Positions 1 to 64,000 of a DNA stretch of 64,000 bases are shown here, piece after piece. A program made the translations under genes and the position numbers. The first letter of the stretch is position 1; each line of letters opens with the position of its first letter. The notes beneath the pieces were generated by a model. The model had not been told where the DNA came from, made no database searches, and saw only the letters and a list, made by a program, of their open reading frames with translations. Source of the stretch: Nocardioides sp. PD653-B2 (GTDB lineage Bacteria > Actinomycetota > Actinomycetes > Propionibacteriales > Nocardioidaceae); the NCBI RefSeq assembly GCF_002117935.1, contig NZ_BDJE01000036.1, positions 1-64,000 on the forward strand. The letters are read 5' to 3'.

Positions 1-729
1 GCCGTCGCCGAGCTGCTCGACATCGCCGGGGTCAGCTTCGGGGTCCTCGGCAACGGCGAGACCTGCACCGGCGACCCCGCCCGCCGCGCCGGCAACGAGT
101 TCGTCTTCCAAGGCCTCGCCCAGCAGAACGCCGAGACCTTCACCGAGTACCGGGTCAAGAAGGTCGTCTCGACCTGCGCGCACTGCTTCAACACCCTCAA
201 GAACGAATACCAAGAGTTCGGCATCGAGCTCGAGGTCGTCCACCACACCCAGCTCCTCAACCGGCTCGTGCGCGAGGGCAAGCTCACCCCGATCAAGGAC
301 GGCGAGGGCGCCCACCAGCGCTCCATCACCTACCACGACCCCTGCTTCATCGGCCGCCACAACGGCGTCTACACCCCACCCCGCGAGCTCCTCGAGATCC
401 TCCCCGGGGCCGAGTTCGTCGAGATGGAACGCAACTCCGAGAAGTCCTTCTGCTGCGGCGCCGGCGGCGCCCGCATGTGGATGGAAGAGAACATCGGCGA
501 ACGCATCAACGTCAACCGCACCGTCGAGGCCATCAGCACCGGCGCCGACCAGATCGCCGTCGGCTGCCCCTTCTGCCGCGTCATGCTCTCCGACGGACTC
601 ACCGCCCAACAAGCCAAGGGCGAAGCACGCGAAGAAGTCGAGGTCCTCGACGTCGCCCAGATGCTCCTCGCCTCCGTCAAGGGCGAGGCAGGCGGGTCGC
701 TCGCGCGTTCAGCTCACGGATCGGCGTGA
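1..729 (+). CDS. (Fe-S)-binding oxidoreductase, CCG-domain C-terminal part (5' end outside window)
   Basis: The frame is open from base 1, so this is the C-terminal ~242 residues of a larger protein. It shows the cysteine-rich CCG repeats of heterodisulfide-reductase/glycolate-oxidase-type iron-sulfur subunits: STCAHC, YHDPC, KSFCCGAGG and GCPFC. Full-length actinobacterial relatives have N-terminal membrane and ferredoxin domains and are thought to pass electrons between a dehydrogenase and the quinone pool. The usual homology stops near DVAQMLLASVKGE. The last ~17 codons (ending SLARSAHGSA) are exactly antisense to the 3' end of the convergent gene at 677, so the native C-terminus was probably replaced at a junction. 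Confidence 0.85.
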   Translation, partial: AVAELLDIAGVSFGVLGNGETCTGDPARRAGNEFVFQGLAQQNAETFTEYRVKKVVSTCAHCFNTLKNEYQEFGIELEVVHHTQLLNRLVREGKLTPIKDGEGAHQRSITYHDPCFIGRHNGVYTPPRELLEILPGAEFVEMERNSEKSFCCGAGGARMWMEENIGERINVNRTVEAISTGADQIAVGCPFCRVMLSDGLTAQQAKGEAREEVEVLDVAQMLLASVKGEAGGSLARSAHGSA

Positions 730-1777
730 CGACGTCGGCGTACGGCTCGTCCCACGGGTCCTTCAGCCCCCAACCCCGCGCAGTGTTCTCGACATACCCG
801 CACCAGTGCCAGCCCAGGAACCAGGGCTCAGCGAGCAGGGGCTCGAGCGCGGCGATGTAGTCCGCGCCCCGGGCCGCCTGCGATTCCAGTGCACTCGTCC
901 GGTGCGGGTTGAGGGTGGTGGGCGTCCAGTTGCCGACATCGGCGAGGAGCACCGGCTTGCCGGTGTACTCGTGCCACGCCCGCAGGCGGCGCACCATCTC
1001 CTGGCGACCCTCCGCGGTCGGCTCCGGGAAGTACTGCACCGAGAGGACGTCGACGAAGTGCTTCATCGCGGTGAGTACCGCCCCGGGGATCCCCTTGTTC
1101 CCGTTGTAGCGGTCCCCGAGCACGAGGTGGTTCGGATCCGCGGCACGGATGTGCCTGGTGATGGTCTCGTAGTACCGGTAGGCGACGTCGTACAGCTTGA
1201 TGTTGCGGGACCGCTCGTCGAGGCCGCGCAGGATCGCGAAGTCGGCGCCGCTGGCGTGCGGCAGCCAGGCGGGGATGTCGACCAGGAAGTAGCCGATCAG
1301 GTTCTCGCTGTCGACGTGGTCCACGCAGATGCTGCGGGCGAGGTACTCGCAGTAGGCGTCGAACTCCTCGGAGTAGACGTCGGGGAACCACGGGTGTCCG
1401 TTCCAGTCCTCGATCTCCGAGACGCGGATCTGGACGACGTAGGGCATCCCCGACGAAATCAGGTCCGCCGCAGACCACGGCAGCGAGTGGCCGAGGTCGA
1501 TCGGCGCCCCGAACCAGTCGAGGGCCTCACCCCAGCCGCCGGTGACGTACTCCTGGGTCCAGCCGATCGTGTTGAAGCCCCAGGAGCGGAGGTCCTCGAC
1601 GACGCCGTCGGCGATCCACGACCGGCGCGAGCCGTACCGCTGCTTCCACAGGTCGTGGTTGTGGGTGTACTTCAGGTTCGTCTCGTCGACGTGGTTGAGG
1701 CCGACGCTGACGAACGGCTCGCCCTGCGGGTCGACCAGGGTCCATGCGCCGTCGCTGTGGCTCAGTCGGAACGTCAT
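677..1777 (-). CDS. TIM-barrel glycoside-hydrolase-like protein, paralogue 1 (agarase-like fold)
   Basis: 366 aa, cytoplasmic (no signal peptide), last gene of a three-gene operon of paralogues. The ATG at 1777 is chosen because ATGA overlaps the stop of the upstream gene and GGAAGG precedes it; the longer frame upstream is antisense noise. The fold signature is that of clan GH-A agarase-like proteins: FVSVGLNHVDE near the N-terminus, then LRSWGFNTIGWTQEY, NLIGYFLVDIPAW after beta-4 and GKPVLLADVGNW near the C-terminus. At the two positions where retaining enzymes of this clan carry catalytic glutamates, aspartates appear instead. It is very close to the paralogue at 2954-4126. Substrate is unknown; the context suggests plant oligosaccharides. 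Confidence 0.6.
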   Translation of the reverse strand: MTFRLSHSDGAWTLVDPQGEPFVSVGLNHVDETNLKYTHNHDLWKQRYGSRRSWIADGVVEDLRSWGFNTIGWTQEYVTGGWGEALDWFGAPIDLGHSLPWSAADLISSGMPYVVQIRVSEIEDWNGHPWFPDVYSEEFDAYCEYLARSICVDHVDSENLIGYFLVDIPAWLPHASGADFAILRGLDERSRNIKLYDVAYRYYETITRHIRAADPNHLVLGDRYNGNKGIPGAVLTAMKHFVDVLSVQYFPEPTAEGRQEMVRRLRAWHEYTGKPVLLADVGNWTPTTLNPHRTSALESQAARGADYIAALEPLLAEPWFLGWHWCGYVENTARGWGLKDPWDEPYADVVTPIRELNARATRLPRP

Positions 1778-2961
1778 CGCGCTGCACCTTCCGTTCGGTG
1801 GGACCGCTTGCTCACGGCGGCGTCCAGGTTCGCGTACAGATGCGAGTTGAAGTCCTGCATGATCTCGGTGCATTCGTACGGTTCGTCGAAGCGACTCTTG
1901 AGTCCGTACTTGCGCACCTTGTTCTGCATGAAGCTGCACCAGCCCCAGCCCACGACATAGCCCGAGGCGTAGGCCTTCTCGACCATCTCCACGTAGGCCT
2001 CGCCGCGCTCCTTCTCGTCCTGGACCCGCAGCTTCTCCCACCCTCCCTCGAACAGCGGGTCGTCCCGCGTCAGGAGGTCGTTGGGCGCCACGAACGCCGA
2101 GTCCGAGAGGAAGACCGGCTTGTCGCAGAGGCGCTGCCACGCGTCGAGGCTCTCCCGCATGATGTCGAACGGGTGGTACCAGTTCACCGAAAGGACATCG
2201 ACGTACTCCCCCATCTCGGTGAAGACCACGGGCGGCGGCTCGGACGGTCCCGTCGGCAGCGTGTCCGCCCCCTCCACCAGGTCACCGAAGATCAGGTGGT
2301 CCGGGTCGTAGCGTCGGATGGCGTCGTGCGTGACCTGGTAGTAGCGACGAACGACGCGCCGCAGCGCCTCGTGGTCGTCCAAACCCTCCAGTGAGGGCGT
2401 GACCTCGCGGAACCGGGCGATGTCCCAGTGCGGCCGCGCGGTGTAGGCGTAGCCCACGAGGTTCGGGTCGTCGGCCAGCGGGGCACACCAGTACCGCGCC
2501 TGGTAGTCGCACCAGTCCTCGAAGTCCGTGCCGAAGACGTCCTTGTAGACCGCCTGTTGGTTCCATCGCTCGAAGCTGAGGAAGTCGATGTGCGGGATGT
2601 AGGGGAACCCGCTGCCGCGGTACTCGTCGGGCGTCCACTCCGGCGAGTGCCGCATCTGCGGGCTGACCCATTGCTTGGTCCAGGCCAGCGCGTTGAACCC
2701 CCACCCGCGCAGGGATGCGACGACGCAGTCGGAGATCCACGAGGAGCGGGACCCGTACCGCTCCCGGTACACGTCGATGCTCTCGGCGTACTTGAGCGCC
2801 GAGTCGTCGACATGCGCGATGCCGACGATGAAGAAGGGGTGGCCCTCGGGTGTCACCAGCCGCCAGCCGCTGTCGGACTTCTCGGTGCGGAAGAACCCCG
2901 TCGCAGCCAGCTGGGTCCGCAGGTCGCCGCCGTAGCGGTCGAAGCCGTCGCGCTCAGCCAT
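1774..2961 (-). CDS. TIM-barrel glycoside-hydrolase-like protein, paralogue 2 (divergent)
   Basis: 395 aa, cytoplasmic, middle gene of the operon. It overlaps its upstream neighbour by 8 bp and its downstream neighbour by 4 bp (ATGA), so translation is probably coupled. It aligns with its neighbours over the whole length (FFIVGIAHVDD, LRGWGFNALAWTKQW, NLVGYAYTARPHW, DKPVFLSDSAFVAPN) but is clearly more divergent. The GYFLVDIPAW segment reads GYAYTARPHW and the GNW segment reads SAFVAP, so any substrate or active-site chemistry probably differs. A role as a heteromeric or non-hydrolytic partner is possible. The function is not recognised beyond the TIM-barrel family resemblance. Confidence 0.55.
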   Translation of the reverse strand: MAERDGFDRYGGDLRTQLAATGFFRTEKSDSGWRLVTPEGHPFFIVGIAHVDDSALKYAESIDVYRERYGSRSSWISDCVVASLRGWGFNALAWTKQWVSPQMRHSPEWTPDEYRGSGFPYIPHIDFLSFERWNQQAVYKDVFGTDFEDWCDYQARYWCAPLADDPNLVGYAYTARPHWDIARFREVTPSLEGLDDHEALRRVVRRYYQVTHDAIRRYDPDHLIFGDLVEGADTLPTGPSEPPPVVFTEMGEYVDVLSVNWYHPFDIMRESLDAWQRLCDKPVFLSDSAFVAPNDLLTRDDPLFEGGWEKLRVQDEKERGEAYVEMVEKAYASGYVVGWGWCSFMQNKVRKYGLKSRFDEPYECTEIMQDFNSHLYANLDAAVSKRSHRTEGAAR

Positions 2962-4126
2962 CGGCCTGCTCCCGCCCGCGCTCGTGGACCGCGACGTTGA
3001 AGTCCCGCATCCGGCTCACGAGGTCGTCGTAGGGCTCGTCCCACGGGTCCTTGACGCCCCAGCCGCGCCCACCGACGTTCTCGACGTAGCCGCACCAGTG
3101 CCATCCGACGAGCCACGGCTCGTCGACGATCGCCCCGATCGCCGCCACGTAGTCCTCACCCCGCTCCGCCTGGTTCTCCAGGCCGCTGACCCGATGGGGG
3201 TTCAGCTCGGTGGGTGCCCAGTTGCCGAGGTCCGCGTTGATCACCGGCTTGCCGGTGATCTCATGCCAGCGCGCCAGGTCCTCGCGCATCCCTTGGCGTG
3301 ACGCCTCGGTCGGCTCGGTGAAGTACTGCACCGAGAACACGTCCACGTGGGGTTGCATCGCACGGAGCACGGCCTCCGGGATGCCCTTGTTGCCGTTGTA
3401 GCGGTCGCCGAGCACGAGGTGGTTCGGGTCGTAGCGCCGGATGTGCCGCGTGATCGTCTCGTAGTACCGGCTCGCGACGTCGTACAGCTTCTGGTTGCGA
3501 GCGTCCCCGTGGAGACCCTTGAGCTGGGGGAAGTCATCGCCCGCCGCATGCGGGAGCCAGGCCGGGATGTCAACGAGGAAGTAGCCGATCAGGTTCGGGT
3601 CGTCGGCATGGTCGAAGCAGATCGATCGCGCCAGGTAGTCGCAGTACACGTCGAAGTCGTCGGAGTACACGTCCTTGAACGACGGATAGCCGTTCCAGTC
3701 CTCGATCTCCTGGACGCGAAGCTGGAGCACGTACGGCATGTTGGCGGTCCGGAAGTCGGCAGCACCCCAGGGCGCCGTCGAGTGGCCGAGGTCGATCGGG
3801 TCTCCGAACCAGTCCAGGGCCGTGCCCCAACCGCCGCTGATGTACTCCTGGGTCCAACCCACGGTGTTGAAGCCCCAGGACCGCAGGTCGTGGACGACGC
3901 CGCGGCGGATCCACGTGTCCCGGTCTCCGTACCGATCCCGCCAGATGGCGGCGTTGTGGGGGAACTTCAGGTTGGACTCGTCGACGTGGTTCATGCCGAT
4001 GCTGACGAAGGCCGCACCGTCGGGGTCCACCAGGAACCAGCGTCCGGCGGACTGCTCCACCCGGAAGAAGCCTGTCGCTGGGAACCGCCGCCCGGCGTCC
4101 CCGCCGTAGGCACTGAACTCTGTCAT
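2954..4126 (-). CDS. TIM-barrel glycoside-hydrolase-like protein, paralogue 3 (operon head)
   Basis: 390 aa, first gene of the leftward operon, start ATG at 4126 preceded by AGAAGGG. Motifs are FVSIGMNHVDESNLKF, LRSWGFNTVGWTQEY, DPNLIGYFLVDIPAW (D186) and GKPVINADLGNW (D299), with the conserved C-terminal WHWCGYVENVGGRGWGVKDPWDEPYDD. No signal peptide or membrane segment is seen. The general shape matches GH50/agarase-like clan GH-A enzymes, but the expected Asn-Glu acid/base and Glu nucleophile are not found at the matching places. A divergent MarR gene starts 97 bp away and probably controls it. Product name is inferred from the fold, not from a characterised homologue. Confidence 0.6.
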   Translation of the reverse strand: MTEFSAYGGDAGRRFPATGFFRVEQSAGRWFLVDPDGAAFVSIGMNHVDESNLKFPHNAAIWRDRYGDRDTWIRRGVVHDLRSWGFNTVGWTQEYISGGWGTALDWFGDPIDLGHSTAPWGAADFRTANMPYVLQLRVQEIEDWNGYPSFKDVYSDDFDVYCDYLARSICFDHADDPNLIGYFLVDIPAWLPHAAGDDFPQLKGLHGDARNQKLYDVASRYYETITRHIRRYDPNHLVLGDRYNGNKGIPEAVLRAMQPHVDVFSVQYFTEPTEASRQGMREDLARWHEITGKPVINADLGNWAPTELNPHRVSGLENQAERGEDYVAAIGAIVDEPWLVGWHWCGYVENVGGRGWGVKDPWDEPYDDLVSRMRDFNVAVHERGREQADG

Positions 4127-4222
4127 GAGCCGATCCGCCCTTCTGTCTGACCGAGAACGTTTTATGTCGCTTCAGGACAGAAACAGTTCCACAAGACGTG
4201 TGCGCAGTGCAATGATTTCGAC
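4127..4222. promoter_or_regulatory. Divergent promoter region between the TIM-barrel operon and marR
   Basis: This 96-bp gap must hold the start signals for both the leftward operon and the rightward MarR gene. It contains a loose inverted repeat, TCTGTCTGA at the left and CAGGACAGA about 20 bp to the right, that could bind the MarR dimer. An AT-rich stretch (ACGTTTTATG) lies between the arms. No strong consensus -35/-10 pair was found for either direction. The assignment is inferred from position. Confidence 0.35.
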
Positions 4223-4756
4223 GTGCACGAATTCGACAGCTCCGCGGCACCACCGTTCGCCGCCGCGGTCCGCAGCGTTCTCACCGCCAGTCGAGCCCTC
4301 GTGGCGGTGAGCGCCCGGTCGCTGGCAGCTCTGGGCGAGGAGGTCACGCTTCCGGAATACCGCGCTCTGGTCCTCCTCGCACGGACCGGCGGGAGTCGCG
4401 TCATCGACCTCGCCGGCGCCATGTCGCTCAACCCGTCGACCGTCTCGAGGATGTGCGACCGACTGCTCCGCAAGGGCCTGGTCTCGCGCACCTCGGAGGA
4501 GAGCGACCGGCGCGCAGTGCGGTTGACGTTGACCGAGACCGGCCGCGCCCTGGTCGACGAGGTGACGCGCGCCCGCACCGTCGAGATCGAATCGATCGTC
4601 GCGCGGGTCTCCCCCGCCCACCGGGCCCTCCTGGTCGCCGGCTTCCAGGCCTTCGCCGACGCCGCCGGCGAGGTCGGTGATGACCTGTGGCCCACCGCGG
4701 TACTGGGATGGCTCCCCCTGCCCGGAGATTCCTCGGCGCCGGGAGAGGGCGGCTGA
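4223..4756 (+). CDS. MarR family transcriptional regulator
   Basis: 177 aa with a GTG start. It has the MarR winged-helix domain: the recognition helix region is LAGAMSLNPSTVSRMCDRLLRKGLVSR and the wing is SEESDRRAVRLTLTETG, flanked by dimerisation helices. Family members are usually repressors released by small ligands. The gene is divergent from the three-gene TIM-barrel operon and is the obvious local regulator for it. The tail after about residue 155 (WLPLPGDSSAPGEGG) is low-complexity. It is convergent with the GH43 gene. Confidence 0.85.
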   Translation: MHEFDSSAAPPFAAAVRSVLTASRALVAVSARSLAALGEEVTLPEYRALVLLARTGGSRVIDLAGAMSLNPSTVSRMCDRLLRKGLVSRTSEESDRRAVRLTLTETGRALVDEVTRARTVEIESIVARVSPAHRALLVAGFQAFADAAGEVGDDLWPTAVLGWLPLPGDSSAPGEGG

Positions 4757-4827
4757 GCGGCTCGGCCGAGGGCGGTGGCGGTGGCGGGCCATGCGTCGCA
4801 CCACTGGCCGGCAGCCGGTAGCGCTCG

Positions 4828-6387
4828 TCAGCTGCTGCGGGCGCCTGCCGGGTTCCCGGTCGGTCCGGGTTCGTAGTCGAACCAGTCGAACGCGCAGACG
4901 CCGCGCTCGGCGACCATCCCGATCACCCGGCCGGTGAAGCCGCCGGCCACCTCGGTGGAGAAGTAGCGGCCGTCGAGCTCGGCGAGGACCTCGACGACGC
5001 CGTCCCGCTCGACCGCCAACCGCACCACGTCCGGGCCCGGTAGCTCGCCCAGGCCGCCGGGCACGACGGCGTGCGGTGACACGTCGACGACGAGGACGGC
5101 CTCCTCCTCCCAGGCACGGGCAGCCACCTCGACCTCCGCAGGGCCGATCCGGGCCCGGCAGACGACCCGGCCGTCGCCGACGAGGATGGCGACGTGGTGC
5201 CGCTCGTCGATGCGGACCGCCAGGCCGCCCACCCCGCGCCGGGCGTCGACGCGGGTCCGGATGCGGCAGGCGAGGTGCTGCTGGCGGCGCCCGACGAACG
5301 CGGGGCGCGACCCGTCGAGACCGTCGTCGGTGGCCGAGAGCACGAGCCAGCCCGGCCGCTGCGAGGTCGAGGCGAAGGACTCCGGACGGCTGCGCGGGGA
5401 CACCCACACCGGCGCCAACGCAGGCTCGTCGAAGTCGTCGCGGACCGTCTCGTCGTCGCGGGCGTCGACGGCCCAGGACACGTCGACGTGATCCTCCACC
5501 GGTGCCGGGACGGGCCAGCCGCCGCGGAAGTCGACCGGGGTCAGGAAGGTCTCACGCCCGAGCACATGGAACTGGGGCGTGCCTCCACGAGGCCGCACTC
5601 CGAGCACCAGCGCCCACCACGTGCCGTCCGGCGCGCGGACCAGGTCCGCGTGGCCCGTGCTCTGGATCGGCCGCTGCGTGCTGCGGTGGCTGAGCACGGG
5701 ATTGTCGGGACATCCCTCGAAGGGGCCTCCCGGCCGGCGAGCGCGGGCGACGGAGACCGCATGGCCGCGCTCCGTGCCGCCCTCCGCGATGAGCAGGTAC
5801 CACCAGTCGTCGACGTGGTACAGGTGCGGCGCCTCGGGGTAGGCCAGCCCCGACCCCGACCAGATCGGTCGCGGCTCCTCCAGGAGCAGCCCCTCCTCCG
5901 GGTCCACGCGAGCCTGCAGGATCTGGTGGAGGTAGGTGCCGTCGGGCTCGGTGCCGGCCCAGGTGAGCCAGCACTCGTCGCCGTCCCAGGCCAGGTCCGG
6001 GTCGATTCCCCACGCCCCCGCCACGGGGACCGGGTCCGACCAGGGACCGGTGGCGCTCGGCGAGGAGAGGATCACCACCTCGGGGCGCGAGGTGAGGCTG
6101 GTCGCGATCCAGAACCGCCCGCCGTGGTGCCGCAGCACCGGGGCGAACACCCCGCCGGATGCCGGCACGGTCGACAGGTCGACCTGGCCGGGCCGTTGGA
6201 GCGCATGGCCGATCGGATGCCACCGGACCAGGTCCCGGCTGTGGAAGAGCGGCAACCCCGGGAGGTACTCGAACGACGAGCAGGCGAGGTAGTAGTCCGC
6301 GCCCACACGACACACCGACGGATCCGGGTAGAAGCCCGGCAGCACCGGGTTCGGCCAACGGCTCCCGCCACCCCGGACCCCGGTCAC
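4828..6387 (-). CDS. Glycoside hydrolase family 43 (alpha-L-arabinofuranosidase or beta-xylosidase)
   Basis: 519 aa, last gene of the seven-gene transporter/hydrolase operon. The GTG at 6387 overlaps the stop of the upstream GH31 gene (GTGA), which decides the start. The five-bladed beta-propeller begins at once with NPVLPGFYPDPS, where D22 is the expected general base. WGIDPDLAWD carries the pKa-modulating Asp and YPEAPHLYHVDDWWYLL the catalytic acid Glu. The last ~190 residues form the concanavalin-like beta-xylosidase C-terminal domain typical of two-domain GH43 enzymes. No signal peptide, so it acts on imported oligosaccharides. The sequence alone does not separate arabinofuranosidase from xylosidase; arabinose genes nearby favour the former. 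Confidence 0.85.
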   Translation of the reverse strand: MTGVRGGGSRWPNPVLPGFYPDPSVCRVGADYYLACSSFEYLPGLPLFHSRDLVRWHPIGHALQRPGQVDLSTVPASGGVFAPVLRHHGGRFWIATSLTSRPEVVILSSPSATGPWSDPVPVAGAWGIDPDLAWDGDECWLTWAGTEPDGTYLHQILQARVDPEEGLLLEEPRPIWSGSGLAYPEAPHLYHVDDWWYLLIAEGGTERGHAVSVARARRPGGPFEGCPDNPVLSHRSTQRPIQSTGHADLVRAPDGTWWALVLGVRPRGGTPQFHVLGRETFLTPVDFRGGWPVPAPVEDHVDVSWAVDARDDETVRDDFDEPALAPVWVSPRSRPESFASTSQRPGWLVLSATDDGLDGSRPAFVGRRQQHLACRIRTRVDARRGVGGLAVRIDERHHVAILVGDGRVVCRARIGPAEVEVAARAWEEEAVLVVDVSPHAVVPGGLGELPGPDVVRLAVERDGVVEVLAELDGRYFSTEVAGGFTGRVIGMVAERGVCAFDWFDYEPGPTGNPAGARSS

Positions 6388-8708
6388 GACGAGACGAGCC
6401 GCATCCGCACGGTGGCGTCCGCGCGGAGCGGGCTGACGAGCAGGCCACGTTCCTCGACGGTCGCCGACGCGTCGAGCAGCTCGGCCACCTCGTCGACGCC
6501 GGCCAGCAGCACCCGCCACTGAGGAGAGCCGACGCCCTGGACCTCGAGCCAGTCGCCGGCACGACGGACGACGAAGGTCGCCGGGTCTCCCTGTCGGGGC
6601 GCCGGCACCGACACCGTGCGCTCCCCCTCGACGGGGCCGAAGACCTCGAGCGTGACCCCGTCGCGGTAGTCGTACTCCGGCTCGTCGTCGCGGCCACCGA
6701 CCGGGATCACCGCTCCCGGCCGGACGAGGAGCGGCAGCGTGGCGAAACCGTGCCGCTCACGCACCCACCGTGGACCCTCGACCACGGCGCCGGTGAGGTA
6801 GTTGGTCCAGCGCCCCTCCGGCACGTAGAAGTCGACGTCGCCCTCGTCATCGAAGACCGGCGCGACGAGAAGGTCCGGTCCGAGCAGGTACTGCCGGTCC
6901 AGGCCCGGGCAGGCGGGGTCGTCGGGGAACTCCAGGACCATGGGCCGCAGCACCGGGATGCCCTCCTCGTGCGCCTCCCGCGCGGCTCCGTAGAGGTACG
7001 GCATCAGCCGCATCTTCAGGCGCGTGAAGCTGCGCAGCACCTCCACCGACTCCTCGTCGAAGATCCACGGCACCCGGTAGGACTCGCTGCCGTGCAACCG
7101 GCTGTGGGAGGACAGCAGCCCGAACGGCACCCAGCGCTTGTAGAGCGCGGGGGTCGGCGTCCCCTCGAAACCGCCGATGTCGGCGGTCCAGAAGCCGAAG
7201 CCCGACATCGCGAGCGACAGCCCGCCCCGCAGGGACTCCGCCATCGACACGTACGACGGCTCCGGGTCGCCGCCCCAGTGCAACGGGTACTGCTGGGAGC
7301 CGACCGTCGCCGACCTCGCGAAGACGACGGCGTCGTCGTCGCCACGTCGGGAGCGGATCGCCTCGACGACGGTGCGGTTGTAGAGCAGGGGGTAGTAGTT
7401 GTGCATCAGGTGCGGGTCGGAGCCGTCGTGCCACTCGACGTCGACGGGGATCTGCTCCCCGAAGTCGGTCTTGAAGCTGTCCACCCCCAGGTCGAGCAGT
7501 CCCTGCAGGTGGCCGGTGAACCAGTCCCGCGCCTGGGGGTTGGTGAAGTCCACGATGCCCATCCCGGCCTGCCACGTGTCCCACTGCCACACGTCCTCGG
7601 TGCCCGCGCGGCGCACCAGGTACCCGTGGTCGCGGGCCTCCTCGAAGAGGTCGGACTGCTGGGCGACGTAGGGGTTCATCCACACCGACACCCGCAGACC
7701 CCGCTGCTTGAGCCGGGCCAGCATCCCGGCGGGGTCCGGGAACGTGCGTCGGTTCCACCGGAAGTCGCAGAGGTGGAACTCCTGCATCCACAGGCTGTCG
7801 AAGTGGAAGACGCTGAGCGGGATGTCGCGGGCAGCCATCTCGTCGACGAGCCCGGAGACGGTCTCCTCGTCGTAGGACGTCGTGAACGACGTCGACAGCC
7901 ACAGGCCGAACGACCACGGCGGTGGCAGGCCCGGCCGCCCGGTGAGCGCGGTGTACTTGCGCAGGATGTCCTTGGGGTCGGGGCCGTAGATCACGAAGTA
8001 GCGCAGCACCTGCCCGGGCACGCTGAACTGGACCCGGGAGACGACCTCGGACCCGACCTCGAACGAGACCCGGTCGGCGGAGTCGACGAACACGCCGTAC
8101 CCCTGGTCGGTGAGGTAGAAGGGGATGTTCTTGTAGGCGAGCTCGCTGCTGGTGCCGCCGTCGTCGTTCCAGCAGTCGACCACCTGGCCGTTCTTGACGA
8201 AGGACGTGAACCTCTCGCCCAGGCCGTAGACCGACTCGCCCACTCCCAACGCGAGGCGGTCGAACGTGCGGACGCCGTCCTCGGTGCGCGCCCGCCCCAT
8301 GCACTTGCGGTCACTGGAGGTGAGGGTTTGTCCCCGTGCCCGGAAGCGAAGCGCCCAGTCGTCGCCGAGGTCGGCGTGCACCGACAGCTCTCCCGTCTGC
8401 AACACGGCCTCCGCCGCGTCGACCGTGATCTCGACGGGGTGGTCCGATCCCGACTGCAGCGCGAAGCGCGGGCCGCGCTCGCGCCCGCCGAGGTGGTTCG
8501 CGACGGTGACGGCGACCACGTCGGGCATCGGCGAGGAGCACTCGACGGTGACGACCGGACAGCTGACGGAGTCGCCGACGCCGCGGAGCCGCCGCGTGGG
8601 CACGTGCACCCGGAAGCTGCGCTCGGCGGGCACGACGTCGTACGCCGCGACCGCGTGGTCGAGCGTGACCTCCGGCCGGATGCGCCAGTAGCCGTCATTG
8701 AACTTCAT
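6384..8708 (-). CDS. yicI: Glycoside hydrolase family 31 alpha-xylosidase (YicI type)
   Basis: 774 aa, the same length class as E. coli YicI, and it opens with the typical MKFNDGYWRIRPEV. The nucleophile is D415 in DSFKTDFGEQIP and the acid/base is D481 in PLHWGGDPEPSY, one residue off the YicI numbering. Family members release alpha-D-xylose from the non-reducing end of xyloglucan-type oligosaccharides such as isoprimeverose. It has no signal peptide. It overlaps its upstream gene by 14 bp and its downstream gene by 4 bp, within the operon of a CUT1 transporter. Released xylose would need xylose isomerase and xylulokinase, which are not in this window. Confidence 0.9.
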   Translation of the reverse strand: MKFNDGYWRIRPEVTLDHAVAAYDVVPAERSFRVHVPTRRLRGVGDSVSCPVVTVECSSPMPDVVAVTVANHLGGRERGPRFALQSGSDHPVEITVDAAEAVLQTGELSVHADLGDDWALRFRARGQTLTSSDRKCMGRARTEDGVRTFDRLALGVGESVYGLGERFTSFVKNGQVVDCWNDDGGTSSELAYKNIPFYLTDQGYGVFVDSADRVSFEVGSEVVSRVQFSVPGQVLRYFVIYGPDPKDILRKYTALTGRPGLPPPWSFGLWLSTSFTTSYDEETVSGLVDEMAARDIPLSVFHFDSLWMQEFHLCDFRWNRRTFPDPAGMLARLKQRGLRVSVWMNPYVAQQSDLFEEARDHGYLVRRAGTEDVWQWDTWQAGMGIVDFTNPQARDWFTGHLQGLLDLGVDSFKTDFGEQIPVDVEWHDGSDPHLMHNYYPLLYNRTVVEAIRSRRGDDDAVVFARSATVGSQQYPLHWGGDPEPSYVSMAESLRGGLSLAMSGFGFWTADIGGFEGTPTPALYKRWVPFGLLSSHSRLHGSESYRVPWIFDEESVEVLRSFTRLKMRLMPYLYGAAREAHEEGIPVLRPMVLEFPDDPACPGLDRQYLLGPDLLVAPVFDDEGDVDFYVPEGRWTNYLTGAVVEGPRWVRERHGFATLPLLVRPGAVIPVGGRDDEPEYDYRDGVTLEVFGPVEGERTVSVPAPRQGDPATFVVRRAGDWLEVQGVGSPQWRVLLAGVDEVAELLDASATVEERGLLVSPLRADATVRMRLVSS

Positions 8709-11028
8709 CGCGCACCTTCCGGCCGTCCAGGACAGCGGCGCGCAGGTCGTCGGTCCCGTAGCGGGCCATCAGCTCCTGGTGCGACCAGATCGTGACGGCC
8801 GAGATCCACGGGAAGCAGGTCTTGTTCCCCTCGCCCTTGCCCCGGCCGCCGAACTCGGTGCCCACGAACATCGGGTCGTCGGCCCAGCACCAGCTGATCA
8901 GCACCCCCTCCTCCTGCAGCCCCGGCCGGGCGTAGCCCCAGTCCTTGCCGGGCAGCGCCACGTTCTCGTTGCACGCGTTGAGCAGCAACACGGCGATCTC
9001 GAGGAAGCCCTCGTCGGCGCCGAGGCGGGCCAGCTCGACGAGGTCGGGGACGGCGATGACACCCATCGGGTGCACGTAGCCCGCTCCCGGCGCGTCGCAG
9101 CCCGGCCAGCCCGTGCTGCGGAAGCCCTGCTCGGCCAGCGTCGAGCCCTCCGGGAGCGGGACGTCCCAGAGCCAGACCCAGGAGCACACCAGCCAGGCAC
9201 CGACGGTGGCGCGCTCGAGGTAGGTCCTCTCGCCGGTCGCACGGTGCATCTCCAGCTGGCCCCGGAAGGCGAAGATGATGCTCTCGTGGTCGACCAGCTG
9301 CGGCCGGGCGTACATGCTGTCGTGGATGCCGCCGTTGAACTTCAAGCCCTCGACGAAGGTCGTGTACGCGAAGTCGGTGGCACGACGCGCGACGCCGAGC
9401 CACTCGTCCGCACCGGTGAGGGCGTGCAGCTTCAGCAGGAACGGCACGACGGTGGCCGTCGACGACGTGCGCTGGACGTCGGTCTGGCCGAACCAGAAGT
9501 CGGGCTCGGTGAGGGGTCGGCCCTCGAGGTCGTAGGCGCGGTACCACGCGCCGTCCTCCCGCTGGGCATCCGCGAGGAACCGCGCGAACCGGCCGGCCGC
9601 CTCCAGCCACGCCGGGTGCTCCACCCCCTGGGCGCGTTCCAGCTCGACGGCGAGGAGCAGCGCGTCGTACTCCTCGGCCAGGCAGCGCAGGTAGGTGCCG
9701 TCACGGCCGGCGAGCGCCTCGATGACGGGCCGCAGGTGCTCGTGCAGCGGCCCCATGAGGGTCTCCAGGTCCTCGCCGGGCTCGGCGTACGCCAGCGGCA
9801 GCAGCAGTCCGGTCCACCAGCTGTCGTAGCGCTCCCGGTCCAGGTTGTAGAGGCCGTGGACCAGGCCGCCCGGGTTGCGCAGGGCGTCCTCGACGTAGAA
9901 GTCGACCACCGACAGGGCGCGGAGGCGGTTCTCCTGGGCGTCCTCCCGGTCGACGGCACGCAGGAGACAGCACGCGTTGAGCAGGTTCTGACCGGTGAAG
10001 CCGTACTGGATGACGTTGCTGAGCTGCGTCCCGTCCTGCGGGTGACAGTTGGTGACGAAGCCCGCGGCGGTGGTCGTCGCGGACCTGGCGTAGTACGGCA
10101 GGAGTGCGTCGATGCGCGCGTCCGTGATCACCTGCAACGGCGCCGTGAGCTCCACCGGGCGCGGCCGTAGCTGCGCCACCCGGGCCTGCCAGACGTCGCG
10201 GAGTGCGTCGTGCGGAGTGCTGGCGGGGCGCACGGCCAGGCCGTAGGACACGGTCAGCTGCTCTCCTGGGACCGCCGGCCAGTACGCACCCCACCCCGGC
10301 CGGGTCCGGACGACCAGGGCGTGCGTGCCGTCCGGCTCCACGAACGGGTAGGCGGCGGACAGCCGGCAGCTGCCCGCGGCCACCGGCTCGAGACCCAGGC
10401 TGCCGATGTCGGTGCGCTGCAGGAAGCGGCGCTGGCCGCGGACCCGGTCCGGCGGCGGGTCGAACTCCGGTGGGTCGACGCGGGAGACGGCCCAGGCCAG
10501 CTCGGACCGCGGCTCGTAGGCGAGGATGCTCAGCGCCGAGAGCCGGTCGTCGCGGTAGAACAGCGTCTGCGTGCCGGCGTAGTCGTCGACGTGGTCGCCG
10601 TCGAGGTCGTTGAGGTCGTACATCGCTCCCGGGGCGAAGAAACGGAAGTCCTCGAAGGTCGCGTCCACCGTCGGAAGGACCTCGAGGACGAGGCGCACCC
10701 CCGCGCCGTCGCTCGGAGCCTCGGTCACCGCCAGGCTGCGGTCGACCCGCCACTCGTCGGCTGCCACCCTGCTCCAGGTGTCCTCGACGCGGCAGTGCAC
10801 GCCGTGGTCGGCCCTCACCAGCGCCGTCCCCACGAGCAGGTCGTCGCCGGTGGCGGTGACGTCGTCGTACCCCACCGCGACCCGCCCTTCCGTGGCGTCG
10901 GCGGGGGGCCCAGCAGGGTGCAGGGTGTCGACGACCACCGGCGCGGGCGCCTTGGCCACCGGTGTCTCGTCGAGCAGCCACACCAGACCCCAGCCCGACG
11001 CGCCGCGGTGGGGACGCAGGTCGATCAT
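8695..11028 (-). CDS. Unrecognised ~780-aa protein, paralogue of the upstream gene (putative helical-barrel glycosidase)
   Basis: 777 aa; ATG at 11028 overlaps the upstream stop as ATGA, which fixes the start. It aligns end to end with the neighbour at 11025-13394. Shared blocks are FFAPGAMYDLNDLDGDHVDDY, FVTNCHPQ, IQYGFTGQN, WWTGLLLPLAYAEPG, GGIHDSMYA, GYVHPMGVIAVPDL, KDWGYARPGLQEEGVLISW and GKGEGNKTCFPW. The first ~300 residues look beta-rich; the remainder is rich in aromatic helices, as in (alpha/alpha)6 six-hairpin glycosidases. DLDGDHVDD resembles a calcium loop. No signal peptide. I cannot name the family; the operon context argues for a carbohydrate-active enzyme on imported oligosaccharide. 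Confidence 0.5.
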   Translation of the reverse strand: MIDLRPHRGASGWGLVWLLDETPVAKAPAPVVVDTLHPAGPPADATEGRVAVGYDDVTATGDDLLVGTALVRADHGVHCRVEDTWSRVAADEWRVDRSLAVTEAPSDGAGVRLVLEVLPTVDATFEDFRFFAPGAMYDLNDLDGDHVDDYAGTQTLFYRDDRLSALSILAYEPRSELAWAVSRVDPPEFDPPPDRVRGQRRFLQRTDIGSLGLEPVAAGSCRLSAAYPFVEPDGTHALVVRTRPGWGAYWPAVPGEQLTVSYGLAVRPASTPHDALRDVWQARVAQLRPRPVELTAPLQVITDARIDALLPYYARSATTTAAGFVTNCHPQDGTQLSNVIQYGFTGQNLLNACCLLRAVDREDAQENRLRALSVVDFYVEDALRNPGGLVHGLYNLDRERYDSWWTGLLLPLAYAEPGEDLETLMGPLHEHLRPVIEALAGRDGTYLRCLAEEYDALLLAVELERAQGVEHPAWLEAAGRFARFLADAQREDGAWYRAYDLEGRPLTEPDFWFGQTDVQRTSSTATVVPFLLKLHALTGADEWLGVARRATDFAYTTFVEGLKFNGGIHDSMYARPQLVDHESIIFAFRGQLEMHRATGERTYLERATVGAWLVCSWVWLWDVPLPEGSTLAEQGFRSTGWPGCDAPGAGYVHPMGVIAVPDLVELARLGADEGFLEIAVLLLNACNENVALPGKDWGYARPGLQEEGVLISWCWADDPMFVGTEFGGRGKGEGNKTCFPWISAVTIWSHQELMARYGTDDLRAAVLDGRKVRDEVQ

Positions 11029-13394
11029 CGGCTGCCTGCCGCGGCACTGCCGCCGGTCCAGTCGCCACCCCGGGCCGGCATGCCGGTCTGGGAGCGCACC
11101 TGCTCCATGTCGGCCGACCCGTAGCGGTCCACGAGCTTCCAGTAGCACGACATCGCCACCGCGGGGATCCACGGGAAGCAGGTCTTGTTGCCCTCGCCCT
11201 TGCCCCGGTCGCCGAAGGCCGTGTCCTCGAAGATGGGGTCGTCACCGAGCCACCAGCTGATCAGGTACCCCTCCTCCTGGAGGCCCGGGGACGCGTATCC
11301 CCAGTCCTTCCCAGGTACGGCGACCGTCTGGTTGCAGCCGTGGAGCAGCAGCTCGGCGACGTCGACCATCGACGGGTCCTCGGCGAGGCCTGCGATCTCG
11401 ATGAGCTCCGGCACGGCGATCACCTCGAACGGGTGCACGTACCCCGTCGCACAGGTGTCGCAGGCGCCGATCCCCGTCGAGCGGAAGCCGTGCTGCGCCA
11501 GCGTGCTCGTGCTCGGCAGCGGGACGTCCCACAGCCAGGTCCAGGTCGCGAACAGTCGGGCCGCTCGGATGGCGCCCACCCGGAAGTACTCACCGCCGAC
11601 GGCACGGTAGAGCTCCAGCAGCCCGAGCATCGGGTAGAGGATTCCCTCGTTGTCGATGAGCTGGCCCTTGGCGTAGATCGGGTCGTGGATGCCGCCGTTG
11701 AACCGCACCGGGTCGACGAGGCGCTCGCGCACGAAGTGCCCCGCGCGCACGGCGGCGGCCAGGAACCTCTCGTCGCCGGTCAGCTCGGTCAGCTTCACCA
11801 GCGTGGGGATCGGCGTCGAGCTGGACGACTTCTGCTCGTACGGGGTCGTGCCGAACCAGATCTCGGGCTGGGTGAGCGGCTTGCCCTCGTGGTCGTACGC
11901 CCGGTACCACGACCCGTCGGGCTCCTGGACCCGCAGGAGGAACTCGCCGTACCGACGCACGGCCGCCAGCCACTCCTGGTGCTCGCGCCCGCGGTCGCGC
12001 TCGAGCTCGTAGCCGAGGAGAACCCCGAAGGCGCTCTCGGACATGCAGCGCAGGTAGGAGCCCTGGAGCTGCTGGAGCTGGGGGATCTCCTTCTCCCACT
12101 TCTTGTAGATCGGCCCCATGAGCTCCTCGAGGTCTCCCCCCGGCTCGGCGTACGCGAGCGGGAGCAGGAGCCCCGTCCACCAGCAGTCCATCTTCTGCTT
12201 CGGGGCGTTGTAGAGGTCATAGAACATCCCCGGCTCCGCGAGGTGCCCCTTGTCCACGAAGAAGTCCAGGGCCCGGACGCCGTGCGCCGTCCACTCGTCC
12301 TCGCCGAACCGCATCATGAGGTAGGCGTTGAGGGTGTTCTGCCCGGTGAAGCCGTACTGGATGATGTCGGCGAGCTGCTCGCCGACCTGCGGGTGGCAGT
12401 TCAAGACGTAGCCGGCCGGCGCGTTGGGGTCGACCGAGGCATCCGTCTCGAGGTAGTAGTGGTCGAGGGACTCCGCGCGCAGGCGCGTGATCTCGTCCAG
12501 CGACGCCGGGAGCTCGACCGGCACGGGCCTCAGGTCCGCGACGCGGCGCCGGAAGCTGCCCCACATGGCCTCGTGGAAGTCCGGGTACGGCTCCGCCCGG
12601 AGCTGGTAGGAGACCTCGAACGGGTGCTCGGAGGTCACCGGCCACATCGCCTCCCACGCCGGTCGCTCGACGAGCAGGAGCGCATGCGTGGACTCCCCCT
12701 CGTCGAAGGGGTAGCAGGCGTCGAGGAGCAGCTGCGGCATCGTGTCGTCCACCGGCTCGTAGCCGATGCTCCCGATGTCGCCGTCGTGGAGGAACAGGCG
12801 CTCCTTGTCGGGACGGTGCGGCAGCTCGTCCCACTCCGGGACATCGGCCCGGATGAGCGTCAGCGCGACGCCCCGCTTCTCGTGGTAGGCGGTGAAGCTG
12901 AGCGCGTTGAGGCGATCATCGCGGAACCGCATCTTCAGGCCCGGCAGGTAGTCGTCGACGCCGTCCTCGTCGAGGTCGTTCTTGTCGTAGACGGCGGAAG
13001 GAGCGAAGAAGCGGAAGTCCGCGAGGCGCCCGCCTTCGGGGAACGGGGTCGCGGCACGCAGCCGGAGCCGGACCCCCTCGGGGCCGCCGTCGCCCTCGAC
13101 CGCCAGGGTGCGGTCGACCTGCCAGGTGTCGTCATCGGCTCGGGACCACCGGTCGCGGACTCGCGCCTGCGCGGACCCTCCGACCGGTACGGAGCAGGAC
13201 GCCTGCAGGACCTCTCCGTCCCACTCGGCGTGCTCGTACCCCGCCTCGTGACGCGTCACCTGCTCGGCGCCCGCGGACCACGTCTCGAGGACCACGGGTG
13301 TCGGGATGCGCAACACCTCCTCGTCCCTCGCACCGCGGAGGCTCAGTGTCAGGGCGACACCGTCGGACGAGTCGTGGTGGGTGAGGTGCAGCAT
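11025..13394 (-). CDS. Unrecognised ~790-aa protein with calcium-loop motif (putative helical-barrel glycosidase)
   Basis: 789 aa, starting at ATG 13394 with a strong AAGGAG six bases upstream. Tandem paralogue of the next gene. It has an N-terminal beta-rich part containing D140-L-D-E-D-G-V-D-D148, a DxDxDGxxD loop of the kind that binds calcium. A helical C-terminal part follows with LNCHPQ, IQYGFTGQN, CWWTGLLLPLAYAEPG, FRSTGIGACDTCATGYVHPFEVIAVPELIE and KDWGYASPGLQEEGYLISWW. No signal peptide, hence cytoplasmic. It sits directly after the permease genes and before its paralogue, a GH31 and a GH43 gene. Enzymatic function is inferred from neighbours and aromatic-rich conserved blocks only; no family was recognised. 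Confidence 0.5.
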   Translation of the reverse strand: MLHLTHHDSSDGVALTLSLRGARDEEVLRIPTPVVLETWSAGAEQVTRHEAGYEHAEWDGEVLQASCSVPVGGSAQARVRDRWSRADDDTWQVDRTLAVEGDGGPEGVRLRLRAATPFPEGGRLADFRFFAPSAVYDKNDLDEDGVDDYLPGLKMRFRDDRLNALSFTAYHEKRGVALTLIRADVPEWDELPHRPDKERLFLHDGDIGSIGYEPVDDTMPQLLLDACYPFDEGESTHALLLVERPAWEAMWPVTSEHPFEVSYQLRAEPYPDFHEAMWGSFRRRVADLRPVPVELPASLDEITRLRAESLDHYYLETDASVDPNAPAGYVLNCHPQVGEQLADIIQYGFTGQNTLNAYLMMRFGEDEWTAHGVRALDFFVDKGHLAEPGMFYDLYNAPKQKMDCWWTGLLLPLAYAEPGGDLEELMGPIYKKWEKEIPQLQQLQGSYLRCMSESAFGVLLGYELERDRGREHQEWLAAVRRYGEFLLRVQEPDGSWYRAYDHEGKPLTQPEIWFGTTPYEQKSSSSTPIPTLVKLTELTGDERFLAAAVRAGHFVRERLVDPVRFNGGIHDPIYAKGQLIDNEGILYPMLGLLELYRAVGGEYFRVGAIRAARLFATWTWLWDVPLPSTSTLAQHGFRSTGIGACDTCATGYVHPFEVIAVPELIEIAGLAEDPSMVDVAELLLHGCNQTVAVPGKDWGYASPGLQEEGYLISWWLGDDPIFEDTAFGDRGKGEGNKTCFPWIPAVAMSCYWKLVDRYGSADMEQVRSQTGMPARGGDWTGGSAAAGSR

Positions 13395-13444
13395 CAATGC
13401 TCCTTCGAAGTGGCGGTGGTGGGGGAGGTGCGGGCTGTGGGTGT

Positions 13445-14266
13445 TCAGCCGGTCGAACCGCCGACAGCGAGGCCCTTCTTGAGGCCTCGCTGGGCGAGGA
13501 AGGTGAAGGCCAGGACCGGCAGCACGTAGAGGGATGCGCCGGCGGTCACCGGACCGAAGTCGAAGCCCACGCTGGTGATCCCGCTGGCGAGCCCCACGGG
13601 CACGGTCTGTGCCTCGGGGCTGCGGGTGAGGGCGAGAGCGAAGATGAACTCGTTCCACGCGGTGATGAAGCTCAGCGACGCCGCCACGCTCACCGCCGGC
13701 AGTGAGATGGGGAGCGCGATCCGCGTGAAGATCGCAAACGGCCCGAGCCCGTCGACCTCCGCAGCCTCCACGATCTCCCCCGGGATCTCCCGGAAGAAGC
13801 CCTCGAGGATCCAGACGATCAAGGGCAGCTCGATCGAGACGTAGGTGATGATCAGCGCCCACGGGGTGTCGAGCAGGTTCGCCGACTTCATGAACAGGAA
13901 GTACGGGATCATCAAGGTGACCGGGGGGAACATGCGGGTGGCGACGATGACGCCGAAGAGCACCCCACTGAGCCGGTAGCGGAACCGCGCGAAGCCGTAG
14001 GCCGCGGGCGCCCCGAGGACGAGCGCGATCACCGTGCTGGTCGTCGACACCACCAGGCTGTTGCGGAAGTAGGACAGGAAGTTCCCGCTCAGCGTGACCC
14101 GGTACTGGCTGAGGGTCGGCGGGTCGGGCAGGAGGGTCGGCGGGATCGAGAGCAGGTCGCGGTCGTACTTGAACGACATCAGCGCGGTCCACGTGAACGG
14201 TGCGAGCACGTAGAGCGCGATCAGGACGAGCACGCCGTAGGTGAGGAACTTGCGACCGATGGCCAT
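13445..14266 (-). CDS. Carbohydrate ABC transporter permease, MalG/CUT1 type
   Basis: 273 aa integral membrane protein with about six transmembrane helices. The cytoplasmic EAA loop, which docks the ATPase subunit, is visible as EIVEAAEVDGLGPFAIFTRIALP. It opens with MAIGRKFLTYGVLVLIALYVLAPF. It lies one base after the partner permease gene and 50 bp before the 789-aa gene. With the upstream permease and binding lipoprotein it forms the membrane part of an oligosaccharide importer. No ATP-binding subunit is encoded nearby, so a shared MsmK-like ATPase elsewhere is expected. Confidence 0.9.
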   Translation of the reverse strand: MAIGRKFLTYGVLVLIALYVLAPFTWTALMSFKYDRDLLSIPPTLLPDPPTLSQYRVTLSGNFLSYFRNSLVVSTTSTVIALVLGAPAAYGFARFRYRLSGVLFGVIVATRMFPPVTLMIPYFLFMKSANLLDTPWALIITYVSIELPLIVWILEGFFREIPGEIVEAAEVDGLGPFAIFTRIALPISLPAVSVAASLSFITAWNEFIFALALTRSPEAQTVPVGLASGITSVGFDFGPVTAGASLYVLPVLAFTFLAQRGLKKGLAVGGSTG

Positions 14267-14267
14267 G

Positions 14268-15248
14268 TCAGGAGTCCTCTCGAGTGCGCAGCAACCGGAA
14301 GGCGACGAAGCTCAGCACCGCCACCAGGACCACGAGCACGAACGACGCCGCGGCGCCACCGGCGAAGTCGGCCCGCACGAAGGTCTGCCGGTAGATGAAG
14401 TTCGTGAGGACGTCGGTGGAGCGACCGGGCCCACCACCGGTGAGGTTGTAGACGAGGTCGAACATCCGGAACGCGTCGGCCATCCGGATCACGATGATGA
14501 TCAGGAGCGCGGGGCGCAGCATCGGCAGGAGGATGTAGCGGAGGATCTGGAAGGACCCGGCGCCGTCGATCCGGGCCGCCTCGAACGGGTCCTTGGGGAG
14601 GTTGCTCATCGCGGCGAGGAAGACGAGGACGACGAACGGCGTGGCCAGCCAGAGGTTGGACAGCAGGATCGCGATGCGGGCGAAGTTGGCATCGACGAAC
14701 CACAGCGGCGCCGTGACCCCGACCCGCTGCAGGATCGCGTCGATGGCGCCGTAGTCGTCCGCGAACAGGAAACGGAACTGCAGGCCGGCCACGCTGGGCG
14801 CCATCATCAGGGGCAGGGTCACGATGAGCCGGAAGACGCTCATCCCCCGCAGGTTCTGGTTGATGAGCAGCGCGATCGCGAGGCCCACCACGATCTCCAG
14901 CACCAGCGTCGTCACCACGAAGGCCACCGTCAGGAACAGGGCGTTGACGAACTCGGAGGAGTCGGCCAGCTCGCGGTAGTTCTCGAGCCCGACGTAGCCC
15001 TCCTGGCTGTCGGGTCGCAGCAGGTCGAACGACCGGAAGCTGAGGTTGAGGCTGTAGACCATGGGATAGCCGACGATGGCTGCCACCGCGAGCAGCGCCG
15101 GCAACGTGAACAGCACCCCGGTGGCGTGGCGCCGGCGGGCCGCCGCCCGGCGGCCCCGGCCCGCCGGGCGACCCCGGTCCGCCGGTGCGGCGGACCGGGG
15201 CACCCGGGCCTCGGAGACGTGCGGAGTAGATCCAGAGCCGTGGGTCAC
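14268..15248 (-). CDS. Carbohydrate ABC transporter permease, MalF/UgpA type
   Basis: 326 aa. A basic, alanine/arginine-rich cytoplasmic N-terminus (about residues 1-42) precedes six predicted membrane helices beginning GVLFTLPALLAVAAIVGYPMVYSLNLSF. The EAA loop is FEAARIDGAGSFQILRYILLP. It is the second gene of the operon, 13 bp after the binding-protein gene and 1 bp before the partner permease gene. Start ATG at 15248. CUT1 permeases of this type carry di- and oligosaccharides. Confidence 0.9.
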   Translation of the reverse strand: MTHGSGSTPHVSEARVPRSAAPADRGRPAGRGRRAAARRRHATGVLFTLPALLAVAAIVGYPMVYSLNLSFRSFDLLRPDSQEGYVGLENYRELADSSEFVNALFLTVAFVVTTLVLEIVVGLAIALLINQNLRGMSVFRLIVTLPLMMAPSVAGLQFRFLFADDYGAIDAILQRVGVTAPLWFVDANFARIAILLSNLWLATPFVVLVFLAAMSNLPKDPFEAARIDGAGSFQILRYILLPMLRPALLIIIVIRMADAFRMFDLVYNLTGGGPGRSTDVLTNFIYRQTFVRADFAGGAAASFVLVVLVAVLSFVAFRLLRTREDS

Positions 15249-15261
15249 GATCGCCGTGGCC

Positions 15262-16608
15262 CTATCCGGCGACGATCTTCTCGATGTCGGCCTGGGCCGC
15301 GCTCAGCTCGTCTGCGGGCGAGTTCTGGCGCGTCATCACGTTGTTGAGGGCGAGCGACACCCGGTTGTGGATGTCCGGCCACTTGGGGTGCGACGGGATC
15401 GTCTCGCTCTGCGCGACGGACTGCGTCATCACGGTGATCGCGTCGGCGGTCGCCTTCGAGATCCCCGCGTCCTCGCTGATCGCCTGGGACACCGACTGGC
15501 GCGGGACCGGGTTGACGAAGGTCTGCCCCAGCTTCTTGGACATGTCCGGGCTCGCCGCCCACTTCACGAACTCGAACGCCGCGTCCTTCTTCTTCGACCC
15601 GGCGGCGATCAGGTAGCCCCAGGAGAAGACCTCGGCACACTGCTTGACCTTGCCGGGCTGCAGGGCGACCGCGTACTCGTCGACGACCTTGGACTGCGAC
15701 TCGTCGGCGCCGAGCCCGAAGATGTAGGGCCAGTTCGGGCAGGTCGCCAGCTTGCCCTGCAGGAACAGGTTGCCGGTGTCGCCGTTGTCGAACCCGGCAG
15801 CTCCCGGCGGACTGGTCTTGTCGTCGTACTGGACCGTCAGCATGTACTCGAAGGCGTCCAGAGCGGGCTGGTCGTTGAACGTGACGTTCCCGTCGGCGTC
15901 GAGGACTCGTCCGCCGGCCTGCTGCAGGATGTCCATGAACTTCGCTCCGGGCTCGATCCCGTTCTTGCCCTCCATCACCGTCCCGTATATGTCGGCCGAG
16001 GCGTCGGTGAGGGCCTTGGCCGCCACCCGGTACTCGTCCCAGGTGGTCGGCGGGGCCGAGATCCCGGCCTGCTGGAACAGGTCGGTGCGGTAGTAGAGGA
16101 CCGAGTTGTGGACGATGTACGGGAGGCCGTACAGCGTGTCGTCGACGGTGAGCGTCTCGAGCCCGACGGGCAGGAAGTCGTCGAGGTCACCGGAATCCAC
16201 GTAGTCGGCGAGCGGCTCGAGGTAGCCGGCCGTCGCGAACTCCGCGACCCAGGGCTGGTCGCCCTGGAAGACGTCGATGACACCGCCACCGCCGATCGAC
16301 TCGGTGAGGAACCGCTCGTGCATGTTGTCGTGCGGCACCTCCACCCACTTGACGGCGATGCCCGTCTCCTTCTCGAACGCAGCGGCGTTCTTCTTGTGGA
16401 AGTCGGTGTAGGGGGAGCCCTGCTCCGCCCCGACCGTGATCGAGTCACCGCCACCGCCTCCGCCTCCCGAGTCACTCCCGGAGCCGCATGCGGCGAGGAG
16501 GCTGCTGCCTCCCACCGCGGCACCCGCGAGCAGACCCGTGTTGACGAGGAAGTTGCGACGGCCGAGGGGCCGAGTCCCCCATCGCGGTCCCTGATTGATG
16601 CCTGGCAT
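15262..16608 (-). CDS. Extracellular sugar-binding lipoprotein of ABC transporter 1
   Basis: 448 aa; ATG at 16608 is chosen for the AAAGGAGAG just upstream. The N-terminus LGRRNFLVNTGLLAGAAVGGSSLLAAC has a twin-arginine motif (R17-R18) and a lipobox with C41, so it is probably a Tat-exported lipoprotein. A glycine-rich linker follows. The mature part is a family-1 (MalE-like) binding protein, with HKKNAAAFEKETGIAVKWVEVP early and the typical DKTSPPGAAGFDNGDTGNLFLQGKLAT later. It heads the seven-gene operon and should define substrate choice, predicted to be an arabinose/xylose-containing oligosaccharide. A good promoter and an operator-like palindrome lie upstream. Confidence 0.88.
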   Translation of the reverse strand: MPGINQGPRWGTRPLGRRNFLVNTGLLAGAAVGGSSLLAACGSGSDSGGGGGGGDSITVGAEQGSPYTDFHKKNAAAFEKETGIAVKWVEVPHDNMHERFLTESIGGGGVIDVFQGDQPWVAEFATAGYLEPLADYVDSGDLDDFLPVGLETLTVDDTLYGLPYIVHNSVLYYRTDLFQQAGISAPPTTWDEYRVAAKALTDASADIYGTVMEGKNGIEPGAKFMDILQQAGGRVLDADGNVTFNDQPALDAFEYMLTVQYDDKTSPPGAAGFDNGDTGNLFLQGKLATCPNWPYIFGLGADESQSKVVDEYAVALQPGKVKQCAEVFSWGYLIAAGSKKKDAAFEFVKWAASPDMSKKLGQTFVNPVPRQSVSQAISEDAGISKATADAITVMTQSVAQSETIPSHPKWPDIHNRVSLALNNVMTRQNSPADELSAAQADIEKIVAG

Positions 16609-16704
16609 GCCCACTCTCCTTTCGACCCTCTGGCCCCGTTCGGAACGGTCCCGGCGGCGGCCTCGGCGAGGCGTGGTCGGGGCGTGACCCCGACGTCGTG
16701 TGAC

Positions 16705-16755
16705 TTGTGCCACAACGATGGGATCGAATGTAGGCATACGAATTCACGCCGTCAA
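16705..16755 (-). promoter_or_regulatory. Promoter and operator of the transporter-1/hydrolase operon
   Basis: On the minus strand TTGACG (16755-16750) and TACATT (16732-16727) are separated by exactly 17 bp, a near-consensus sigma-A promoter. Downstream of the -10, around the transcript start, is an 11-bp palindrome TTGTGGCACAA (16715-16705), well placed for a repressor. The adjacent divergent LacI gene starts 99 bp from the -35 and is the likely partner. A weak -10-like TAGAGT at 16790-16795 on the plus strand may serve the LacI gene. Confidence 0.65.
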
Positions 16756-16854
16756 CACCTGACTGTTCCGGCACCCGCACACGGCCGCGTAGAGTGGCGG
16801 CCGGCGGCGCACTCCACGCCTGCCGGCACCATTCTTCGAAGGGGAAAGCGCCAC

Positions 16855-17946
16855 GTGAGCAACCGTGCTCGGCCCTCCTCACCTGCCGACCGGCCGGTGA
16901 CGATGAAGGACGTGGCCCGCGCCGCAGGCGTCTCGCAGAGCACGGTGTCTCGCATCCTGAGTGGCACTCCCCTGCCGCTCTCGATCTCGGACGCCACCCG
17001 GGGTCGGGTGCACGCCGCGGCACGATCGCTCGGCTACCGGCCGAACCCGTTCGCCCGCGCACTGCGGGGTGCGCCCTCGATGCTGCTCGGCGCGATCGTC
17101 CGCGACATCACCGACCCGTTCCTGGCCGCCGCGACCGAGGCCCTGTCGCTCGACGCCAGGCGACTCGGCTACAACATCGTGCTGGGTCTCGCCCACGGCA
17201 GCGCGACCGAGGCGCTCGAGCTGGCCGCCGTCCTCGAGGCACGCCAGTGCGACGCCATCGTGATCCTCGGCGACATGCAGCACCAGCCCCAGCTGCTCGA
17301 CGACCTGCGGGCCGCCGAGGTGCCGGTCATCGCCCTGTGGCAGGGCTCGGAGCTCCAGGACATCTCGGCAGTCAACGTCGACAACGCCAAGGGAGTGGCC
17401 GCAGCCGTCCAGCACCTGCAGGACCTCGGCCACGAGCAGATCGCGTTCATCAGCAGCCAGCTGCTCGGCGACATCCGCGAACGGCAGGCCGCCTATGTCG
17501 CGGCCGTCGGACCGGTCCCCGAGGGCTATCTCCAGCACGTGGCGAACTCGCCGGCCGGCGGCGCCGACGCGCTCGCCGCGATGCTCCGCCTGCCCGAGCC
17601 GCCGACTGCGGTGATCGCCTCCACCGACGTGGTCGCGATGGGCGTCCTCCACGCCGCCGCCGAGCACGGCCTGACCGTTCCGGACGACCTGTCCGTGGTG
17701 GGCTTCGACGACATCCCCCTGGCCCGCTTCTGCGTACCGGCGCTGACGACCGTGCGCATGCCGACCACCGAGATGGTCGCGGCGGCCGCCGGCCTCGTCG
17801 CCGAAGCGCTGGACCGGGGCCGCGAGCAGAGCTCACCCGTGGTCCGGCTGTTCGACCCCGAGCTCGTCATCCGCAAGTCGTCGGCGCCACCGCCGGCCCG
17901 ACGCCGACCCGCCGCTCTCGACGGGCGGCCGTGGGAAGCCCGTTGA
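16855..17946 (+). CDS. LacI family transcriptional regulator 1
   Basis: 363 aa from GTG 16855, with GAAGGGG upstream; the much longer frame further left is not coding. HTH: TMKDVARAAGVSQSTVSRILSGTPLPLSISDATRGRVHAAARSLGYRPN, followed by the hinge and a periplasmic-binding-protein-like effector domain (LLGAIVRDITDPF ... VVGFDDIPLARFCVPALTTVRMP). It is probably a sugar-responsive repressor. It is divergent from the transporter-1 operon and upstream of the GH127 gene. Its stop codon overlaps the -35 of the GH127 promoter. It could bind either the TTGTGGCACAA site or the TGTTAACG-type sites nearby. Confidence 0.9.
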   Translation: MSNRARPSSPADRPVTMKDVARAAGVSQSTVSRILSGTPLPLSISDATRGRVHAAARSLGYRPNPFARALRGAPSMLLGAIVRDITDPFLAAATEALSLDARRLGYNIVLGLAHGSATEALELAAVLEARQCDAIVILGDMQHQPQLLDDLRAAEVPVIALWQGSELQDISAVNVDNAKGVAAAVQHLQDLGHEQIAFISSQLLGDIRERQAAYVAAVGPVPEGYLQHVANSPAGGADALAAMLRLPEPPTAVIASTDVVAMGVLHAAAEHGLTVPDDLSVVGFDDIPLARFCVPALTTVRMPTTEMVAAAAGLVAEALDRGREQSSPVVRLFDPELVIRKSSAPPPARRRPAALDGRPWEAR

Positions 17947-17976
17947 CGCCCCTCATGTGAGCGTTAACATGGCCGA
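17943..17976 (+). promoter_or_regulatory. GH127 promoter with embedded LacI-type operator; leaderless start
   Basis: TTGACG at 17943-17948, a 16-bp spacer and TAACAT at 17965-17970 form a promoter whose predicted transcript starts at about 17977, the A of the GH127 ATG. No Shine-Dalgarno sequence is present, fitting a leaderless mRNA. An imperfect 16-bp palindrome, ATGTGAGCGTTAACAT (17955-17970), fills the spacer and -10. Read on the minus strand it is ATGTTAACGCTCACAT, nearly the same as the araB site at 21003. Repressor binding would directly block RNA polymerase. Confidence 0.7.
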
Positions 17977-19857
17977 ATGGCCGGACGCCTCCACGCTGCC
18001 CTCGACGCACTACCGCCCGGCTCGGTCGCCCTCGAGGGCGGCTTCTGGGCTCGGCTCCAGGACCTCAACCACACCGACATCATCGACCACTGCGCCACCT
18101 GGGCGGAGCGCATGGGGTGGATCGCCAACTTCGACGCGGCGGCGGCCGGGTCGGCGTTCGACCGCGCCGGCATCGAGTTCGTCGACTCCGACGTCTACAA
18201 GCTCCTCGAAGCCATGGCCCACGAGGTTGCGCGCACCGGCGACGAGCAGCTGGAGCAGCGCTATGCCGACATCGCCGACCGCGTGGTCGCCGCCCAGGAG
18301 GCCGACGGCTACCTGCACACCGCCTTCGGGCGTCCGGGCCAGCGGCCGCGCTACAGCGACCTGGAGTGGGGCCACGAGCTCTACTGCTTCGGCCACCTGT
18401 TCCAGGCGGCCGCAGCGCGCCTCCGGTCCGGACGCGAGGATCGCCTGACCGCCGCGGCGCTTCGCCTCGCCGACCATCTCCACGCCACGTTCGGTCCCGG
18501 AGGACGAGCCGCAGTCTGCGGACATCCCGAGGTGGAGCTGGGGCTCGTCGACCTCTACCGCGCCACCGGCCGGGACCAGGACCTCGAGCTCGCGCGCCTG
18601 TTCGTCGACCGCCGCGGTCGGGGGCTGCTCGGACCCATCGAGTTCGGCCCCGCCTACTTCCAAGACGACGTGCCGGTCCGCGAGGCCGAGGTCCTGCGGG
18701 GGCACGCGGTCCGGGCGCTCTACCTGGCCGCGGCGGCGGTCGACGTCGCGGTCGAGACCGGCGACGAGGCGCTCCTCCACGCCGTCGAGGCGCAGTGGAA
18801 GCGAACCATGGCCCGGCGCACCTACCTCACCGGAGGCATGGGTTCGCGCCACCAGGACGAGTCCTTCGGCGAGGACTACGAGCTCCCGCCCGATCGCGCG
18901 TACGCCGAGACCTGCGCGGCCATCGCCTCGGTGATGCTGGCCCGGCGGCTGCTGCTCGCGACCGGAGATCCGAGGTACGCGGACACGATCGAGCGCACGC
19001 TGCTGAACGCGGTCCTGTGCTCGCCGCGCGAGGACGGCCGGGCGTTCTTCTACGCCAACACCCTGCACCAGCGCACCGCCGGCGCACTGGCCGACGAGTC
19101 CGTGGCCAGCTCGCGCGCGCACGGCCTGCTGCGCTCGCCGTGGTTCGACGTCTCCTGCTGCCCGACGAACGTCGCTCGCACCGTGGCGAATGTCGGCGAG
19201 CTGTTCGCCACGGGCGACGAGTCAGGGCTCCAGCTCCACCTGTACGGCGACTTCAGCGCGGGCACCACGCTGGCGAACGGCGATCGCCTCGAGGTGCGGG
19301 TGCGCTCGGGCTACCCGAACGCGGAGCGCGTCGAGGTGGAGCTGCTCACCCCCCTCCCCGCCGCGAGCCGGATCGACCTCCGGGTGCCGCCGTGGACCGA
19401 CGGCCGTGCCACCGTCGACCTCGGCACCGGCGCGGAGCCGGTGCCCGGGCGGCAGATCCGGGTCGCGGGTCCGCTCCCTGCGGGGACCCACGTCGTGGCC
19501 CGGTTCCCCATGCGTCCGCGCTTCGTCGCGGCCGACGACCGCATCGATGCGGTCCGCGGCCAGGTCGCCGTCGAGAAGGGTCCGTTCGTGCTGGCGGTCG
19601 AGGACGTCGACCTACCGTCCGGCGCGCACGTCGCCGACCTGGAGATCGACACCTCCACCCCGCCGCTCGCCACCCCCGACGGGGCCGACGTCCGCGTGCT
19701 GATCCGCCGACGACCGGACTCCCCCTGGCCCTATCGAGACCTGACCGGAGCCGAGCTGAGGGACGAGAGCCACGAGGCCGTCGTCGGGTACCGTCCCTAC
19801 TACCGTTGGGGCAACCGGGGCCCGACCACCATGCGGGTCTGGACACCCCGACACTGA
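17977..19857 (+). CDS. Beta-L-arabinofuranosidase, glycoside hydrolase family 127
   Basis: 626 aa, cytoplasmic. It matches the HypBA1-type family, which removes beta-L-arabinofuranose using a cysteine nucleophile held by zinc. Key residues are visible: E295 in HQDESFGEDYELPP (acid/base position), E311 and C313 in AYAETCAAI, and C394-C395 in DVSCCPTN. The 16-residue step between the glutamates equals that between Glu322 and Glu338 in HypBA1. Beta-L-Araf occurs in hydroxyproline-linked arabinans and in solanaceous xyloglucan side chains. It lies between two LacI genes and just upstream of the araBDA genes that would use the released sugar. The ATG coincides with the predicted transcript start. 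Confidence 0.9.
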   Translation: MAGRLHAALDALPPGSVALEGGFWARLQDLNHTDIIDHCATWAERMGWIANFDAAAAGSAFDRAGIEFVDSDVYKLLEAMAHEVARTGDEQLEQRYADIADRVVAAQEADGYLHTAFGRPGQRPRYSDLEWGHELYCFGHLFQAAAARLRSGREDRLTAAALRLADHLHATFGPGGRAAVCGHPEVELGLVDLYRATGRDQDLELARLFVDRRGRGLLGPIEFGPAYFQDDVPVREAEVLRGHAVRALYLAAAAVDVAVETGDEALLHAVEAQWKRTMARRTYLTGGMGSRHQDESFGEDYELPPDRAYAETCAAIASVMLARRLLLATGDPRYADTIERTLLNAVLCSPREDGRAFFYANTLHQRTAGALADESVASSRAHGLLRSPWFDVSCCPTNVARTVANVGELFATGDESGLQLHLYGDFSAGTTLANGDRLEVRVRSGYPNAERVEVELLTPLPAASRIDLRVPPWTDGRATVDLGTGAEPVPGRQIRVAGPLPAGTHVVARFPMRPRFVAADDRIDAVRGQVAVEKGPFVLAVEDVDLPSGAHVADLEIDTSTPPLATPDGADVRVLIRRRPDSPWPYRDLTGAELRDESHEAVVGYRPYYRWGNRGPTTMRVWTPRH

Positions 19858-19911
19858 ACACCGGACGCCCTCCCCCGGATGCGTCGCCGCACGACGAGAG
19901 GAGGCGATGCC

Positions 19912-20958
19912 GTGGCTGCCGATGACCACGGACCGATCCCGCCGCGGCGTCCCGTCGTCATGGCCGACGTCGCCCGCCGGGCCGGGGTGTCCATCCAGAC
20001 CGTCTCCCGTGTCGTCAACGGCAGCCCGAACATCCGGGCCTCGACCAAGGATCGGGTCGAGCGCGCGGTCCGGGACCTCGGGTACCGCCCGAACCACCTG
20101 GCCCGCGCCCTGGTGACTCGACGATCGCGGATCATCGGCATCATCACGACGGCGGCCGGCCAGTACGGCCCCGCGAGCATCCACCGCAACCTCGAGGATG
20201 CGGCGAGGGCGGCCGGCTTCTTCGCCGGCTCGGTCGGGCTCGAGGCCGCGACCGGCGACTCGCTCGCGAAGGCCATCGAGCACCTGATGCGCCAGTCCGT
20301 GGAGGGCATCGTGATGGTGACGGGCCAGGCCGCGGCCCTGGACCTGGTGCGCAGCCAGGGGCTCGACGTCCCCCTGGTGGTCGTGGAAGGGGACCTGAGC
20401 CGGTCGGCCCTGGCCGTCGGCGTCGACCAGCACCGCGGGGCCTACGACGCCACCCGCCACCTGCTCGACCTCGGGCACCGCCGCATCGCCCACGTCGCGG
20501 GGCCGCCGGACTGGACCGAGGCGACGGCCCGGATGCAGGGATGGCGAGACGCGCTCACGGAGGCCGGACTCTCCCCGGCTCCCGCGGTCGTCGGCGACTG
20601 GACGGCCGCCAGCGGCTACCGGGCGGGTCGCGAGCTCGCCCGGGACCACAGCATCACCGCGGTCTTCGTCGCCAACGACCAGATGGCGCTGGGCGTGCTC
20701 CGCGCCCTGCACGAAGCCGGCCGCCCGGCGCCCGGCGACGTGAGCGTGATCGGGTTCGACGACATCCCCGAGGCGGCCTACCTGATCCCCCCGTTGTCGA
20801 CGGTGCGGCAGGACTTCGCCGAGGTCGGCCGTCGCGCCATCGCCGTGCTGGCCGCCGCGATCGCCGGCTCCCGCACGGAGCCGGCCGGCCTGGTACAGCC
20901 CACCCTGGTGCCGCGGGCGAGCACCGGCCCGGTCGCGGACCGCACCCCGCGGGGCTGA
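19912..20958 (+). CDS. LacI family transcriptional regulator 2
   Basis: 348 aa from GTG 19912, chosen because GAGAGGAGG lies eight bases upstream; an in-frame ATG at 19879 has no such site. HTH: VVMADVARRAGVSIQTVSRVVNGSPNIRASTKDRVERAVRDLGYRPN. Effector domain includes LVVVEGDLSRSALAVGVDQHRGAYDATRHLLDLGHRRIAHVAGP and VIGFDDIPEAAYLIPPLSTVRQDF. It lies downstream of GH127 and upstream of araB, whose promoter carries a TGTTAACG operator. It is the best positional candidate for the arabinose-responsive repressor of both sites. Confidence 0.9.
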   Translation: MAADDHGPIPPRRPVVMADVARRAGVSIQTVSRVVNGSPNIRASTKDRVERAVRDLGYRPNHLARALVTRRSRIIGIITTAAGQYGPASIHRNLEDAARAAGFFAGSVGLEAATGDSLAKAIEHLMRQSVEGIVMVTGQAAALDLVRSQGLDVPLVVVEGDLSRSALAVGVDQHRGAYDATRHLLDLGHRRIAHVAGPPDWTEATARMQGWRDALTEAGLSPAPAVVGDWTAASGYRAGRELARDHSITAVFVANDQMALGVLRALHEAGRPAPGDVSVIGFDDIPEAAYLIPPLSTVRQDFAEVGRRAIAVLAAAIAGSRTEPAGLVQPTLVPRASTGPVADRTPRG

Positions 20959-20990
20959 CGGCGCCGGCGCACGGACCCGACCAGCCCTTC

Positions 20991-21019
20991 TTGACCGACG
21001 CGATGTTAACGTTCACAAT
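20991..21019 (+). promoter_or_regulatory. araB promoter with LacI-type operator
   Basis: TTGACC at 20991-20996, 17 bp, then CACAAT at 21014-21019. The palindromic operator ATGTTAACGTTCACAA (21003-21018) covers the spacer and most of the -10. It shares ATGTTAACG and TCACA with the operator before GH127 (read on the other strand), so one LacI protein probably controls both units. The predicted leader is about 80 nt before the GTG at 21107. Confidence 0.7.
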
Positions 21020-21106
21020 CGTGGCGTCCCCGAGGCTCCGACGGCCCACCGGGACGGCCGGACGGGTCGGCAGTCGGGCCCGCAAACCGACACCGAGGAG
21101 GTCTTC

Positions 21107-22783
21107 GTGACACGAGTGCAGTACGTCGTCGGCGTGGACTTCGGCACCCTCTCGGGTCGGGCGGTCGTCGTGCGGGTCTCCGACGGCCGGGAGGTCGGCG
21201 CCGCCACCCACGAGTACGCCCACGGGGTCGTCGAGCGCACCCTGCCCGGGAGCGGCCGGCGACTGCCGTCGGAGTGGGCACTGCAGGTGCCGGCGGACTA
21301 CCGTGACGTGCTGCGCGTCGCCGTCCCCGCCGCCGTGGCCGAGGCCGGCGTCGACCCGGCCGACGTGATCGGCATCGCCACCGACTTCACCGCGTGCACG
21401 ATGGTCCCGTGCCTCGCTGACGGGACGCCGCTGTGCGAGGTCCCGGAGCTCTCGGATCGACCGCACGCCTACGTCAAGCTGTGGCGTCACCACGCCGCCC
21501 AGGAGCAGGCGGACCGGATCAACCGCATCGCCGCCGAGCGCGGTGAGACGTGGCTGGCGCGCTACGGCGGGCTGATCTCCTCGGAGTGGGAGTTCGCCAA
21601 GGGACTCGAGGTCTTCGAGGAGGACCCCGAGGTCTACGCGCAGATGGACCACTGGGTCGAGGCCGCCGACTGGATCGTGTGGCAGCTGTGCGGGAGCTAC
21701 GTCCGCAACGCGTGCACCGCCGGTTACAAGGGCATCCACCAGGACGGCCGCTACCCCTCCGAGGAGTTCCTCGAGGCCCTCGCGCCGGGGTTCGGCGGGT
21801 TCGTCCGCGACAAGCTGGACCGTTCCGTCCGGCCGCTCGGCGAGGCCGCGGGCACGCTGACCGCCGAGGCGGCGGCCTGGACCGGGCTGCCCGCCGGCAT
21901 CGTGGTCGCGGTGGGCAACGTGGACGCCCACGTGACCGCTCCTGCCGCCGGCGCCGTCGACCCCGGCCAGATGGTCGCGATCATGGGCACCTCGACCTGC
22001 CTGGTGATGAACTCCGAGGAGCTCCACGAGGTGCCCGGCATGTGCGGGGTGGTCGACGGGGGCATCCTGGAGGGCAGCTGGGGCTACGAAGCCGGGCAGA
22101 GCGGCGTCGGCGACATCTTCGGCTGGTTCGTCGCGAACTTCGTGCCACCCGCCTACCACGACGCGGCCCGCGAGGCGGGCGAGTCCCTGCACGAGCACCT
22201 CACGCGCCTGGCCGCCCAGCAGGAGGTCGGCGAGCACGGGTTGGTCGCCCTCGACTGGGAGAGCGGCAACCGGTCGGTGCTCGTCGATCACGAGCTCAGC
22301 GGGCTGCTGCTCGGGATGACGCTGGGCACCCGCCCCGAGGACGTCTACCGCTGTCTGCTCGAGGCGACCGCGTTCGGCACCCGGGTGATCGTGGAGACCT
22401 TCCGCGAGCACGGCGTCGACGTCGACGAGTTCGTGGTGGCCGGCGGCCTGGCGAAGAACGAGCTCCTCATGCAGATCCAGGCCGACGTGCTGCGGCTGCC
22501 GCTCTCGCTGATCGAGTCGCAGCAGGGCCCGGCCCTGGGGTCGGCGATCCACGCCGCCGTCGCAGCGGGCGCCTACCCGGACGTGCGCACGGCCGCCGCG
22601 AGCATGGGACGTCGCCGCCGAGGCGCGTACCTGCCCGACCCGGATCGCGCCGCGTCGTACGACCGCCTCTTCCGCGAGTACCGGGAGCTGCACGACCACT
22701 TCGGCCGCGACGTCGCCGCGATGCGGCGACTCGCCGCGCTGCGGGGGGAAGTCGCCGATCGCCGGGCGGTGGTGCCGGTATGA
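21107..22783 (+). CDS. araB: Ribulokinase
   Basis: 558 aa; GTG start with CGAGGAGG upstream. Catalyses ATP-dependent phosphorylation of L-ribulose to L-ribulose 5-phosphate in L-arabinose catabolism. FGGY-kinase features are present: VGVDFGTLSGRAVVVRV at the N-terminus, ATDFTACTMVP, MGTSTCLVMNSEE and GILEGSWGYEAGQSGVGDIFGWF, and VAGGLAKNELLMQIQADVLRLPL near the C-terminus. These match bacterial AraB rather than xylulokinase. It is the first gene of araB-araD-araA, overlapping araD by 4 bp (ATGA). Confidence 0.93.
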   Translation: MTRVQYVVGVDFGTLSGRAVVVRVSDGREVGAATHEYAHGVVERTLPGSGRRLPSEWALQVPADYRDVLRVAVPAAVAEAGVDPADVIGIATDFTACTMVPCLADGTPLCEVPELSDRPHAYVKLWRHHAAQEQADRINRIAAERGETWLARYGGLISSEWEFAKGLEVFEEDPEVYAQMDHWVEAADWIVWQLCGSYVRNACTAGYKGIHQDGRYPSEEFLEALAPGFGGFVRDKLDRSVRPLGEAAGTLTAEAAAWTGLPAGIVVAVGNVDAHVTAPAAGAVDPGQMVAIMGTSTCLVMNSEELHEVPGMCGVVDGGILEGSWGYEAGQSGVGDIFGWFVANFVPPAYHDAAREAGESLHEHLTRLAAQQEVGEHGLVALDWESGNRSVLVDHELSGLLLGMTLGTRPEDVYRCLLEATAFGTRVIVETFREHGVDVDEFVVAGGLAKNELLMQIQADVLRLPLSLIESQQGPALGSAIHAAVAAGAYPDVRTAAASMGRRRRGAYLPDPDRAASYDRLFREYRELHDHFGRDVAAMRRLAALRGEVADRRAVVPV

Positions 22784-23454
22784 CCGCCGTGCGGGACGTC
22801 GCTGCGGTCGCCGCCGTGCGGACGGAGGTCGCCGCCCTGCATCGTGAGCTGATCCGCTACCAGCTCGTGGTCTGGACGGCCGGCAACGTGTCGGCACGGG
22901 TGCCCGGCCACGACCTGTTCGTGATCAAGCCCAGCGGGGTGCCGTACGACGAGCTGACGCCGGACAACATGGTGGTCTGCGACCTGGACGGCCGGGTGGT
23001 CGACGGCGACCACGCCCCGTCCTCGGACACCGAGGCACAGGCCTACGTCTACCGGGCCATGCCGCAGGTCGGCGGCGTGGTCCACACCCACTCGACCTAC
23101 GCCACCGCCTGGGCGTCGCGCGCGGAGCCGATCCCCTGCGTCCTGACGATGGTCGCCGACGAGTTCGGCGGGGAGATCCCCGTGGGCCCGTTCGCCGGGA
23201 TCGGCGACGACTCCATCGGGCGCGGGATCGTCGAGACGCTGTCGGGGAGCCGGTCGACCGCCGTCTTGATGCAGAACCACGGCGTGTTCGCGATCGGGCG
23301 CACCGCTCGCGACGCGGTCAAGGCCGCCGTCCTGTGCGAGGACGTGGCCCGCACCGTGCACATCGCCCGCCAGCTCGGCGAACCGGTGGCCATCCCCCAG
23401 CAGCAGGTCGACCAGCTGTTCGACCGTTACCAGAACGTCTACGGGCAGCGCTGA
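22780..23454 (+). CDS. araD: L-ribulose-5-phosphate 4-epimerase
   Basis: 224 aa; ATG at 22780 overlaps the araB stop, which fixes the start. Class II aldolase/epimerase fold: TAGNVSARVPGHDLFVIKPSGVPYDEL binds phosphate, and VVHTHSTYATAWA supplies the zinc histidines. QNHGVFAIGRTARDAVKAAVLCEDVARTVHIA carries the third zinc ligand. It converts L-ribulose 5-phosphate to D-xylulose 5-phosphate, which feeds the pentose phosphate pathway. Confidence 0.92.
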   Translation: MTAVRDVAAVAAVRTEVAALHRELIRYQLVVWTAGNVSARVPGHDLFVIKPSGVPYDELTPDNMVVCDLDGRVVDGDHAPSSDTEAQAYVYRAMPQVGGVVHTHSTYATAWASRAEPIPCVLTMVADEFGGEIPVGPFAGIGDDSIGRGIVETLSGSRSTAVLMQNHGVFAIGRTARDAVKAAVLCEDVARTVHIARQLGEPVAIPQQQVDQLFDRYQNVYGQR

Positions 23455-23505
23455 GCCGCGAGCGACCACCCGGCAGCGCAACCCACGGATACGCGAGGAG
23501 CACGA

Positions 23506-25017
23506 GTGAGCACTGACACCACGCCAACCGCCGAGATCTGGTTCCTCACCGGGAGCCAGGGGCTCTACGGTCCGGAGACGCTGCGCCAGGTCGCCGAGCA
23601 GTCCCAGGCCGTCGCGGCGCTGTTGGAGGCGACGCCGGGGCTCCCCGCCCGCGTGGCGTGGCGGCCGGTGCTCCTCGACAGTGCCGCCATCCACCGGGTC
23701 ATGCTCGACGCCAACAGCGATCCCGACTGCATCGGGGTGGTGGCGTGGATGCACACCTTCTCGCCCGCCAAGATGTGGATCACCGGTCTCGACGCCCTGC
23801 AGAAGCCGCTCCTGCACCTGCACACGCAGGCCGAGGTCGCACTGCCGTGGGCGACGATCGACATGGACTTCATGAACCTCAACCAGTCCGCGCACGGCGA
23901 TCGGGAGTTCGCGTTCGTGCAGAGCCGCCTCGGCGTCGCCCGGACGACGGTGGCCGGCCATCTGAGCTCGCCCACGGTGCTGGAGCGGGTGGTGCGCTGG
24001 GCCCGGGCGGCACGGGGCCGGCACGAGCTCCGGCAGCTGCGCCTGGCGCGTTTCGGCGACAACATGCGCGATGTCGCTGTCACCGAGGGCGACAAGGTGG
24101 AGGCACAGCTGCGCTTCGGCACCAGCGTCAACACCTACGGGGTGAACGATCTCGTCGCGGTCGTCGACGAGATCGGCGACGCAGAGGTCGACAAGCTCGT
24201 GACCGAGTACACCGACCGATACGACGTGGCCCGTGAGCTGCGTCCCGGAGGCGACCGCCACGCGTCGCTGCGGTACGGCGCGCGCCTCGAGCTGGGCCTG
24301 CGCGCGTTCCTCGAGAGCGGCGGCTTCGGGGCGTTCACGACGAACTTCCAAGATCTCGGCGGGCTCCGTCAGCTGCCCGGTCTCGCGGTCCAGCGCATGA
24401 TGGCCGACGGCTACGGCTTCGGCGGCGAAGGCGACTGGAAGACGTCGATGCTGCTGCGGGCCGCGAAGGTGATGGCCCACGACGCCCCGGGCGGAACGTC
24501 GTTCATGGAGGACTACACCTACCACCTCGTCCCGGGCGAGGAGAAGGTGCTCGGCGCCCACATGCTCGAGGTCTGCCCGAGCCTGACGACGCGACGAGCC
24601 TCCCTCGAGGTCCACCCGCTGTCGATCGGTGACCGCGAGGACCCGGTGCGGCTGCGCTTCACCGCCGACCCCGGCCCGGCCGTGGTGGCGGGCCTCGCCG
24701 ACCTCGGCGACCGGTTCCGCCTGACGGTCAACGCGATCGACGTGGTCGACCCCGACGAGCCGCTCCCACGTCTGCCCGTCGCCTGCGCGGTCTGGCGTCC
24801 CCGGCCGTCCTGGTCCGTCGCCACCGAGTCGTGGCTGATGGCAGGTGCGCCGCACCACACCGTCCTGTCCCAGGCACTCGACGTCGAGACGCTCGAGGAC
24901 TTCGCCGAGATGACCGGCGTCGAGCTCGTGGTCATCGACGACGACACGACCGTGCGATCGCTGCGCCGCGAGCTGCGGTGGAGCGCCGCCTACCACCGGC
25001 TCGCCTCGCGGATGTGA
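23506..25017 (+). CDS. araA: L-arabinose isomerase
   Basis: 503 aa, the usual length; GTG start with GCGAGGAGC upstream, 51 bp after araD. Isomerises L-arabinose to L-ribulose using Mn2+. Family blocks: [80 protein letters not shown] and [10 protein letters not shown]. It completes the arabinose pathway for sugar released by the GH127 and GH43 enzymes. A symmetric hairpin follows at 25026-25057. Confidence 0.94.
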
Positions 25018-25025
25018 GGCGAGCC

Positions 25026-25057
25026 GGTGGGGTCGGCCCGGTCGGGCCGGCCCCACC
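25026..25057. terminator. Bidirectional hairpin between convergent araA and GH31
   Basis: Two 14-base arms, GGTGGGGTCGGCCC and GGGCCGGCCCCACC, pair at 13 of 14 positions around a GGTC loop. It fills the 40-bp gap between two convergent stop codons and abuts the GH31 stop. There is no U-tract, as is common in high-GC actinobacteria. A termination role is inferred from position. Confidence 0.65.
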
Positions 25058-27040
25058 TCAGAGCTCGAAGAGCTCCAGCAGAGCCGGATCGCTGACGAAG
25101 ACAGGCGTGCGCTCCAGCGGCGCGGCCGCGCGGACCGTGCTCCCTCCCGGGTGCCGCTCGCCGGTCCAGGCATCGGTCCACTCGACACCAGCCGGCAGGT
25201 AGACCGAGCGCTCGACCGCGCCCGGCTCGAGCACCGGTGCGACCAGCAGGTCGGGGCCGAACAGGTACTGGTCCTCCACCTGCCACGCCTGCGCGTCCTC
25301 CGGGTGGTCGACGAACAGCGGCCGCATCATCGGCAGCCCGTCGCGGGCGGCGACCCGCATGTGCTCGAGCACGTAGGGCTTGAGGCGCTCACGCAGCGTG
25401 AGGTGGTCCACGAGCACCTTCTCGGCGTCCGGCCCGTAGGACCACACCTCGTTGCCGCCGCCGCCGTGGTCCTCGGCACCGAACGGGATCCGCGGCTCGC
25501 GGTGGCCGTGCGCCCGCATGATCGGCGAGAACGTCGCGAACTGGAACCACCGCAGGTAGAGCTCTCGGTACGCCGGCGACTCCGGGTCACCGCCGTGGAA
25601 GCCGCCCGTGTCGCTGTTCCACCACGGGATGCCGCTGCACATCACGCTGAGGCCTGCGACGACCTGCTCGCGAAAGCTCTCCCACGTCGCCTGCACGTCG
25701 CCCGACCAGAGGACGACGCCCAGGCTCTGGCTGCCCGCCCACGCGGACCGGCAGAGGAGGACGATCTCGTCCTCCCCCTCGCGGCGCATGCCGTCGTGGA
25801 AGGCCCGGGCGTGCTCGCGCGGATAGAGGTTCGCCACCTCGAGACCGGGGCCGGCGGCGTACCGGAGGTTCTCGTAGGCGTGCGGGAAGATCTCCGGCTC
25901 GCAGGCGTCGAGCCACCAGATGCGGTAGCCGATGTCGTAGTAGCCGCGCTTGACCTGGTCCCACACGAAGGTGCGTGCCTCGGGCGACGTCGGGTCGTAG
26001 AACGCCACTCCCATGCCGGTCTCGTGGAAGCCCTTGTCGGGGAAGAGCTGGTGGAACGGCATGCCGGACTCGGTCGCGACCAGCATGCCCGCGTCCCGCA
26101 TGTGCTCGTAGTTGCGTGACAGCGGGCTCACCGACGGCCACACGCTGACCAGGGGCCGGACCCCGAGGTCCTGCAGCTCGCTGACCATCGCCTCGGCGTC
26201 GGACCATCCGTCGGAGTCGAACTGCCAGTCACCGAGATGCGTCCAGTGGAAGTAGTCGGTGACGATGACGGCGAGCGGCAGCTCGCGCCGGGCGTACTCG
26301 CGGGCGACCTCGAGCAGCTCGTCCTGGGTGCGGTAGAGCAGCTTGGACTGCCAGTAGCCGGCAGCGAACTCGGGCAGCTCCGGCGCGTGACCGGTCGCGT
26401 CGGCGTACGCCGCCAGCACCTCGGCCGGAGTGCCGACCGTGACCCAGTAGTCGATCTGCCGGGCGGAGTCGGCGACCCACCGGGTCGACGTGCGGCCCAG
26501 CTCCACCCGCCCCACGGCGGGGTTGTTCCACAAGAACCCGTAGCCGCGGCTCGACAGGTAGAACGGGATCGACACCTCGCTGTTGCGCTGCACCAGGTCG
26601 ACGACCGAGCCCTTGCGGTCCAAGCCCGACCCGGGGTGCTGGCCCAGACCGACGATGCGCTCGTCGTCGTGGGCGGCGAAGCGCTGCTCGACGCGGTGGG
26701 CGCCCGACGACCCCCGGGCGAACAGGCGGGACCCGGGCCACTGGAAGTGCGCCCGCTCCTCGCCGAGCACCTCCCGACCGCTGCGGTGGTCGGCGAACGA
26801 CAGCAGGCCCTCGTCCGACACGGTGACCTCGAGGTTCCCGACGCGCAGTCGGCGCCCGACGGCGTCGATCTCGACGCCGGGCGGGGGCTCGGCCGGCAGC
26901 AGGGCGTGCGGCAGGTCGTCTCGGATCGACGTCACGCTGGCGCGGACACGGACCGAGTGCGGCCCCCAGGGCTCGATCCTGACGGTCTCGTGTCCGTCCC
27001 TGAGGACGAGGGCGGAACCGTCGACGGCGAGGTTGGGCAT
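25058..27040 (-). CDS. Glycoside hydrolase family 31 enzyme (alpha-xylosidase or alpha-glucosidase, XylS-like)
   Basis: 660 aa, cytoplasmic, last gene of the second transporter operon; ATG 27040 has AGGAGACCC upstream. Nucleophile D378 in WWLDACEPEIFPH and acid/base D448 in VVLWSGDVQATWESF. The DxxEPE pattern is common in alpha-xylosidases outside the YicI subgroup, while this protein lacks the YicI N-terminus. The island therefore holds two GH31 enzymes from different subgroups, each at the end of its own transporter operon, suggesting different oligosaccharide substrates. Exact specificity cannot be read from the sequence. Confidence 0.85.
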   Translation of the reverse strand: MPNLAVDGSALVLRDGHETVRIEPWGPHSVRVRASVTSIRDDLPHALLPAEPPPGVEIDAVGRRLRVGNLEVTVSDEGLLSFADHRSGREVLGEERAHFQWPGSRLFARGSSGAHRVEQRFAAHDDERIVGLGQHPGSGLDRKGSVVDLVQRNSEVSIPFYLSSRGYGFLWNNPAVGRVELGRTSTRWVADSARQIDYWVTVGTPAEVLAAYADATGHAPELPEFAAGYWQSKLLYRTQDELLEVAREYARRELPLAVIVTDYFHWTHLGDWQFDSDGWSDAEAMVSELQDLGVRPLVSVWPSVSPLSRNYEHMRDAGMLVATESGMPFHQLFPDKGFHETGMGVAFYDPTSPEARTFVWDQVKRGYYDIGYRIWWLDACEPEIFPHAYENLRYAAGPGLEVANLYPREHARAFHDGMRREGEDEIVLLCRSAWAGSQSLGVVLWSGDVQATWESFREQVVAGLSVMCSGIPWWNSDTGGFHGGDPESPAYRELYLRWFQFATFSPIMRAHGHREPRIPFGAEDHGGGGNEVWSYGPDAEKVLVDHLTLRERLKPYVLEHMRVAARDGLPMMRPLFVDHPEDAQAWQVEDQYLFGPDLLVAPVLEPGAVERSVYLPAGVEWTDAWTGERHPGGSTVRAAAPLERTPVFVSDPALLELFEL

Positions 27041-27073
27041 GGGTCTCCTGTCGGACTGGGGGTGGGGGGTCTC

Positions 27074-27910
27074 TCAGCCCTTCATCGAGCCCTGGCTCAG
27101 GCCGGAGACGATCCACCGGCCGAACACCAGGACGAGAATGACGAGCGGGAGCAGGGACGCCGCGGACGCGGCGAAGATGGTGCCGTAGGGCATCTCGAAC
27201 TGACCGCCGAAGAGGGCGATCCCCACCGGGACGGTCTGGACGTCCGAGTTGGTGTTGAAGCTGAGTGCCATCAAGAACTCCGTCGAGCAGGCGACGAAGG
27301 TGAAGATGCCGGCCACGAAGATGCCGGGTACGGCCTGGGGGACGACGAGCTGGACGATGATGCGCCACGTCGGTGCACCGTCGATCTCGCCGGCCTGCTC
27401 GATCTCCTCGGGGACCTCGCGGAAGGTGTTCCGGAGGATCCAGATCGCGAAGGGCAGGTTGAACGCGAGGTACGGCAGCACCAGCGCCTGGTAGCTGTTG
27501 AGCCACCCGATGGTGCGCAGGCCGACGTAGAGCGGCGGGATGACACCGATCGGGGGGAACATCGAGATCGTCACCAGCCCGATGAGGATCGCCGCCTTGC
27601 CGCGCATCGCCGTGCGGGCCAGCGCGTAGGCCGCCGGGATCCCGAGCAACAGCACGAGCACGGTGGTCACCACCCCGACGATCACCGTGTTGATCAGGAA
27701 GCCCAGGAAGTCGTTCTCGCCGAACGCCCGCGAGAAGTTGGTCAGGCTCGGCGGCCACGGCAGCAGATCCGGCGGGAACTTGCCGAGCCCCTTGGGAGGC
27801 GTGAACCCGGTGATCACCAGCCAGATGACGGGGAGCAGGAAGAAGATCCCCAGGGCGTACCCCAGCAGGTTGGCCGGGCGCAGCGCCTCGGCGAATCGGG
27901 ACCTACCCAC
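27074..27910 (-). CDS. Carbohydrate ABC transporter 2 permease, MalG type
   Basis: 278 aa, about six membrane helices, beginning MGRSRFAEALRPANLLGYALGIFFLLPVIWLVITGF. EAA loop: EIEQAGEIDGAPTWRIIVQLVVPQAVPG. It overlaps the upstream permease gene by 8 bp and precedes the GH31 gene by 33 bp. It forms the transport channel with the upstream permease. No ATPase gene accompanies it. Confidence 0.9.
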   Translation of the reverse strand: MGRSRFAEALRPANLLGYALGIFFLLPVIWLVITGFTPPKGLGKFPPDLLPWPPSLTNFSRAFGENDFLGFLINTVIVGVVTTVLVLLLGIPAAYALARTAMRGKAAILIGLVTISMFPPIGVIPPLYVGLRTIGWLNSYQALVLPYLAFNLPFAIWILRNTFREVPEEIEQAGEIDGAPTWRIIVQLVVPQAVPGIFVAGIFTFVACSTEFLMALSFNTNSDVQTVPVGIALFGGQFEMPYGTIFAASAASLLPLVILVLVFGRWIVSGLSQGSMKG

Positions 27911-28901
27911 GGTCGGCCACCTCCTTGGCGAAGCCGAAGACCTTGAAGAAGACGAGGGCCGCGATCAGCACCATCACGGTCGTCAGCGACGAGATCGCCG
28001 CACCTGCCCCGAAGTTGAGGTCGCCGAAGAGCACGTCGTAGGCGAGGACGCCCACCGTCTCCGTCGTGTGCCCCGGGCCGCCGTGCGTGAGGATGAACGG
28101 CAGGTCGAACAGGCCGAAGGACTGCAGGACGCGGAAGGTGAGCGCCGTGACGAGCGCCGGTCGCAGCAGCGGCAGCGTGATCGCGCGGAACCGCGCAACC
28201 GGGCCGGCCCCGTCGATCGCGGCCGCCTGGTACAGCTCGCGGTCGATCATCTGCAGACCGCCCAGGGCGATGATCGCCACGAAGGGCGTCGTCTTCCAGA
28301 CGTCGGCCATCCCGAGCGCGATGAGCGCCGAGTTCGGCGTGCTGAGGAACGAGGTCGGCTCATCGATGAGGTGCAGCCACATCAAGAGGGCATTCGCGAT
28401 GCCGTAGACCCCGTTGAAGATGTAGTTCCAGAGCTGGGCCGAGATCACGGTGATGACGGCCCAGGGCACGAGCATCGAGGCGATGGCGAACGACCGGCCG
28501 ACCGTCATCCGGTCGATCACGAGCGCCACCGCGATGCCCAGCGACATCTCGATGATGACCGTGATCACCGTGAAGAGCACGGTGAACTGCACCGCGTGGC
28601 GGAAGACCTCGCTGCCGAGGACCGACTGGTAGTTCTCCGTGCCGACCCACGTGAAGGTGAACCCGTCCGGGCCGGCAGCCGGGTCCGTGAAGCTCATGAA
28701 CACCGAGAAGGCGATCGGGAGCAGGGTCACGATCGCGACCACGGCCAACGCCGGGGCGACCAGCAGGTTGCCCTGCCGGCGCGAGCGACGGGCCCGGCCA
28801 CCGCCTCGCGGGGGTGGAGAGGGTGCCGGCCAGGGGTCGAGGTTCCTGGCCGGCACCCGGTTCGGGGCGGGATCGAGGCGAGCACTGCCGAGGGATTCCA
28901 T
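27903..28901 (-). CDS. Carbohydrate ABC transporter 2 permease, MalF type
   Basis: 332 aa. A proline/arginine-rich cytoplasmic N-terminus (about residues 1-45) precedes membrane helices starting LLVAPALAVVAIVTLLPIAFSVFMSF. EAA loop: YQAAAIDGAGPVARFRAITLPLLRP. ATG start with AAGGA about 12 bases upstream. It lies 29 bp after the binding-protein gene in the leftward operon. Confidence 0.9.
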   Translation of the reverse strand: MESLGSARLDPAPNRVPARNLDPWPAPSPPPRGGGRARRSRRQGNLLVAPALAVVAIVTLLPIAFSVFMSFTDPAAGPDGFTFTWVGTENYQSVLGSEVFRHAVQFTVLFTVITVIIEMSLGIAVALVIDRMTVGRSFAIASMLVPWAVITVISAQLWNYIFNGVYGIANALLMWLHLIDEPTSFLSTPNSALIALGMADVWKTTPFVAIIALGGLQMIDRELYQAAAIDGAGPVARFRAITLPLLRPALVTALTFRVLQSFGLFDLPFILTHGGPGHTTETVGVLAYDVLFGDLNFGAGAAISSLTTVMVLIAALVFFKVFGFAKEVADRG

Positions 28902-28930
28902 GTTCGGATCGATCCTTCCTGGTCCGACGA

Positions 28931-30262
28931 CTACAGGGAGCCCTGGAGCGCCGAGTTGATCTCCTTGTCGGCCTGCGCCAGCGCCTCCTCGATGCTGGTG
29001 CCGCCGGCGAGTGCCGAGTTGACGGCCCGGTAGACCGCCTGGGTGATGCCGGGGTACTTCGGGGTGGCGACCTGACGCGAGGCCAGCCGCAGGTCGGGCA
29101 GCACGCTCATCGGCTCGTTCACCTGCTGGATCTCCGGGTCGTCGGCGACCGCCGTCGTGACCGGGAGCACCTCGCCGACGGTGGCCATGATCTTCTGAGC
29201 CTCGTCACTGCCCAACCACTGGAGGAACTCCAGGCTCTCCTCGAGGTGGTCGGTGTTCGGGTTGATGTAGAGGTTGCCTCCACCGACGACCGACGCGCCC
29301 GGCCCCTCCGAGCCCTCGAACGTGGGCAGCGGGGCCATGCCGACCTTCCCGACGACGTCGGAGGAGTCCTTGTCCTGGGTGATGGCGTAGGCGTAGCCCC
29401 AGTTGCGCATGAAGACCGCGTCCCCGGCGTCGAACGCGCTGAGCGACTCGGCGGACTGGAACGTCGTGACCGCCTTCGGCGTCACGCCCGTGTCGATGAG
29501 CGAACGCATGAAGCTGAGCGCCTTCACTCCGGCGGGCGTGTTCATGGTGCCCTCGGTGTAGTCGTCGTTGACGACCTGACCGCCGGCGTCGGTGAGGTAC
29601 TCGACCCAGTTGCAGGTCAGCTCCTCGGTGGTCGCGCCCTGGAACACGTAGCCGTACTTGGCCTTGCCCGAAGCCTGGATCTTGGCTGCCGTCTCGGCCA
29701 GCTCCTCCCACGTCTTCGGAACCGGCAGGCCGGCCTCCTCGAGCAGGTCCTTGCGGTAGTACAGGTAGCCGGCCTCGGTGAACCACGGGGTCATGTACTG
29801 GTTGCCGTCGACCTGGCCCTGCGCCGCGAGCGCGGGCTGGAAGGTGTCGAAGAAGTCACCGTCGATGTGGTCGCTCAGGTTCAGGGCCAGGTTCTCCTCC
29901 GCGAACTGGGCCGGCCACATGACGTCGCCCTCGTAGACGTCCGGCGTCGACGAGCCGCTGGAGATCTGGGTGGCCAGGGTGCCCCGCACCGTGTCCACGT
30001 TGTTCGGCCCGAGCTCCACCTTCACCTTGATGCCGGGGTGGGTCTCCTCGAACCTCTCGACCACCTTCTCGATCACCGGCGTGCTGTTGACGGGGATCGT
30101 GAAGAAGGTCAGGTTGACCGTGCCGCCGGCCTCGCTGTCGTCGGAGGAGGAGCCGCCGCAGCCGGCGAGCGCCAGCAGCGAGGCTGCCGTGACGACGGCG
30201 ACGGCGGAGATCGGACGCAGACGCCCCGAGCGTCGCGGTGCCCTGATGGAGTGGAGTTTCAT
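28931..30262 (-). CDS. Extracellular sugar-binding lipoprotein of ABC transporter 2
   Basis: 443 aa. Signal peptide with an arginine-rich start and lipobox LALAGC (C35), then a short Gly/Ser linker. The mature region is a family-1 extracellular binding protein with VIEKVVERFEETHPGIKVKVELGPNN, DVYEGDVMWPAQFAEENLALNLSD and YYRKDLLEEAGLPVPKTWEEL. The arrangement recalls trehalose/LpqY-type binding proteins, but the ligand is unknown. Third gene of the LacI3-headed operon. Confidence 0.88.
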   Translation of the reverse strand: MKLHSIRAPRRSGRLRPISAVAVVTAASLLALAGCGGSSSDDSEAGGTVNLTFFTIPVNSTPVIEKVVERFEETHPGIKVKVELGPNNVDTVRGTLATQISSGSSTPDVYEGDVMWPAQFAEENLALNLSDHIDGDFFDTFQPALAAQGQVDGNQYMTPWFTEAGYLYYRKDLLEEAGLPVPKTWEELAETAAKIQASGKAKYGYVFQGATTEELTCNWVEYLTDAGGQVVNDDYTEGTMNTPAGVKALSFMRSLIDTGVTPKAVTTFQSAESLSAFDAGDAVFMRNWGYAYAITQDKDSSDVVGKVGMAPLPTFEGSEGPGASVVGGGNLYINPNTDHLEESLEFLQWLGSDEAQKIMATVGEVLPVTTAVADDPEIQQVNEPMSVLPDLRLASRQVATPKYPGITQAVYRAVNSALAGGTSIEEALAQADKEINSALQGSL

Positions 30263-30300
30263 GGGTCTACCTTTCGTTTGGTGCGCGGGGCGTGGGTCGG

Positions 30301-31125
30301 TCAGGCGCCGATGATGGCGGGACGGAAGATGCGCTGGACCTCGGGCGGAGCCGCCTCGTAGGCCTCACGGGTGATGTGGTTGCGGTTCTCCAGGTCGTGC
30401 AGGTACCACGGTCGGTTGCAGATCATGGACAGCATCGGTCGCGGCTGGTCGGAACGGTTGGGCGTGCCGCGGTGCCACATCCTGAGGTCCCGGATGCTGA
30501 TGGAGCCCGCCTTGGCCAGCATGGGGACCGGCGGCAGGCTCTCGGAGAACCTGCCCAGCGGCGAGCTGCGGCGAGCGTCGATGTCCTGGAACTTGTTGTG
30601 CACCGGGATGAGGTCGGTGTCGCCGATCAGGTGCGTGCCGTACGGCCACATCTCCGCCGGGCCGTTCTCCTCGGTCGAGTCGACGATGTGGATGTTCACC
30701 ATCACGGCGTACGGCGGGGTCGGCAGGTCGCGCTCCGGGAACAGCGGGTCCACGTCGGAGTGCGGGTGCTGGTACTCCGAGCCCGGCAACGCGTTGTCCG
30801 AGGAGTAGAACGAGCAGACGAACTCCTCGCCGATGACCGGTCGCAGGAGGCTGGCCACGATGGGGTTGGCGATGAGCTCGGGGTCGCTGAACGGGTCCTC
30901 GAACGGGAGCAGGAAGCCGTAGCGGTTGGGTCCACGGTTCGGCGGGTTCTTCGACGCGAAGTCCTCCAGCAGCTCGAGGAACCGGGTCCGGAGAACGTCG
31001 ATCTTCCCCGGATCGACCATGTCCTCGAGCACGACGTACCCGGACACCTTGAGCTGCATCAGGGCGTTCTCGAAGTGCTCCTGGCTCAGCTCACCGGAGG
31101 TGACTTCCTCGGCACTGATCTGCAT
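30301..31125 (-). CDS. Phytanoyl-CoA dioxygenase (PhyH) family Fe(II)/2-oxoglutarate oxygenase
   Basis: 274 aa double-stranded beta-helix oxygenase. The metal triad is visible: His and Asp in QHPHSDVDPLFP, and the distal His in IRDLRMWHRGTPNRSDQPRPML, where the following Arg probably binds 2-oxoglutarate. The N-terminal segment VSGYVVLEDMVDPGKIDVLRTRFLELL is typical of the family. Members hydroxylate diverse small molecules; the substrate here is unknown. It sits between the LacI regulator and the sugar-binding protein, so an oxidised sugar, polyol or glycoside aglycone is a reasonable guess. Confidence 0.8.
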   Translation of the reverse strand: MQISAEEVTSGELSQEHFENALMQLKVSGYVVLEDMVDPGKIDVLRTRFLELLEDFASKNPPNRGPNRYGFLLPFEDPFSDPELIANPIVASLLRPVIGEEFVCSFYSSDNALPGSEYQHPHSDVDPLFPERDLPTPPYAVMVNIHIVDSTEENGPAEMWPYGTHLIGDTDLIPVHNKFQDIDARRSSPLGRFSESLPPVPMLAKAGSISIRDLRMWHRGTPNRSDQPRPMLSMICNRPWYLHDLENRNHITREAYEAAPPEVQRIFRPAIIGA

Positions 31126-31158
31126 GTGGCGGCTTCCTTCCTGTGCTTGGCTTGGTGG

Positions 31159-32169
31159 TCAGCGTCCGAGCGCCATGTCGCTGTCGCGTCGGACGAAGGT
31201 CGGGGGCAGGAGCACCGGGTCGGTGGCCGGCAGCGGCTCGATGCCTGCGGCCAGCACGATCTCGGCGGCCGCGCGGCCGAGCTCCTCCGCCGGGAACGAG
31301 ATCCCGGACACGGCCGGGCGGGTGCCCGTGAGAGCGGACTCGTTGCCGATCGAGACCACGGAGACGTCCTCGGGGACCCTCCTGCCGAACGACACGAGGC
31401 TCTCGAGGACGTGCGGGACGGCCGGCTCGTTGAAGACCACGAGACCGGTCAGGTCCGGCTGGCGGACGAGCAGGTCACGGACCGCCCGGTCGGTGGCCGA
31501 ACGGTTGGCTTCGCACGGCTGCATGCTCCACGACATGCCGTGCCGCTCGGCGGCCTCCCGTGCGCCCTGCAGCGCCCGGTGCACGTACGCGGTGCCGCGG
31601 TCGAACATGAGCTGCGGTTGGCCGATGTAGGCGACCGACGAGTGTCCCAGCTCGGCGAGGTGGTCGACGCAGATCGCTCCCGCTCGGTGGAGGTCGAAGT
31701 CGATGGCGGGGAGCCCCTGCGGGTCCTCGGGGATGCCGATCATCGCCACCGGGCAGCCCAGCGCTGCCAGGGTGTCGACGCGCTCGTCGTCGAGGCTGAT
31801 CTGCAGCACGATCATGCTGTCGACCATGTTCGAGCGCACGACCCGTTCGATCTCGCTGGTGCCCCGGTCGGCGGTGAGGAGCAGCACGTTGACGCCCTGG
31901 CGCGACGACGACTCGGCGATGGCTCCGATGAACGGCAGCGCGGAGACGTCGTGCGGCTCCTGGAACGGCATCACCAGTCCGATGACGTTGGTGCGGCTCG
32001 AGCGGAGCGACCGCGCGCCGGCGTGCGGCCGGTAGTCGAGCTCGCGGATCGCCGTCTGGACCCGTAGCCGGGTCGCGGCGGAGATCGGGCGGTTGCCGGT
32101 GAGGACGTAGGAGACGGTGCTCGGGGACACCCCGGCACGCTGGGCGACCTCCGCGATGGTGGCGCTCAC
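31159..32169 (-). CDS. LacI family transcriptional regulator 3
   Basis: 336 aa; GTG 32169 with AAAGGAGCCGA upstream. HTH: TIAEVAQRAGVSPSTVSYVLTGNRPISAATRLRVQTAIRELDYRPH. The effector domain runs from NVIGLVMPFQEPHDVSALPFIGAIAESS to VSIGNESALTGTRPAVSGISFP. It is the first gene of the PhyH/transporter-2/GH31 operon, so it is probably autoregulated. The upstream region is unusually rich in palindromes. Confidence 0.88.
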   Translation of the reverse strand: MSATIAEVAQRAGVSPSTVSYVLTGNRPISAATRLRVQTAIRELDYRPHAGARSLRSSRTNVIGLVMPFQEPHDVSALPFIGAIAESSSRQGVNVLLLTADRGTSEIERVVRSNMVDSMIVLQISLDDERVDTLAALGCPVAMIGIPEDPQGLPAIDFDLHRAGAICVDHLAELGHSSVAYIGQPQLMFDRGTAYVHRALQGAREAAERHGMSWSMQPCEANRSATDRAVRDLLVRQPDLTGLVVFNEPAVPHVLESLVSFGRRVPEDVSVVSIGNESALTGTRPAVSGISFPAEELGRAAAEIVLAAGIEPLPATDPVLLPPTFVRRDSDMALGR

Positions 32170-32448
32170 TCGGCTCCTTTCGATCTATTCGTCGAATATC
32201 GTCGTAACGATTCGACGATGTGTCTGGGAACGTTAACGTGACGGCTATCACGGCGCAAGACCCCCCTTCCAAAAAGTCAAAATTCGCCCGGACACCCCCT
32301 GGGACCTGCACAGATGCGGAATCGTCGCCCCGAAATGGGCTTATCGGACGGTCACCAGCCATGTCGTCGCATCAAGATGGGTGACGTCTGAGATCTGCTG
32401 GTGTTACGGTTTAGAAACCGATCATCGAATCAATTCGATAGGAGTGCG
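32170..32448. promoter_or_regulatory. Divergent regulatory region with four palindromes
   Basis: Between LacI3 and the SDR gene. From left: TATTCGTCGAATA (32186-32198; perfect arms around one base) and ACGTTAACGT (32230-32239; perfect, related to the TGTTAACG operators of GH127 and araB). Then CGGTTTAGAAACCG (32407-32420; 6+2+6) and ATCGAATCAATTCGAT (32424-32439; 7+2+7). The first and last share CGAAT/ATTCG half-sites, suggesting one regulator, probably LacI3, on both flanks. The middle (about 32250-32400) is comparatively AT-rich and shows no gene. Confidence 0.5.
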
Positions 32449-33156
32449 ATGTCTGCGCTTTCCGTTCTCTTCATCGGCGGCACCGGCGTGATCAGCTCGG
32501 CCTGCAGCCGGGCCGCCGTCGACGCCGGACACCGGCTGACACTGCTGCGCCGCGGCTCACGCGACGTGCGGGCGGTGCCCGCCGACGTCGAGGTGCTGAC
32601 CGCGGACGTCGGCGATCCCGCCCAGGTCCGCGAAGCCCTGGGATCTCGCCGCTTCGACGTCGTGGTCAGCTTCTTGGTGTTCCAGCCCGAGCAGGCGCGC
32701 GCCGACATCGAGACCTTCCGTGGTCGCACCGACCACTACGTCTTCATCAGCTCCGCGTCGGCATACCAGACACCGCCGGCCCGGCTCCCCCTGACGGAGT
32801 CGACTCCGCTGCGCAACCCGTTCTCCGACTACTCCTCCGCCAAGATCGCGTGCGAGCAGGTGTTCGTCGACGCCTACCGCTCCGAGGGCTTCCCCGTGAC
32901 GATCGTCCGGCCCTCGCATACCTACGACCCGACCCACGTGCCGCTGCACGGCGGATGGACCGACGTCGCCCGGATGCGCGCCGGCAAGCCGGTCTTCGTG
33001 CACGGCGACGGCACGTCGTTGTGGACCCTCACGCACCACGAGGACTTCGCGGCCGCCTTCGTGCCCCTCCTCGGGCTGCCCCAGGTGGTCGCGTCGCCCA
33101 CGCCCGCGACCGCTCTGGCCCGGGGGCTGCTCGTCGACGCGCGGCCACGATCCTGA
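32449..33156 (+). CDS. NAD-dependent epimerase/dehydratase (extended SDR), probably C-terminally truncated
   Basis: 235 aa; ATG 32449 with TAGGAG upstream. Rossmann start SVLFIGGTGVISSACSRAAVDAGH. Active-site region: FISSASAYQTPPARLPLTESTPLRNPFSDYSSAKIACEQVF, although the classical YxxxK reads YSSAK. It continues through VRPSHTYDPTHVPLHGGWTDVARMRAGKPVFVHGDGTSLWTLTHHEDFA. Relatives usually run to 300 residues or more; this frame ends soon after LLGLPQVV in a tail that does not resemble the family. It is probably broken at the island edge. NAD(P)-dependent sugar-nucleotide or sugar oxidation would be the ancestral role. Confidence 0.65.
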   Translation: MSALSVLFIGGTGVISSACSRAAVDAGHRLTLLRRGSRDVRAVPADVEVLTADVGDPAQVREALGSRRFDVVVSFLVFQPEQARADIETFRGRTDHYVFISSASAYQTPPARLPLTESTPLRNPFSDYSSAKIACEQVFVDAYRSEGFPVTIVRPSHTYDPTHVPLHGGWTDVARMRAGKPVFVHGDGTSLWTLTHHEDFAAAFVPLLGLPQVVASPTPATALARGLLVDARPRS

Positions 33157-33169
33157 CCGATCGCGAAGA

Positions 33170-33194
33170 CACGCGACGACGCCCTCGTCGCGTG
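33170..33194 (+). terminator. Hairpin after the SDR gene
   Basis: A perfect 10-bp stem, CACGCGACGA with TCGTCGCGTG, around a 5-nt loop, starting 14 nt after the SDR stop codon. It lacks a U-tract. It lies in the 141-bp gap between the convergent SDR and lipase genes. Confidence 0.6.
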
Positions 33195-33297
33195 GGGATG
33201 AACGGCTCACGCAACCACGCCAAGGTCCGGGCAGGGGGAAACCGGACGCTCGCTGAGGTGGTGTCCCCAGGGGCGCCCGGTTCTCCCCGAGCAGGGG

Positions 33298-34182
33298 TCA
33301 GGCGCCGGGCAGCCCGGTGCCGCACGCCGGCTGGTACGCCGGGTCGGCCGGGCCGTCGTGGGTCAGCGCGTCGAGCACGTAGGCGATCGCGGTGCTGCTC
33401 ATCGGGATGAACACGTGCTCGGCGGCGTCGCCGGGGCAGGCGTCCTGGATGGTCAGGTTGGTGGTCCGCGGGCCTGCGGCGAGGAACGCCGAGGTGTACG
33501 GCACCACGACCTCGTCGTACCTCGTGCTGATCTGGGTGTAGCTGACGGCGCCGGGCGTCTCGTCGCCCTTGTTCAGCTTCGTCAGGAAGGCCGAGCCCGC
33601 CGCCTGCTGGCTGCAGGCCCGGCAGAAGCCGCCGGTCAGCGGGTTGGAGTCGTCGCCGGTGATGGTGGTGCCGTGGTTGGAGGGCGAGAGGCCGACCAGG
33701 TCGTCGACGACGGCCGCGCCACCGAGGAACTTGATGTAGTAACGCGGCATCATGCCGCCCTGCGAGTGGCCGACCATCGACACCTTCGCGGCCCCGGTGG
33801 CGTCGAGCACCTTCGTCGTGAACTTCTTCAGCACCTTCGCGGAGGCGACGATGTCACCGGTGCCGCGGTTGCCGTAGTCGAGCGAGAAGACACAGAAGCC
33901 CTCGTCGACCATCGCCGCCGACAGGTGGTCGAGCAGGCTCTTCCGGTCACCGAACGTGCCGTGCACGATGATCACCGGCTCCGGCCGCTGCGCGGTGGGC
34001 AGGCAGTCCCAGTCGTTGGCCCCCGTCGGCTCGCCGAACGGCGAGGTCGGCAGCGGCAGCGGGTCGGCGCCCGCCGGCGAGCTCACGCCGACCGCCACGC
34101 CGAGAGCGGTCGAGACCGAGACGAGCAGGGCTCCCAGGATCAGTCGCATGCAGGTCCAACGACCGCGTGCGACGTCGGTCAC
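33298..34182 (-). CDS. Secreted lipase/esterase, alpha/beta-hydrolase (EstA/class 2 lipase type)
   Basis: 294 aa from GTG 34182, which overlaps the VanW stop (GTGA) and has GAAGGA upstream; an internal ATG at 34149 lacks a ribosome site. Signal peptide MRLILGALLVSVSTALGVAVGVSSPAGA predicts export. PVIIVHGTFGDRKSLLDHL forms the oxyanion region and VSMVGHSQGGMMPRYYIKFLGG has the nucleophile Ser. EHVFIPMSS probably holds the catalytic His. FCRACSQQ and DACPG cysteines may form disulfides. Confidence 0.82.
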   Translation of the reverse strand: MTDVARGRWTCMRLILGALLVSVSTALGVAVGVSSPAGADPLPLPTSPFGEPTGANDWDCLPTAQRPEPVIIVHGTFGDRKSLLDHLSAAMVDEGFCVFSLDYGNRGTGDIVASAKVLKKFTTKVLDATGAAKVSMVGHSQGGMMPRYYIKFLGGAAVVDDLVGLSPSNHGTTITGDDSNPLTGGFCRACSQQAAGSAFLTKLNKGDETPGAVSYTQISTRYDEVVVPYTSAFLAAGPRTTNLTIQDACPGDAAEHVFIPMSSTAIAYVLDALTHDGPADPAYQPACGTGLPGA

Positions 34183-35897
34183 GTTCCTTCGGGAGACTTG
34201 CAGATGACCGTGTCGGACGGCGTGTACGACGTGTGGAACTTCTCGGTGCGCACCAGCTCGTCGCTGCCGGGCTTGCGGAAGAACCGGGTGACGTCGACGT
34301 CGAAGCCGTCGTAGCCCGTGTTCGGGTAGCAGTCCGGGGTGCGCAGCGTGCGCGTGGCGGGAGCCCGGAAGTTGTAGCGGGGTGACGTGCTGGTGGTGAT
34401 GTCCCAGTGCTTCGTCGACCACATCGAGACGGTGACGACGCCCTGGGAGGACGGCGTGCTCGGGGTGACCTCGGCGGAGATCAGCACGCCGTACGGCGTG
34501 TCGTTGCGGAAGCGCAGGTCGACCGCGCCCCAGGCGACGGTCGCCTCGCGCCCGACCGGGTAGCGGTCGATGTAGAACGAGTGCGGCTTGTGCTCGACGT
34601 CCTCGAGGCCGGCGAAGAACATCGCGTTGAACGTGGTCGTCGCCATCTGCGAGACGCCGCCGCCGAGGTCCTCGGCGAAGATCCCGTTGCTGATGACGAA
34701 GCCCTCGGTGAAGCCGTTCTCCCGGGTCCGCTCGCCGACGATGTCGTTGAGCGAGAACGTGTCGCCGGGCTTCAGCACGGTGCCGTCGATGATCTCGCCG
34801 GCCCGGCCGATGTTGATGTTCCGGTACTCCGCGTAGGGGTAGTAGGTCGTGAACGTCGACACCCGCTCCTTGATCTTCAGCGCGCGGGCGTCCGCGGTCG
34901 TGAAGTCGGGCTCGTCGACCGTCGCCTCGACGTCCATCTGGCGCTCGCCGTCGGGCCGGGTGACCAGCTCGAGGAAGGCGTCGCTGACGTCGGCCGGGTC
35001 GTAGGTGACGCCCGGCTCGGCGGGGACGACCTGCGGCTTGCCGTCGACCAGGGCCACGGTGGCGTCGACGGGCGCACCGTCCTCGCTGACGCCGTCGTCG
35101 ACGAGTGCCGTGAGCGCGTCCACGTCGAGGTCGGGCACCAGCGCGCCGTCCTCGACCTCCATGGCCAGCACGTCGCCGAACTCGGCCGGCCCGAGCTGGA
35201 CCGGCGAGTCGCCGAACACCAGCGTCACCGGACCCGACATCGCGGGGTTGGCGAACTCGTCGAGCGCCACCTGCACGGCGGCGTCGTCGATCTCGGGCTG
35301 GGTGACGACGGTCGGGAGCTCGATCTCGGGATCCTCGGCGAGGTAGACGTCCTGGAGGGCCCGATAGGCCGCCTCCGCGTCGAAGGTCTCGCCCGGCTTC
35401 TGGTCCACGACGACGACGCGACCGTCCTCGAACCTGACGTCCCCGTCGCGCGTCGGGGTGCCGACCTCGTCGGCGAGCGTGTCGAGGGCCCCGTCGGCGT
35501 GGATCACCGCGTCCAGGTCGTCGCCCCCGGCCCAGTAGTCCCACAGCCGGCCGGGGCTCCAGCTCTGCTCGTCTCCGGCGACCAGGACGGAGCCTGCGTA
35601 GTCGACCGAGAGCCCGACCTCGTCGGGCACCAGCTCAATCGTCTCCCCCTCGTCGTCGACCACCCGGATCGACCGGTCGACCCGGTCGGCGAGCCCGTCA
35701 CGCAACGCCTGCTCGGCCTTCGCGGGGGTGAGGCCGCCGACCTCCACGCCGGCGATCGTGGTGCCGCGCGGCACCTTGTCACCGGCGACGAGGTACGCCG
35801 CGACGTACCCGGCGGCTAGCAGGAGGAGCAGACCTCCCAGCATCAGCGCGACGACCTTCGCTCCGGCGGGCTCACGCGTGTCGGTCACGACGGCCAT
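34179..35897 (-). CDS. VanW family protein with putative peptidoglycan-binding domains
   Basis: 572 aa; ATG at 35897 lies 1 nt after the stop of the DUF6113 gene. One N-terminal membrane segment (AKVVALMLGGLLLLLAAGYVAAYLVA) anchors a large extracellular part. Two repeated modules of about 110 residues (GTTIAGVEVGGLTPAKAEQAL ..., then a second with VTLVFGDSPVQLGPAEFG) resemble the PF12229 peptidoglycan-binding type. The VanW domain follows: INIGRAGEIIDGTVLKPGDTFSLNDIVGERT and LGGGVSQMATTTFNAMFFAGLEDVEHKPHSFYIDRYP. It is probably a cell-wall-associated protein of unknown enzymology. Confidence 0.85.
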   Translation of the reverse strand: MAVVTDTREPAGAKVVALMLGGLLLLLAAGYVAAYLVAGDKVPRGTTIAGVEVGGLTPAKAEQALRDGLADRVDRSIRVVDDEGETIELVPDEVGLSVDYAGSVLVAGDEQSWSPGRLWDYWAGGDDLDAVIHADGALDTLADEVGTPTRDGDVRFEDGRVVVVDQKPGETFDAEAAYRALQDVYLAEDPEIELPTVVTQPEIDDAAVQVALDEFANPAMSGPVTLVFGDSPVQLGPAEFGDVLAMEVEDGALVPDLDVDALTALVDDGVSEDGAPVDATVALVDGKPQVVPAEPGVTYDPADVSDAFLELVTRPDGERQMDVEATVDEPDFTTADARALKIKERVSTFTTYYPYAEYRNINIGRAGEIIDGTVLKPGDTFSLNDIVGERTRENGFTEGFVISNGIFAEDLGGGVSQMATTTFNAMFFAGLEDVEHKPHSFYIDRYPVGREATVAWGAVDLRFRNDTPYGVLISAEVTPSTPSSQGVVTVSMWSTKHWDITTSTSPRYNFRAPATRTLRTPDCYPNTGYDGFDVDVTRFFRKPGSDELVRTEKFHTSYTPSDTVICKSPEGT

Positions 35898-35898
35898 T

Positions 35899-36222
35899 CT
35901 AGGGATCGCGCCGGGCGGGCCGTGGCAGCGTGGCGACCCCGGCGACCAGGATCGCGATGCCGGTCCCCAGCAGGGCATAGCCCTGCCAGTCCTGGGAGAT
36001 CAGGTAGTCACCCTCCGCGCGAGGGACGGTGAGCCAGCCGACGACCACCACCCAGCCGAGGACGAAGCCCATCCGCAGCCAGCCCGGCGGCAGCGCGAGC
36101 ACCGTGACGACGGTGGCCGCGACGGAGAGCGCGAAGCCCCAGACCAGCTCGTGGAGGGCGACGGCCGCCACCGCGGTGACGGCACCGACGAGCAGGAGGA
36201 CGCCCGCGGCGAGGATCCGCAC
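35899..36222 (-). CDS. DUF6113-type small membrane protein
   Basis: 107 aa, GTG start, four predicted membrane helices covering nearly the whole protein (ILAAGVLLLVGAVTAVAAVAL, WGFALSVAATVVTVLAL, MGFVLGWVVVVGWLTV, GYALLGTGIAILVAGVATL). A small membrane protein of this kind commonly follows mshB in actinobacteria, and this one starts 10 nt after the mshB stop. Function unknown; a link to mycothiol is by neighbourhood only. Confidence 0.75.
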   Translation of the reverse strand: MRILAAGVLLLVGAVTAVAAVALHELVWGFALSVAATVVTVLALPPGWLRMGFVLGWVVVVGWLTVPRAEGDYLISQDWQGYALLGTGIAILVAGVATLPRPARRDP

Positions 36223-36232
36223 GAGGGAGCGC

Positions 36233-37156
36233 CTAGATCCCGGCGAAGAGGTCGGTCTCGAGGCCGTTCTCGTCCAGCTTGCCGAGCTCGCCCTTGACGA
36301 TCCGGTAGAACTCGACGCCCCAGGCGGTGCTGCCGACGTTGTTGGAGAGTGCGAAGAACGGGCCGTCGGTGGTGATCTGCGTCGGGTAGGCCCGCAGCGC
36401 GGCCATCTTCTTCTCGACGAAGTCCTGGGCGTCGACGGCCGCGGCGAGGTTCTCGTCCGGGGTCACGAAGTGCGGCAGCGGGCCGTCGGGGTCCATGCCC
36501 TCGAACGACGTCGTGTCGCCCGAGTCGCGCAGGGCGCGCAGCCCGGCACGCATCCGGCTCTCCGACATCGCGCCCCAGTAGATCTTGGCGATGTCCCAGG
36601 GCTCGCCGAGGTCGAGCCGGTACGACGGCACCGCGGCGAGCTGCGCGGCGTACATCGCGACCCGGTGGGCCTGGATGTGGTCGGGGTGGCCGTAGCCGCC
36701 GAACTGGTCGTAGGTCACCAGCACCTGGGGGCGGACCTCGCGGATGATCTCGACCAGGAGGTCGGCGGCCTGGGTGAGGTCCGCGTGCCAGAACGCGTTG
36801 GCGTGCAGGTCGTCGGCGGCGATCGCGTAGCCGTCCTCGTGCCACTTCATGCCGGAGTCGCGGTAGTGCTGGAATCCGCCCAGCCAGCGGTGGTCGATAC
36901 TCCGCCCATCACCAGGGGCCAGCGCCTTCATGGCGTCCTCGATCTCGCCCTTGCGGTGCTCCCCGAGGCGGTCCTCCTGGTCGGCGGCGAGGTGCGCGAG
37001 CTCGGGCACCAGGATCTCGCCCATCTCACCGGCGGTGCAGGTCACCAGCGTGACGCCGCGGCCCTCGGCGACGTACTTCGCCATCGTGGCGCCCTGGCCG
37101 ATCGACTCGTCGTCGGGGTGGGCGTGCACGAGCAGGAGGCGCTGGTCAGCAGGCAT
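36233..37156 (-). CDS. mshB: N-acetyl-1-D-myo-inosityl-2-amino-2-deoxy-alpha-D-glucopyranoside deacetylase
   Basis: 307 aa from ATG 37156. Second step of mycothiol synthesis: removal of acetate from GlcNAc-Ins. Zinc-binding PIG-L/LmbE motifs are clear: LLLVHAHPDDESIGQGATMAKYV (His, Asp-Asp) and YDQFGGYGHPDHIQAHRVAMYA (third His). The ending with WGVEFYRIVKGELG is typical of MshB rather than the conjugate amidase Mca. Mycothiol is confined to actinobacteria, which supports the taxonomic call. Confidence 0.9.
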   Translation of the reverse strand: MPADQRLLLVHAHPDDESIGQGATMAKYVAEGRGVTLVTCTAGEMGEILVPELAHLAADQEDRLGEHRKGEIEDAMKALAPGDGRSIDHRWLGGFQHYRDSGMKWHEDGYAIAADDLHANAFWHADLTQAADLLVEIIREVRPQVLVTYDQFGGYGHPDHIQAHRVAMYAAQLAAVPSYRLDLGEPWDIAKIYWGAMSESRMRAGLRALRDSGDTTSFEGMDPDGPLPHFVTPDENLAAAVDAQDFVEKKMAALRAYPTQITTDGPFFALSNNVGSTAWGVEFYRIVKGELGKLDENGLETDLFAGI

Positions 37157-37183
37157 GAGGGGAATCCTAGGTAGTCGGGGACC

Positions 37184-37245
37184 GGTGGTGGAGGAACGAC
37201 GACGTGCTGTCTCGACACCCCGTGGGTAACGCAACCACCTCAACC
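37184..37245. repeat. REP-like palindromic elements (degenerate)
   Basis: Two overlapping remnants lie between mshB and the next gene. GGTGGTGGAGGAACGACGA... ending GTCTCGACACC (37184-37219) resembles the GGTGGTCGAGGAACG-type actinobacterial repeat. On the minus strand GGTTGAGGTGGTTGCG (37245 leftward) matches the start of the units clustered at 38817. The second overlaps the stop codon of the 96-aa gene. Confidence 0.5.
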
Positions 37246-37530
37246 GCCGAAGTGACCCTTTATCTTCCGCGGCTCCGTCGGGAGCTCGATCGGTGGGACG
37301 GCGGGTGGGTCGTCTCCGGCGTCCAGCCAGCCGTCGTACTCGTCGACGAGCAGCTCGAGCACCGGCTCCGGGGCGTCGGTCAACACCGCCCAGGGGTGGC
37401 CCTCGTCGTCGTCCTCACCGGACAGCCGCTCCCGCTCGGCCCGGGCGCCGTACCCGCCCGCCACCAGCCGGGCGACGGCCGCCCGGGCGTCGTCCTCGTC
37501 GAAGAAGATGCCGCGCACGGGGTCCATCAT
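37240..37530 (-). CDS. Hypothetical protein, conserved-looking small acidic protein
   Basis: 96 aa; ATG at 37530 overlaps the stop of the Nudix gene (ATGA), so the two are translationally coupled. The N-terminus MMDPVRGIFFDEDDARAAVARLVAGGYGARAERERLSGEDDDEGHPWAVLTDAP looks like a small ferredoxin-like or DUF-type fold. The C-terminus is PTEPRKIKGHFGG. No membrane segment. Function is not recognised. Confidence 0.6.
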   Translation of the reverse strand: MMDPVRGIFFDEDDARAAVARLVAGGYGARAERERLSGEDDDEGHPWAVLTDAPEPVLELLVDEYDGWLDAGDDPPAVPPIELPTEPRKIKGHFGG

Positions 37531-37910
37531 CCCCACGCGAGGTGCTGGAGGAACGGCCGGTCCGGCTCGAGCCAGTCGACGTCGCCCAGCTCGTCGGGGC
37601 CGAGCCACCGGACGGCGTCGTGCTCGTGGGGCACCGGCTCACCCGCGACGATCCTCGCCAGCGCCACGCTCAGCGTGTGACCGGCTCCGATGGCGGCGGC
37701 ACCGGGCAGCCAGGCCACGACCTCGACCGTGCAGCCGAGCTCCTCGGCGATCTCGCGGACCAGGGCAGCGTCCGGGGTCTCGCCCGACTCGACCTTGCCG
37801 CCCGGGAGCTCCCAGCGACCCGCCGCCTCCGGCGGCGTCGTCCGGCGCGCGGCGAGGACCCGGCCGTCGCGGATGATCGCTGCTCCCACGACGGCGCGCT
37901 TCCCTGACAC
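37527..37910 (-). CDS. MutT-type Nudix NTP pyrophosphohydrolase
   Basis: 127 aa from GTG 37910. The complete Nudix box is GGKVESGETPDAALVREIAEELG, flanked by AARRTTPPEAAGRWELPGGK as in MutT and CTP-pyrophosphohydrolase relatives. The likely role is hydrolysis of oxidised (8-oxo-dGTP) or other NTPs. It is divergent from the hypothetical gene at 37934 with a 23-bp gap and coupled to the small gene downstream. Confidence 0.85.
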   Translation of the reverse strand: MSGKRAVVGAAIIRDGRVLAARRTTPPEAAGRWELPGGKVESGETPDAALVREIAEELGCTVEVVAWLPGAAAIGAGHTLSVALARIVAGEPVPHEHDAVRWLGPDELGDVDWLEPDRPFLQHLAWG

Positions 37911-37933
37911 CGGGCCGACGCTACCGTTCCCCC

Positions 37934-38815
37934 GTGCACCTGACCCGCACGGCCGCGCTGACCGCGGAGATCGACGCGCTCGCGACGCGGCTCGGAGGCC
38001 GCGTCGGCCTGGGCGCGGTGCTCGGCGATCTCGACCGGCCGCTGCGGCGCACCTGGGCGCCCTGCCTGACCCCGCACCGGGCCTGGACCTGGGACCGCGC
38101 GGACCGCCGCGACCGGCGCTGGTGGCCGCAGGGCGTGTCCGTCGCGGCGAGCGGCCGACGGGCTGCGGTGTCCTGGTACGCCCAGGGCGGTGGGGTCCGG
38201 GTGTCGTTCCTGGACCTCGACGAGCGCCGCTACCGGCACGTCGAGCTGGTGGTCCCCACAGACACCGGCTCCGCACCGCTGCGGGCGCACGCGGGCGGCA
38301 TCGCCTGGCACGGCGACCGCCTCTACGTCGCGGCCACCCAGGCCGGCCTGTGGGTCTGCCACACCGACGACGTGCTGCGCGGGCCGGACGGCTACCTGCT
38401 GCCGGTGAGCCACCGGCTGGCGCCGTCGGAGCCGTTCCGCTTCTCCTTCGTGGGGCTCGACGGCTCGAGCGAGACGCCCCGGCTGGTGCTGGGCGAGTAC
38501 GGCCCCAGCAGCGCTACCCGCCGGCTCGCCCACGTCGCGGTCGAGGGCGGTGCCGTGGAGATGATCGAGGGCGGCGTCGTGCGGGCCCAGGGCGCCGTCC
38601 GCGTGGGCGAGCAGTGGTACGTCACGGCCTCCCACGGCCCGAAGATGCCGGGCTCGCTCTGGAGCGGACGGCTCGGCGACCTGCGCGAGCACCGGTACGC
38701 CCTCCCGATGGGTCCCGAGGACCTCGCCCACGACCCGGCCGGAGACCGCCTGTGGACGGTCACCGAGCACCCCCACCGCCGGTGGGTCGTCGCCGTCAAG
38801 CGCAGCCGCTTCTAG
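37934..38815 (+). CDS. Hypothetical protein, probable beta-propeller
   Basis: 293 aa, GTG start, no signal peptide or membrane segment. Repeated short beta-rich blocks suggest a propeller: AAVSWYAQGGGVRVSFLDLDERRYRHVELV, GGIAWHGDRLYVAATQAGLWVCHTDD, GAVRVGEQWYVTASHGPKMPGSLWSG and LAHDPAGDRLWTVTEHPHRRWVVAV. A -10-like TACCGT ends 7 nt before the GTG, so the mRNA may be leaderless. I do not recognise the family. Confidence 0.6.
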   Translation: MHLTRTAALTAEIDALATRLGGRVGLGAVLGDLDRPLRRTWAPCLTPHRAWTWDRADRRDRRWWPQGVSVAASGRRAAVSWYAQGGGVRVSFLDLDERRYRHVELVVPTDTGSAPLRAHAGGIAWHGDRLYVAATQAGLWVCHTDDVLRGPDGYLLPVSHRLAPSEPFRFSFVGLDGSSETPRLVLGEYGPSSATRRLAHVAVEGGAVEMIEGGVVRAQGAVRVGEQWYVTASHGPKMPGSLWSGRLGDLREHRYALPMGPEDLAHDPAGDRLWTVTEHPHRRWVVAVKRSRF

Positions 38816-38816
38816 C

Positions 38817-38926
38817 CCGGTGGTCGAGGAGGTTGCGCAGCAACCGTCGCCCCGGTGGTTGAGGAGGTTGCGCAGCAACCGTCGACCCGGTGGTTGAGGA
38901 GGTTGCGCAGCAACCGTCTCGAAACC
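38817..38926. repeat. Cluster of three 35-bp REP-like units
   Basis: Three near-identical units begin GGTGGTYGAGGAGGTTGCG at 38819, 38854 and 38889, an exact 35-bp period. Each contains the small hairpin GGTTGC-GCA-GCAACC. The last ends in GTCTCGAAACC. The first unit starts 2 nt after the preceding stop codon. This family of dispersed repeats is common in Nocardioides-like genomes. Not a CRISPR: there are no spacers. Confidence 0.75.
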
Positions 38927-39014
38927 CCCGCAGCCCACGAGCCGGCGTGGCCTGCGGGTGGAGGAGAAAGGCACACTGGCGCCGAGCACCAGATCGGCTG
39001 TCCAGACAAAGCAA

Positions 39015-39038
39015 AAGCGCCACCAGAAGGTGGCGCTT
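39015..39038 (-). terminator. Intrinsic terminator of the large secreted protein gene
   Basis: Perfect 10-bp stem AAGCGCCACC / GGTGGCGCTT with a 4-nt loop. Read on the minus strand it is followed by TTGCTTTGTC, a T-rich tail, so it fits an intrinsic terminator for leftward transcription from the 39255-42410 gene. The stem can be extended by four pairs beyond a 2-nt bulge. Confidence 0.65.
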
Positions 39039-39082
39039 GCTTACCGAGTGTCAGGGATCGCTTGCCCTAGGGTGAGACAGGC

Positions 39083-39129
39083 GGTCCGGACCATTCTCGC
39101 GCAGCGGCAAACAGAGAATGGCCCGGACC
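39083..39129. other. Long hairpin in the 3' untranslated region
   Basis: Sixteen-base arms, GGTCCGGACCATTCTC and GAGAATGGCCCGGACC, pair at 15 of 16 positions around a 15-nt loop. It is too long and too far from a T-tract to be a simple terminator. It may stabilise the transcript 3' end or mark a small RNA. Role not known. Confidence 0.45.
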
Positions 39130-39202
39130 GCGTCTGTGTGTCCCGACTTCAGTGGTTCAGCTGTACGGGGGTTGCGGGAGCAGGGCCCCCTGGAGGGTTG
39201 GC

Positions 39203-39230
39203 CCCGGGACAGTCACTCAGCTGTCCCGGG
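39203..39230. terminator. Hairpin just downstream of the large secreted protein gene
   Basis: Perfect 10-bp stem CCCGGGACAG / CTGTCCCGGG with an 8-nt loop, 24 nt past the stop codon in the leftward direction. There is no T-tract; it may terminate or protect the transcript. Confidence 0.5.
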
Positions 39231-39254
39231 ACCCGCCCGATATGACCTACAGGG

Positions 39255-42200
39255 TCACTTGATCTTTTCCTGGTTCTGGGCCGCGTGGGTCGTGGCCGTC
39301 TCGGCAACCTTCACGAGGTACGTCGTGATCTGGTTGCCGTTCTTGTCCTTGATCTTGAAGTTGTGGTTGCCCGCGCTGCCCAGCTTGTGCTGAGCAACCT
39401 TCTTACCATCAACGAAGACCTTGGCGACGAGCCCTTCGGCGATCGGCTTCGCGTTGACCTTGAGGATGTCCGTGTTGCCCCTCGAGTTGTTGCGGAGCTG
39501 CATGCCGATGAACTTCTTCTTCGCACCGAAGACCACCGTGTCAGACACGGTCTGAACCTGCTCGCCGTCGGTGATCACGGCGTTGACGTTCGCAGTGCCC
39601 TTCGAGTTGCCGATCACGGTGTAGAAGGCCTGACCGTTGGCGTTGGTGAACCGCTCGACGTCCGAGGTCTGGTCGCCAGGACCAGCAACCGCGAACCGGA
39701 CGGACAGACCCGGGATCGGGTTGCCCTCCTGGTCGATGGCCGTGACGGTCTCGGTGACGGCGGAGCCAACCGGCACCCTGCCCTCGGGGTTCGAGGTGAT
39801 CGTGAACGTCGAGGCGGTGAAGTCCACCGAGTAGAACTCGGCGTCCGTCGAGCCCGCGACGGTCTCGGTGCCCGCAGCGGTCGCGCCGGCCGTGTTGGTG
39901 TACTTCAGCGTCTCGGTGGCCCACGTGCCGGTCACCGTGTAGGTGCCGCCGCGGGTGGCGGAGACGTCGAACTCACCACGGTCGTCGAAGTCCGACACGG
40001 CGGTCGCGGAGCTCACGCTGGCGTCCGGGTCGTCAACCGACAGGGCGACGGTCTCGCCGCCGACGAGGTTGCCGAACTGGTCGGTCGTGAACACGTCGTA
40101 CCGCACGTCGTTCGTGATCGGCGACGGGTCGGTCGGACCGCTCTGGCGGTCGGCCGGGGACTCGACGAGCTTGACCTCACCACCGTTGATCGGGTCCGAG
40201 CTGTCCCAGTCGTGGGTCGCGGTCTTGGAGAGCGAGGCGACGGTGGCGGTGACGGTCGAGGTGACCATGCCGTCGTCGTCGAAGCCCGCGTCGCGGCCGA
40301 TCGAGGTGAGCACCGTGACCTGGCCCGAGCCGTTGGTGGTGACGGTGAGGCTCTTGCCGCCGTCGGTACCGAGCACCTTGTAGTCGGGGGCGTCGGCGCC
40401 CGCGACCGTCGGCAGGTTGGTGGTGCCGTCGGTGAAGAAGCCGTGGTCGAGGGTCAGGTTGACCGTGGCGTTCGACACCGCGTGGGACTCGTCGCCCGGC
40501 GTCGCCGGGTCGTCAGCCGTCTTCACCGTGATGGTGAAGGGCTTGAGCTCGCCGGGAGCGTCGTTGGCGGAGCCGTTGAGGTCCGTCGTGGCGCCCGGGG
40601 CGACCGTGACGGTGGCCGGGGTGACATCGGCGAGGAAGTCGACGTCGAGCGTCGCCGGACCCTCGTTCGGGTCGTCGGAGTCGGTGGTGCCCGCGACGGT
40701 GTTGGCCGTCAGGGTGCCCGACTCCGGGGTGTTCGGCGTGGCCGCGTCCTTGACCGTCACGGTGAACGAGCCGTCCGCGCCGGTCGTGACCGTGCGGGTG
40801 GCGGCCGTGGTGCCGTTGGCCAGGACGATGCCGGCGTTGCCGCCACCGTTGGCGTAGTCGACCTTGACGCTGCGGCCCGGGAGACCCGTGCCGTCGGCCA
40901 GCTCGAGCGAGCCGGTGGCGTCGACCGAGCTGCCGATGACGGCCTGGGTCGGGTCGCCGTTCTCCCACATCAGGTCGGACTCGCCGGCCTTGACGGTGAG
41001 GACCTCGGCCTCGGCGACGGCGCCGTTGCCCAGCGGGTCGGCGTCCAGGCTGGCGTGCAGCACGTAGGTGCCGTCGATGTCAGTCTGGCCGGTCGGGAAG
41101 GCGATGTTCGCCTTGCCGGTGCCGTCGGTCACCGTGGTGCTGGTCACCGGGCTGGCCGGGAACCGCTCGGTCGCCGGGCTGCCGTCGAACGGGGTCTCGG
41201 TCCAGTAGTAGCGGACCGTGCGGCCGGCAGCGGCGACGTTGTTGCCCTGCTGGTCCTTGATCTGGACCGTGATGTCGTCCGTGCCGACGCCGTCCGAGTC
41301 GTTCTCCTCGACGTCGAACGCCGCGCCGTCACGCGAGGTGGCGGCCAGCGAGGTCGGGGCAGCGGAGTACTGCGTCACCGTGACGGTGTCCGACTTTTTG
41401 TCGCCCAGCTCGGGCTCGAAGGGGTCGGAGTCGTCGGTGTTCGCGTAGTAGTACGCGGAACCCGCGTTCTGCGCGAAGGGCGCCTGGCCCATGGCGTCGG
41501 TGTACTGCGCACCGCCACCGTTGGAGCTGCGGACCTCGGCGCCGGCGATCGGCTGGCCGTTCTGGTCCACGACCGTGACGGTCACGTTGGCCGAGGAGCC
41601 GGCCGGGACGTTGGTGCGGTCGGCGGTCGCGGTGACCGTGGTGATGGTCTGCTTGTAGAGTCCGAACGCCTCGGCGTCCTGGGTGACGTCGGTGGCGCGG
41701 ACGAGGAGCTCGTCACCGGTGCCGTAGTCGTAGCCGGTGATGTCCATGACGCCGGTCCACGTGCCGGTGGTCGCACCATCAGCGGTCGTCGAGGTGGCGG
41801 TGCCGCCAGGGGCGAACGCGTGGGCGGACGGGTCCCAGAAGGCCAGCGCCGGGGCGGACGCCGGGTCCGAGGCGGTGCCCTTGACGATCACGTCCTGCTC
41901 GGTGTGGCCGGCGTACTGCTGCTGGAAGACGCCGACGCCGGTGCCGTCCGTGATGTTCACGGTGTCGGCGTTGTTGTCGACGGCGACCGGGTTGTTGTCG
42001 ACGGTGTCGACGACCGTGGTGCCGTCGGCGGCGAGGCCCGTGGCGCGGATCGTGAGACCCGTGGCGCCGGCGAGGCCGGCCGGGTTCCACTCGGTCGAGA
42101 ACGCGCCGTTGTCGTTGCGCGAGACCGTCGCGATGGTGTTGAAGTCGGTGCCGTTCAGCGAGTACGAGAAGCGGACCGTCGAGATGTTCGCGCCGCCGAT

Positions 42201-42410
42201 CGCCTCGAGGCGAACGGTGCTGTCGGTGCCGTCGTTCTGCGCCGAGACGGTCGTGCCGGTCGGCGTCGCGAGCTCAAGCGTGTTCGCGTCGGTCACCGAG
42301 CTGTTCAGGGAGACGGCCGAAGCCGAGGTGGCGAGGAGCGGAACGCCCGCGATCGCCAGTGCGGAGACGGCGGTAGCCGCCAGTCCCCGCTTGATGCCGC
42401 TGCTGATCAT
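39255..42410 (-). CDS. Large secreted Ig-like (invasin/BIG_1-type) repeat protein
   Basis: 1051 aa from ATG 42410, with GGAAGGAAATC upstream. Signal peptide: GIKRGLAATAVSALAIAGVPLLATSASA. The mature protein is acidic, Asp/Thr/Gly-rich and built of repeated beta-sandwich modules. Several carry the BIG_1-like signature, for example NVTVTVVDQNGQPIAGAEVRSSNGGGAQYTDAMGQA, DITVQIKDQQGNNVAAAGRTVRYYW and ETVTAIDQEGNPIPGLSVRFAVAG. The C-terminus is lysine-rich (KKKFIGMQLRNNSRG ... NHNFKIKDKNGNQITTYLVKVAE). No sortase motif is seen. It is probably a cell-surface or S-layer-like structural protein. The opposite strand is open for 1048 codons, but that is a shadow. Confidence 0.82.
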   Translation of the reverse strand: MISSGIKRGLAATAVSALAIAGVPLLATSASAVSLNSSVTDANTLELATPTGTTVSAQNDGTDSTVRLEAIGGANISTVRFSYSLNGTDFNTIATVSRNDNGAFSTEWNPAGLAGATGLTIRATGLAADGTTVVDTVDNNPVAVDNNADTVNITDGTGVGVFQQQYAGHTEQDVIVKGTASDPASAPALAFWDPSAHAFAPGGTATSTTADGATTGTWTGVMDITGYDYGTGDELLVRATDVTQDAEAFGLYKQTITTVTATADRTNVPAGSSANVTVTVVDQNGQPIAGAEVRSSNGGGAQYTDAMGQAPFAQNAGSAYYYANTDDSDPFEPELGDKKSDTVTVTQYSAAPTSLAATSRDGAAFDVEENDSDGVGTDDITVQIKDQQGNNVAAAGRTVRYYWTETPFDGSPATERFPASPVTSTTVTDGTGKANIAFPTGQTDIDGTYVLHASLDADPLGNGAVAEAEVLTVKAGESDLMWENGDPTQAVIGSSVDATGSLELADGTGLPGRSVKVDYANGGGNAGIVLANGTTAATRTVTTGADGSFTVTVKDAATPNTPESGTLTANTVAGTTDSDDPNEGPATLDVDFLADVTPATVTVAPGATTDLNGSANDAPGELKPFTITVKTADDPATPGDESHAVSNATVNLTLDHGFFTDGTTNLPTVAGADAPDYKVLGTDGGKSLTVTTNGSGQVTVLTSIGRDAGFDDDGMVTSTVTATVASLSKTATHDWDSSDPINGGEVKLVESPADRQSGPTDPSPITNDVRYDVFTTDQFGNLVGGETVALSVDDPDASVSSATAVSDFDDRGEFDVSATRGGTYTVTGTWATETLKYTNTAGATAAGTETVAGSTDAEFYSVDFTASTFTITSNPEGRVPVGSAVTETVTAIDQEGNPIPGLSVRFAVAGPGDQTSDVERFTNANGQAFYTVIGNSKGTANVNAVITDGEQVQTVSDTVVFGAKKKFIGMQLRNNSRGNTDILKVNAKPIAEGLVAKVFVDGKKVAQHKLGSAGNHNFKIKDKNGNQITTYLVKVAETATTHAAQNQEKIK

Positions 42411-42639
42411 GCTGATTTCCTTCCGGAGTGAATAGGTCGAGACGTTCTCCCGACCCAGTACATGGGGCCCGAGAGCCCCGTGCTCGACACCCGTACGGAT
42501 CCCGAGTGCCAAGTGGCAGCCTAAGGGATGAGGTCCGGATCACGGTGCCGTTGTTGCACTGTCGCGACAAACCTGCAATAAATGAGACCGGGGCCACCGA
42601 GGAGGCGTATACGTCCGGCCCGCGGGAATCGGGGGATCG
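42411..42639. promoter_or_regulatory. Divergent promoter region with TGTCGCGACA palindrome
   Basis: A 229-bp gap between the leftward surface-protein gene and the rightward HTH gene. It contains a perfect 10-bp palindrome, TGTCGCGACA (42560-42569), inside the larger imperfect TTGTTGCACTGTCGCGACAA, followed by an AT-rich CAATAAATGA. The adjacent HTH protein is a natural candidate to bind here. Core promoter elements were not assigned. Confidence 0.4.
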
Positions 42640-44256
42640 GTGACAGACGAAGGCGCGCCGGACGACCGTAGCGGTCGTCGTCGCGGTCGACCTCAGCGGC
42701 TCCCCGAAGACCCGCATCCGCTCAGCTCCGGTGTTGTGGGGTGCGACCAGCGCGTCGCCTGGCTGCTGACCGTCTCGCGGGTGCTCGGGCGTGATCCGGA
42801 GCTGGCCCGCCGCGACGGTTTCATCGCTGCGCTCAAGGCGCGCGGCGTCCCGGTCGACACCTCGCGGGTCTCGCGCTGGGAGTCGGGTCTGCAGCCCCTG
42901 CCCGCACGCGTCGTCGCGACCTACGAGTCGGCGCTCGGGCTGACCGAGGGCTCGCTGGTGGCGGTCGCCGGCGGTCTGCGTCGCTCGTTCGGCGCCGGCC
43001 CGTCGCCGCGCGAGTCAATGCACGACACCGAGTTGCCCGAGCCGGAGCTGAACCGGTTGCTCGACCTCGCCGAGTCGAGGCGAGCGACAGGCGCCGCATG
43101 GCTCCAGCTGGCCGACCACCTCAACCGCTACGACCGGGTCTTCCTGCGCGAGCACGACTGGACGGCGCTCTGCGGCACTCTGGTCACCGAGCTGGGGTCG
43201 GCGGTCGGTATGGGCTACGTGCGCCGCTACGAGGCCGCGGCCGCCTTCATCCGGCACCCGAACGCGCGACGACACCTGATCATGGCGGTCGGGCAGTTCG
43301 TGACGGATCCCGACACCCAGGTCGTTGCACCGGTGCTCAACCTGCTGAGCGAGGTGCCGGACTCCGCCGCGGCCGCGCTCACGCTGCGGATGCTGTCCGC
43401 CGACAGCGACAACAAGTACCTGCGCCGTGCCGCGTCCTCTGTCGCTGCCGTCAAGCTCGCCCGCGGCCACTTCGACGAGGCCGCGCTCCCCCGGCTCGAG
43501 TCGCACGTGCTCGGCGCGCTGCGGCGCGGCGAGTCTCTCGACGGGCGCCTCGACTCGTTCGACCTCGCCGTCCGCCTGCCCGACAGCTCCTGGGAGCGGG
43601 TGGACGGCGGCCTGCGGACGCGCCGCGCCCACGGGCACGTCGTGCAGGCCCGCAACGGGGACGAGCTCGTCCCGGCCGCGCGGGCAGCGTCGCTGGTCGC
43701 CGACCTCGCTCCCGCCATCCAGGCCGACACCCCGACCCATCACCCTCAGGAACCGGACCTGATGTTGCGGCGCCTGCTGCGAGAGGCGCTGCTGCACTCC
43801 CACAAGCCGCGCCGTCACCACGCCGCGCTGCTGATCGCCGCATCGCCCTATGCCCCCGCGACGGCGCGCCACCTCCTCCGGGTGGCTGCCGACAACAACG
43901 ACCTCCTGGCAGCCCGCGCGTGGACGGTGCTGATGCGGGTCGGCGACGGTGGCCAGCGCGAGGAGGTGGTCCACCGAGCCCTGGTCGAGGCGAGACCGTC
44001 GATCCGCTCCCGGGCGCTCGTCAACGTGGGCCTCGGAGGCCCCTTGCAGGCAGAGCAGAGCCACGCCGTTCTCGCGCGGTTCGACCGGGCCAAGATGCTC
44101 GAGCGGCACGCGGCCCTCTTCGCGCTGGGCATGGCAGGTGCGCCGGAGCTGGACGTCCTGGCGAAGTCGGACGACCTCGAGACACAACGCGGCGCCCTGT
44201 GGTGGCTCACGCAAGGGCCGGCCATCCACGACCGCGACGTCGTCTCGCCGGCCTGA
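42640..44256 (+). CDS. HTH (XRE-like) protein with long alpha-helical repeat body
   Basis: 538 aa, GTG start. Residues 35-110 look like a helix-turn-helix unit (VAWLLTVSRVLGRDPELARRDGFIAALKARGVPVDTSRVSRWESGLQPLPARVVATYESALGL), with SRVSRWESG as the typical XRE recognition segment. The remaining ~420 residues are almost entirely helical, with repeated Ala/Leu/Arg-rich pairs (HEAT/ARM-like), as in LVADLAPAIQADTP and PATARHLLRVAADNNDLLAARAWTVLMRVG. It is probably a regulator with a protein-interaction domain, possibly governing the divergent surface protein. No ligand is suggested. Confidence 0.7.
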   Translation: MTDEGAPDDRSGRRRGRPQRLPEDPHPLSSGVVGCDQRVAWLLTVSRVLGRDPELARRDGFIAALKARGVPVDTSRVSRWESGLQPLPARVVATYESALGLTEGSLVAVAGGLRRSFGAGPSPRESMHDTELPEPELNRLLDLAESRRATGAAWLQLADHLNRYDRVFLREHDWTALCGTLVTELGSAVGMGYVRRYEAAAAFIRHPNARRHLIMAVGQFVTDPDTQVVAPVLNLLSEVPDSAAAALTLRMLSADSDNKYLRRAASSVAAVKLARGHFDEAALPRLESHVLGALRRGESLDGRLDSFDLAVRLPDSSWERVDGGLRTRRAHGHVVQARNGDELVPAARAASLVADLAPAIQADTPTHHPQEPDLMLRRLLREALLHSHKPRRHHAALLIAASPYAPATARHLLRVAADNNDLLAARAWTVLMRVGDGGQREEVVHRALVEARPSIRSRALVNVGLGGPLQAEQSHAVLARFDRAKMLERHAALFALGMAGAPELDVLAKSDDLETQRGALWWLTQGPAIHDRDVVSPA

Positions 44257-44263
44257 CCCCGAC

Positions 44264-45073
44264 CTAGGGCATGCGGGGCTGCCGCGCCAGCTGGCGGCTC
44301 TGCGCGACCAGGCGCCCGGTCGAGTCCCAGACCTCGCAGTCCTCCTCGAACATGCCTCCGGCCATGTTGCGGGTGGCGTGTCGGACCTTGAGCCAGCCCG
44401 GCGCCGGACGGGCACGGACGTGGGCGGTGAGCTCGAGGGTCGGCGCCCAGCCCGGCATCCCGAGGTCGAAGGTCACCGGCGGCAGCGCGTCGACGACCGT
44501 CAGCAGCGAGATCGGGTCGGGCTCGCGCCCGTCGACGAGCCGGAACCACGCGCTGAGCTCACCGTTCCCGCTCGGCTCTCCGACCGCCCACCCCATGTGA
44601 GCAGGGTGGAAGCGCATGTCGAAGCGGTCCATCAGCTTCGCGATCTTGCGCAGCTCGGGAGGCGCCATCGTGTTGGGCACGCAGTCCGCGGGCGGCGGCA
44701 GCACCGGCTCCTCCGCCGTCGTCCGGACGTCGTCACCGAGCCGGCCCAGGTCGCCGTACGTCGCGAGCGCGGTGATCCGGGGCGCATCACCCTGGCGCAG
44801 GTCGGCGGCGACCGTCGACACGCTGCCCCCCGCACGCCGGACGTCGACGCTCACCGTGGCCGGGCCGGGCGCGGCTGCCGACAGGTAGTAGGCCGAGATC
44901 ACCAGCGGGTCGGGTTTGTCCGGGAGGGTGTGGCGGATGGCGTTGCCGATCACCGACAGCAGATAGCCGCCGTTCACTCCCCCGCCGACCACCCAGCCGT
45001 CGGCCAGCTCGGCGGAGTAGGTGGTGTCGTCCTCACGGACGACCGCGATCTGGCCGTCGAACTCGTAGGTCAC
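44264..45073 (-). CDS. Acyl-CoA thioesterase family protein (double hot-dog, TesB-like)
   Basis: 269 aa, GTG start. N-terminal hot-dog: YSAELADGWVVGGGVNGGYLLSVIGNAIRHTLPDKPDPLVISAYYLSAAAPGPATVSVDV. C-terminal hot-dog: DPISLLTVVDALPPVTFDLGMPGWAPTLELTAHVRARPAPGWLKVRHATRNMAGGMFEEDCEVWDSTGRLVAQSRQLA. The second half matches the actinobacterial thioesterase-like superfamily that hydrolyses acyl-CoA. Convergent with the HTH gene (7-bp gap), divergent from the DUF202 gene. Confidence 0.82.
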   Translation of the reverse strand: MTYEFDGQIAVVREDDTTYSAELADGWVVGGGVNGGYLLSVIGNAIRHTLPDKPDPLVISAYYLSAAAPGPATVSVDVRRAGGSVSTVAADLRQGDAPRITALATYGDLGRLGDDVRTTAEEPVLPPPADCVPNTMAPPELRKIAKLMDRFDMRFHPAHMGWAVGEPSGNGELSAWFRLVDGREPDPISLLTVVDALPPVTFDLGMPGWAPTLELTAHVRARPAPGWLKVRHATRNMAGGMFEEDCEVWDSTGRLVAQSRQLARQPRMP

Positions 45074-45107
45074 GCGGCGAGCCTAGAGAACAGGAAACTG
45101 CGGCAGC

Positions 45108-45470
45108 ATGGGCCCCATGACCGACCGCAAACCGCGCTGGGTGTACGACGCGGGCTCCGACCCGGACCCGCGCTACACCCTCGCCAACGAGCGCACCTTC
45201 CTGGCCTGGGTGCGGACGTCGATCGGCCTGCTGGCCGGCGGCGTGGCGCTGCACGCGCTCGGGCTCCCCGACTCCGACTGGCTGCGCACCACGCTCGCGG
45301 TGCTGCTCGTGCTCTTCGGCGGAGCGACCTGCGCCTTCGCGCTGGTGCGATGGGCCCGAGTCGAGCGCGCGATGCGGACAGACCAGCCGCTGCCGGCGTT
45401 CAGCCTCGGGTTCGTCATGACCGGGGCTGTCGTCGTGGGTGCCGTCCTGCTGGCGGTCGCGTTCGTCTGA
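45108..45470 (+). CDS. DUF202 (YidH-like) membrane protein
   Basis: 120 aa with the family signature RYTLANERTFLAWVRTSIGLLAGGVAL followed by three membrane helices. ATG 45108 has AGGAAAC about ten bases upstream; an in-frame ATG at 45117 is an alternative. Function of the family is unknown. The stop lies 4 bp from the convergent lipoprotein stop. Confidence 0.85.
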   Translation: MGPMTDRKPRWVYDAGSDPDPRYTLANERTFLAWVRTSIGLLAGGVALHALGLPDSDWLRTTLAVLLVLFGGATCAFALVRWARVERAMRTDQPLPAFSLGFVMTGAVVVGAVLLAVAFV

Positions 45471-45474
45471 GGGC

Positions 45475-45957
45475 TCAGCCCTTGCTCGTGCCCTTGCCGC
45501 AGGTGAACGTCGCCGTCAGGTGCGGGCCGGGACCCTTGACCCCCATGGTGTCGGCGTCGACCGTCGCGCTCGTGCCGTTCCCGGCGACGTCGAGCCCCGT
45601 GTCGGGGTCGGCCGTCGTGTACGTGGCGCCGTCGATCGTGAAGTTGGCGCTGGTCGGGAGGTCGTCCTTGCCGGCGTACACCGACAGCCGGTCCTCACCC
45701 TTGGCGAAGTCGTAGATCGTCGGGCCGGCCTGGTTGGACGAGCTGCCCTTGCCCTTCCACGACGCCTGGACGGCTCCGGTGATCTCGATCTCGGCGGTGC
45801 ACTTGCGGTGGAAGACCTTGTCCGGCATGCCCGAGTCGGAGGCTGCCGCGGACGAGGGAGAGTCAGCGTCCTTGTCGCTGTCACTCCCGGAGCACGACGA
45901 CAGCGCCGTCACGGCGCAGAGGGTGGTCACGGCCAGGATCCATCGGGGAGAACGCAT
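45475..45957 (-). CDS. Lipoprotein, LpqH/19-kDa-antigen-like
   Basis: 160 aa. Signal peptide MRSPRWILAVTTLCAVTALSSC with lipobox LSSC, then a Ser/Asp-rich linker. The C-terminal domain (CTAEIEITGAVQASWKGKG ... LTATFTCGKGTSKG) has two cysteines that could form a disulfide. The pattern resembles small mycobacterial LpqH-type lipoproteins, but the similarity is weak. Function unknown. Confidence 0.7.
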   Translation of the reverse strand: MRSPRWILAVTTLCAVTALSSCSGSDSDKDADSPSSAAASDSGMPDKVFHRKCTAEIEITGAVQASWKGKGSSSNQAGPTIYDFAKGEDRLSVYAGKDDLPTSANFTIDGATYTTADPDTGLDVAGNGTSATVDADTMGVKGPGPHLTATFTCGKGTSKG

Positions 45958-46040
45958 GCGCGGCAGTCAAACATGCTGGTCCGAGGCCGTGTCCAATCGG
46001 GAGCGGCCAGGACGCGGCGTCGTTCGCGAGCGTCATGGGG

Positions 46041-46303
46041 GTCGCGGTCGCGGCGCGCCGGCGGCCCCCTGGGTGCCGCCCGGGGCGCCTGGTGGCACCA
46101 TCGACGGCAACCTGCTGACGGTGGGAGCCACGCTCGGTCTCCCGGTGCAGGTCGAGGGGTCGCCGGCCTGTGTCGGCGACCCGCACGTCGCTCGGGGAGA
46201 CGGAGAGGTGTCGCAGACCGCGATGGGGCAGAACTGTGTGCGTGCGGCGATCGTGCTCCTGGCGGCCCGCTCCGGGATGGACCTCGCCGAGGTGCGCCGA
46301 TGA
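46041..46303 (+). pseudogene. Remnant of acetamidase/formamidase (C-terminal part)
   Basis: The readable stretch GGTIDGNLLTVGATLGLPVQVEGSPACVGDPHVARGDGEVSQTAMGQNCVRAAIVLLAARSGMDLAEVRR matches the central GDPHxxQGDGE region and following part of FmdA/AmdA-type amidases. Nothing of the first ~150 residues of that family is found upstream; the frame instead runs antisense through the lipoprotein. No credible start codon exists. The stop overlaps the next gene's ATG (ATGA), so the intact gene was probably once in an operon with the downstream amidase. Confidence 0.65.
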
Positions 46304-47805
46304 GCCAGCTGCCCCCCGAGAAGTCACCGCCCGACGGGTTGGTCGAGGCGTTCTGGGAGTACGAGCGGGCGCTGATGGACAACGATCTGCCGGCGCTCGA
46401 CCGACTGTTCGCACCCGGCCCGACCACGCTCCGCGGTGACGCCGACGGGCTCCTCGTCGGTCACGACCTGATCAGCGCCTTCCGCGGCACCCGCGGCGGG
46501 GCGCCCGCCCGACGGATCCTGCAGACCCACGTGCAGGTCGTCGACGCGGAGCACGCCCTCGTCGTCGCGGTCACCGAGCTCGAGCGCGGCGGCCGCGGCC
46601 AGCAGACCCAGCTGTGGGCGCGCACCGCCGACGGCTGGGCGGTGACCGCCGCCCACGAGTCCGTGCCGGCACCGGCCCTCGACACCCGGATCTGGCGGGT
46701 CGTCGGCGACCCGCTGCTGCCGCCGACCGCGCGTGGCGTCCTCGACGGCGAGAGTGTCGCGGTGAAGGACCTCTACGCCGTCGCCGGGCAGCGGGTCGGC
46801 GCAGGCAACCCCGCCTGGCTCGCCGAGGCACACGTCGAGCCCCGCAGCGCCACCGTCGTCGAGGCGCTGCTCGACGCGGGCGCGTCCGTGCGGGGCATCG
46901 CCCGCACCGACGAGTTCGCCTACTCCCTGGCCGGGACCAACGCCCACACCGGCACTCCCCCGAACCCGAGGGCGCCGCACCGGATCTCCGGCGGCTCGAC
47001 GTCCGGCTCGGCGAGCGCGGTGTCGCTCGGCCAGGCCACGATCGGCCTCGGCACCGACACCGGAGGGTCGATCCGGGTGCCCGCTTCCTACCAGGGCCTC
47101 TACGGGATCCGCACCACCCACGGCCTGGTCTCGACGTACGGCGTGCTGCCGCTCGCCCGCTCGTTCGACGCGGTCGGCTGGCTCACCCGCGACGCCGCAC
47201 TGCTGGCCCGGGTCGGCGACGTGCTGCTGCCGCCCTCGGCGGCAGGCCCGGTCCACGACCTGGTCACCGTGCCCGGGCTGAACGCACTCGCCCAGCCCGA
47301 CGTCGCGGCCGTCGTCGACGAGCTCGCGGGCGGTGCGACCCGCGAGTCCTGGGAGCTCTCGGCGCTCCCCATCTGGTCGTCGGCCTTCCAGGTACTGCAG
47401 GCGTGGGAGGCCTGGCGCGAGCGCGGGCCCTGGCTGACGACCCGGCTCGACACGCTCGGGGCCGACGTCCGCGGCCGGTTCGAGGCGGCGGCGCTGATCG
47501 ACGACGAGCGCGCGGGCGCGGCGGCGCGGGTCGTCGACGACGCCGGCCGGCGGATCGGCGAGCTGATCGGTGACCGGGTGCTCGTCCTGCCGTCGGCGTC
47601 CTCGGTGGCGCCCACCCCGGGCGAGGGGCTGCAGGCGGTGCGCGACGCGACCATGTCCCTGACCTGCCTCGCCGGGCTCGGCGGGCTGCCCGCGGTGAGC
47701 ATCCCCCGGACCACGGCCGACGGGCTGCCCGCGGGCGTCTGCCTGGTCGCCGCGTCCGGGCGTGACCGGGACCTGCTCGCGCTGGCGGTCGAGCTGTCCT
47801 CCTGA
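46300..47805 (+). CDS. AtzH-like domain fused to amidase-signature hydrolase
   Basis: 501 aa from ATG 46300. Residues ~10-125 form a SnoaL/AtzH (DUF3225) domain: LVEAFWEYERALMDNDLPALDRLFAPGPTTLRGDADGLLVGHDLISAFRG. From about 135 an amidase-signature domain follows, with catalytic K156 in ESVAVKDLYAVAGQRVG, the cis-Ser segment GGSTSGSASAVSLG and nucleophile S257 in GTDTGGSIRVPASYQGLYGIR. In s-triazine degradation AtzH is separate from AtzE/AtzF; here the two are one chain. It probably hydrolyses an amide or carbamate; substrate unknown. Confidence 0.85.
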   Translation: MSQLPPEKSPPDGLVEAFWEYERALMDNDLPALDRLFAPGPTTLRGDADGLLVGHDLISAFRGTRGGAPARRILQTHVQVVDAEHALVVAVTELERGGRGQQTQLWARTADGWAVTAAHESVPAPALDTRIWRVVGDPLLPPTARGVLDGESVAVKDLYAVAGQRVGAGNPAWLAEAHVEPRSATVVEALLDAGASVRGIARTDEFAYSLAGTNAHTGTPPNPRAPHRISGGSTSGSASAVSLGQATIGLGTDTGGSIRVPASYQGLYGIRTTHGLVSTYGVLPLARSFDAVGWLTRDAALLARVGDVLLPPSAAGPVHDLVTVPGLNALAQPDVAAVVDELAGGATRESWELSALPIWSSAFQVLQAWEAWRERGPWLTTRLDTLGADVRGRFEAAALIDDERAGAAARVVDDAGRRIGELIGDRVLVLPSASSVAPTPGEGLQAVRDATMSLTCLAGLGGLPAVSIPRTTADGLPAGVCLVAASGRDRDLLALAVELSS

Positions 47806-47953
47806 CGGTGGCGTCGACACCCGTCGCGAAGTCCGGACGGACGGTGCCCCCGCCGGGCGACCCGGCCGGGAGTGCGTGGCGCGATCCGGTGTTTGCCACG
47901 ACCCCCCGAAGGGCAGGTGGTGACGGCCATCACCACGAACAACCGGGGGAACC

Positions 47954-48568
47954 ATGTCTTCCAGCTCGCGGCGGCTCTCCGCCATCACCGCACTGCTCCT
48001 CCTCCTGGGCGCGCTCGTCCCGGTCCTCATGACGGGACCGGCCGACGCTGCCGGCGCCCTGAAATGCGGGAAGTGGACCTACGACTCGGGGTCGTCGACG
48101 CAGTACCGCTCCTGCGTGAAGGTCACCAAGATCAGGCCGATCGTCAAGCAGGACGGCAACTACCTGCTGCACAACAGCAGCCCCCGCCAGACCGTGAAGG
48201 CCACCTGCGCGTGGGACCACTCGACCACGCTCACCTGGAAGGTGGAGGGGACCGTGAAGGCGGAGGCCGGCCTGATCTTCTCCAAGGTCTCGGCCGAGGT
48301 CACCTCCGGCGTGGCGCACAGCACCACCGACTCGACCCACCTCGGGTTCGAGTTCAAGCTCAAGCCGAAGAAGTGGGCCTACTGCGCCCGCGGGCACGCC
48401 GCCTTCGACGTCGCCGGCCAGGCGATGCGGCAGGTCTGCACCGCCCAGGAGACCGGCTGCCACTTCGTGAACGTGCGCAACTTCACCGGCCGGATCCCTT
48501 CCTCGAGCTTCTTGGACTACGGACCGGGCCGCAACATCGACTGGAGCCAGTACCTCCCCCAGGACTAG
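47954..48568 (+). CDS. Secreted protein of unknown function
   Basis: 204 aa, ATG 47954 with GGGGGAACC upstream. Signal peptide RRLSAITALLLLLGALVPVLMTGPADA. The mature part has six cysteines (in GALKCGKW, YRSCVK, KATCAWD, WAYCARG, RQVCTAQ, TGCHF), likely three disulfides. The middle is beta-rich (TLTWKVEGTVKAEAGLIFSKVSAEVTSGVAHSTTDSTHLGFEFKLKPKKW). This resembles actinobacterial exported hypothetical proteins with a pore- or toxin-like beta-fold, but I cannot assign a family. Convergent with the flavoprotein gene. Confidence 0.65.
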   Translation: MSSSSRRLSAITALLLLLGALVPVLMTGPADAAGALKCGKWTYDSGSSTQYRSCVKVTKIRPIVKQDGNYLLHNSSPRQTVKATCAWDHSTTLTWKVEGTVKAEAGLIFSKVSAEVTSGVAHSTTDSTHLGFEFKLKPKKWAYCARGHAAFDVAGQAMRQVCTAQETGCHFVNVRNFTGRIPSSSFLDYGPGRNIDWSQYLPQD

Positions 48569-48598
48569 GAGCCGGTCGGCGCGTCGCGGCTCGACGGC

Positions 48599-50248
48599 TC
48601 AGAGCGTGGCAGCCGCCGCGCGCCCGGCCACCCGGCCGGAGAACAGGCAGCCACCGAGGAAGGTCCCCTCGAGCGCGTTGTAGCCCATCATCCCGCCCCC
48701 GCCGAAGCCGTTGACCTCGCCCGCGGCGTAGAGCCCGGGCAGCGGAGTGCCGTCGGCCTGCAGACAACGGCCCTCGAGGTCGGTCTCGAGCCCGCCGAGC
48801 GACTTGCGGGTCAAGATGTTCAGCCGCACGGCGATCAGCGGGCCCGCCTTGGGGTCGAGCAGCTTGTGCGGCGTGGCGACCCGGATCAGCTTGTCTCCGC
48901 GGTAGTTGCGGGCGCCGTGCATCGCGGTGATCTGGGCGTCCTTGCTGTAATCGTTGTCGAGCTCGCGGTCGCGCTTCTCGATGAGGTCGCGCAGCTCGGC
49001 CTCCACGATCAGGGGCTCGTCGCCGACCTCGTTCATGCCCCGCACCAGGTCGCCCAGGTCGTCGGCGACGACGAAGTCCTCGCCGTGCTCCTTGAACGCC
49101 TCGACCGGCCCCGGCGCTCCGGCCTTCACCCGCGACAGCAGCAGCTTGATGTCCTTGCCGGTGAGATCGGGGTTCTGCTCGGAGCCCGAGAGCGCGAACT
49201 CCTTCTCGATGATCTTCTGGGTGAGCACGAACCACGAGTAGTCGTAGCCGGTCGTGCGCAGGTGGGCGAGCGTGCCGAGCGTGTCGAAGCCCGGGAAGTA
49301 CGGCGCGGGCAGCCGCTTGCCCGTCGCGTCGAGCCAGAGGGAGGACGGCCCCGGCAGGATCCGGATGCCGTGGTTCTCCCAGATCGGGTCCCAGTTGCGC
49401 ACGCCCTCGACGTAGTGCCACATCCGGTCGGGGTTGATGACGCGCGCGCCGGCAGCCTCGGTGATGCCGAGCATCCGGCCGTCGACGTGGGCGGGGACGC
49501 CGGCGACCATCGTCTTCGGCGGCGTGCCGAGCCGGGCCGGCCAGGCCTTGCGGACCAGGTCGTGGTCGCCGCCGATGCCGCCGCTGGTCACGATCACGGC
49601 CTGACCGCGGAGCTCGAAGTCCGCGGTCTCGACGCGGCTGCTGGCGCGGCCGCGCTCGATCGCGCTCGGCTCGAGCACCTTGCCGCGCACACCCACGACG
49701 GCTCCGCCCTCGACCACGAGGTCGTCGACGCGGTGCCGGAAGGCGAAGCGGAGGCGACCGGTGGCGGCGTGCTCGCGGACCCGGCGCTCGAACGGCGCCA
49801 CGACGCCGGGGCCGGTCCCCCACGTGATGTGGAAGCGCGGGACGGAGTTGCCGTGCCCGTCGAAGCGGCCGTCACCGCGCTCGGCCCAGCCGACGACCGG
49901 GAAGAGCCGGTGGCCCATCTCGCGCAGCCAGGAGCGCTTCTCGCCGGCCGCGAAGTCGACGTACGCCTCGGCCCAGCGACGCGGCCAGCGGTCCTCGTCG
50001 CGGTCGAACTGGGCGCTGCCGAGCCAGTCCTGCAGGGCCAGCTCGCGGGAGTCCTTGATGCCCATCCGGCGCTGCTCGGGGCTGTCCACGAGGAAGAGGC
50101 CGCCGAGGCTCCAGAAGGCCTGACCGCCCAGGGACTGCTCGGGCTCCTGGTCGACGAGCACGACGCTCCTGCCCGCGTCGGCGACCTCCGCGGCTGCCGT
50201 CAGGCCGGCGAGGCCGGCACCCACCACGATGACGTCACTGGTCTCCAC
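48599..50248 (-). CDS. FAD-binding dehydrogenase (3-ketosteroid dehydrogenase/fumarate-reductase-like)
   Basis: 549 aa. N-terminal dinucleotide motif DVIVVGAGLAGLTAAAEVADAGRSVVLVDQEPEQSLGGQAF. C-terminal FAD block: LPGLYAAGEVNGFGGGGMMGYNALEGTFLGGCLFSGRVAGRAAA. The middle carries the KSTD-like TSGGIGGDHDLVRKAWP and HYVEGVRNWDPIW. Members are often annotated as FAD-binding dehydrogenases that oxidise steroid or hydrophobic substrates. It is divergent from an AAHS transporter gene, with an operator-like palindrome between them. Confidence 0.85.
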   Translation of the reverse strand: METSDVIVVGAGLAGLTAAAEVADAGRSVVLVDQEPEQSLGGQAFWSLGGLFLVDSPEQRRMGIKDSRELALQDWLGSAQFDRDEDRWPRRWAEAYVDFAAGEKRSWLREMGHRLFPVVGWAERGDGRFDGHGNSVPRFHITWGTGPGVVAPFERRVREHAATGRLRFAFRHRVDDLVVEGGAVVGVRGKVLEPSAIERGRASSRVETADFELRGQAVIVTSGGIGGDHDLVRKAWPARLGTPPKTMVAGVPAHVDGRMLGITEAAGARVINPDRMWHYVEGVRNWDPIWENHGIRILPGPSSLWLDATGKRLPAPYFPGFDTLGTLAHLRTTGYDYSWFVLTQKIIEKEFALSGSEQNPDLTGKDIKLLLSRVKAGAPGPVEAFKEHGEDFVVADDLGDLVRGMNEVGDEPLIVEAELRDLIEKRDRELDNDYSKDAQITAMHGARNYRGDKLIRVATPHKLLDPKAGPLIAVRLNILTRKSLGGLETDLEGRCLQADGTPLPGLYAAGEVNGFGGGGMMGYNALEGTFLGGCLFSGRVAGRAAAATL

Positions 50249-50309
50249 GGGCGCGATCCTCGCACGTCGTCCGGCGAGTGCCGAGGCTCGGCCACCTCCC
50301 GACTCGTGG

Positions 50310-50324
50310 TTTCGCTCAGTGAAA
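50310..50324. promoter_or_regulatory. Operator-like palindrome (IclR-type)
   Basis: TTTCGCTCAGTGAAA is a 15-bp palindrome with perfect TTTC/GAAA ends and only two mismatched pairs. It resembles operators of IclR-family regulators of aromatic-compound genes. It lies in the 141-bp gap between the divergent flavoprotein and MFS genes and could control both. No IclR gene is in the window. Confidence 0.45.
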
Positions 50325-50389
50325 TCCGCGGGTGTCCTTCGGCACGACGACGGGCACAGGATCGGGAGTCCTCTCGGGAAGGAACACCG

Positions 50390-51631
50390 ATGTCCGTCTC
50401 CACCCGCTCCACCTCGGTCGCGCGCCGTACGCCGTCCGCCGACGGCCTCTGGCCGGTCGTCCTCTGCTGGCTCGCCGTCGCGCTCGACGGCTTCGACCTG
50501 GTCGTGATCGGGGCCGTGATCCCGACGATCAGCAAGTCCGGGGACCTCGGCTTCACCGACGCCTCGCTCACGACAGCCTCGACCATGGGCCTCGTGGGCG
50601 TGGGCATCGGCGCGGTGCTGATCGGTCCGGTCACCGACCGACTCGGCCGCCGGGTCACGCTCATCTCCTGCATCGCGTGGTTCTCCGTGCTCACCATCGC
50701 GGTCGCGTTCGCCCCGAACGTCGAGACCTTCGTCATCCTGCGACTCCTCGCCGGGCTCGGCCTCGGCGCGTGCCTGCCGATCGCCCTGACCTTCATGTCG
50801 GAGTACTCACCCGCCCACCGCAACGGCACGGCGATGACCCGGGTGATGACCGGCTACCACGTCGGTGCGGTGATCACCGCGCTCCTCGCGCTCTGGGTGA
50901 TCGACGCCTGGGGCTGGCAGGCGATGTTCGTGGTCGGCGGCGTGGCCGGCCTGCTGGTGCTGCCGTTCATGTGGGCCAGGCTCCCCGAGTCGGAGACGTT
51001 CCTCGAGGTGCGCCAGGAGAAGCCCACGGGCCGGATGACCGACGTGCTCACGGGCGGCTACCTCCGGGTCAGCCTCGGCCTCTGGGTCGCGTCGTTCATG
51101 GGCCTGCTGCTCGTCTACGGCCTCAACACCTGGCTGCCGAAGATGATGGGCGACGCCGGCTACTCGATCAAGGCCGGCACCGGCCTGCTGCTGCTCCTCA
51201 ACCTCGGCGCCGTGATCGGGCTGGTCGTCGCCGGCACCGTCTCCGACGCGCGCGGCAACAAGCCGACGGTCCTGGTGTGGTTCGGGCTGGCCGCGCTCTT
51301 CCTGGCGCTGCTCAGCATCAAGATGCAGAACGAGGTCCTCGTCTACGCCGCCGTCCTCCTCACCGGCATCTTCGTCTTCAGCGCCCAGGTGCTCGTCTAC
51401 GCGTTCGTCGGCCACCTCTACCCGCCGGAGATCCGGGGTACGGCGCTCGGGCTGGCGGCCGGCATCGGCCGGGTCGGCGCGATCGTGGGCCCCTCGATCA
51501 CCGGCGCCCTCGTCACGGCCGGGATCGCCTACCCGTGGGGCTTCTACGTGTTCGCCGGCGCCGCCCTGCTCGCCGTCCTCGCGCTCGCGACGGTGCCCGC
51601 GCACCTGCGCCGGGCCGCGGTGAAGGTCTGA
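50390..51631 (+). CDS. MFS transporter, aromatic acid:H+ symporter (AAHS) type
   Basis: 413 aa, ATG 50390 with AAGGA seven bases upstream; about twelve membrane helices. AAHS hallmarks: CWLAVALDGFDLVVIGAVIPTI in the first helix (the DGxD region), GPVTDRLGRRVTLI between helices 2 and 3, and the late-half GTVSDARGNKPTVL. Substrates in the family are benzoate, 4-hydroxybenzoate, protocatechuate and similar acids. Divergent from the KSTD-like dehydrogenase. Confidence 0.85.
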   Translation: MSVSTRSTSVARRTPSADGLWPVVLCWLAVALDGFDLVVIGAVIPTISKSGDLGFTDASLTTASTMGLVGVGIGAVLIGPVTDRLGRRVTLISCIAWFSVLTIAVAFAPNVETFVILRLLAGLGLGACLPIALTFMSEYSPAHRNGTAMTRVMTGYHVGAVITALLALWVIDAWGWQAMFVVGGVAGLLVLPFMWARLPESETFLEVRQEKPTGRMTDVLTGGYLRVSLGLWVASFMGLLLVYGLNTWLPKMMGDAGYSIKAGTGLLLLLNLGAVIGLVVAGTVSDARGNKPTVLVWFGLAALFLALLSIKMQNEVLVYAAVLLTGIFVFSAQVLVYAFVGHLYPPEIRGTALGLAAGIGRVGAIVGPSITGALVTAGIAYPWGFYVFAGAALLAVLALATVPAHLRRAAVKV

Positions 51632-51677
51632 GAAGAAGGTCGTGGCGGGCTCGCCCCGGGGCTGGTAGACGTGGGCC

Positions 51678-53813
51678 ATGGTCGACTCCCTGATCCACCT
51701 GCGCGCCCGCGGCACCAGCCTCGTCGTCGACTGCCGCGGCGAGCGACTGCCCCGGGTGCTGCACTGGGGCCGCGATCTCGGCGATCTCGGCGAGGCCGAG
51801 CTCACCGCGCTGGCCCACGGGCAGCTCCAGTCGCTGGCGACCAACGTCGTCGACGACCCGGTGCCGCTCAGCATCGTGCCGGAGGCGAGCGTCGGCTGGC
51901 CCGGCACGCCGGGGCTCCGCGCCCACCGGCAGGGCCGGGACTTCTCGACCTCCTTCGCGGTGCGGCGCGCCCAGCTCAGCGACGATGCCGGCGTCCAGCG
52001 GCTCACGGTGCTCGCGACCGACGACGCCGCCCGGGTCGACCTCGCCGTCGAGCTCGAGCTGCACCCCTCGGGGGTGGTGCGCCAGCGGGCCGTGGTGACG
52101 AACCCCGACCCGGAGGTCCTCGATGTCGAGGGGCTGGTGACCACGCTGCCGGTGCCATCGACGGCCCGCGAGCTGCTCGACCTGACGGGCCGGCACCTGC
52201 GCGAGCGCACCCCGCAACGACACGACTTCACGCACGGCACCCACCTGCGCGAGAACCGCCGCGGCCGCACCGGCGCGGACGCCAGCCTCCTCTACCTGGC
52301 CGGCGAGCCCGGATTCGGCTTCCGCAGCGGCCAGGTCTGGGGGGTCCACGTCGGCTGGAGCGGCAACCACCAGGTCTTCGGCGAGGCGATGCCCGAGGGC
52401 ACCCGTCACCTCGGCGGCGGCGAGATCCTGCTCAGCGGCGAGGTCCGGCTGGACCGGGGCGAGAGCTACGCGTCGCCCTGGCTGTACGCCGCCCACGGCG
52501 ACGGCATCGACGAGCTGTCGGCCCGGTTCCACTCCCACCTGCGGGCCCGCGCCCACCACCCCAGCAGGCCGCGGCCGGTCACGCTCAACACCTGGGAGGC
52601 GGTCTACTTCCAGCACGACCTGCCCCGCCTCCGCGAGCTCGCCGACCGAGCCGCCGCCGTGGGGATCGAGCGGTTCGTGCTCGACGACGGCTGGTTCCGG
52701 GGGCGCAACGACGACCGCGCGGGTCTCGGGGACTGGTACGTCGACCCGGCGAAGTGGCCGGACGGCCTGCACCCGCTGGTCGACCACGTCCGCGGGCTCG
52801 GCATGGAGTTCGGGCTCTGGGTCGAGCCCGAGATGGTCAACCCCGACTCCGACCTCGCCCGTGAGCACCCCGACTGGATCCTGCACGCCGGGGACCGGAT
52901 GCCGCCGCTGGCGCGGCACCAGCAGGTCCTCGACCTGGGCAACCCCGCGGCGTACGCCCACATCCGCGAGCGCCTCGACAGCGTGCTCTCGGAGTACGAC
53001 ATCGCCTACCTCAAGTGGGACCACAACCGCGACCTCGTCGACCCGGGCAACGCCCATCACCGCGCCGGCGTGCACGAGCAGACGCTGGCGACGTACCGCC
53101 TGATGGACGACCTGCGCGCCGCCCATCCCGGCCTGGAGATCGAGTCCTGCTCCTCCGGCGGCGGCCGCGTCGACCTGGGCGTGCTGGAGCACACCGACCG
53201 GGTGTGGGCGAGCGACTGCATCGACCCCCTCGAGCGTCAGCAGATCCAGCGCTGGACCGGCGTGCTGCTGCCGCCCGAGCTGATCGGCTCGCACGTCGGG
53301 TCGCCCACCTCGCACACGACCGGACGCACCCACCCGCTCGACTTCCGAGCCGGGACGGCGTTCTTCGGTCACCTCGGCGTCGAGTGGGACCTCGCGCAGG
53401 CGGGCGAGGCCGACCTGGCCCTGCTCGCCCGGTGGATCGAGGCACACCGGTCGCTGCGCGAGCTGCTCCACACCGGCACCGTCGTGCGCGCCGACCACCC
53501 CGACCCGGCTGTGTGGGTGCACGGCGTGGTCGCGGCCGACGGCAGCCAGGCCGTGCACGCGGTCGTGCAGCTCGCGACGAGCGTGCAGTCGCCGCCCGGG
53601 CCGGTGCGGCTCCCGGGCCTGCTGCCCGACGCGTCGTACGACGTGCGCCCCCTGCCGCCCGGCGACCGGACCCCCGGACCGAGCCTGTCCCCGCTCCCCT
53701 GGTGGGCGGGCGGGCTCACCCTGTCGGGCCGGACCCTCGCCGAGGTCGGCGTGCAGGCGCCGCTGCTCTACCCCGAGCGGATGGTCCTGCTCCGGTCACG
53801 CCGACGCCACTGA
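51678..53813 (+). CDS. Alpha-galactosidase, glycoside hydrolase family 36
   Basis: 711 aa, cytoplasmic. An N-terminal beta-sandwich (~320 residues) precedes the TIM barrel. Catalytic nucleophile D448 in IAYLKWDHNRD and acid/base D513 in DRVWASDCIDPLERQQIQRW; FVLDDGWFRGRNDDRAGLGDWYVDPAKWPDGL and GLWVEPEMVNPDSDLAREHPDW are standard GH36 blocks. It hydrolyses alpha-galactosides such as melibiose and raffinose-type oligosaccharides. It stands alone, without a transporter; it is not clearly linked to the arabinose/xylose island. Confidence 0.92.
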   Translation: MVDSLIHLRARGTSLVVDCRGERLPRVLHWGRDLGDLGEAELTALAHGQLQSLATNVVDDPVPLSIVPEASVGWPGTPGLRAHRQGRDFSTSFAVRRAQLSDDAGVQRLTVLATDDAARVDLAVELELHPSGVVRQRAVVTNPDPEVLDVEGLVTTLPVPSTARELLDLTGRHLRERTPQRHDFTHGTHLRENRRGRTGADASLLYLAGEPGFGFRSGQVWGVHVGWSGNHQVFGEAMPEGTRHLGGGEILLSGEVRLDRGESYASPWLYAAHGDGIDELSARFHSHLRARAHHPSRPRPVTLNTWEAVYFQHDLPRLRELADRAAAVGIERFVLDDGWFRGRNDDRAGLGDWYVDPAKWPDGLHPLVDHVRGLGMEFGLWVEPEMVNPDSDLAREHPDWILHAGDRMPPLARHQQVLDLGNPAAYAHIRERLDSVLSEYDIAYLKWDHNRDLVDPGNAHHRAGVHEQTLATYRLMDDLRAAHPGLEIESCSSGGGRVDLGVLEHTDRVWASDCIDPLERQQIQRWTGVLLPPELIGSHVGSPTSHTTGRTHPLDFRAGTAFFGHLGVEWDLAQAGEADLALLARWIEAHRSLRELLHTGTVVRADHPDPAVWVHGVVAADGSQAVHAVVQLATSVQSPPGPVRLPGLLPDASYDVRPLPPGDRTPGPSLSPLPWWAGGLTLSGRTLAEVGVQAPLLYPERMVLLRSRRRH

Positions 53814-53816
53814 GGC

Positions 53817-54788
53817 TCAGAGCAGCGCGGCCCGTTGGGACGCCACGATCGCGTGCATCGCCGGCCGGGCGCCCTTGCTGAAGTAGGGGAAGCTCACGAA
53901 GCCGTGCGGCATCACGTGGAAGTCCTCCACGGTCACGTCGTTGCCGGCGTCGGCGAGCGCCTGGGCGTACTGCACCCCGATGTCGTGGAGCGGGTCGAGG
54001 CCCGCGACGACCACGACCGCCGGCGGCAGCCCGGACAGGTCGGGGGCGTGCAACGGCGACAGCCGCCAGTCGAACGGGTCGACGTCCTCGGTCACGTAGT
54101 GCTGGTAGAAGACGTCCAGGTCGGCGTTGGAGAGCACGATGCCGCGGGTGTTGGCCTGGTAGGACGCGGTGTCGCGGATCTGCTCGGTGAAGTCGACGGC
54201 CGGGTAGATCAGGGCCTGGTGGCCGATCGCGGGACCGCCGTCGTCGCGGGCCGCGATCGCGACGACCGCGGCGAGGTTGCCACCCGCGCTGTCGCCCATC
54301 ACGCCGACCCGGCCGGGATCGCCCCCGAGCTCAGCGGCATGCTCCACGGCCCAGACCAGGCCGCCGTAGCTGTCCTCGACCGCCGCGGGGAACCGGTGCG
54401 TGGGCGCGAGCCGGTAGTCGACGGAGACCACGACCGCGTCGAGATCCTTGGCGACGACGCTGCAGCTCCAGTCGCACTGACGGGCGCTGCCCAGGGCGAA
54501 GCCGCCGCCGTGGAAGTTGACGACGAGGGGCCGGGGGGTGCGCGACCAGGACTCCGGGGTGTAGATCCGCAGCGGGACCTCGCCGTGCGGGGCGGCGTAC
54601 GACGTGGTCCGCACCCCGACGCCCTTCTGCAGGCGACCGAGGACGAGCGCGGCGGGGCCGGTGTCGGGAATGACCGTCGCCTGGACCTTCGCGAGCTGCT
54701 CGGCGCTCATCCGCGCGATCGAGAAGCCCGGGCTGGCCCTGAACATCGTGTCGAGAGCGCGGACACCGGGCAGGAGCTTGGCGGTCAT
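53817..54788 (-). CDS. Alpha/beta-hydrolase, hormone-sensitive-lipase (family IV) esterase
   Basis: 323 aa from ATG 54788, preceded by AAAGGGGATCC. Oxyanion motif VVNFHGGGFALGSAR, nucleophile GVMGDSAGGNLAAVVA, the Asp region VVVVAGLDPLHDIGVQYAQAL and catalytic His in HVMPHGFVSFPYF. The closest functional group is carboxylesterases acting on short acyl esters. Convergent with the GH36 gene; divergent from the desaturase gene. Confidence 0.88.
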   Translation of the reverse strand: MTAKLLPGVRALDTMFRASPGFSIARMSAEQLAKVQATVIPDTGPAALVLGRLQKGVGVRTTSYAAPHGEVPLRIYTPESWSRTPRPLVVNFHGGGFALGSARQCDWSCSVVAKDLDAVVVSVDYRLAPTHRFPAAVEDSYGGLVWAVEHAAELGGDPGRVGVMGDSAGGNLAAVVAIAARDDGGPAIGHQALIYPAVDFTEQIRDTASYQANTRGIVLSNADLDVFYQHYVTEDVDPFDWRLSPLHAPDLSGLPPAVVVVAGLDPLHDIGVQYAQALADAGNDVTVEDFHVMPHGFVSFPYFSKGARPAMHAIVASQRAALL

Positions 54789-54884
54789 GGATCCCCTTTC
54801 CGCCGCGATTCTAGGCGGTGAGCCGGGCGGGCCCGGGTGCCGGTAGCCTCGGTCCCGGAGGCCAGCGCGACCGAGGGAGCGACG

Positions 54885-55841
54885 ATGACCAGCACGCCGA
54901 CCAACCTGCTCGAGGACCTCGAGCCCGTCGTGGCCGAGAACCTCGACCGCCATCTCTCGCTCGCCCAGGAATGGCACCCCCACGACTACATCCCGTGGAG
55001 CAAGGGCCGCGACTTCGCCTTCCTCGGCGGCGAGGACTGGGCACCCGAGCAGTCGGAGCTGTCCGAGACGGCGAAGGCCGCGATGTTCACGAACCTGCTC
55101 ACCGAGGACAACCTGCCGTCCTACCACCGCGAGATCGCGACCCGCTTCGGCCGTGACGGCGCCTGGGGCACGTGGGTGGGCCGCTGGACGGCGGAGGAGA
55201 ACCGGCACGGCATCGCGCTGCGCGACTACCTCGTCGTCACCCGCGGGGTCGACCCGGTCGAGCTCGAGCGGGCCCGGATGGACTACATGACCTCGGGCTA
55301 CGACTCCGGCGACAAGACCGCGCTCGAGGCGGTCACCTACGTGTCCTTCCAGGAGCTCGCGACCCGGGTGTCGCACCGCAACACCGGCAAGGTCACCGGC
55401 GACCCGATCGCCGACAAGCTGCTCGCCCGGATCTCCAAGGACGAGAACCTGCACATGGTCTTCTACCGCAACATCGTGTCGGCGGCGCTGGACATCGCGC
55501 CGGACGCGACGATGCGCGCGATCGCCGACGAGGTGATCGGGTTCGAGATGCCGGGCGCCACGATGGCGGGCTTCCGGCGCAACTCCATGATCATCGCCAA
55601 GGCGGGCATCTACGACCTGCGGCTCCACCACGACGACGTGATCATGCCCGTGCTGCGGCACTGGGACGTCCTCGACCGCACCGACTTCGGGCCCGAGGGC
55701 GAGCAGGCGCGCGAGGAGCTGGCGGCGTTCCTGGAGGCACTCGACGCCCAGGCCACGAAGTTCGTCGACCGGCGCGAGGAGAACCGGGCCCGGGTCGCCG
55801 CGCGCGACGACGGGGTGCGCCAGGACATCGTCGCGTCCTGA
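54885..55841 (+). CDS. Acyl-ACP desaturase (ferritin-like diiron)
   Basis: 318 aa from ATG 54885 with GAGGGAG upstream. Diiron ligands are visible in WTAEENRHGIALRDY, VSFQELATRVSHRN and ISKDENLHMVFYRN (ExxH motifs). HPHDYIPWSKGRDFAFLGGEDW is typical of the family. It inserts a double bond into an acyl chain carried by ACP, as mycobacterial DesA-type and plant stearoyl-ACP desaturases do. Confidence 0.9.
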   Translation: MTSTPTNLLEDLEPVVAENLDRHLSLAQEWHPHDYIPWSKGRDFAFLGGEDWAPEQSELSETAKAAMFTNLLTEDNLPSYHREIATRFGRDGAWGTWVGRWTAEENRHGIALRDYLVVTRGVDPVELERARMDYMTSGYDSGDKTALEAVTYVSFQELATRVSHRNTGKVTGDPIADKLLARISKDENLHMVFYRNIVSAALDIAPDATMRAIADEVIGFEMPGATMAGFRRNSMIIAKAGIYDLRLHHDDVIMPVLRHWDVLDRTDFGPEGEQAREELAAFLEALDAQATKFVDRREENRARVAARDDGVRQDIVAS

Positions 55842-55878
55842 ACCGAATGGAGCGTGCGCGGACGGGTACCGCCGGACC

Positions 55879-56019
55879 ATGAGGATCATGCGCACCGCGG
55901 CCTACATCGGCATCGCCAAGAAGCTGTACGACGAGGCCCGCAAGCCCGAGAACCAGCGCCGGATCAAGAGCGCCGTGACGACCGTCCGGGAGCGCCGCGC
56001 CCGCCGCAACGCGGCCTGA
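55879..56019 (+). CDS. Small basic protein (46 aa)
   Basis: ATG 55879 to TGA 56019 encodes MRIMRTAAYIGIAKKLYDEA, then RKPENQRRIKSAVTTVRERR and ARRNAA. It is strongly basic and predicted helical. It fills the 180-bp gap between the desaturase and MOSC genes, and its stop falls 1 nt before the MOSC stop. Its amphipathic pattern looks like a genuine small protein, but there is no clear ribosome site. Function unknown. Confidence 0.5.
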   Translation: MRIMRTAAYIGIAKKLYDEARKPENQRRIKSAVTTVRERRARRNAA

Positions 56020-56020
56020 G

Positions 56021-56878
56021 TCAGGCGGCCGGTCGGACCGGTCCGCCGCCGGGCGGCACGGACTCGAGCACCTCGACCTCGTCGCCGACCCGGATCGTGA
56101 CGCCGGCGGTGTCCGGCACCAGGTTGATCCCGAACCAGGTCTTGCCGTCCCACCGCCGGACCCGGGCCAGCGCGGCGATCGGCTCCTTGCCGCGCAGCGC
56201 GGTGTCCGGGTCGATCGTGGTCATCACGCAGCGGGCGCAGCCCTTGACCGCGCGGAAGGTCGCGTCGCCGACGCGGACCCGCCGCCAGTCGTCCTCGGCC
56301 CACGCCTCGCCACCGGCGACGACGAGGTTGGGCCGGAAGCGCGTCATCGGCAACGGCTCGTGGGCGCCCTGCGAGGTCTCGACGACGACGTCGTTGAGCG
56401 CGGCCAGGGACTCCTCCGTCGCCAGCAGCATCGGGTAGCCGTCGGCGAAGGACACCCGGTCGCCGGGCTCGCCGAACCCGGGGCTGGTCGGACGCCGGGT
56501 CGGGTCGTCGAGGTGGACGAGACGCGCCGTACGCCCCATCGCCTTGCTGAACCACACGTCGGCCTCCGCACCGGCCGGCGCCGCGGTGAGGTGCGACGAC
56601 CACAGGTGGACAGGCGTCTGCGTCTCCGGGTCCGGCGTCGCCACGGTGAGCGCCGGCAGGTCCGGTGCCGTCACGGCCAGACCCCCGGGGATGATCGTCG
56701 GATCGATCAGCACCATCCGGTTGACCTCGCGGGCGGTGATGACCGCCCCGTCCTCGTCGACCAGCATCCACCGGCGGTCACCGGCCAGTCCCCAGGGCTC
56801 GACGAGCAGCTCCGGCACGGACTCCCCTCGGCAGGACTTGACCGGGAAGCGGTGGATCGAGGTCAGGGTCGGCGCCAC
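56021..56878 (-). CDS. MOSC domain-containing protein (YcbX/mARC-like)
   Basis: 285 aa, GTG start. N-terminal beta-barrel: SIHRFPVKSCRGESVPELLVEPWGLAGDRRWMLVDEDG. MOSC domain: TRFRPNLVVAGGEAWAEDDWRRVRVGDATFRAVKGCARCVMTTIDPDTALRGKEP, where the Cys in GCARC corresponds to the molybdenum-binding cysteine of mARC proteins. Such proteins reduce N-hydroxylated compounds with the molybdenum cofactor. Confidence 0.88.
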   Translation of the reverse strand: MAPTLTSIHRFPVKSCRGESVPELLVEPWGLAGDRRWMLVDEDGAVITAREVNRMVLIDPTIIPGGLAVTAPDLPALTVATPDPETQTPVHLWSSHLTAAPAGAEADVWFSKAMGRTARLVHLDDPTRRPTSPGFGEPGDRVSFADGYPMLLATEESLAALNDVVVETSQGAHEPLPMTRFRPNLVVAGGEAWAEDDWRRVRVGDATFRAVKGCARCVMTTIDPDTALRGKEPIAALARVRRWDGKTWFGINLVPDTAGVTIRVGDEVEVLESVPPGGGPVRPAA

Positions 56879-56903
56879 CGGGTCAGGATAGGCGTGCGCC
56901 CGC

Positions 56904-57638
56904 TCATCGAGGCACTCGCGCGATGAACACGTGCTCGAGCCCCGGGCGGTCGGGCGCGTCGCGGACGTCGACCACCTCGTAGCCCGCCTCGACCAGCGAC
57001 CGCTCGACCTCGTCGCGCTCGCGGAACCGGAGCGTCGACTCCGAGGTCAGCACCGCCCCGTCCGCCTCGAAGACGTAGGTCCACCGGAAGGTCACCAGCG
57101 GCTCGGCGACGGCGACGAGCTCGCACCACGCGTCCACCACCCCGACGCCCTCGAACTCCCCCCGGGAGCGGGTCGCCTCGGGGACCCACGCCTCCCAGGC
57201 CCGCCGCCCCGGCACGCGGGTCTCGAACACGAGGTGTCCGTCGGGGCGCAGAGCCGCCCGGACGCCGGCCAGCGTCGCGCGCCACTCGTCCTCGGTGACG
57301 AAGACCTGCGCGACGTTGCCGGTCATCGTGGCGAGGTCGACCCGGACCGGCGGCAACGTCGTCGCGTCGCCGTGGACCCAGCGGACCCGGTCGGCACCGG
57401 GCTTCGTCCGGGCGATGTCGAGCGATGCGCCCGCCGGGTCGACCCCGACCACGTCGATCCCCCGCGCGGCGAGCAGCGTGGCGAACGTCCCGGTCCCGCA
57501 CCCGACGTCCAGCACGCTGCGGGCACCGAGCTCGTCGACGACCGCGTCGTACGCCGCGAGATCACTGCGGTCGGGGTCGCCCGGGTCGTAGATCTGCGCG
57601 AGCCGCGGGTCGTCGAAGATCGGGTCGGGCACGACCAT
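56904..57638 (-). CDS. Class I SAM-dependent methyltransferase
   Basis: 244 aa from ATG 57638. SAM motif I: SVLDVGCGTGTFATLLAARGIDVVGVDPAG; post-I acidic residue in VDPAGASLDIAR; motif around MTGNVAQVFVTEDEWRATLAGVRAALRPDGHLVFETR. The C-terminal ~100 residues resemble the insert seen in small-molecule methyltransferases. The substrate is unknown. Confidence 0.85.
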   Translation of the reverse strand: MVVPDPIFDDPRLAQIYDPGDPDRSDLAAYDAVVDELGARSVLDVGCGTGTFATLLAARGIDVVGVDPAGASLDIARTKPGADRVRWVHGDATTLPPVRVDLATMTGNVAQVFVTEDEWRATLAGVRAALRPDGHLVFETRVPGRRAWEAWVPEATRSRGEFEGVGVVDAWCELVAVAEPLVTFRWTYVFEADGAVLTSESTLRFRERDEVERSLVEAGYEVVDVRDAPDRPGLEHVFIARVPR

Positions 57639-57691
57639 GACGCTACTGGTCACGGGCCGGGCTGCAGCCGGGTTTCCTCGCGGTGGGGTCC

Positions 57692-58165
57692 TCAATCACC
57701 CGGGCTGGACGTGCTGCCGTCACCCCACGCCGCGCGAGCCCCCGAGTCGCCGACCCGGTAGACCTGGACCACCGACGCCAGGCCGATGACGACGGCGAGG
57801 ACCGCCACGATGCTCAGGACCATCGGCCGCCCGGTCTCCTCCGAGCGCCCGTGGCGTCGCTCGAGCCAGACGAGGGCCGCCGACGTGATCAGCAGGGCCA
57901 GGGCGAACCAGACGAGGGTGTCGCCGAGCTCGGCGTGCTCGCCGGGGTTCCCGACCCGCTTCTCGAGATCCTCGCCGCTGGAGGTGGCGATGGGACACAG
58001 CACGGTGGCCACGAGGGCGGCGGCGACCACGAGCGGACCGGACGGACCCCGCCAGCTCGGCCGGACGGCGATGGCGATCGTGCCGAGGGTGGCGAGCGGG
58101 AGCAGCACCACGATCGCGTGGACGACGAGGGGGTGGACGGGAATGCCGTTGATCGAGTCGAACAT
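57692..58165 (-). CDS. DUF2231 membrane protein
   Basis: 157 aa, ATG 58165 with AAGGAGCATGA upstream. Four membrane helices, beginning INGIPVHPLVVHAIVVLLPLATLGTIAI, which carries the family's conserved PxHPxxVH; GEDLEKRVGNPGEHAELGD is the loop between helices 2 and 3. Function is unknown; some relatives contain haem. A response-regulator-type box and a -10 element lie 34-66 bp upstream. Confidence 0.85.
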   Translation of the reverse strand: MFDSINGIPVHPLVVHAIVVLLPLATLGTIAIAVRPSWRGPSGPLVVAAALVATVLCPIATSSGEDLEKRVGNPGEHAELGDTLVWFALALLITSAALVWLERRHGRSEETGRPMVLSIVAVLAVVIGLASVVQVYRVGDSGARAAWGDGSTSSPGD

Positions 58166-58198
58166 TCATGCTCCTTCAGGCGGTGACGGCGGGTGTCG

Positions 58199-58230
58199 AG
58201 CATGGGTCGTCGGACCTGCTACGAACCTGA
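58199..58230 (-). promoter_or_regulatory. TCAGG-N6-GCAGG box and -10 for the DUF2231 gene
   Basis: On the minus strand TCAGG TTCGTA GCAGG (58230-58215), then exactly 10 nt, then CATGCT (58204-58199), a 5/6 match to TATGCT. The two half-sites are 11 bp apart, one helical turn, as in OmpR/PhoB-type direct repeats. The predicted start is about 58192, giving a leader of roughly 27 nt with a ribosome site. Confidence 0.7.
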
Positions 58231-58272
58231 CTGCCCAGGTCCCCGGCGCATCGACCGGGGCCGACCGGGAGG

Positions 58273-59136
58273 TCAGGCAGCCCAGGTCTCCGGGTCGGTC
58301 TCCGAGTCGGTCTCGTGGCGGCGCCCGCGACGGTCCTGGATGGTGAACCAGGCGACCGCACCGATGATGACGACGAGGAAGACCGCGCTGGTGCCGTTGG
58401 TCCCGAGTCCGAGACCGCCGTCCCCGGGGGCCGCGGTGAGCAGGTCGCCGAGCGACGCACCGAAGGGCCGGGTCAGGACGTAGGCGGTCCAGAAGGCGAG
58501 GACCGCGTTCAGGCCGCCCTTCCAGAAGGCGAGCGAGACCAGCCCGATCAGGGCGCCGAAGATCACCAGGGCGGTGAGGTAGCCGAGCCCGAGCTCTTCG
58601 GACACCAGGTCGCCGGCACTGGTCCCGAGGGCGAAGGTGAACAGGATGGCGAGCCAGTAGAACGCCTCGCGGCGACTCGTCACGATCGTGTGGATCGAGA
58701 GAGTGCGCTCCGAGCGGTACCACGCGGCGAAGGTCGCGGCCAGGCAGGCCCCGAAGACGATGGTGGTCGTCCAGAGACTCACCCCGAGGTTGTCGACGAG
58801 GTTGTCGGAGATCAACGTGCCGACGACGCTGATCAGGACGACCGCGAGCCAGTAGGCGACGGGCACGTAGCGACGGGTCCGGAACTGGACGACCAGCACC
58901 ACCGCGAGCAGCGCGGCCATGATGAGCGAGGTGACCGTCAGACCGAGACCGACGTTGTCGGCGAGGAAGTCCGCGGCGGTCTCACCCACGGTGGTGGACA
59001 GGATCTTGACGACCCAGAACAACAGCACGACCTCGGGGACCTTGTTGAGCATCGCTCGTCGCCGAGGAAGCCCGGTGTCGTCGTGGTGGGCGGTGGCTGC
59101 GGGCCGGACGCGCGGCCCGCTGTTCGAATGACTCAT
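58273..59136 (-). CDS. Polytopic membrane protein, COG4705-like, with fourfold internal repeat
   Basis: 287 aa, eight or more membrane helices. Four repeats each carry a helix pair with a G-x-(x)-x-D-x-(L/F) core: KILSTTVGETAADFLADNVGLG, VLISVVGTLISDNLVDNLGVSL, ILFTFALGTSAGDLVSEELGLG and YVLTRPFGASLGDLLTAAPGDG. Such proteins are annotated as uncharacterised membrane-anchored proteins. ATG 59136 lacks a ribosome site but coincides with the predicted transcript start, so the mRNA is probably leaderless. Confidence 0.75.
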   Translation of the reverse strand: MSHSNSGPRVRPAATAHHDDTGLPRRRAMLNKVPEVVLLFWVVKILSTTVGETAADFLADNVGLGLTVTSLIMAALLAVVLVVQFRTRRYVPVAYWLAVVLISVVGTLISDNLVDNLGVSLWTTTIVFGACLAATFAAWYRSERTLSIHTIVTSRREAFYWLAILFTFALGTSAGDLVSEELGLGYLTALVIFGALIGLVSLAFWKGGLNAVLAFWTAYVLTRPFGASLGDLLTAAPGDGGLGLGTNGTSAVFLVVIIGAVAWFTIQDRRGRRHETDSETDPETWAA

Positions 59137-59143
59137 GGGCCCG

Positions 59144-59175
59144 ATGGTGGGCGGCCGAACCTGCTAGCTGCCTGA
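59144..59175 (-). promoter_or_regulatory. TCAGG-N6-GCAGG box and -10 for the COG4705-like gene
   Basis: TCAGG CAGCTA GCAGG (59175-59160, minus strand), then 10 nt, then the -10-like CACCAT (59149-59144), then 7 nt to the ATG at 59136. Same geometry as the other four boxes. The box occupies the place of a -35 element, as expected for an activator site. Confidence 0.7.
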
Positions 59176-59244
59176 CCGGGACGGGCATCGCTCGAACACC
59201 ACGCGTGGACCGGTCCAGGATGGGAGCACGCCGTCCTGTCCGAG

Positions 59245-59264
59245 GGACAGGTCGTCACCTGTCC
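59245..59264. promoter_or_regulatory. Perfect inverted repeat upstream of the phosphoesterase gene
   Basis: GGACAGGT-CGTC-ACCTGTCC: perfect 8-bp arms, 17 nt before the GTG at 59282. A third copy of the half-site (CCTGTCC) lies just upstream at about 59235. It could be an operator or a leader hairpin near the ribosome site. Confidence 0.4.
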
Positions 59265-59281
59265 CGCCCCGAGGAGCTCCC

Positions 59282-60196
59282 GTGTTCGCTCGCCGTACGA
59301 CCATCAGGCTCGTGCTCACCGTGCTGGTGCTGACGGCCTGTCAGGCCCCGACTCCGGTCGAACCGCGGGCCGCCGGCACCACCGCCATCCGCCCGGCCCA
59401 CGCCGCGCGGGTGACCAAGCTCCTGGTCTTCGTGGTGGAGAACCACTCGCGGGACGAGATGCGGCGACAGATGCCGCACACCTTCGCGCTCGCTCGCCAG
59501 TACGGCTTCGCGACGCGCTACCGGGCCGTCACCCACCCGTCGTTGCCCAACTACCTGGCCATCGCGGGCGGCAGCACCTTCGGTGTCACCGACGACGCGT
59601 CCCCGGCGAGCCACGAGATCCACGGACACTCGGTGTTCGGGCAGGCGATCGGTGCCGGCAAGACCGCGGGGGTGTACGCCGAGGGGATGCCCCGGCGCTG
59701 CTCGCCGGCTTCCGGTGGCGACCGCTACGCGGTCAAGCACAACCCGTGGGCGTACTTCGCCGACGAGCGCAGGTCGTGTCGCCGGCACGACGTCGGCCTG
59801 GCTCGGCTCGCCGACGACGTCGCGGCGGGCCACCTGCCGAACGCCGGGCTCGTGGTGCCCGACCTCTGCCACGACGCCCACGACGCGGACTGCGACCTGG
59901 CCGATGCCGACGCCTGGCTGCGCGACCAGGTGGGCGCCGTCCTCGACGGGCCCGACTTCGCCTCGGGCCACCTGGCGGTCGTGATCACGGCGGACGAGGA
60001 CGACCGCTCCCAACGCAACCTGGTCCTCACGATCGTCCTCCACCCGAGCCAGCACCGGCACATCGTCCGCAGCCCGCTCACGCACTACAGCCTGGCCCGG
60101 CTCTACGAGCAGGTCCTCCGGGTCCGCCTCCTGCGGCGGGCCGCCACGGCGCCCGACATGGCGAGGGCCTTCGGTCTGCCACTCCCCCGTCGATGA
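59282..60196 (+). CDS. Phosphoesterase (phosphatidylinositol-3-phosphatase/acid phosphatase-like) lipoprotein
   Basis: 304 aa, GTG start with GAGGAG six bases upstream. Signal peptide RRTTIRLVLTVLVLTAC has a lipobox LTAC. Conserved blocks of the phospholipase C/acid phosphatase family: LVFVVENHSRDEMRRQMP, YRAVTHPSLPNYLAIAGGSTFGVTDD and GVYAEGMPRRC. The metal/phosphate site is in the ENHS, SLPNY and ADEDD segments. It hydrolyses phosphomonoesters outside the membrane. Convergent with the histidine kinase gene. Confidence 0.8.
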   Translation: MFARRTTIRLVLTVLVLTACQAPTPVEPRAAGTTAIRPAHAARVTKLLVFVVENHSRDEMRRQMPHTFALARQYGFATRYRAVTHPSLPNYLAIAGGSTFGVTDDASPASHEIHGHSVFGQAIGAGKTAGVYAEGMPRRCSPASGGDRYAVKHNPWAYFADERRSCRRHDVGLARLADDVAAGHLPNAGLVVPDLCHDAHDADCDLADADAWLRDQVGAVLDGPDFASGHLAVVITADEDDRSQRNLVLTIVLHPSQHRHIVRSPLTHYSLARLYEQVLRVRLLRRAATAPDMARAFGLPLPRR

Positions 60197-60217
60197 CGTC
60201 GCCGGCCCGGCCCCGGG

Positions 60218-61534
60218 TCAGCCCTGCGGCAGCCGGATCACGAACCTCGTCGTGGGCGCACCGGTCTCCACCGTCACGTCGCCGCCCACGGTCCGGGCGA
60301 TCCGCCGCGCGATGGCGAGGCCGAGACCCGAGCCGATGCCGGTCGCCGATGTCGTGCCGGGGGCGAAGATCGCCTCGGACTGGCTCGCGTCGAGGCCGGG
60401 CCCGTCGTCGTCGACGAGGATCTCGACCGACCCCGCGTCGCGCACCCGGCTGGTGATCGTCACCTGGCCGGCGGCGAACCGGACGGCGTTCTCGACCACC
60501 GGACTGATCGCGCGGACCGCGAGGGCGTCGGGCAGGTCGAGGCGCGCCTCGGCCGTGTCGACGCTCAGCACGACGTCGCCGGCGTCGATGGCACTGGTGA
60601 CGTCCGCGATGACCTTGCTCAGCGAGCTGCGGGACGCCGCCAGCACCGTGGCCTCGTTGCGCGCCAGGTCGAGCAGCGCCGTGATCGTGACGGCCATCCG
60701 CTGGCTCGCGGCCGAGATCTCCTCGACGTCCTGGGCGGCCTCCGGCGGCAGCACGTCCCGCAGGAGCACCAGGTCCGCCATGCCCTGGATCGTGGTGAGG
60801 GGGGTGCGCAGCTCGTGCGCCAGCTCCGACGTCAGCCGCTGCTCGGACCGGATCGCCGACGACACCTTGTCCAGGAGCTGGTCGAGCGTCGCGGCGAGGG
60901 CGGTGATCTCGTTGTCCGGCGGGCCCAGACCGAAGCGCCGCGCCAGGTCGTGCTCGCTCCACTCCGTGGCGGTCGCCGCCATCTCGGCCACCGGCCGCAG
61001 CGCCCGGTGGGTCGTCCAGGCCGCGATCGCGGCGGCGGCCAGGGTCGCGAGGATCCCCGTCACCAGGCTTACGATCAGGGCCAGGTGCTCGGCCTCCTCG
61101 TAGGGCTCCAGCCGCTCGGCGACGATCACGACACCCGACGCGCCGTCACCCGTGGTGAACGGTCGCGCCTGGACCCGAGCGTGGTCACCCGCGTTGCGCA
61201 CCGTGGTCGTGCCGGTCGTGCTGAGCTCCTGGTAGATCCCCTCCAGGCCGTCCGGGACGCTGCCGGCCACGAGCATCCCCTGGTCGTCGTACACGGCGAC
61301 GCCGGCATCCAGCCGAGAGGCCGGGACGTCGACCTCGCCCGTCGGCCCGGCGGCGGCAGAGCTGACCACGGCGTCCGCACGGTCCTCGAGGACCCGGTCC
61401 AGGTCGTTCGTGGTGACGTGGGCGAGCACGAGCTGGACGACGAGCGTGAGGAGCAGCATCGCGAAGGCGGTCACGCTGGCCGTCAGCACGACGATCTGCT
61501 GACGGAAGGAGCGCGGGAGTCGGGGCCGTCTCAC
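60218..61534 (-). CDS. Sensor histidine kinase
   Basis: 438 aa, GTG 61534 overlapping the response-regulator stop (GTGA). Two membrane helices (VVLTASVTAFAMLLLTLVVQLVLA near residue 15 and LALIVSLVTGILATLAAAAIAAW) flank a ~110-residue external sensor. Then HAMP (THRALRPVAEMAATATEW), H-box H240 in LTSELAHELRTPLTTIQGM, N-box SPVVENAVRFA and G-boxes DDDGPGLD and TGIGSGLGLAIARRIA. It phosphorylates the upstream OmpR-type regulator. Signal unknown. Confidence 0.92.
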   Translation of the reverse strand: MRRPRLPRSFRQQIVVLTASVTAFAMLLLTLVVQLVLAHVTTNDLDRVLEDRADAVVSSAAAGPTGEVDVPASRLDAGVAVYDDQGMLVAGSVPDGLEGIYQELSTTGTTTVRNAGDHARVQARPFTTGDGASGVVIVAERLEPYEEAEHLALIVSLVTGILATLAAAAIAAWTTHRALRPVAEMAATATEWSEHDLARRFGLGPPDNEITALAATLDQLLDKVSSAIRSEQRLTSELAHELRTPLTTIQGMADLVLLRDVLPPEAAQDVEEISAASQRMAVTITALLDLARNEATVLAASRSSLSKVIADVTSAIDAGDVVLSVDTAEARLDLPDALAVRAISPVVENAVRFAAGQVTITSRVRDAGSVEILVDDDGPGLDASQSEAIFAPGTTSATGIGSGLGLAIARRIARTVGGDVTVETGAPTTRFVIRLPQG

Positions 61535-62190
61535 CGGATGCGGAACCCGACCCCGCGCACGGTCTCGATCGAGACCGGCGAGTCGATCGACTCCAGCTTG
61601 GTCCGGATCCGGCGCATGAACGAGTCCACGGTGTTCTCGGCCACGACGGCTCCTTCCGGCCAGCCTGCGGCGACCACGCTACGCCGGCGCACGACCTCGT
61701 CGGGGCGCGACGTGATCGCGGCCAGCATCCGGAACTCCGTCGGCGTCAGCAGGGCCTCTCCCGTCGACGTGCGGACGGCGTGCCGGGCCGGGTCGAGGTC
61801 GAGGCCCGATGTCGTCGCGAGCGGCGGCCGGCCGCGCCGGCCGAGCGCCTCGAGGCGGGCGATGAGCTCCTTGAGCTCGAACGGTTTCGCGACGTAGTCG
61901 TCACCACCGGCACCGAAACCGGCCAGCCGGTCGTGCACGGCGCCGAGTGCCGTCAGGAAGAGGACCGGGGCGTTCTGCCCGGCGGAGCGCAGCGCCTGGC
62001 ACACGTCGCGTCCGTCGGAGTCGGGCAGGCCGATGTCGATGACCAGGACGTCGACCCCGCTGTCCGTCCCGAACCGTCGCAGCGCCTCACCGCCGTCGTG
62101 GGCCATGACGGTCTCGTGCCCGGCGAACCGCAGCGCCTCCGCCAGCAGCCGGCGGATCGCGGGGTCGTCCTCACAGACACCGATGATCAT
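61531..62190 (-). CDS. OmpR/PhoB family response regulator
   Basis: 219 aa. Receiver domain: acidic pocket CEDD near residue 8, phosphoacceptor D52 in LVIDIGLPDSDG, Thr in LFLTALG and K102 in DYVAKPFELKELIARLEAL. C-terminal winged helix: LTPTEFRMLAAITSRPDEVVRRRSVVAAGW ... VDSFMRRIRTKLESIDSPVSIETVRGVGFRIR. Such regulators bind direct repeats with 11-bp periodicity. The TCAGG-N6-GCAGG boxes in this neighbourhood are its likely targets. ATG overlaps the PAP2 stop (ATGA). Confidence 0.93.
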   Translation of the reverse strand: MIIGVCEDDPAIRRLLAEALRFAGHETVMAHDGGEALRRFGTDSGVDVLVIDIGLPDSDGRDVCQALRSAGQNAPVLFLTALGAVHDRLAGFGAGGDDYVAKPFELKELIARLEALGRRGRPPLATTSGLDLDPARHAVRTSTGEALLTPTEFRMLAAITSRPDEVVRRRSVVAAGWPEGAVVAENTVDSFMRRIRTKLESIDSPVSIETVRGVGFRIR

Positions 62191-63317
62191 GGACCCTCCT
62201 CCGCGGGCTCCGAGGATCGCGCCGGCCCGGGGGAGGTGCCGGCGCGACCTGCATCATGCTCACGCGTCCGGCCTGCCATCAACCTGACCGTCGAGCCCGG
62301 GTAGATCGTGAGCAGGCCCAGGAGCACCGCGACCAGACCGATCGCCAGGCCGGCGATGTCGTCCACGACGAAGTGCCAGCCGAGGTAGACCGTCGCGACC
62401 ACGGTGAGCGCGAGGTACGCCGCCAGCACCGCGGCGGCCGTCCGGCGCCGGTAGTAGGCCAGCATCAGGACGATCACGGTGGTGACGCCGACGTGCAGGC
62501 TCGCGAACGCCGACACCTGGGCGAAGGCGTCGTGCGCGGCCGGGTCGGCGAGCAGGTGCGCGCGCTGGGCGAGGTACGTCGCCTGGGTGTCGGTCACGAT
62601 CGTGCGCGGCAGGCCCGCGAAGTCCTGCGGCACGTCGTCGAACGGCCCGAGGGACGGCACCAGGTAGTAGCTCCCCACTCCGAGGATCCACACCCAGATC
62701 ATCGACGCGAGGAACACGTAGCCGTCACGGAGCCGGTCGCCCAGGACGACGGCGGCGACGAACGAGACGGACACCAGGGTCGGGAACGACTCGTACACGA
62801 GCATCAGCACGTACGCGCTCACGTGCTCGCCCAGCAGCGAGTGCAGCAGCACCGCGGGCGAGTGGCCCAGGAACAGCGCCCGGTCGACCCGGGTGAGCAG
62901 GTCGTCGCGCGGTGCGTTCAAGACGTCCCAGCTCTTCAGGTTGTGGTAGCTGAAGTAGACGAGGTGGTAGGCCAGCAGCCCACCGGCGGCCAGGGCGAGG
63001 CGACGCCCCGGCCAGCGGCGTCGCAGCGTCGTCAGGACGTCGTGGCTGCGGCGCCGGCCGCGCGGCGTCCGCCGTACGGCGTCGAGCAGTGCCAGGACGA
63101 CGAAGATCCCCACGGTGATGGCCACCCGGCTGCGAAGGACCTCCCCACCGGGGTCGCGCACCGGGATCCCCACGGTCACGGAGCGCCAGCCGGTGACGAC
63201 CGCGAACGCCGCCACGACGAGCCAGACCCGGATCACCCAGCCAGGACCGGGCTCGACGTCGGCCGAGCCGTCGTCGCCGACCGGGGAGCCGGCGATGAAG
63301 GGGACCGATTCGAACAC
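62187..63317 (-). CDS. PAP2-family membrane phosphatase (inositol-phosphate/phosphatidate type)
   Basis: 376 aa from GTG 63317, the predicted transcript start. About eight membrane helices. PAP2 catalytic blocks near the C-terminus: VSAFASLHVGVTTVIVLML and YLGWHFVVDDIAGLAIGLVAV, with the phosphatase His in each. The arrangement resembles inositol phosphorylceramide synthase-like and Aur1-type proteins. First gene of a PAP2/regulator/kinase operon with 4-bp overlaps, so the phosphatase is co-expressed with its two-component system. The far upstream frame is not coding. Confidence 0.82.
   Translation of the reverse strand: MFESVPFIAGSPVGDDGSADVEPGPGWVIRVWLVVAAFAVVTGWRSVTVGIPVRDPGGEVLRSRVAITVGIFVVLALLDAVRRTPRGRRRSHDVLTTLRRRWPGRRLALAAGGLLAYHLVYFSYHNLKSWDVLNAPRDDLLTRVDRALFLGHSPAVLLHSLLGEHVSAYVLMLVYESFPTLVSVSFVAAVVLGDRLRDGYVFLASMIWVWILGVGSYYLVPSLGPFDDVPQDFAGLPRTIVTDTQATYLAQRAHLLADPAAHDAFAQVSAFASLHVGVTTVIVLMLAYYRRRTAAAVLAAYLALTVVATVYLGWHFVVDDIAGLAIGLVAVLLGLLTIYPGSTVRLMAGRTREHDAGRAGTSPGPARSSEPAEEGP
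62256..62287 (-). promoter_or_regulatory. Intragenic TCAGG-N6-GCAGG box and -10 before the response regulator
   Basis: Inside the 3' end of the PAP2 gene, minus strand TCAGG TTGATG GCAGG (62287-62272), 10 nt, then GAGCAT (62261-62256). The predicted start at about 62249 would give an RR-HK transcript with a ~60-nt leader. This would let the regulator control its own level independently of PAP2. Confidence 0.55.
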
Positions 63318-63323
63318 GCCGTG

Positions 63324-63355
63324 AGGATCGCGCCCACAACCTGCACTCTTCCTGA
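63324..63355 (-). promoter_or_regulatory. TCAGG-N6-GCAGG box and -10 for the PAP2/RR/HK operon
   Basis: TCAGG AAGAGT GCAGG (63355-63340, minus strand), 10 nt, -10-like GATCCT (63329-63324), 6 nt, GTG at 63317. The mRNA would be leaderless. It shares a 94-bp divergent region with the mirror-image box at 63374. Confidence 0.7.
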
Positions 63356-63373
63356 ACGAACCGGCGCGGACGG

Positions 63374-63405
63374 TCAGGTCGTTGGCAGGCAACGCCTCCG
63401 ACTCT
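63374..63405 (+). promoter_or_regulatory. TCAGG-N6-GCAGG box and -10 for the LPG-synthase-TM gene
   Basis: TCAGG TCGTTG GCAGG (63374-63389), 10 nt, -10-like GACTCT (63400-63405), 6 nt, GTG at 63412. It is on the opposite strand from the other four boxes and correctly oriented for the rightward gene, which argues strongly that the box is functional. Confidence 0.7.
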
Positions 63406-63411
63406 GGCTGC

Positions 63412-64000
63412 GTGAGCGCAATCCTGACGCACCCGAGGCAGCCGGCCGTCACGCTGGCGGCCGGAAGCCGCTGGATCCTCGGCTCGTGCGTCGGACTGGC
63501 GCTGCTGCTGGTCGCCCTGCCCGCTGCGGCCGGGGTGCCGTGGGCCGAGGTCTGGTCCGTGGTCGCCGGAGTCCCCGCCGCCGACCTCGCCGCGCTGGTC
63601 GCCCTGTGGGCGGTGGGGCTCCTGACCCACACGGTGACCCTCACCGCGGCGCTCCCGCGCCTCAGCCACCGCCGGGCCCTCACGATGAGCCTGACCGGCA
63701 GCGCGGTGGCGAACGTGCTGCCGATGGGCGGCGCGGCGGGCATCGCGGTCAACTACCGGATGGCCCGGCACTGGGGTTTCACCGGCGCCCAGTTCGCGAC
63801 GTACACCGTGGTGACCAACGCGTGGGACGTCCTCGCGAAGCTCGCCCTCCCGCTGGTCGCCGTGCCGACCCTGGCGCTCGTCGCCGATGCGGCCGTCGGC
63901 CCCTTCCTCGGCCCGTCCCTGGTCGTCGCGGCAGGACTGGCGCTCGCGGCGGGTCTGGCCGGGGTGGTGCTCGCCCGACCCGCAGCCGCAGACCTCGTCG
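63412..64000 (+). CDS. Lysylphosphatidylglycerol synthase TM-region (UPF0104/YbhN) protein, 3' end outside window
   Basis: 196 codons, open to the window end, GTG at 63412. Membrane helices include SRWILGSCVGLALLLVALPAAAG and ADLAALVALWAVGLLTHTVTLTAALP. The core family motif is SLTGSAVANVLPMGGAAGIAVNYRMARHWGFTGAQFATYTVV. Family members are the flippase part of MprF or stand-alone membrane proteins that move lipids or isoprenoid-linked sugars. It is divergent from the PAP2 operon and shares its regulatory box. Confidence 0.85.
   Translation, partial: MSAILTHPRQPAVTLAAGSRWILGSCVGLALLLVALPAAAGVPWAEVWSVVAGVPAADLAALVALWAVGLLTHTVTLTAALPRLSHRRALTMSLTGSAVANVLPMGGAAGIAVNYRMARHWGFTGAQFATYTVVTNAWDVLAKLALPLVAVPTLALVADAAVGPFLGPSLVVAAGLALAAGLAGVVLARPAAADLV

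Follow-up and report, generated by a model that had tools for sequence, protein, structure and literature searches.

The window, a 64,000-nucleotide stretch of a Nocardioides sp. PD653-B2 contig (NZ_BDJE01000036.1), opens with three tandem minus-strand genes whose products resemble agarase-like barrels of clan GH-A, and the question raised by this locus is what such proteins do if the usual catalytic glutamates are missing. The explanation proposed here, with middling confidence as a whole, is that the trio belongs to an unnamed family sharing the GH50 fold and ancestry, with a rebuilt active site; that its members are probably cytoplasmic, non-canonical sugar-bond-processing enzymes, accessory to the redox (3-keto) catabolism of anhydrosugars or small glycosides, both reaction and substrate being presumed; and that the middle gene product is a conserved partner of the other two or, its site being different, carries a further activity.

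Gene layout and nearest known family

The three reading frames listed as paralogues in the first-pass annotation are indeed present (Table 1) and form one overlapping minus-strand series, with overlaps of 8 and 4 bases, the ATG of P0001 overlapping the stop of P0002. P0001 and P0002 are 68% and 40% identical to P0003, respectively; P0001 is of the P0003 type and lacks the first ~20 residues. The longest ORF of P0001 covers 677-2140, and its start lies within the neighbour gene. No signal peptide was seen in P0003 when the sequence was inspected by eye. The trio adjoins a cluster of GH43 and GH31 genes that includes a CUT1-type importer; the view that it is plainly part of that operon was rejected because of the divergent MarR-family gene in between, which, going by its position alone, is a possible regulator of the trio. 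A profile search of the first 33 kb of the window found none of the neighbour families searched for, and a PDB search with the large neighbour at 8695-11070 yielded nothing beyond a weak match to an epimerase (E 0.028).

Table 1. Positions of the trio genes, the divergent regulator gene and active-site codons of P0003 in the window; codon coordinates were counted by hand from position 4126.
Feature	Coordinates	Strand	Description
P0003, first trio gene	2954..4126	-	390 aa, GH50-like (β/α)8 protein
P0002, middle trio gene	1774..2961	-	395 aa
P0001, third trio gene	677..1777	-	366 aa, starting at ATG 1777
MarR-family regulator gene	4223..4756	+	divergent from the trio
Asp186 codon of P0003	3569..3571	-	GH50 Asn533 position
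Ile187 codon of P0003			next after the Asp186 codon; acid/base position Glu534
Asp299 codon of P0003	3230..3232	-	GH50 nucleophile position
Conserved site of P0003			H47, D186, D241, R242, Q267, D299, H343, C345, R354

The possibility that the trio falls into a family already known to use these residues had been raised in the first-pass annotation; no such family was found in Pfam, which gave no match, or in NCBIfam, which gave none of significance (only a chance CysN match of P0001, E 0.31). HMM and structure searches indicate GH50 as the nearest family. A profile search with hmmsearch matched 4bq4 (E 2e-31) and 5t3b (E 5e-26), hhalign to GH50 gave 99.5%, and Foldseek placed GH50 at E 3e-24 versus 2e-12 for the next family. 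The AlphaFold2 model of P0003 (mean pLDDT 94.4; 92.5 for the P0002 model) has the GH50/clan GH-A fold and superimposes in VIA on 5t3b with a Z-score of 33.0 and an rmsd of 2.9 over 348 aligned residues, rows 1-7 of the VIA output all being GH50. Below these come mainly GH2 glucuronidases, with Z-scores reaching 26.5, a likeness taken to be at the level of the clan. The GH50 enzymes (Aga50D, 4bq2-4bq5; AgWH50C, 5z6p; PfGH50B, 6xj9; BpGH50, 5t3b) and the trio family have in common the (β/α)8 barrel, an N-terminal hairpin motif, ATGFFR...LVDPDG, and the GxHW histidine of the agarases, with 20-25% identity over the structural alignments; the trio proteins, of ~390 aa, differ in lacking the N-terminal CBM domain that agarases have.

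Active site across the family

Six residues of the GH50 active site (Asn533, Glu534, Glu695, Phe742, Arg752 and Glu757) are listed in the available text of PMC11079163, Glu534 and Glu695 of Aga50D being the two catalytic glutamates. One scan of species genomes yielded 247 stretches matching the trio family, from which 78 loci were kept; alignment A3 comprises 68 rows, namely 64 of these loci, the trio and L006, 65 rows from many phyla lying outside the window. The 14 loci omitted are near copies or close relatives, plus L023 and L084, which have short translations.

The profile alignment of P0003 with Aga50D sets I187 against E534, D186 against N533, D299 against E695 and C345 against F742, and E757 falls in a deletion, the loop being absent from the trio family. 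Position 187, that of the acid/base, is occupied by Ile, Cys, Val, Ala, Arg or Gly and by Glu or Asp in none of the 68 rows, and position 299, that of the nucleophile, is Asp in 68/68 and Glu in none. R354, the counterpart of Arg752, is retained in every row and is the sole survivor of the six residues. Full conservation extends to H47 and C345, with H343 in 67 rows and D186 in 66, and two haloarchaeal relatives retain H47, D186, D241, Q267, D299, H343 and C345. Judged from the alignment, His47, Asp186, Asp241, Gln267, Asp299 and Cys345 form a conserved set particular to the family, and no enzyme of clan GH-A is known to have a site like it. A literature search found no paper on a GH50 with a catalytic aspartate or with non-conserved catalytic residues.

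The loss of both catalytic glutamates proposed in the first-pass annotation holds for all 68 rows at the level of sequence and profile alignment, and its numbering of D186 and D299 was correct. The suggestion that Asp stands at both catalytic positions is right for D299 and needs amending for D186, which occupies the Asn533 position, the acid/base position being that of Ile187. The conserved replacement aspartates in a GH50-like clan GH-A barrel support the idea of a candidate catalytic variant. The statement that Asn-Glu follows GYF in GH50 is borne out by two GH50-type comparators, Catenovulum P0007 (GVFIDNEKSW) and the short Mesobacillus ORF P0008 (GYFMRNEPEW), and by how the profile aligns with 4bq4/4bq2. 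The scaffold motifs NHVDE, WGFNT, GYFLVDIPAW, AD[LV]GNW and WHWCGY are present in P0003 and P0001, and their attribution to all three paralogues was too strong in the case of P0002.

P0002 instead carries AHVDD, WGFNA, GYAYTARPHW, LSDSAF and WGWCSF; it lacks E140, D186, R242, Q267 and H343 and retains H47, D241, D299, C345 and R354. The remark that the middle paralogue changes even the replacement residues is correct as far as it goes, and understates the matter, since the tree and a second copy point to a separate conserved subfamily with the motifs GYAYTARPxW / LSDSAF / GWGWC. The second copy, in a Paenibacillaceae MAG (L016), is 66% identical to P0002, has the same altered site and is again accompanied by two genes of the first type; in the tree both form a branch of their own outside the P0003 clade (support 100/100, with a long-branch warning). 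A decayed duplicate was therefore rejected, because this copy from another phylum shares the altered site.

A conventional retaining hydrolase whose nucleophile has been shortened appears unlikely; Asp299 would then be the nucleophile, and the acid/base role would have migrated to Glu/His142 or Glu140 of strand 3. Such an enzyme would account for the invariant Asp at the GH50 nucleophile position, for the composition of position 142 (Glu 46, His 19, Gln 2 and Ala 1 over the 68 rows), for Glu at position 140 in 56/68 and for the GH43 and GH31 hydrolases in the window context, but Glu140 differs in 12/68 rows and the neighbours of P0003 clade members are importers and redox enzymes; no clan GH-A member is known to use such a pair.

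Neighbour genes and levoglucosan dehydrogenase

Neighbour counts were made over 69 of the 78 loci, which differ in length (9 near copies omitted; L040, L056 and L060 fall in no group). Within 10 kb of members of the clade of P0003 and P0001, 24/29 loci have parts of a small-sugar ABC importer and 24/29 an oxidoreductase of the GFO/IDH/MocA, SDR or Zn-ADH type, SDR and ADH genes being common ones; a xylose-isomerase-like barrel occurs in 20/29 and an α/β hydrolase in 19/29. The corresponding figures for the Streptomyces-type clade are 3/11, 6/11, 0/11 and 3/11, all of these profile counts being without a random control region. Cluster c16 (479 aa in L074) was rejected as an unrelated neighbour, its profile recruiting the family itself. 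The tree, built with cut rows of P0006, P0007 and L023, supports the P0003 clade at 85/97 (not starred) and leaves the placement of P0003 and P0001 inside it unresolved; L014 and the match of L023 itself were assigned to the clade by 65-66% identity, not by the tree.

Levoglucosan dehydrogenase (LGDH) was found over the cut-off in 14/29 genomes of this clade versus 0/21 other genomes tested (Fisher p 9e-5, a statistic that ignores relatedness), these genome searches drawing on 50 of the 78 loci. In ten of the 14, LGDH and a family member are no more than 15 kb apart on one contig, and in four they are on different contigs; in 15/29 clade genomes no LGDH exceeds the cut-off. The background is 2/742 genomes, one of 395 from the phylum of the window and one of 347 from that of G715 (P. 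athensensis), the two centre genomes being left out and 4-5 candidates scored per genome as against up to 30 in the clade search; among the control genomes it is 0/14. The window's own genome has an LGDH (719.7 bits) on contig C11, a different contig from that of the trio, where it is accompanied by importer, LgdB1-like and second GFO genes.

A search of the two background LGDH genomes, run without a positive control, found a family member in neither (0/2), and a separate search of one of them, G166, was also negative. In the available text of PMC7676230, the levoglucosan cluster described for B. smithii has no such gene. A core levoglucosan enzyme is judged unlikely, because the search without a positive control gave no family match in these two LGDH genomes; by that search, the family does not accompany the pathway everywhere.

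A non-hydrolytic isomerase, epimerase or metal-dependent hydro-lyase acting on a free keto-sugar of these pathways, for example in place of the hydratase LgdB2/LgdB3, is improbable. Loci L013, L015, L016 and L019, which carry LGDH, contain a single xylose-isomerase-like gene within 10 kb, and 126 organisms of the 265-sequence set have only LgdB1 according to the available text of PMC10066097, as such a replacement would lead one to expect; however, two to four xylose-isomerase-like genes stand beside the family member in L018, L027, L029, L031, L042 and L061, which also come from LGDH genomes, and there are LGDH genomes in which no family member was found.

Possible chemistry and related systems

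The genomic company of the family points to a redox route by which anhydrosugars and small glycosides are broken down, steps of which are still unassigned according to the available text of PMC10066097. In the accessory role preferred here, P0003 and P0001, if active, would act on a small glycoside or anhydrosugar taken up by the cell and either break its anomeric C-O bond or rearrange it, most likely once a keto-sugar had been produced by an oxidoreductase. The chemistry would be of the acid-base kind (elimination/hydration or substrate-assisted), resting on Asp299, Asp186 and His47 rather than on Glu/Glu double displacement, and the two enzymes would extend levoglucosan-type catabolism from outside its core.

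Some P0003 clade members lie in, or co-occur with, lgdA clusters of the LgdA-LgdB1-LgdB2/B3-LgdC pathway (Kuritani 2020, PMC7676230; Kaur 2023, PMC10066097) and share with it small-sugar importer, GFO/IDH/MocA and PF01261-type neighbours; the family itself is none of LgdA, LgdB1, LgdB2/B3 and LgdC and is not named in the available text of these two papers. A possible functional parallel is offered by the 3-keto-glycoside β-eliminases OGE/CGE, TIM barrels acting after C3 oxidation of a glycoside; their His/Asp/His Mn2+ site with a weakly coordinating Glu, described in the available text of PMC10628242, sets them apart. The literature searched on levoglucosan catabolism and eliminases contained no paper on the trio family.

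A more specific version, rather unlikely as it stands, is that a GH50-derived barrel without Glu/Glu hydrolysis cleaves 3-keto-glycosides or 3-keto-anhydrosugars, Asp186 taking the C2 proton and Asp299 or a His acting on the leaving oxygen or water; Asp186 would sit at the place used in clan GH-A enzymes to hold the 2-hydroxyl. If true, a glycoside hydrolase fold would have been turned into a keto-sugar lyase/hydratase, and P0002 would be another subunit or step of different build.

Sugar-binding pseudoenzymes (a sensor, chaperone or regulatory subunit) that have lost catalysis are the least probable reading: both canonical catalytic residues are gone, P0002 lacks further conserved ones and the overlapping genes fit a complex, but a dead site would drift, whereas haloarchaea and Firmicutes alike retain another set of acidic, His and Cys residues, and between phyla the middle type is still 66% identical.

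The family is widespread, and at least one member, a distant protein from Salinigranum, is annotated as 'beta-agarase' though it lacks the catalytic residues.

Gene organisation and predicted fold of the trio

Three genes encoding GH50-like proteins occupy the first 4.1 kb of the window as one overlapping minus-strand series; the overlap measures 8 bases between P0003 and P0002 and 4 bases between P0002 and P0001, and their translation is therefore probably coupled. P0001 is 68% identical to P0003, and P0002 is 40% identical to it. Pfam searches at E ≤ 1 found no match for any of the three proteins, and the sole NCBIfam match of the trio (P0001 to CysN, E 0.31) was judged to be due to chance. 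A PDB sequence search led to GH50 agarases, with E-values of 5e-18 for P0003 alone and 2e-31 for the family profile, and hhalign gave 99.5% for the family against BpGH50 (5t3b). The AlphaFold2 model of P0003 has a mean pLDDT of 94.4; the top 17 Foldseek rows were all GH50 structures, as were the top seven VIA rows, where 5t3b was the best (Z 33.0, rmsd 2.9, 348 residues) and GH2 glucuronidases were the runner-up family (Z up to 26.5). The predicted fold of P0002 is also confident (mean pLDDT 92.5).

Features of the window discussed in the text
Feature	Position	Strand	Remarks
P0001	677-1777	minus	third of three overlapping genes
P0002	1774-2961	minus	middle of three overlapping genes
P0003	2954-4126	minus	first of three overlapping genes
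MarR-family gene	start 4223		opposite direction to the trio, about 100 bases away
GH43 with GH43_C2 domain and YicI-type GH31 alpha-xylosidase	4828-8708	minus	GH31: 1134.9 bits to NF007940
Large protein	8695-11172	minus
Large protein	within 11025-14192	minus

Predicted active site

The available text of PMC11079163 describes the Aga50D active site as comprising Glu534 (acid/base), Glu695 (nucleophile), Asn533, Glu757, Arg752 and Phe742. In the profile alignment to the Aga50D structures 4bq4 and 4bq2 (residue number taken as file position plus 43, by our count), Asn533 corresponds to D186 of P0003, residue 534 to I187, Glu695 to D299, Phe742 to C345 and Arg752 to R354, and Glu757 falls in a stretch absent from the family. 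The 533/534 stretch alone scores low (2.4 bits), and profile tools open a three-residue gap there against 5t3b; the 4bq4 alignment is gap-free at this point and agrees with the comparison of the GH50-type sequences GVFIDNEKSW (Catenovulum) and GYFMRNEPEW (Mesobacillus) with GYFLVDIPAW.

Among 68 aligned rows, H47, D299, C345 and R354 are conserved in all, H343 in 67, D186 and R242 in 66 each and Q267 in 64; D241 is Asp in 65 rows and Glu in two more, and position 187 is occupied by I (31), C (19), V (9), A (6), R (2) or G (1). H343, R242 and R354 are common to GH50 agarases and the family, whereas H47, D186, D241, Q267, D299 and C345 were seen in the family only.

In place of the Glu pair, catalysis may be carried out by Asp299, Asp186 and His47. 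In GH-A enzymes the 2-hydroxyl is contacted by the residue equivalent to Asn533; if this holds for the family, Asp186 would be in a position to abstract the proton at C2 of a 3-keto-sugar. An Asp nucleophile acting with a migrated acid would be another, rather unlikely, use of such a site; we give still less weight to an isomerase or a hydro-lyase, and a pseudoenzyme appears the least probable.

Gene neighbourhoods and the levoglucosan route

Neighbours were counted up to 10 kb either side, with labels from profiles that each started from one annotated seed, and with no random regions as controls. In the clade of P0003 and P0001 (support 85/97; 29 loci), small-sugar ABC importer parts and an oxidoreductase occur at 24 loci each, a xylose-isomerase-like barrel at 20, an alpha/beta hydrolase at 19 and a ROK protein at nine. 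The respective counts are 3, 6, 0, 3 and 0 for the 11 loci of the Streptomyces-type clade and 4, 10, 3, 1 and 0 for the 26 loci of the remaining, partly marine group, where sulfatases adjoin nine; three plasmid loci (one Streptomyces, two haloarchaeal) all have importer parts and an oxidoreductase. The small-sugar importers and sugar dehydrogenases nearby suggest that the proteins act in the cytoplasm, and that their substrate is a small sugar rather than agar.

A frequent neighbour is levoglucosan dehydrogenase (LGDH; NF052479, 711 bits at locus L029 against a cut-off of 650). It exceeded the cut-off in 14/29 P0003-clade genomes versus 0/21 other genomes tested, and in 10 of the 14 the LGDH gene and the family member share a contig and are no more than 15 kb apart; none of 14 control genomes exceeded the cut-off. 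Background searches, which scored fewer candidates per genome, found LGDH in 2/396 genomes (one being the window's own) and 2/348 (one being the search centre, P. athensensis). Fisher tests gave 9e-5 (the clade against the 21 other genomes) and 3e-20, uncorrected for relatedness.

The window's genome carries its own LGDH (719.7 bits, above the cut-off) on contig C11 (locus L098, G000:C11:33500-53400), accompanied by a second GFO/IDH/MocA gene, an LgdB1-like and another xylose-isomerase-like gene, an ABC ATPase, a permease and two ROK genes; no binding protein was recognised by profile, and a family member is absent from the 19.9 kb read around this cluster. Levoglucosan is degraded through oxidation at C3, followed by beta-elimination, hydration and a reduction (PMC7676230); the B. 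smithii cluster described in that paper includes no family member. Since neither of the two background LGDH genomes gave a family match either, family members seem not to be required for the pathway as so described; we therefore infer an accessory enzyme bringing related glycosides or anhydrosugars into the levoglucosan route.

In the window, the trio adjoins a GH43/GH31/CUT1 cluster, and a search of the first 33 kb did not find the neighbour set of other loci, so the trio may have another role here than its relatives have elsewhere. The GH43 and GH31 genes suggest breakdown of a xylose-bearing oligosaccharide. The two large proteins, alike by eye, sit between the GH31 alpha-xylosidase and CUT1-type permeases; they have no Pfam match and a faint likeness to N-acylglucosamine 2-epimerase, and are possibly new carbohydrate enzymes.

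Distribution and altered-site types

Family matches were found in 6/396 genomes of the phylum, 3/293 of the order and 2/58 relatives, the window's own included each time; in the other relative the match is C-terminal (1e-9). The relatives search covered 36 further genomes of the genus without any match, and the trio therefore looks acquired. A one-genome-per-species scan turned up 247 stretches that match the family, and 78 loci were retained from these; the same key residues recur in distant members carried on haloarchaeal plasmids. On a Mesobacillus foraminis plasmid (L101:2869-4039), a gene with a group II intron maturase domain comes directly after a short GH50-like ORF whose NE motif is intact; an intron may have interrupted this ORF.

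In the 68-row alignment, P0002 lacks E140, D186, R242, Q267 and H343. A Paenibacillaceae MAG (L016, 11150-12319) encodes a protein 66% identical to P0002 and sharing GYAYTARPxW, LSDSAF and GWGWC, which rules out a dying copy. Its gene adjoins one P0003-type gene, with a second 7 kb off, in a cluster that includes LGDH. The two proteins group together with 100/100 support, apart from the P0003 clade, with deeper placement unsure because of long branches; by score, this type occurs in the window's genome and the L016 MAG only (293 genomes of the order, 50 of family loci). A Poribacteria MAG member (L062:3924-5069) without D186, D241 and Q267 that keeps H47, D299 and C345 is another altered-site type like the middle gene. 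Opitutia, Bacteroidales and Opitutaceae MAGs (L072, L074, L077) carry arrays of 4-7 recruited superfamily ORFs, some partial, among them a sister type (cluster c16; e.g., GYYYDREVGW, SDQ, PQHV) in which Asp186 is lost while the beta-7 Asp and the Cys are retained.
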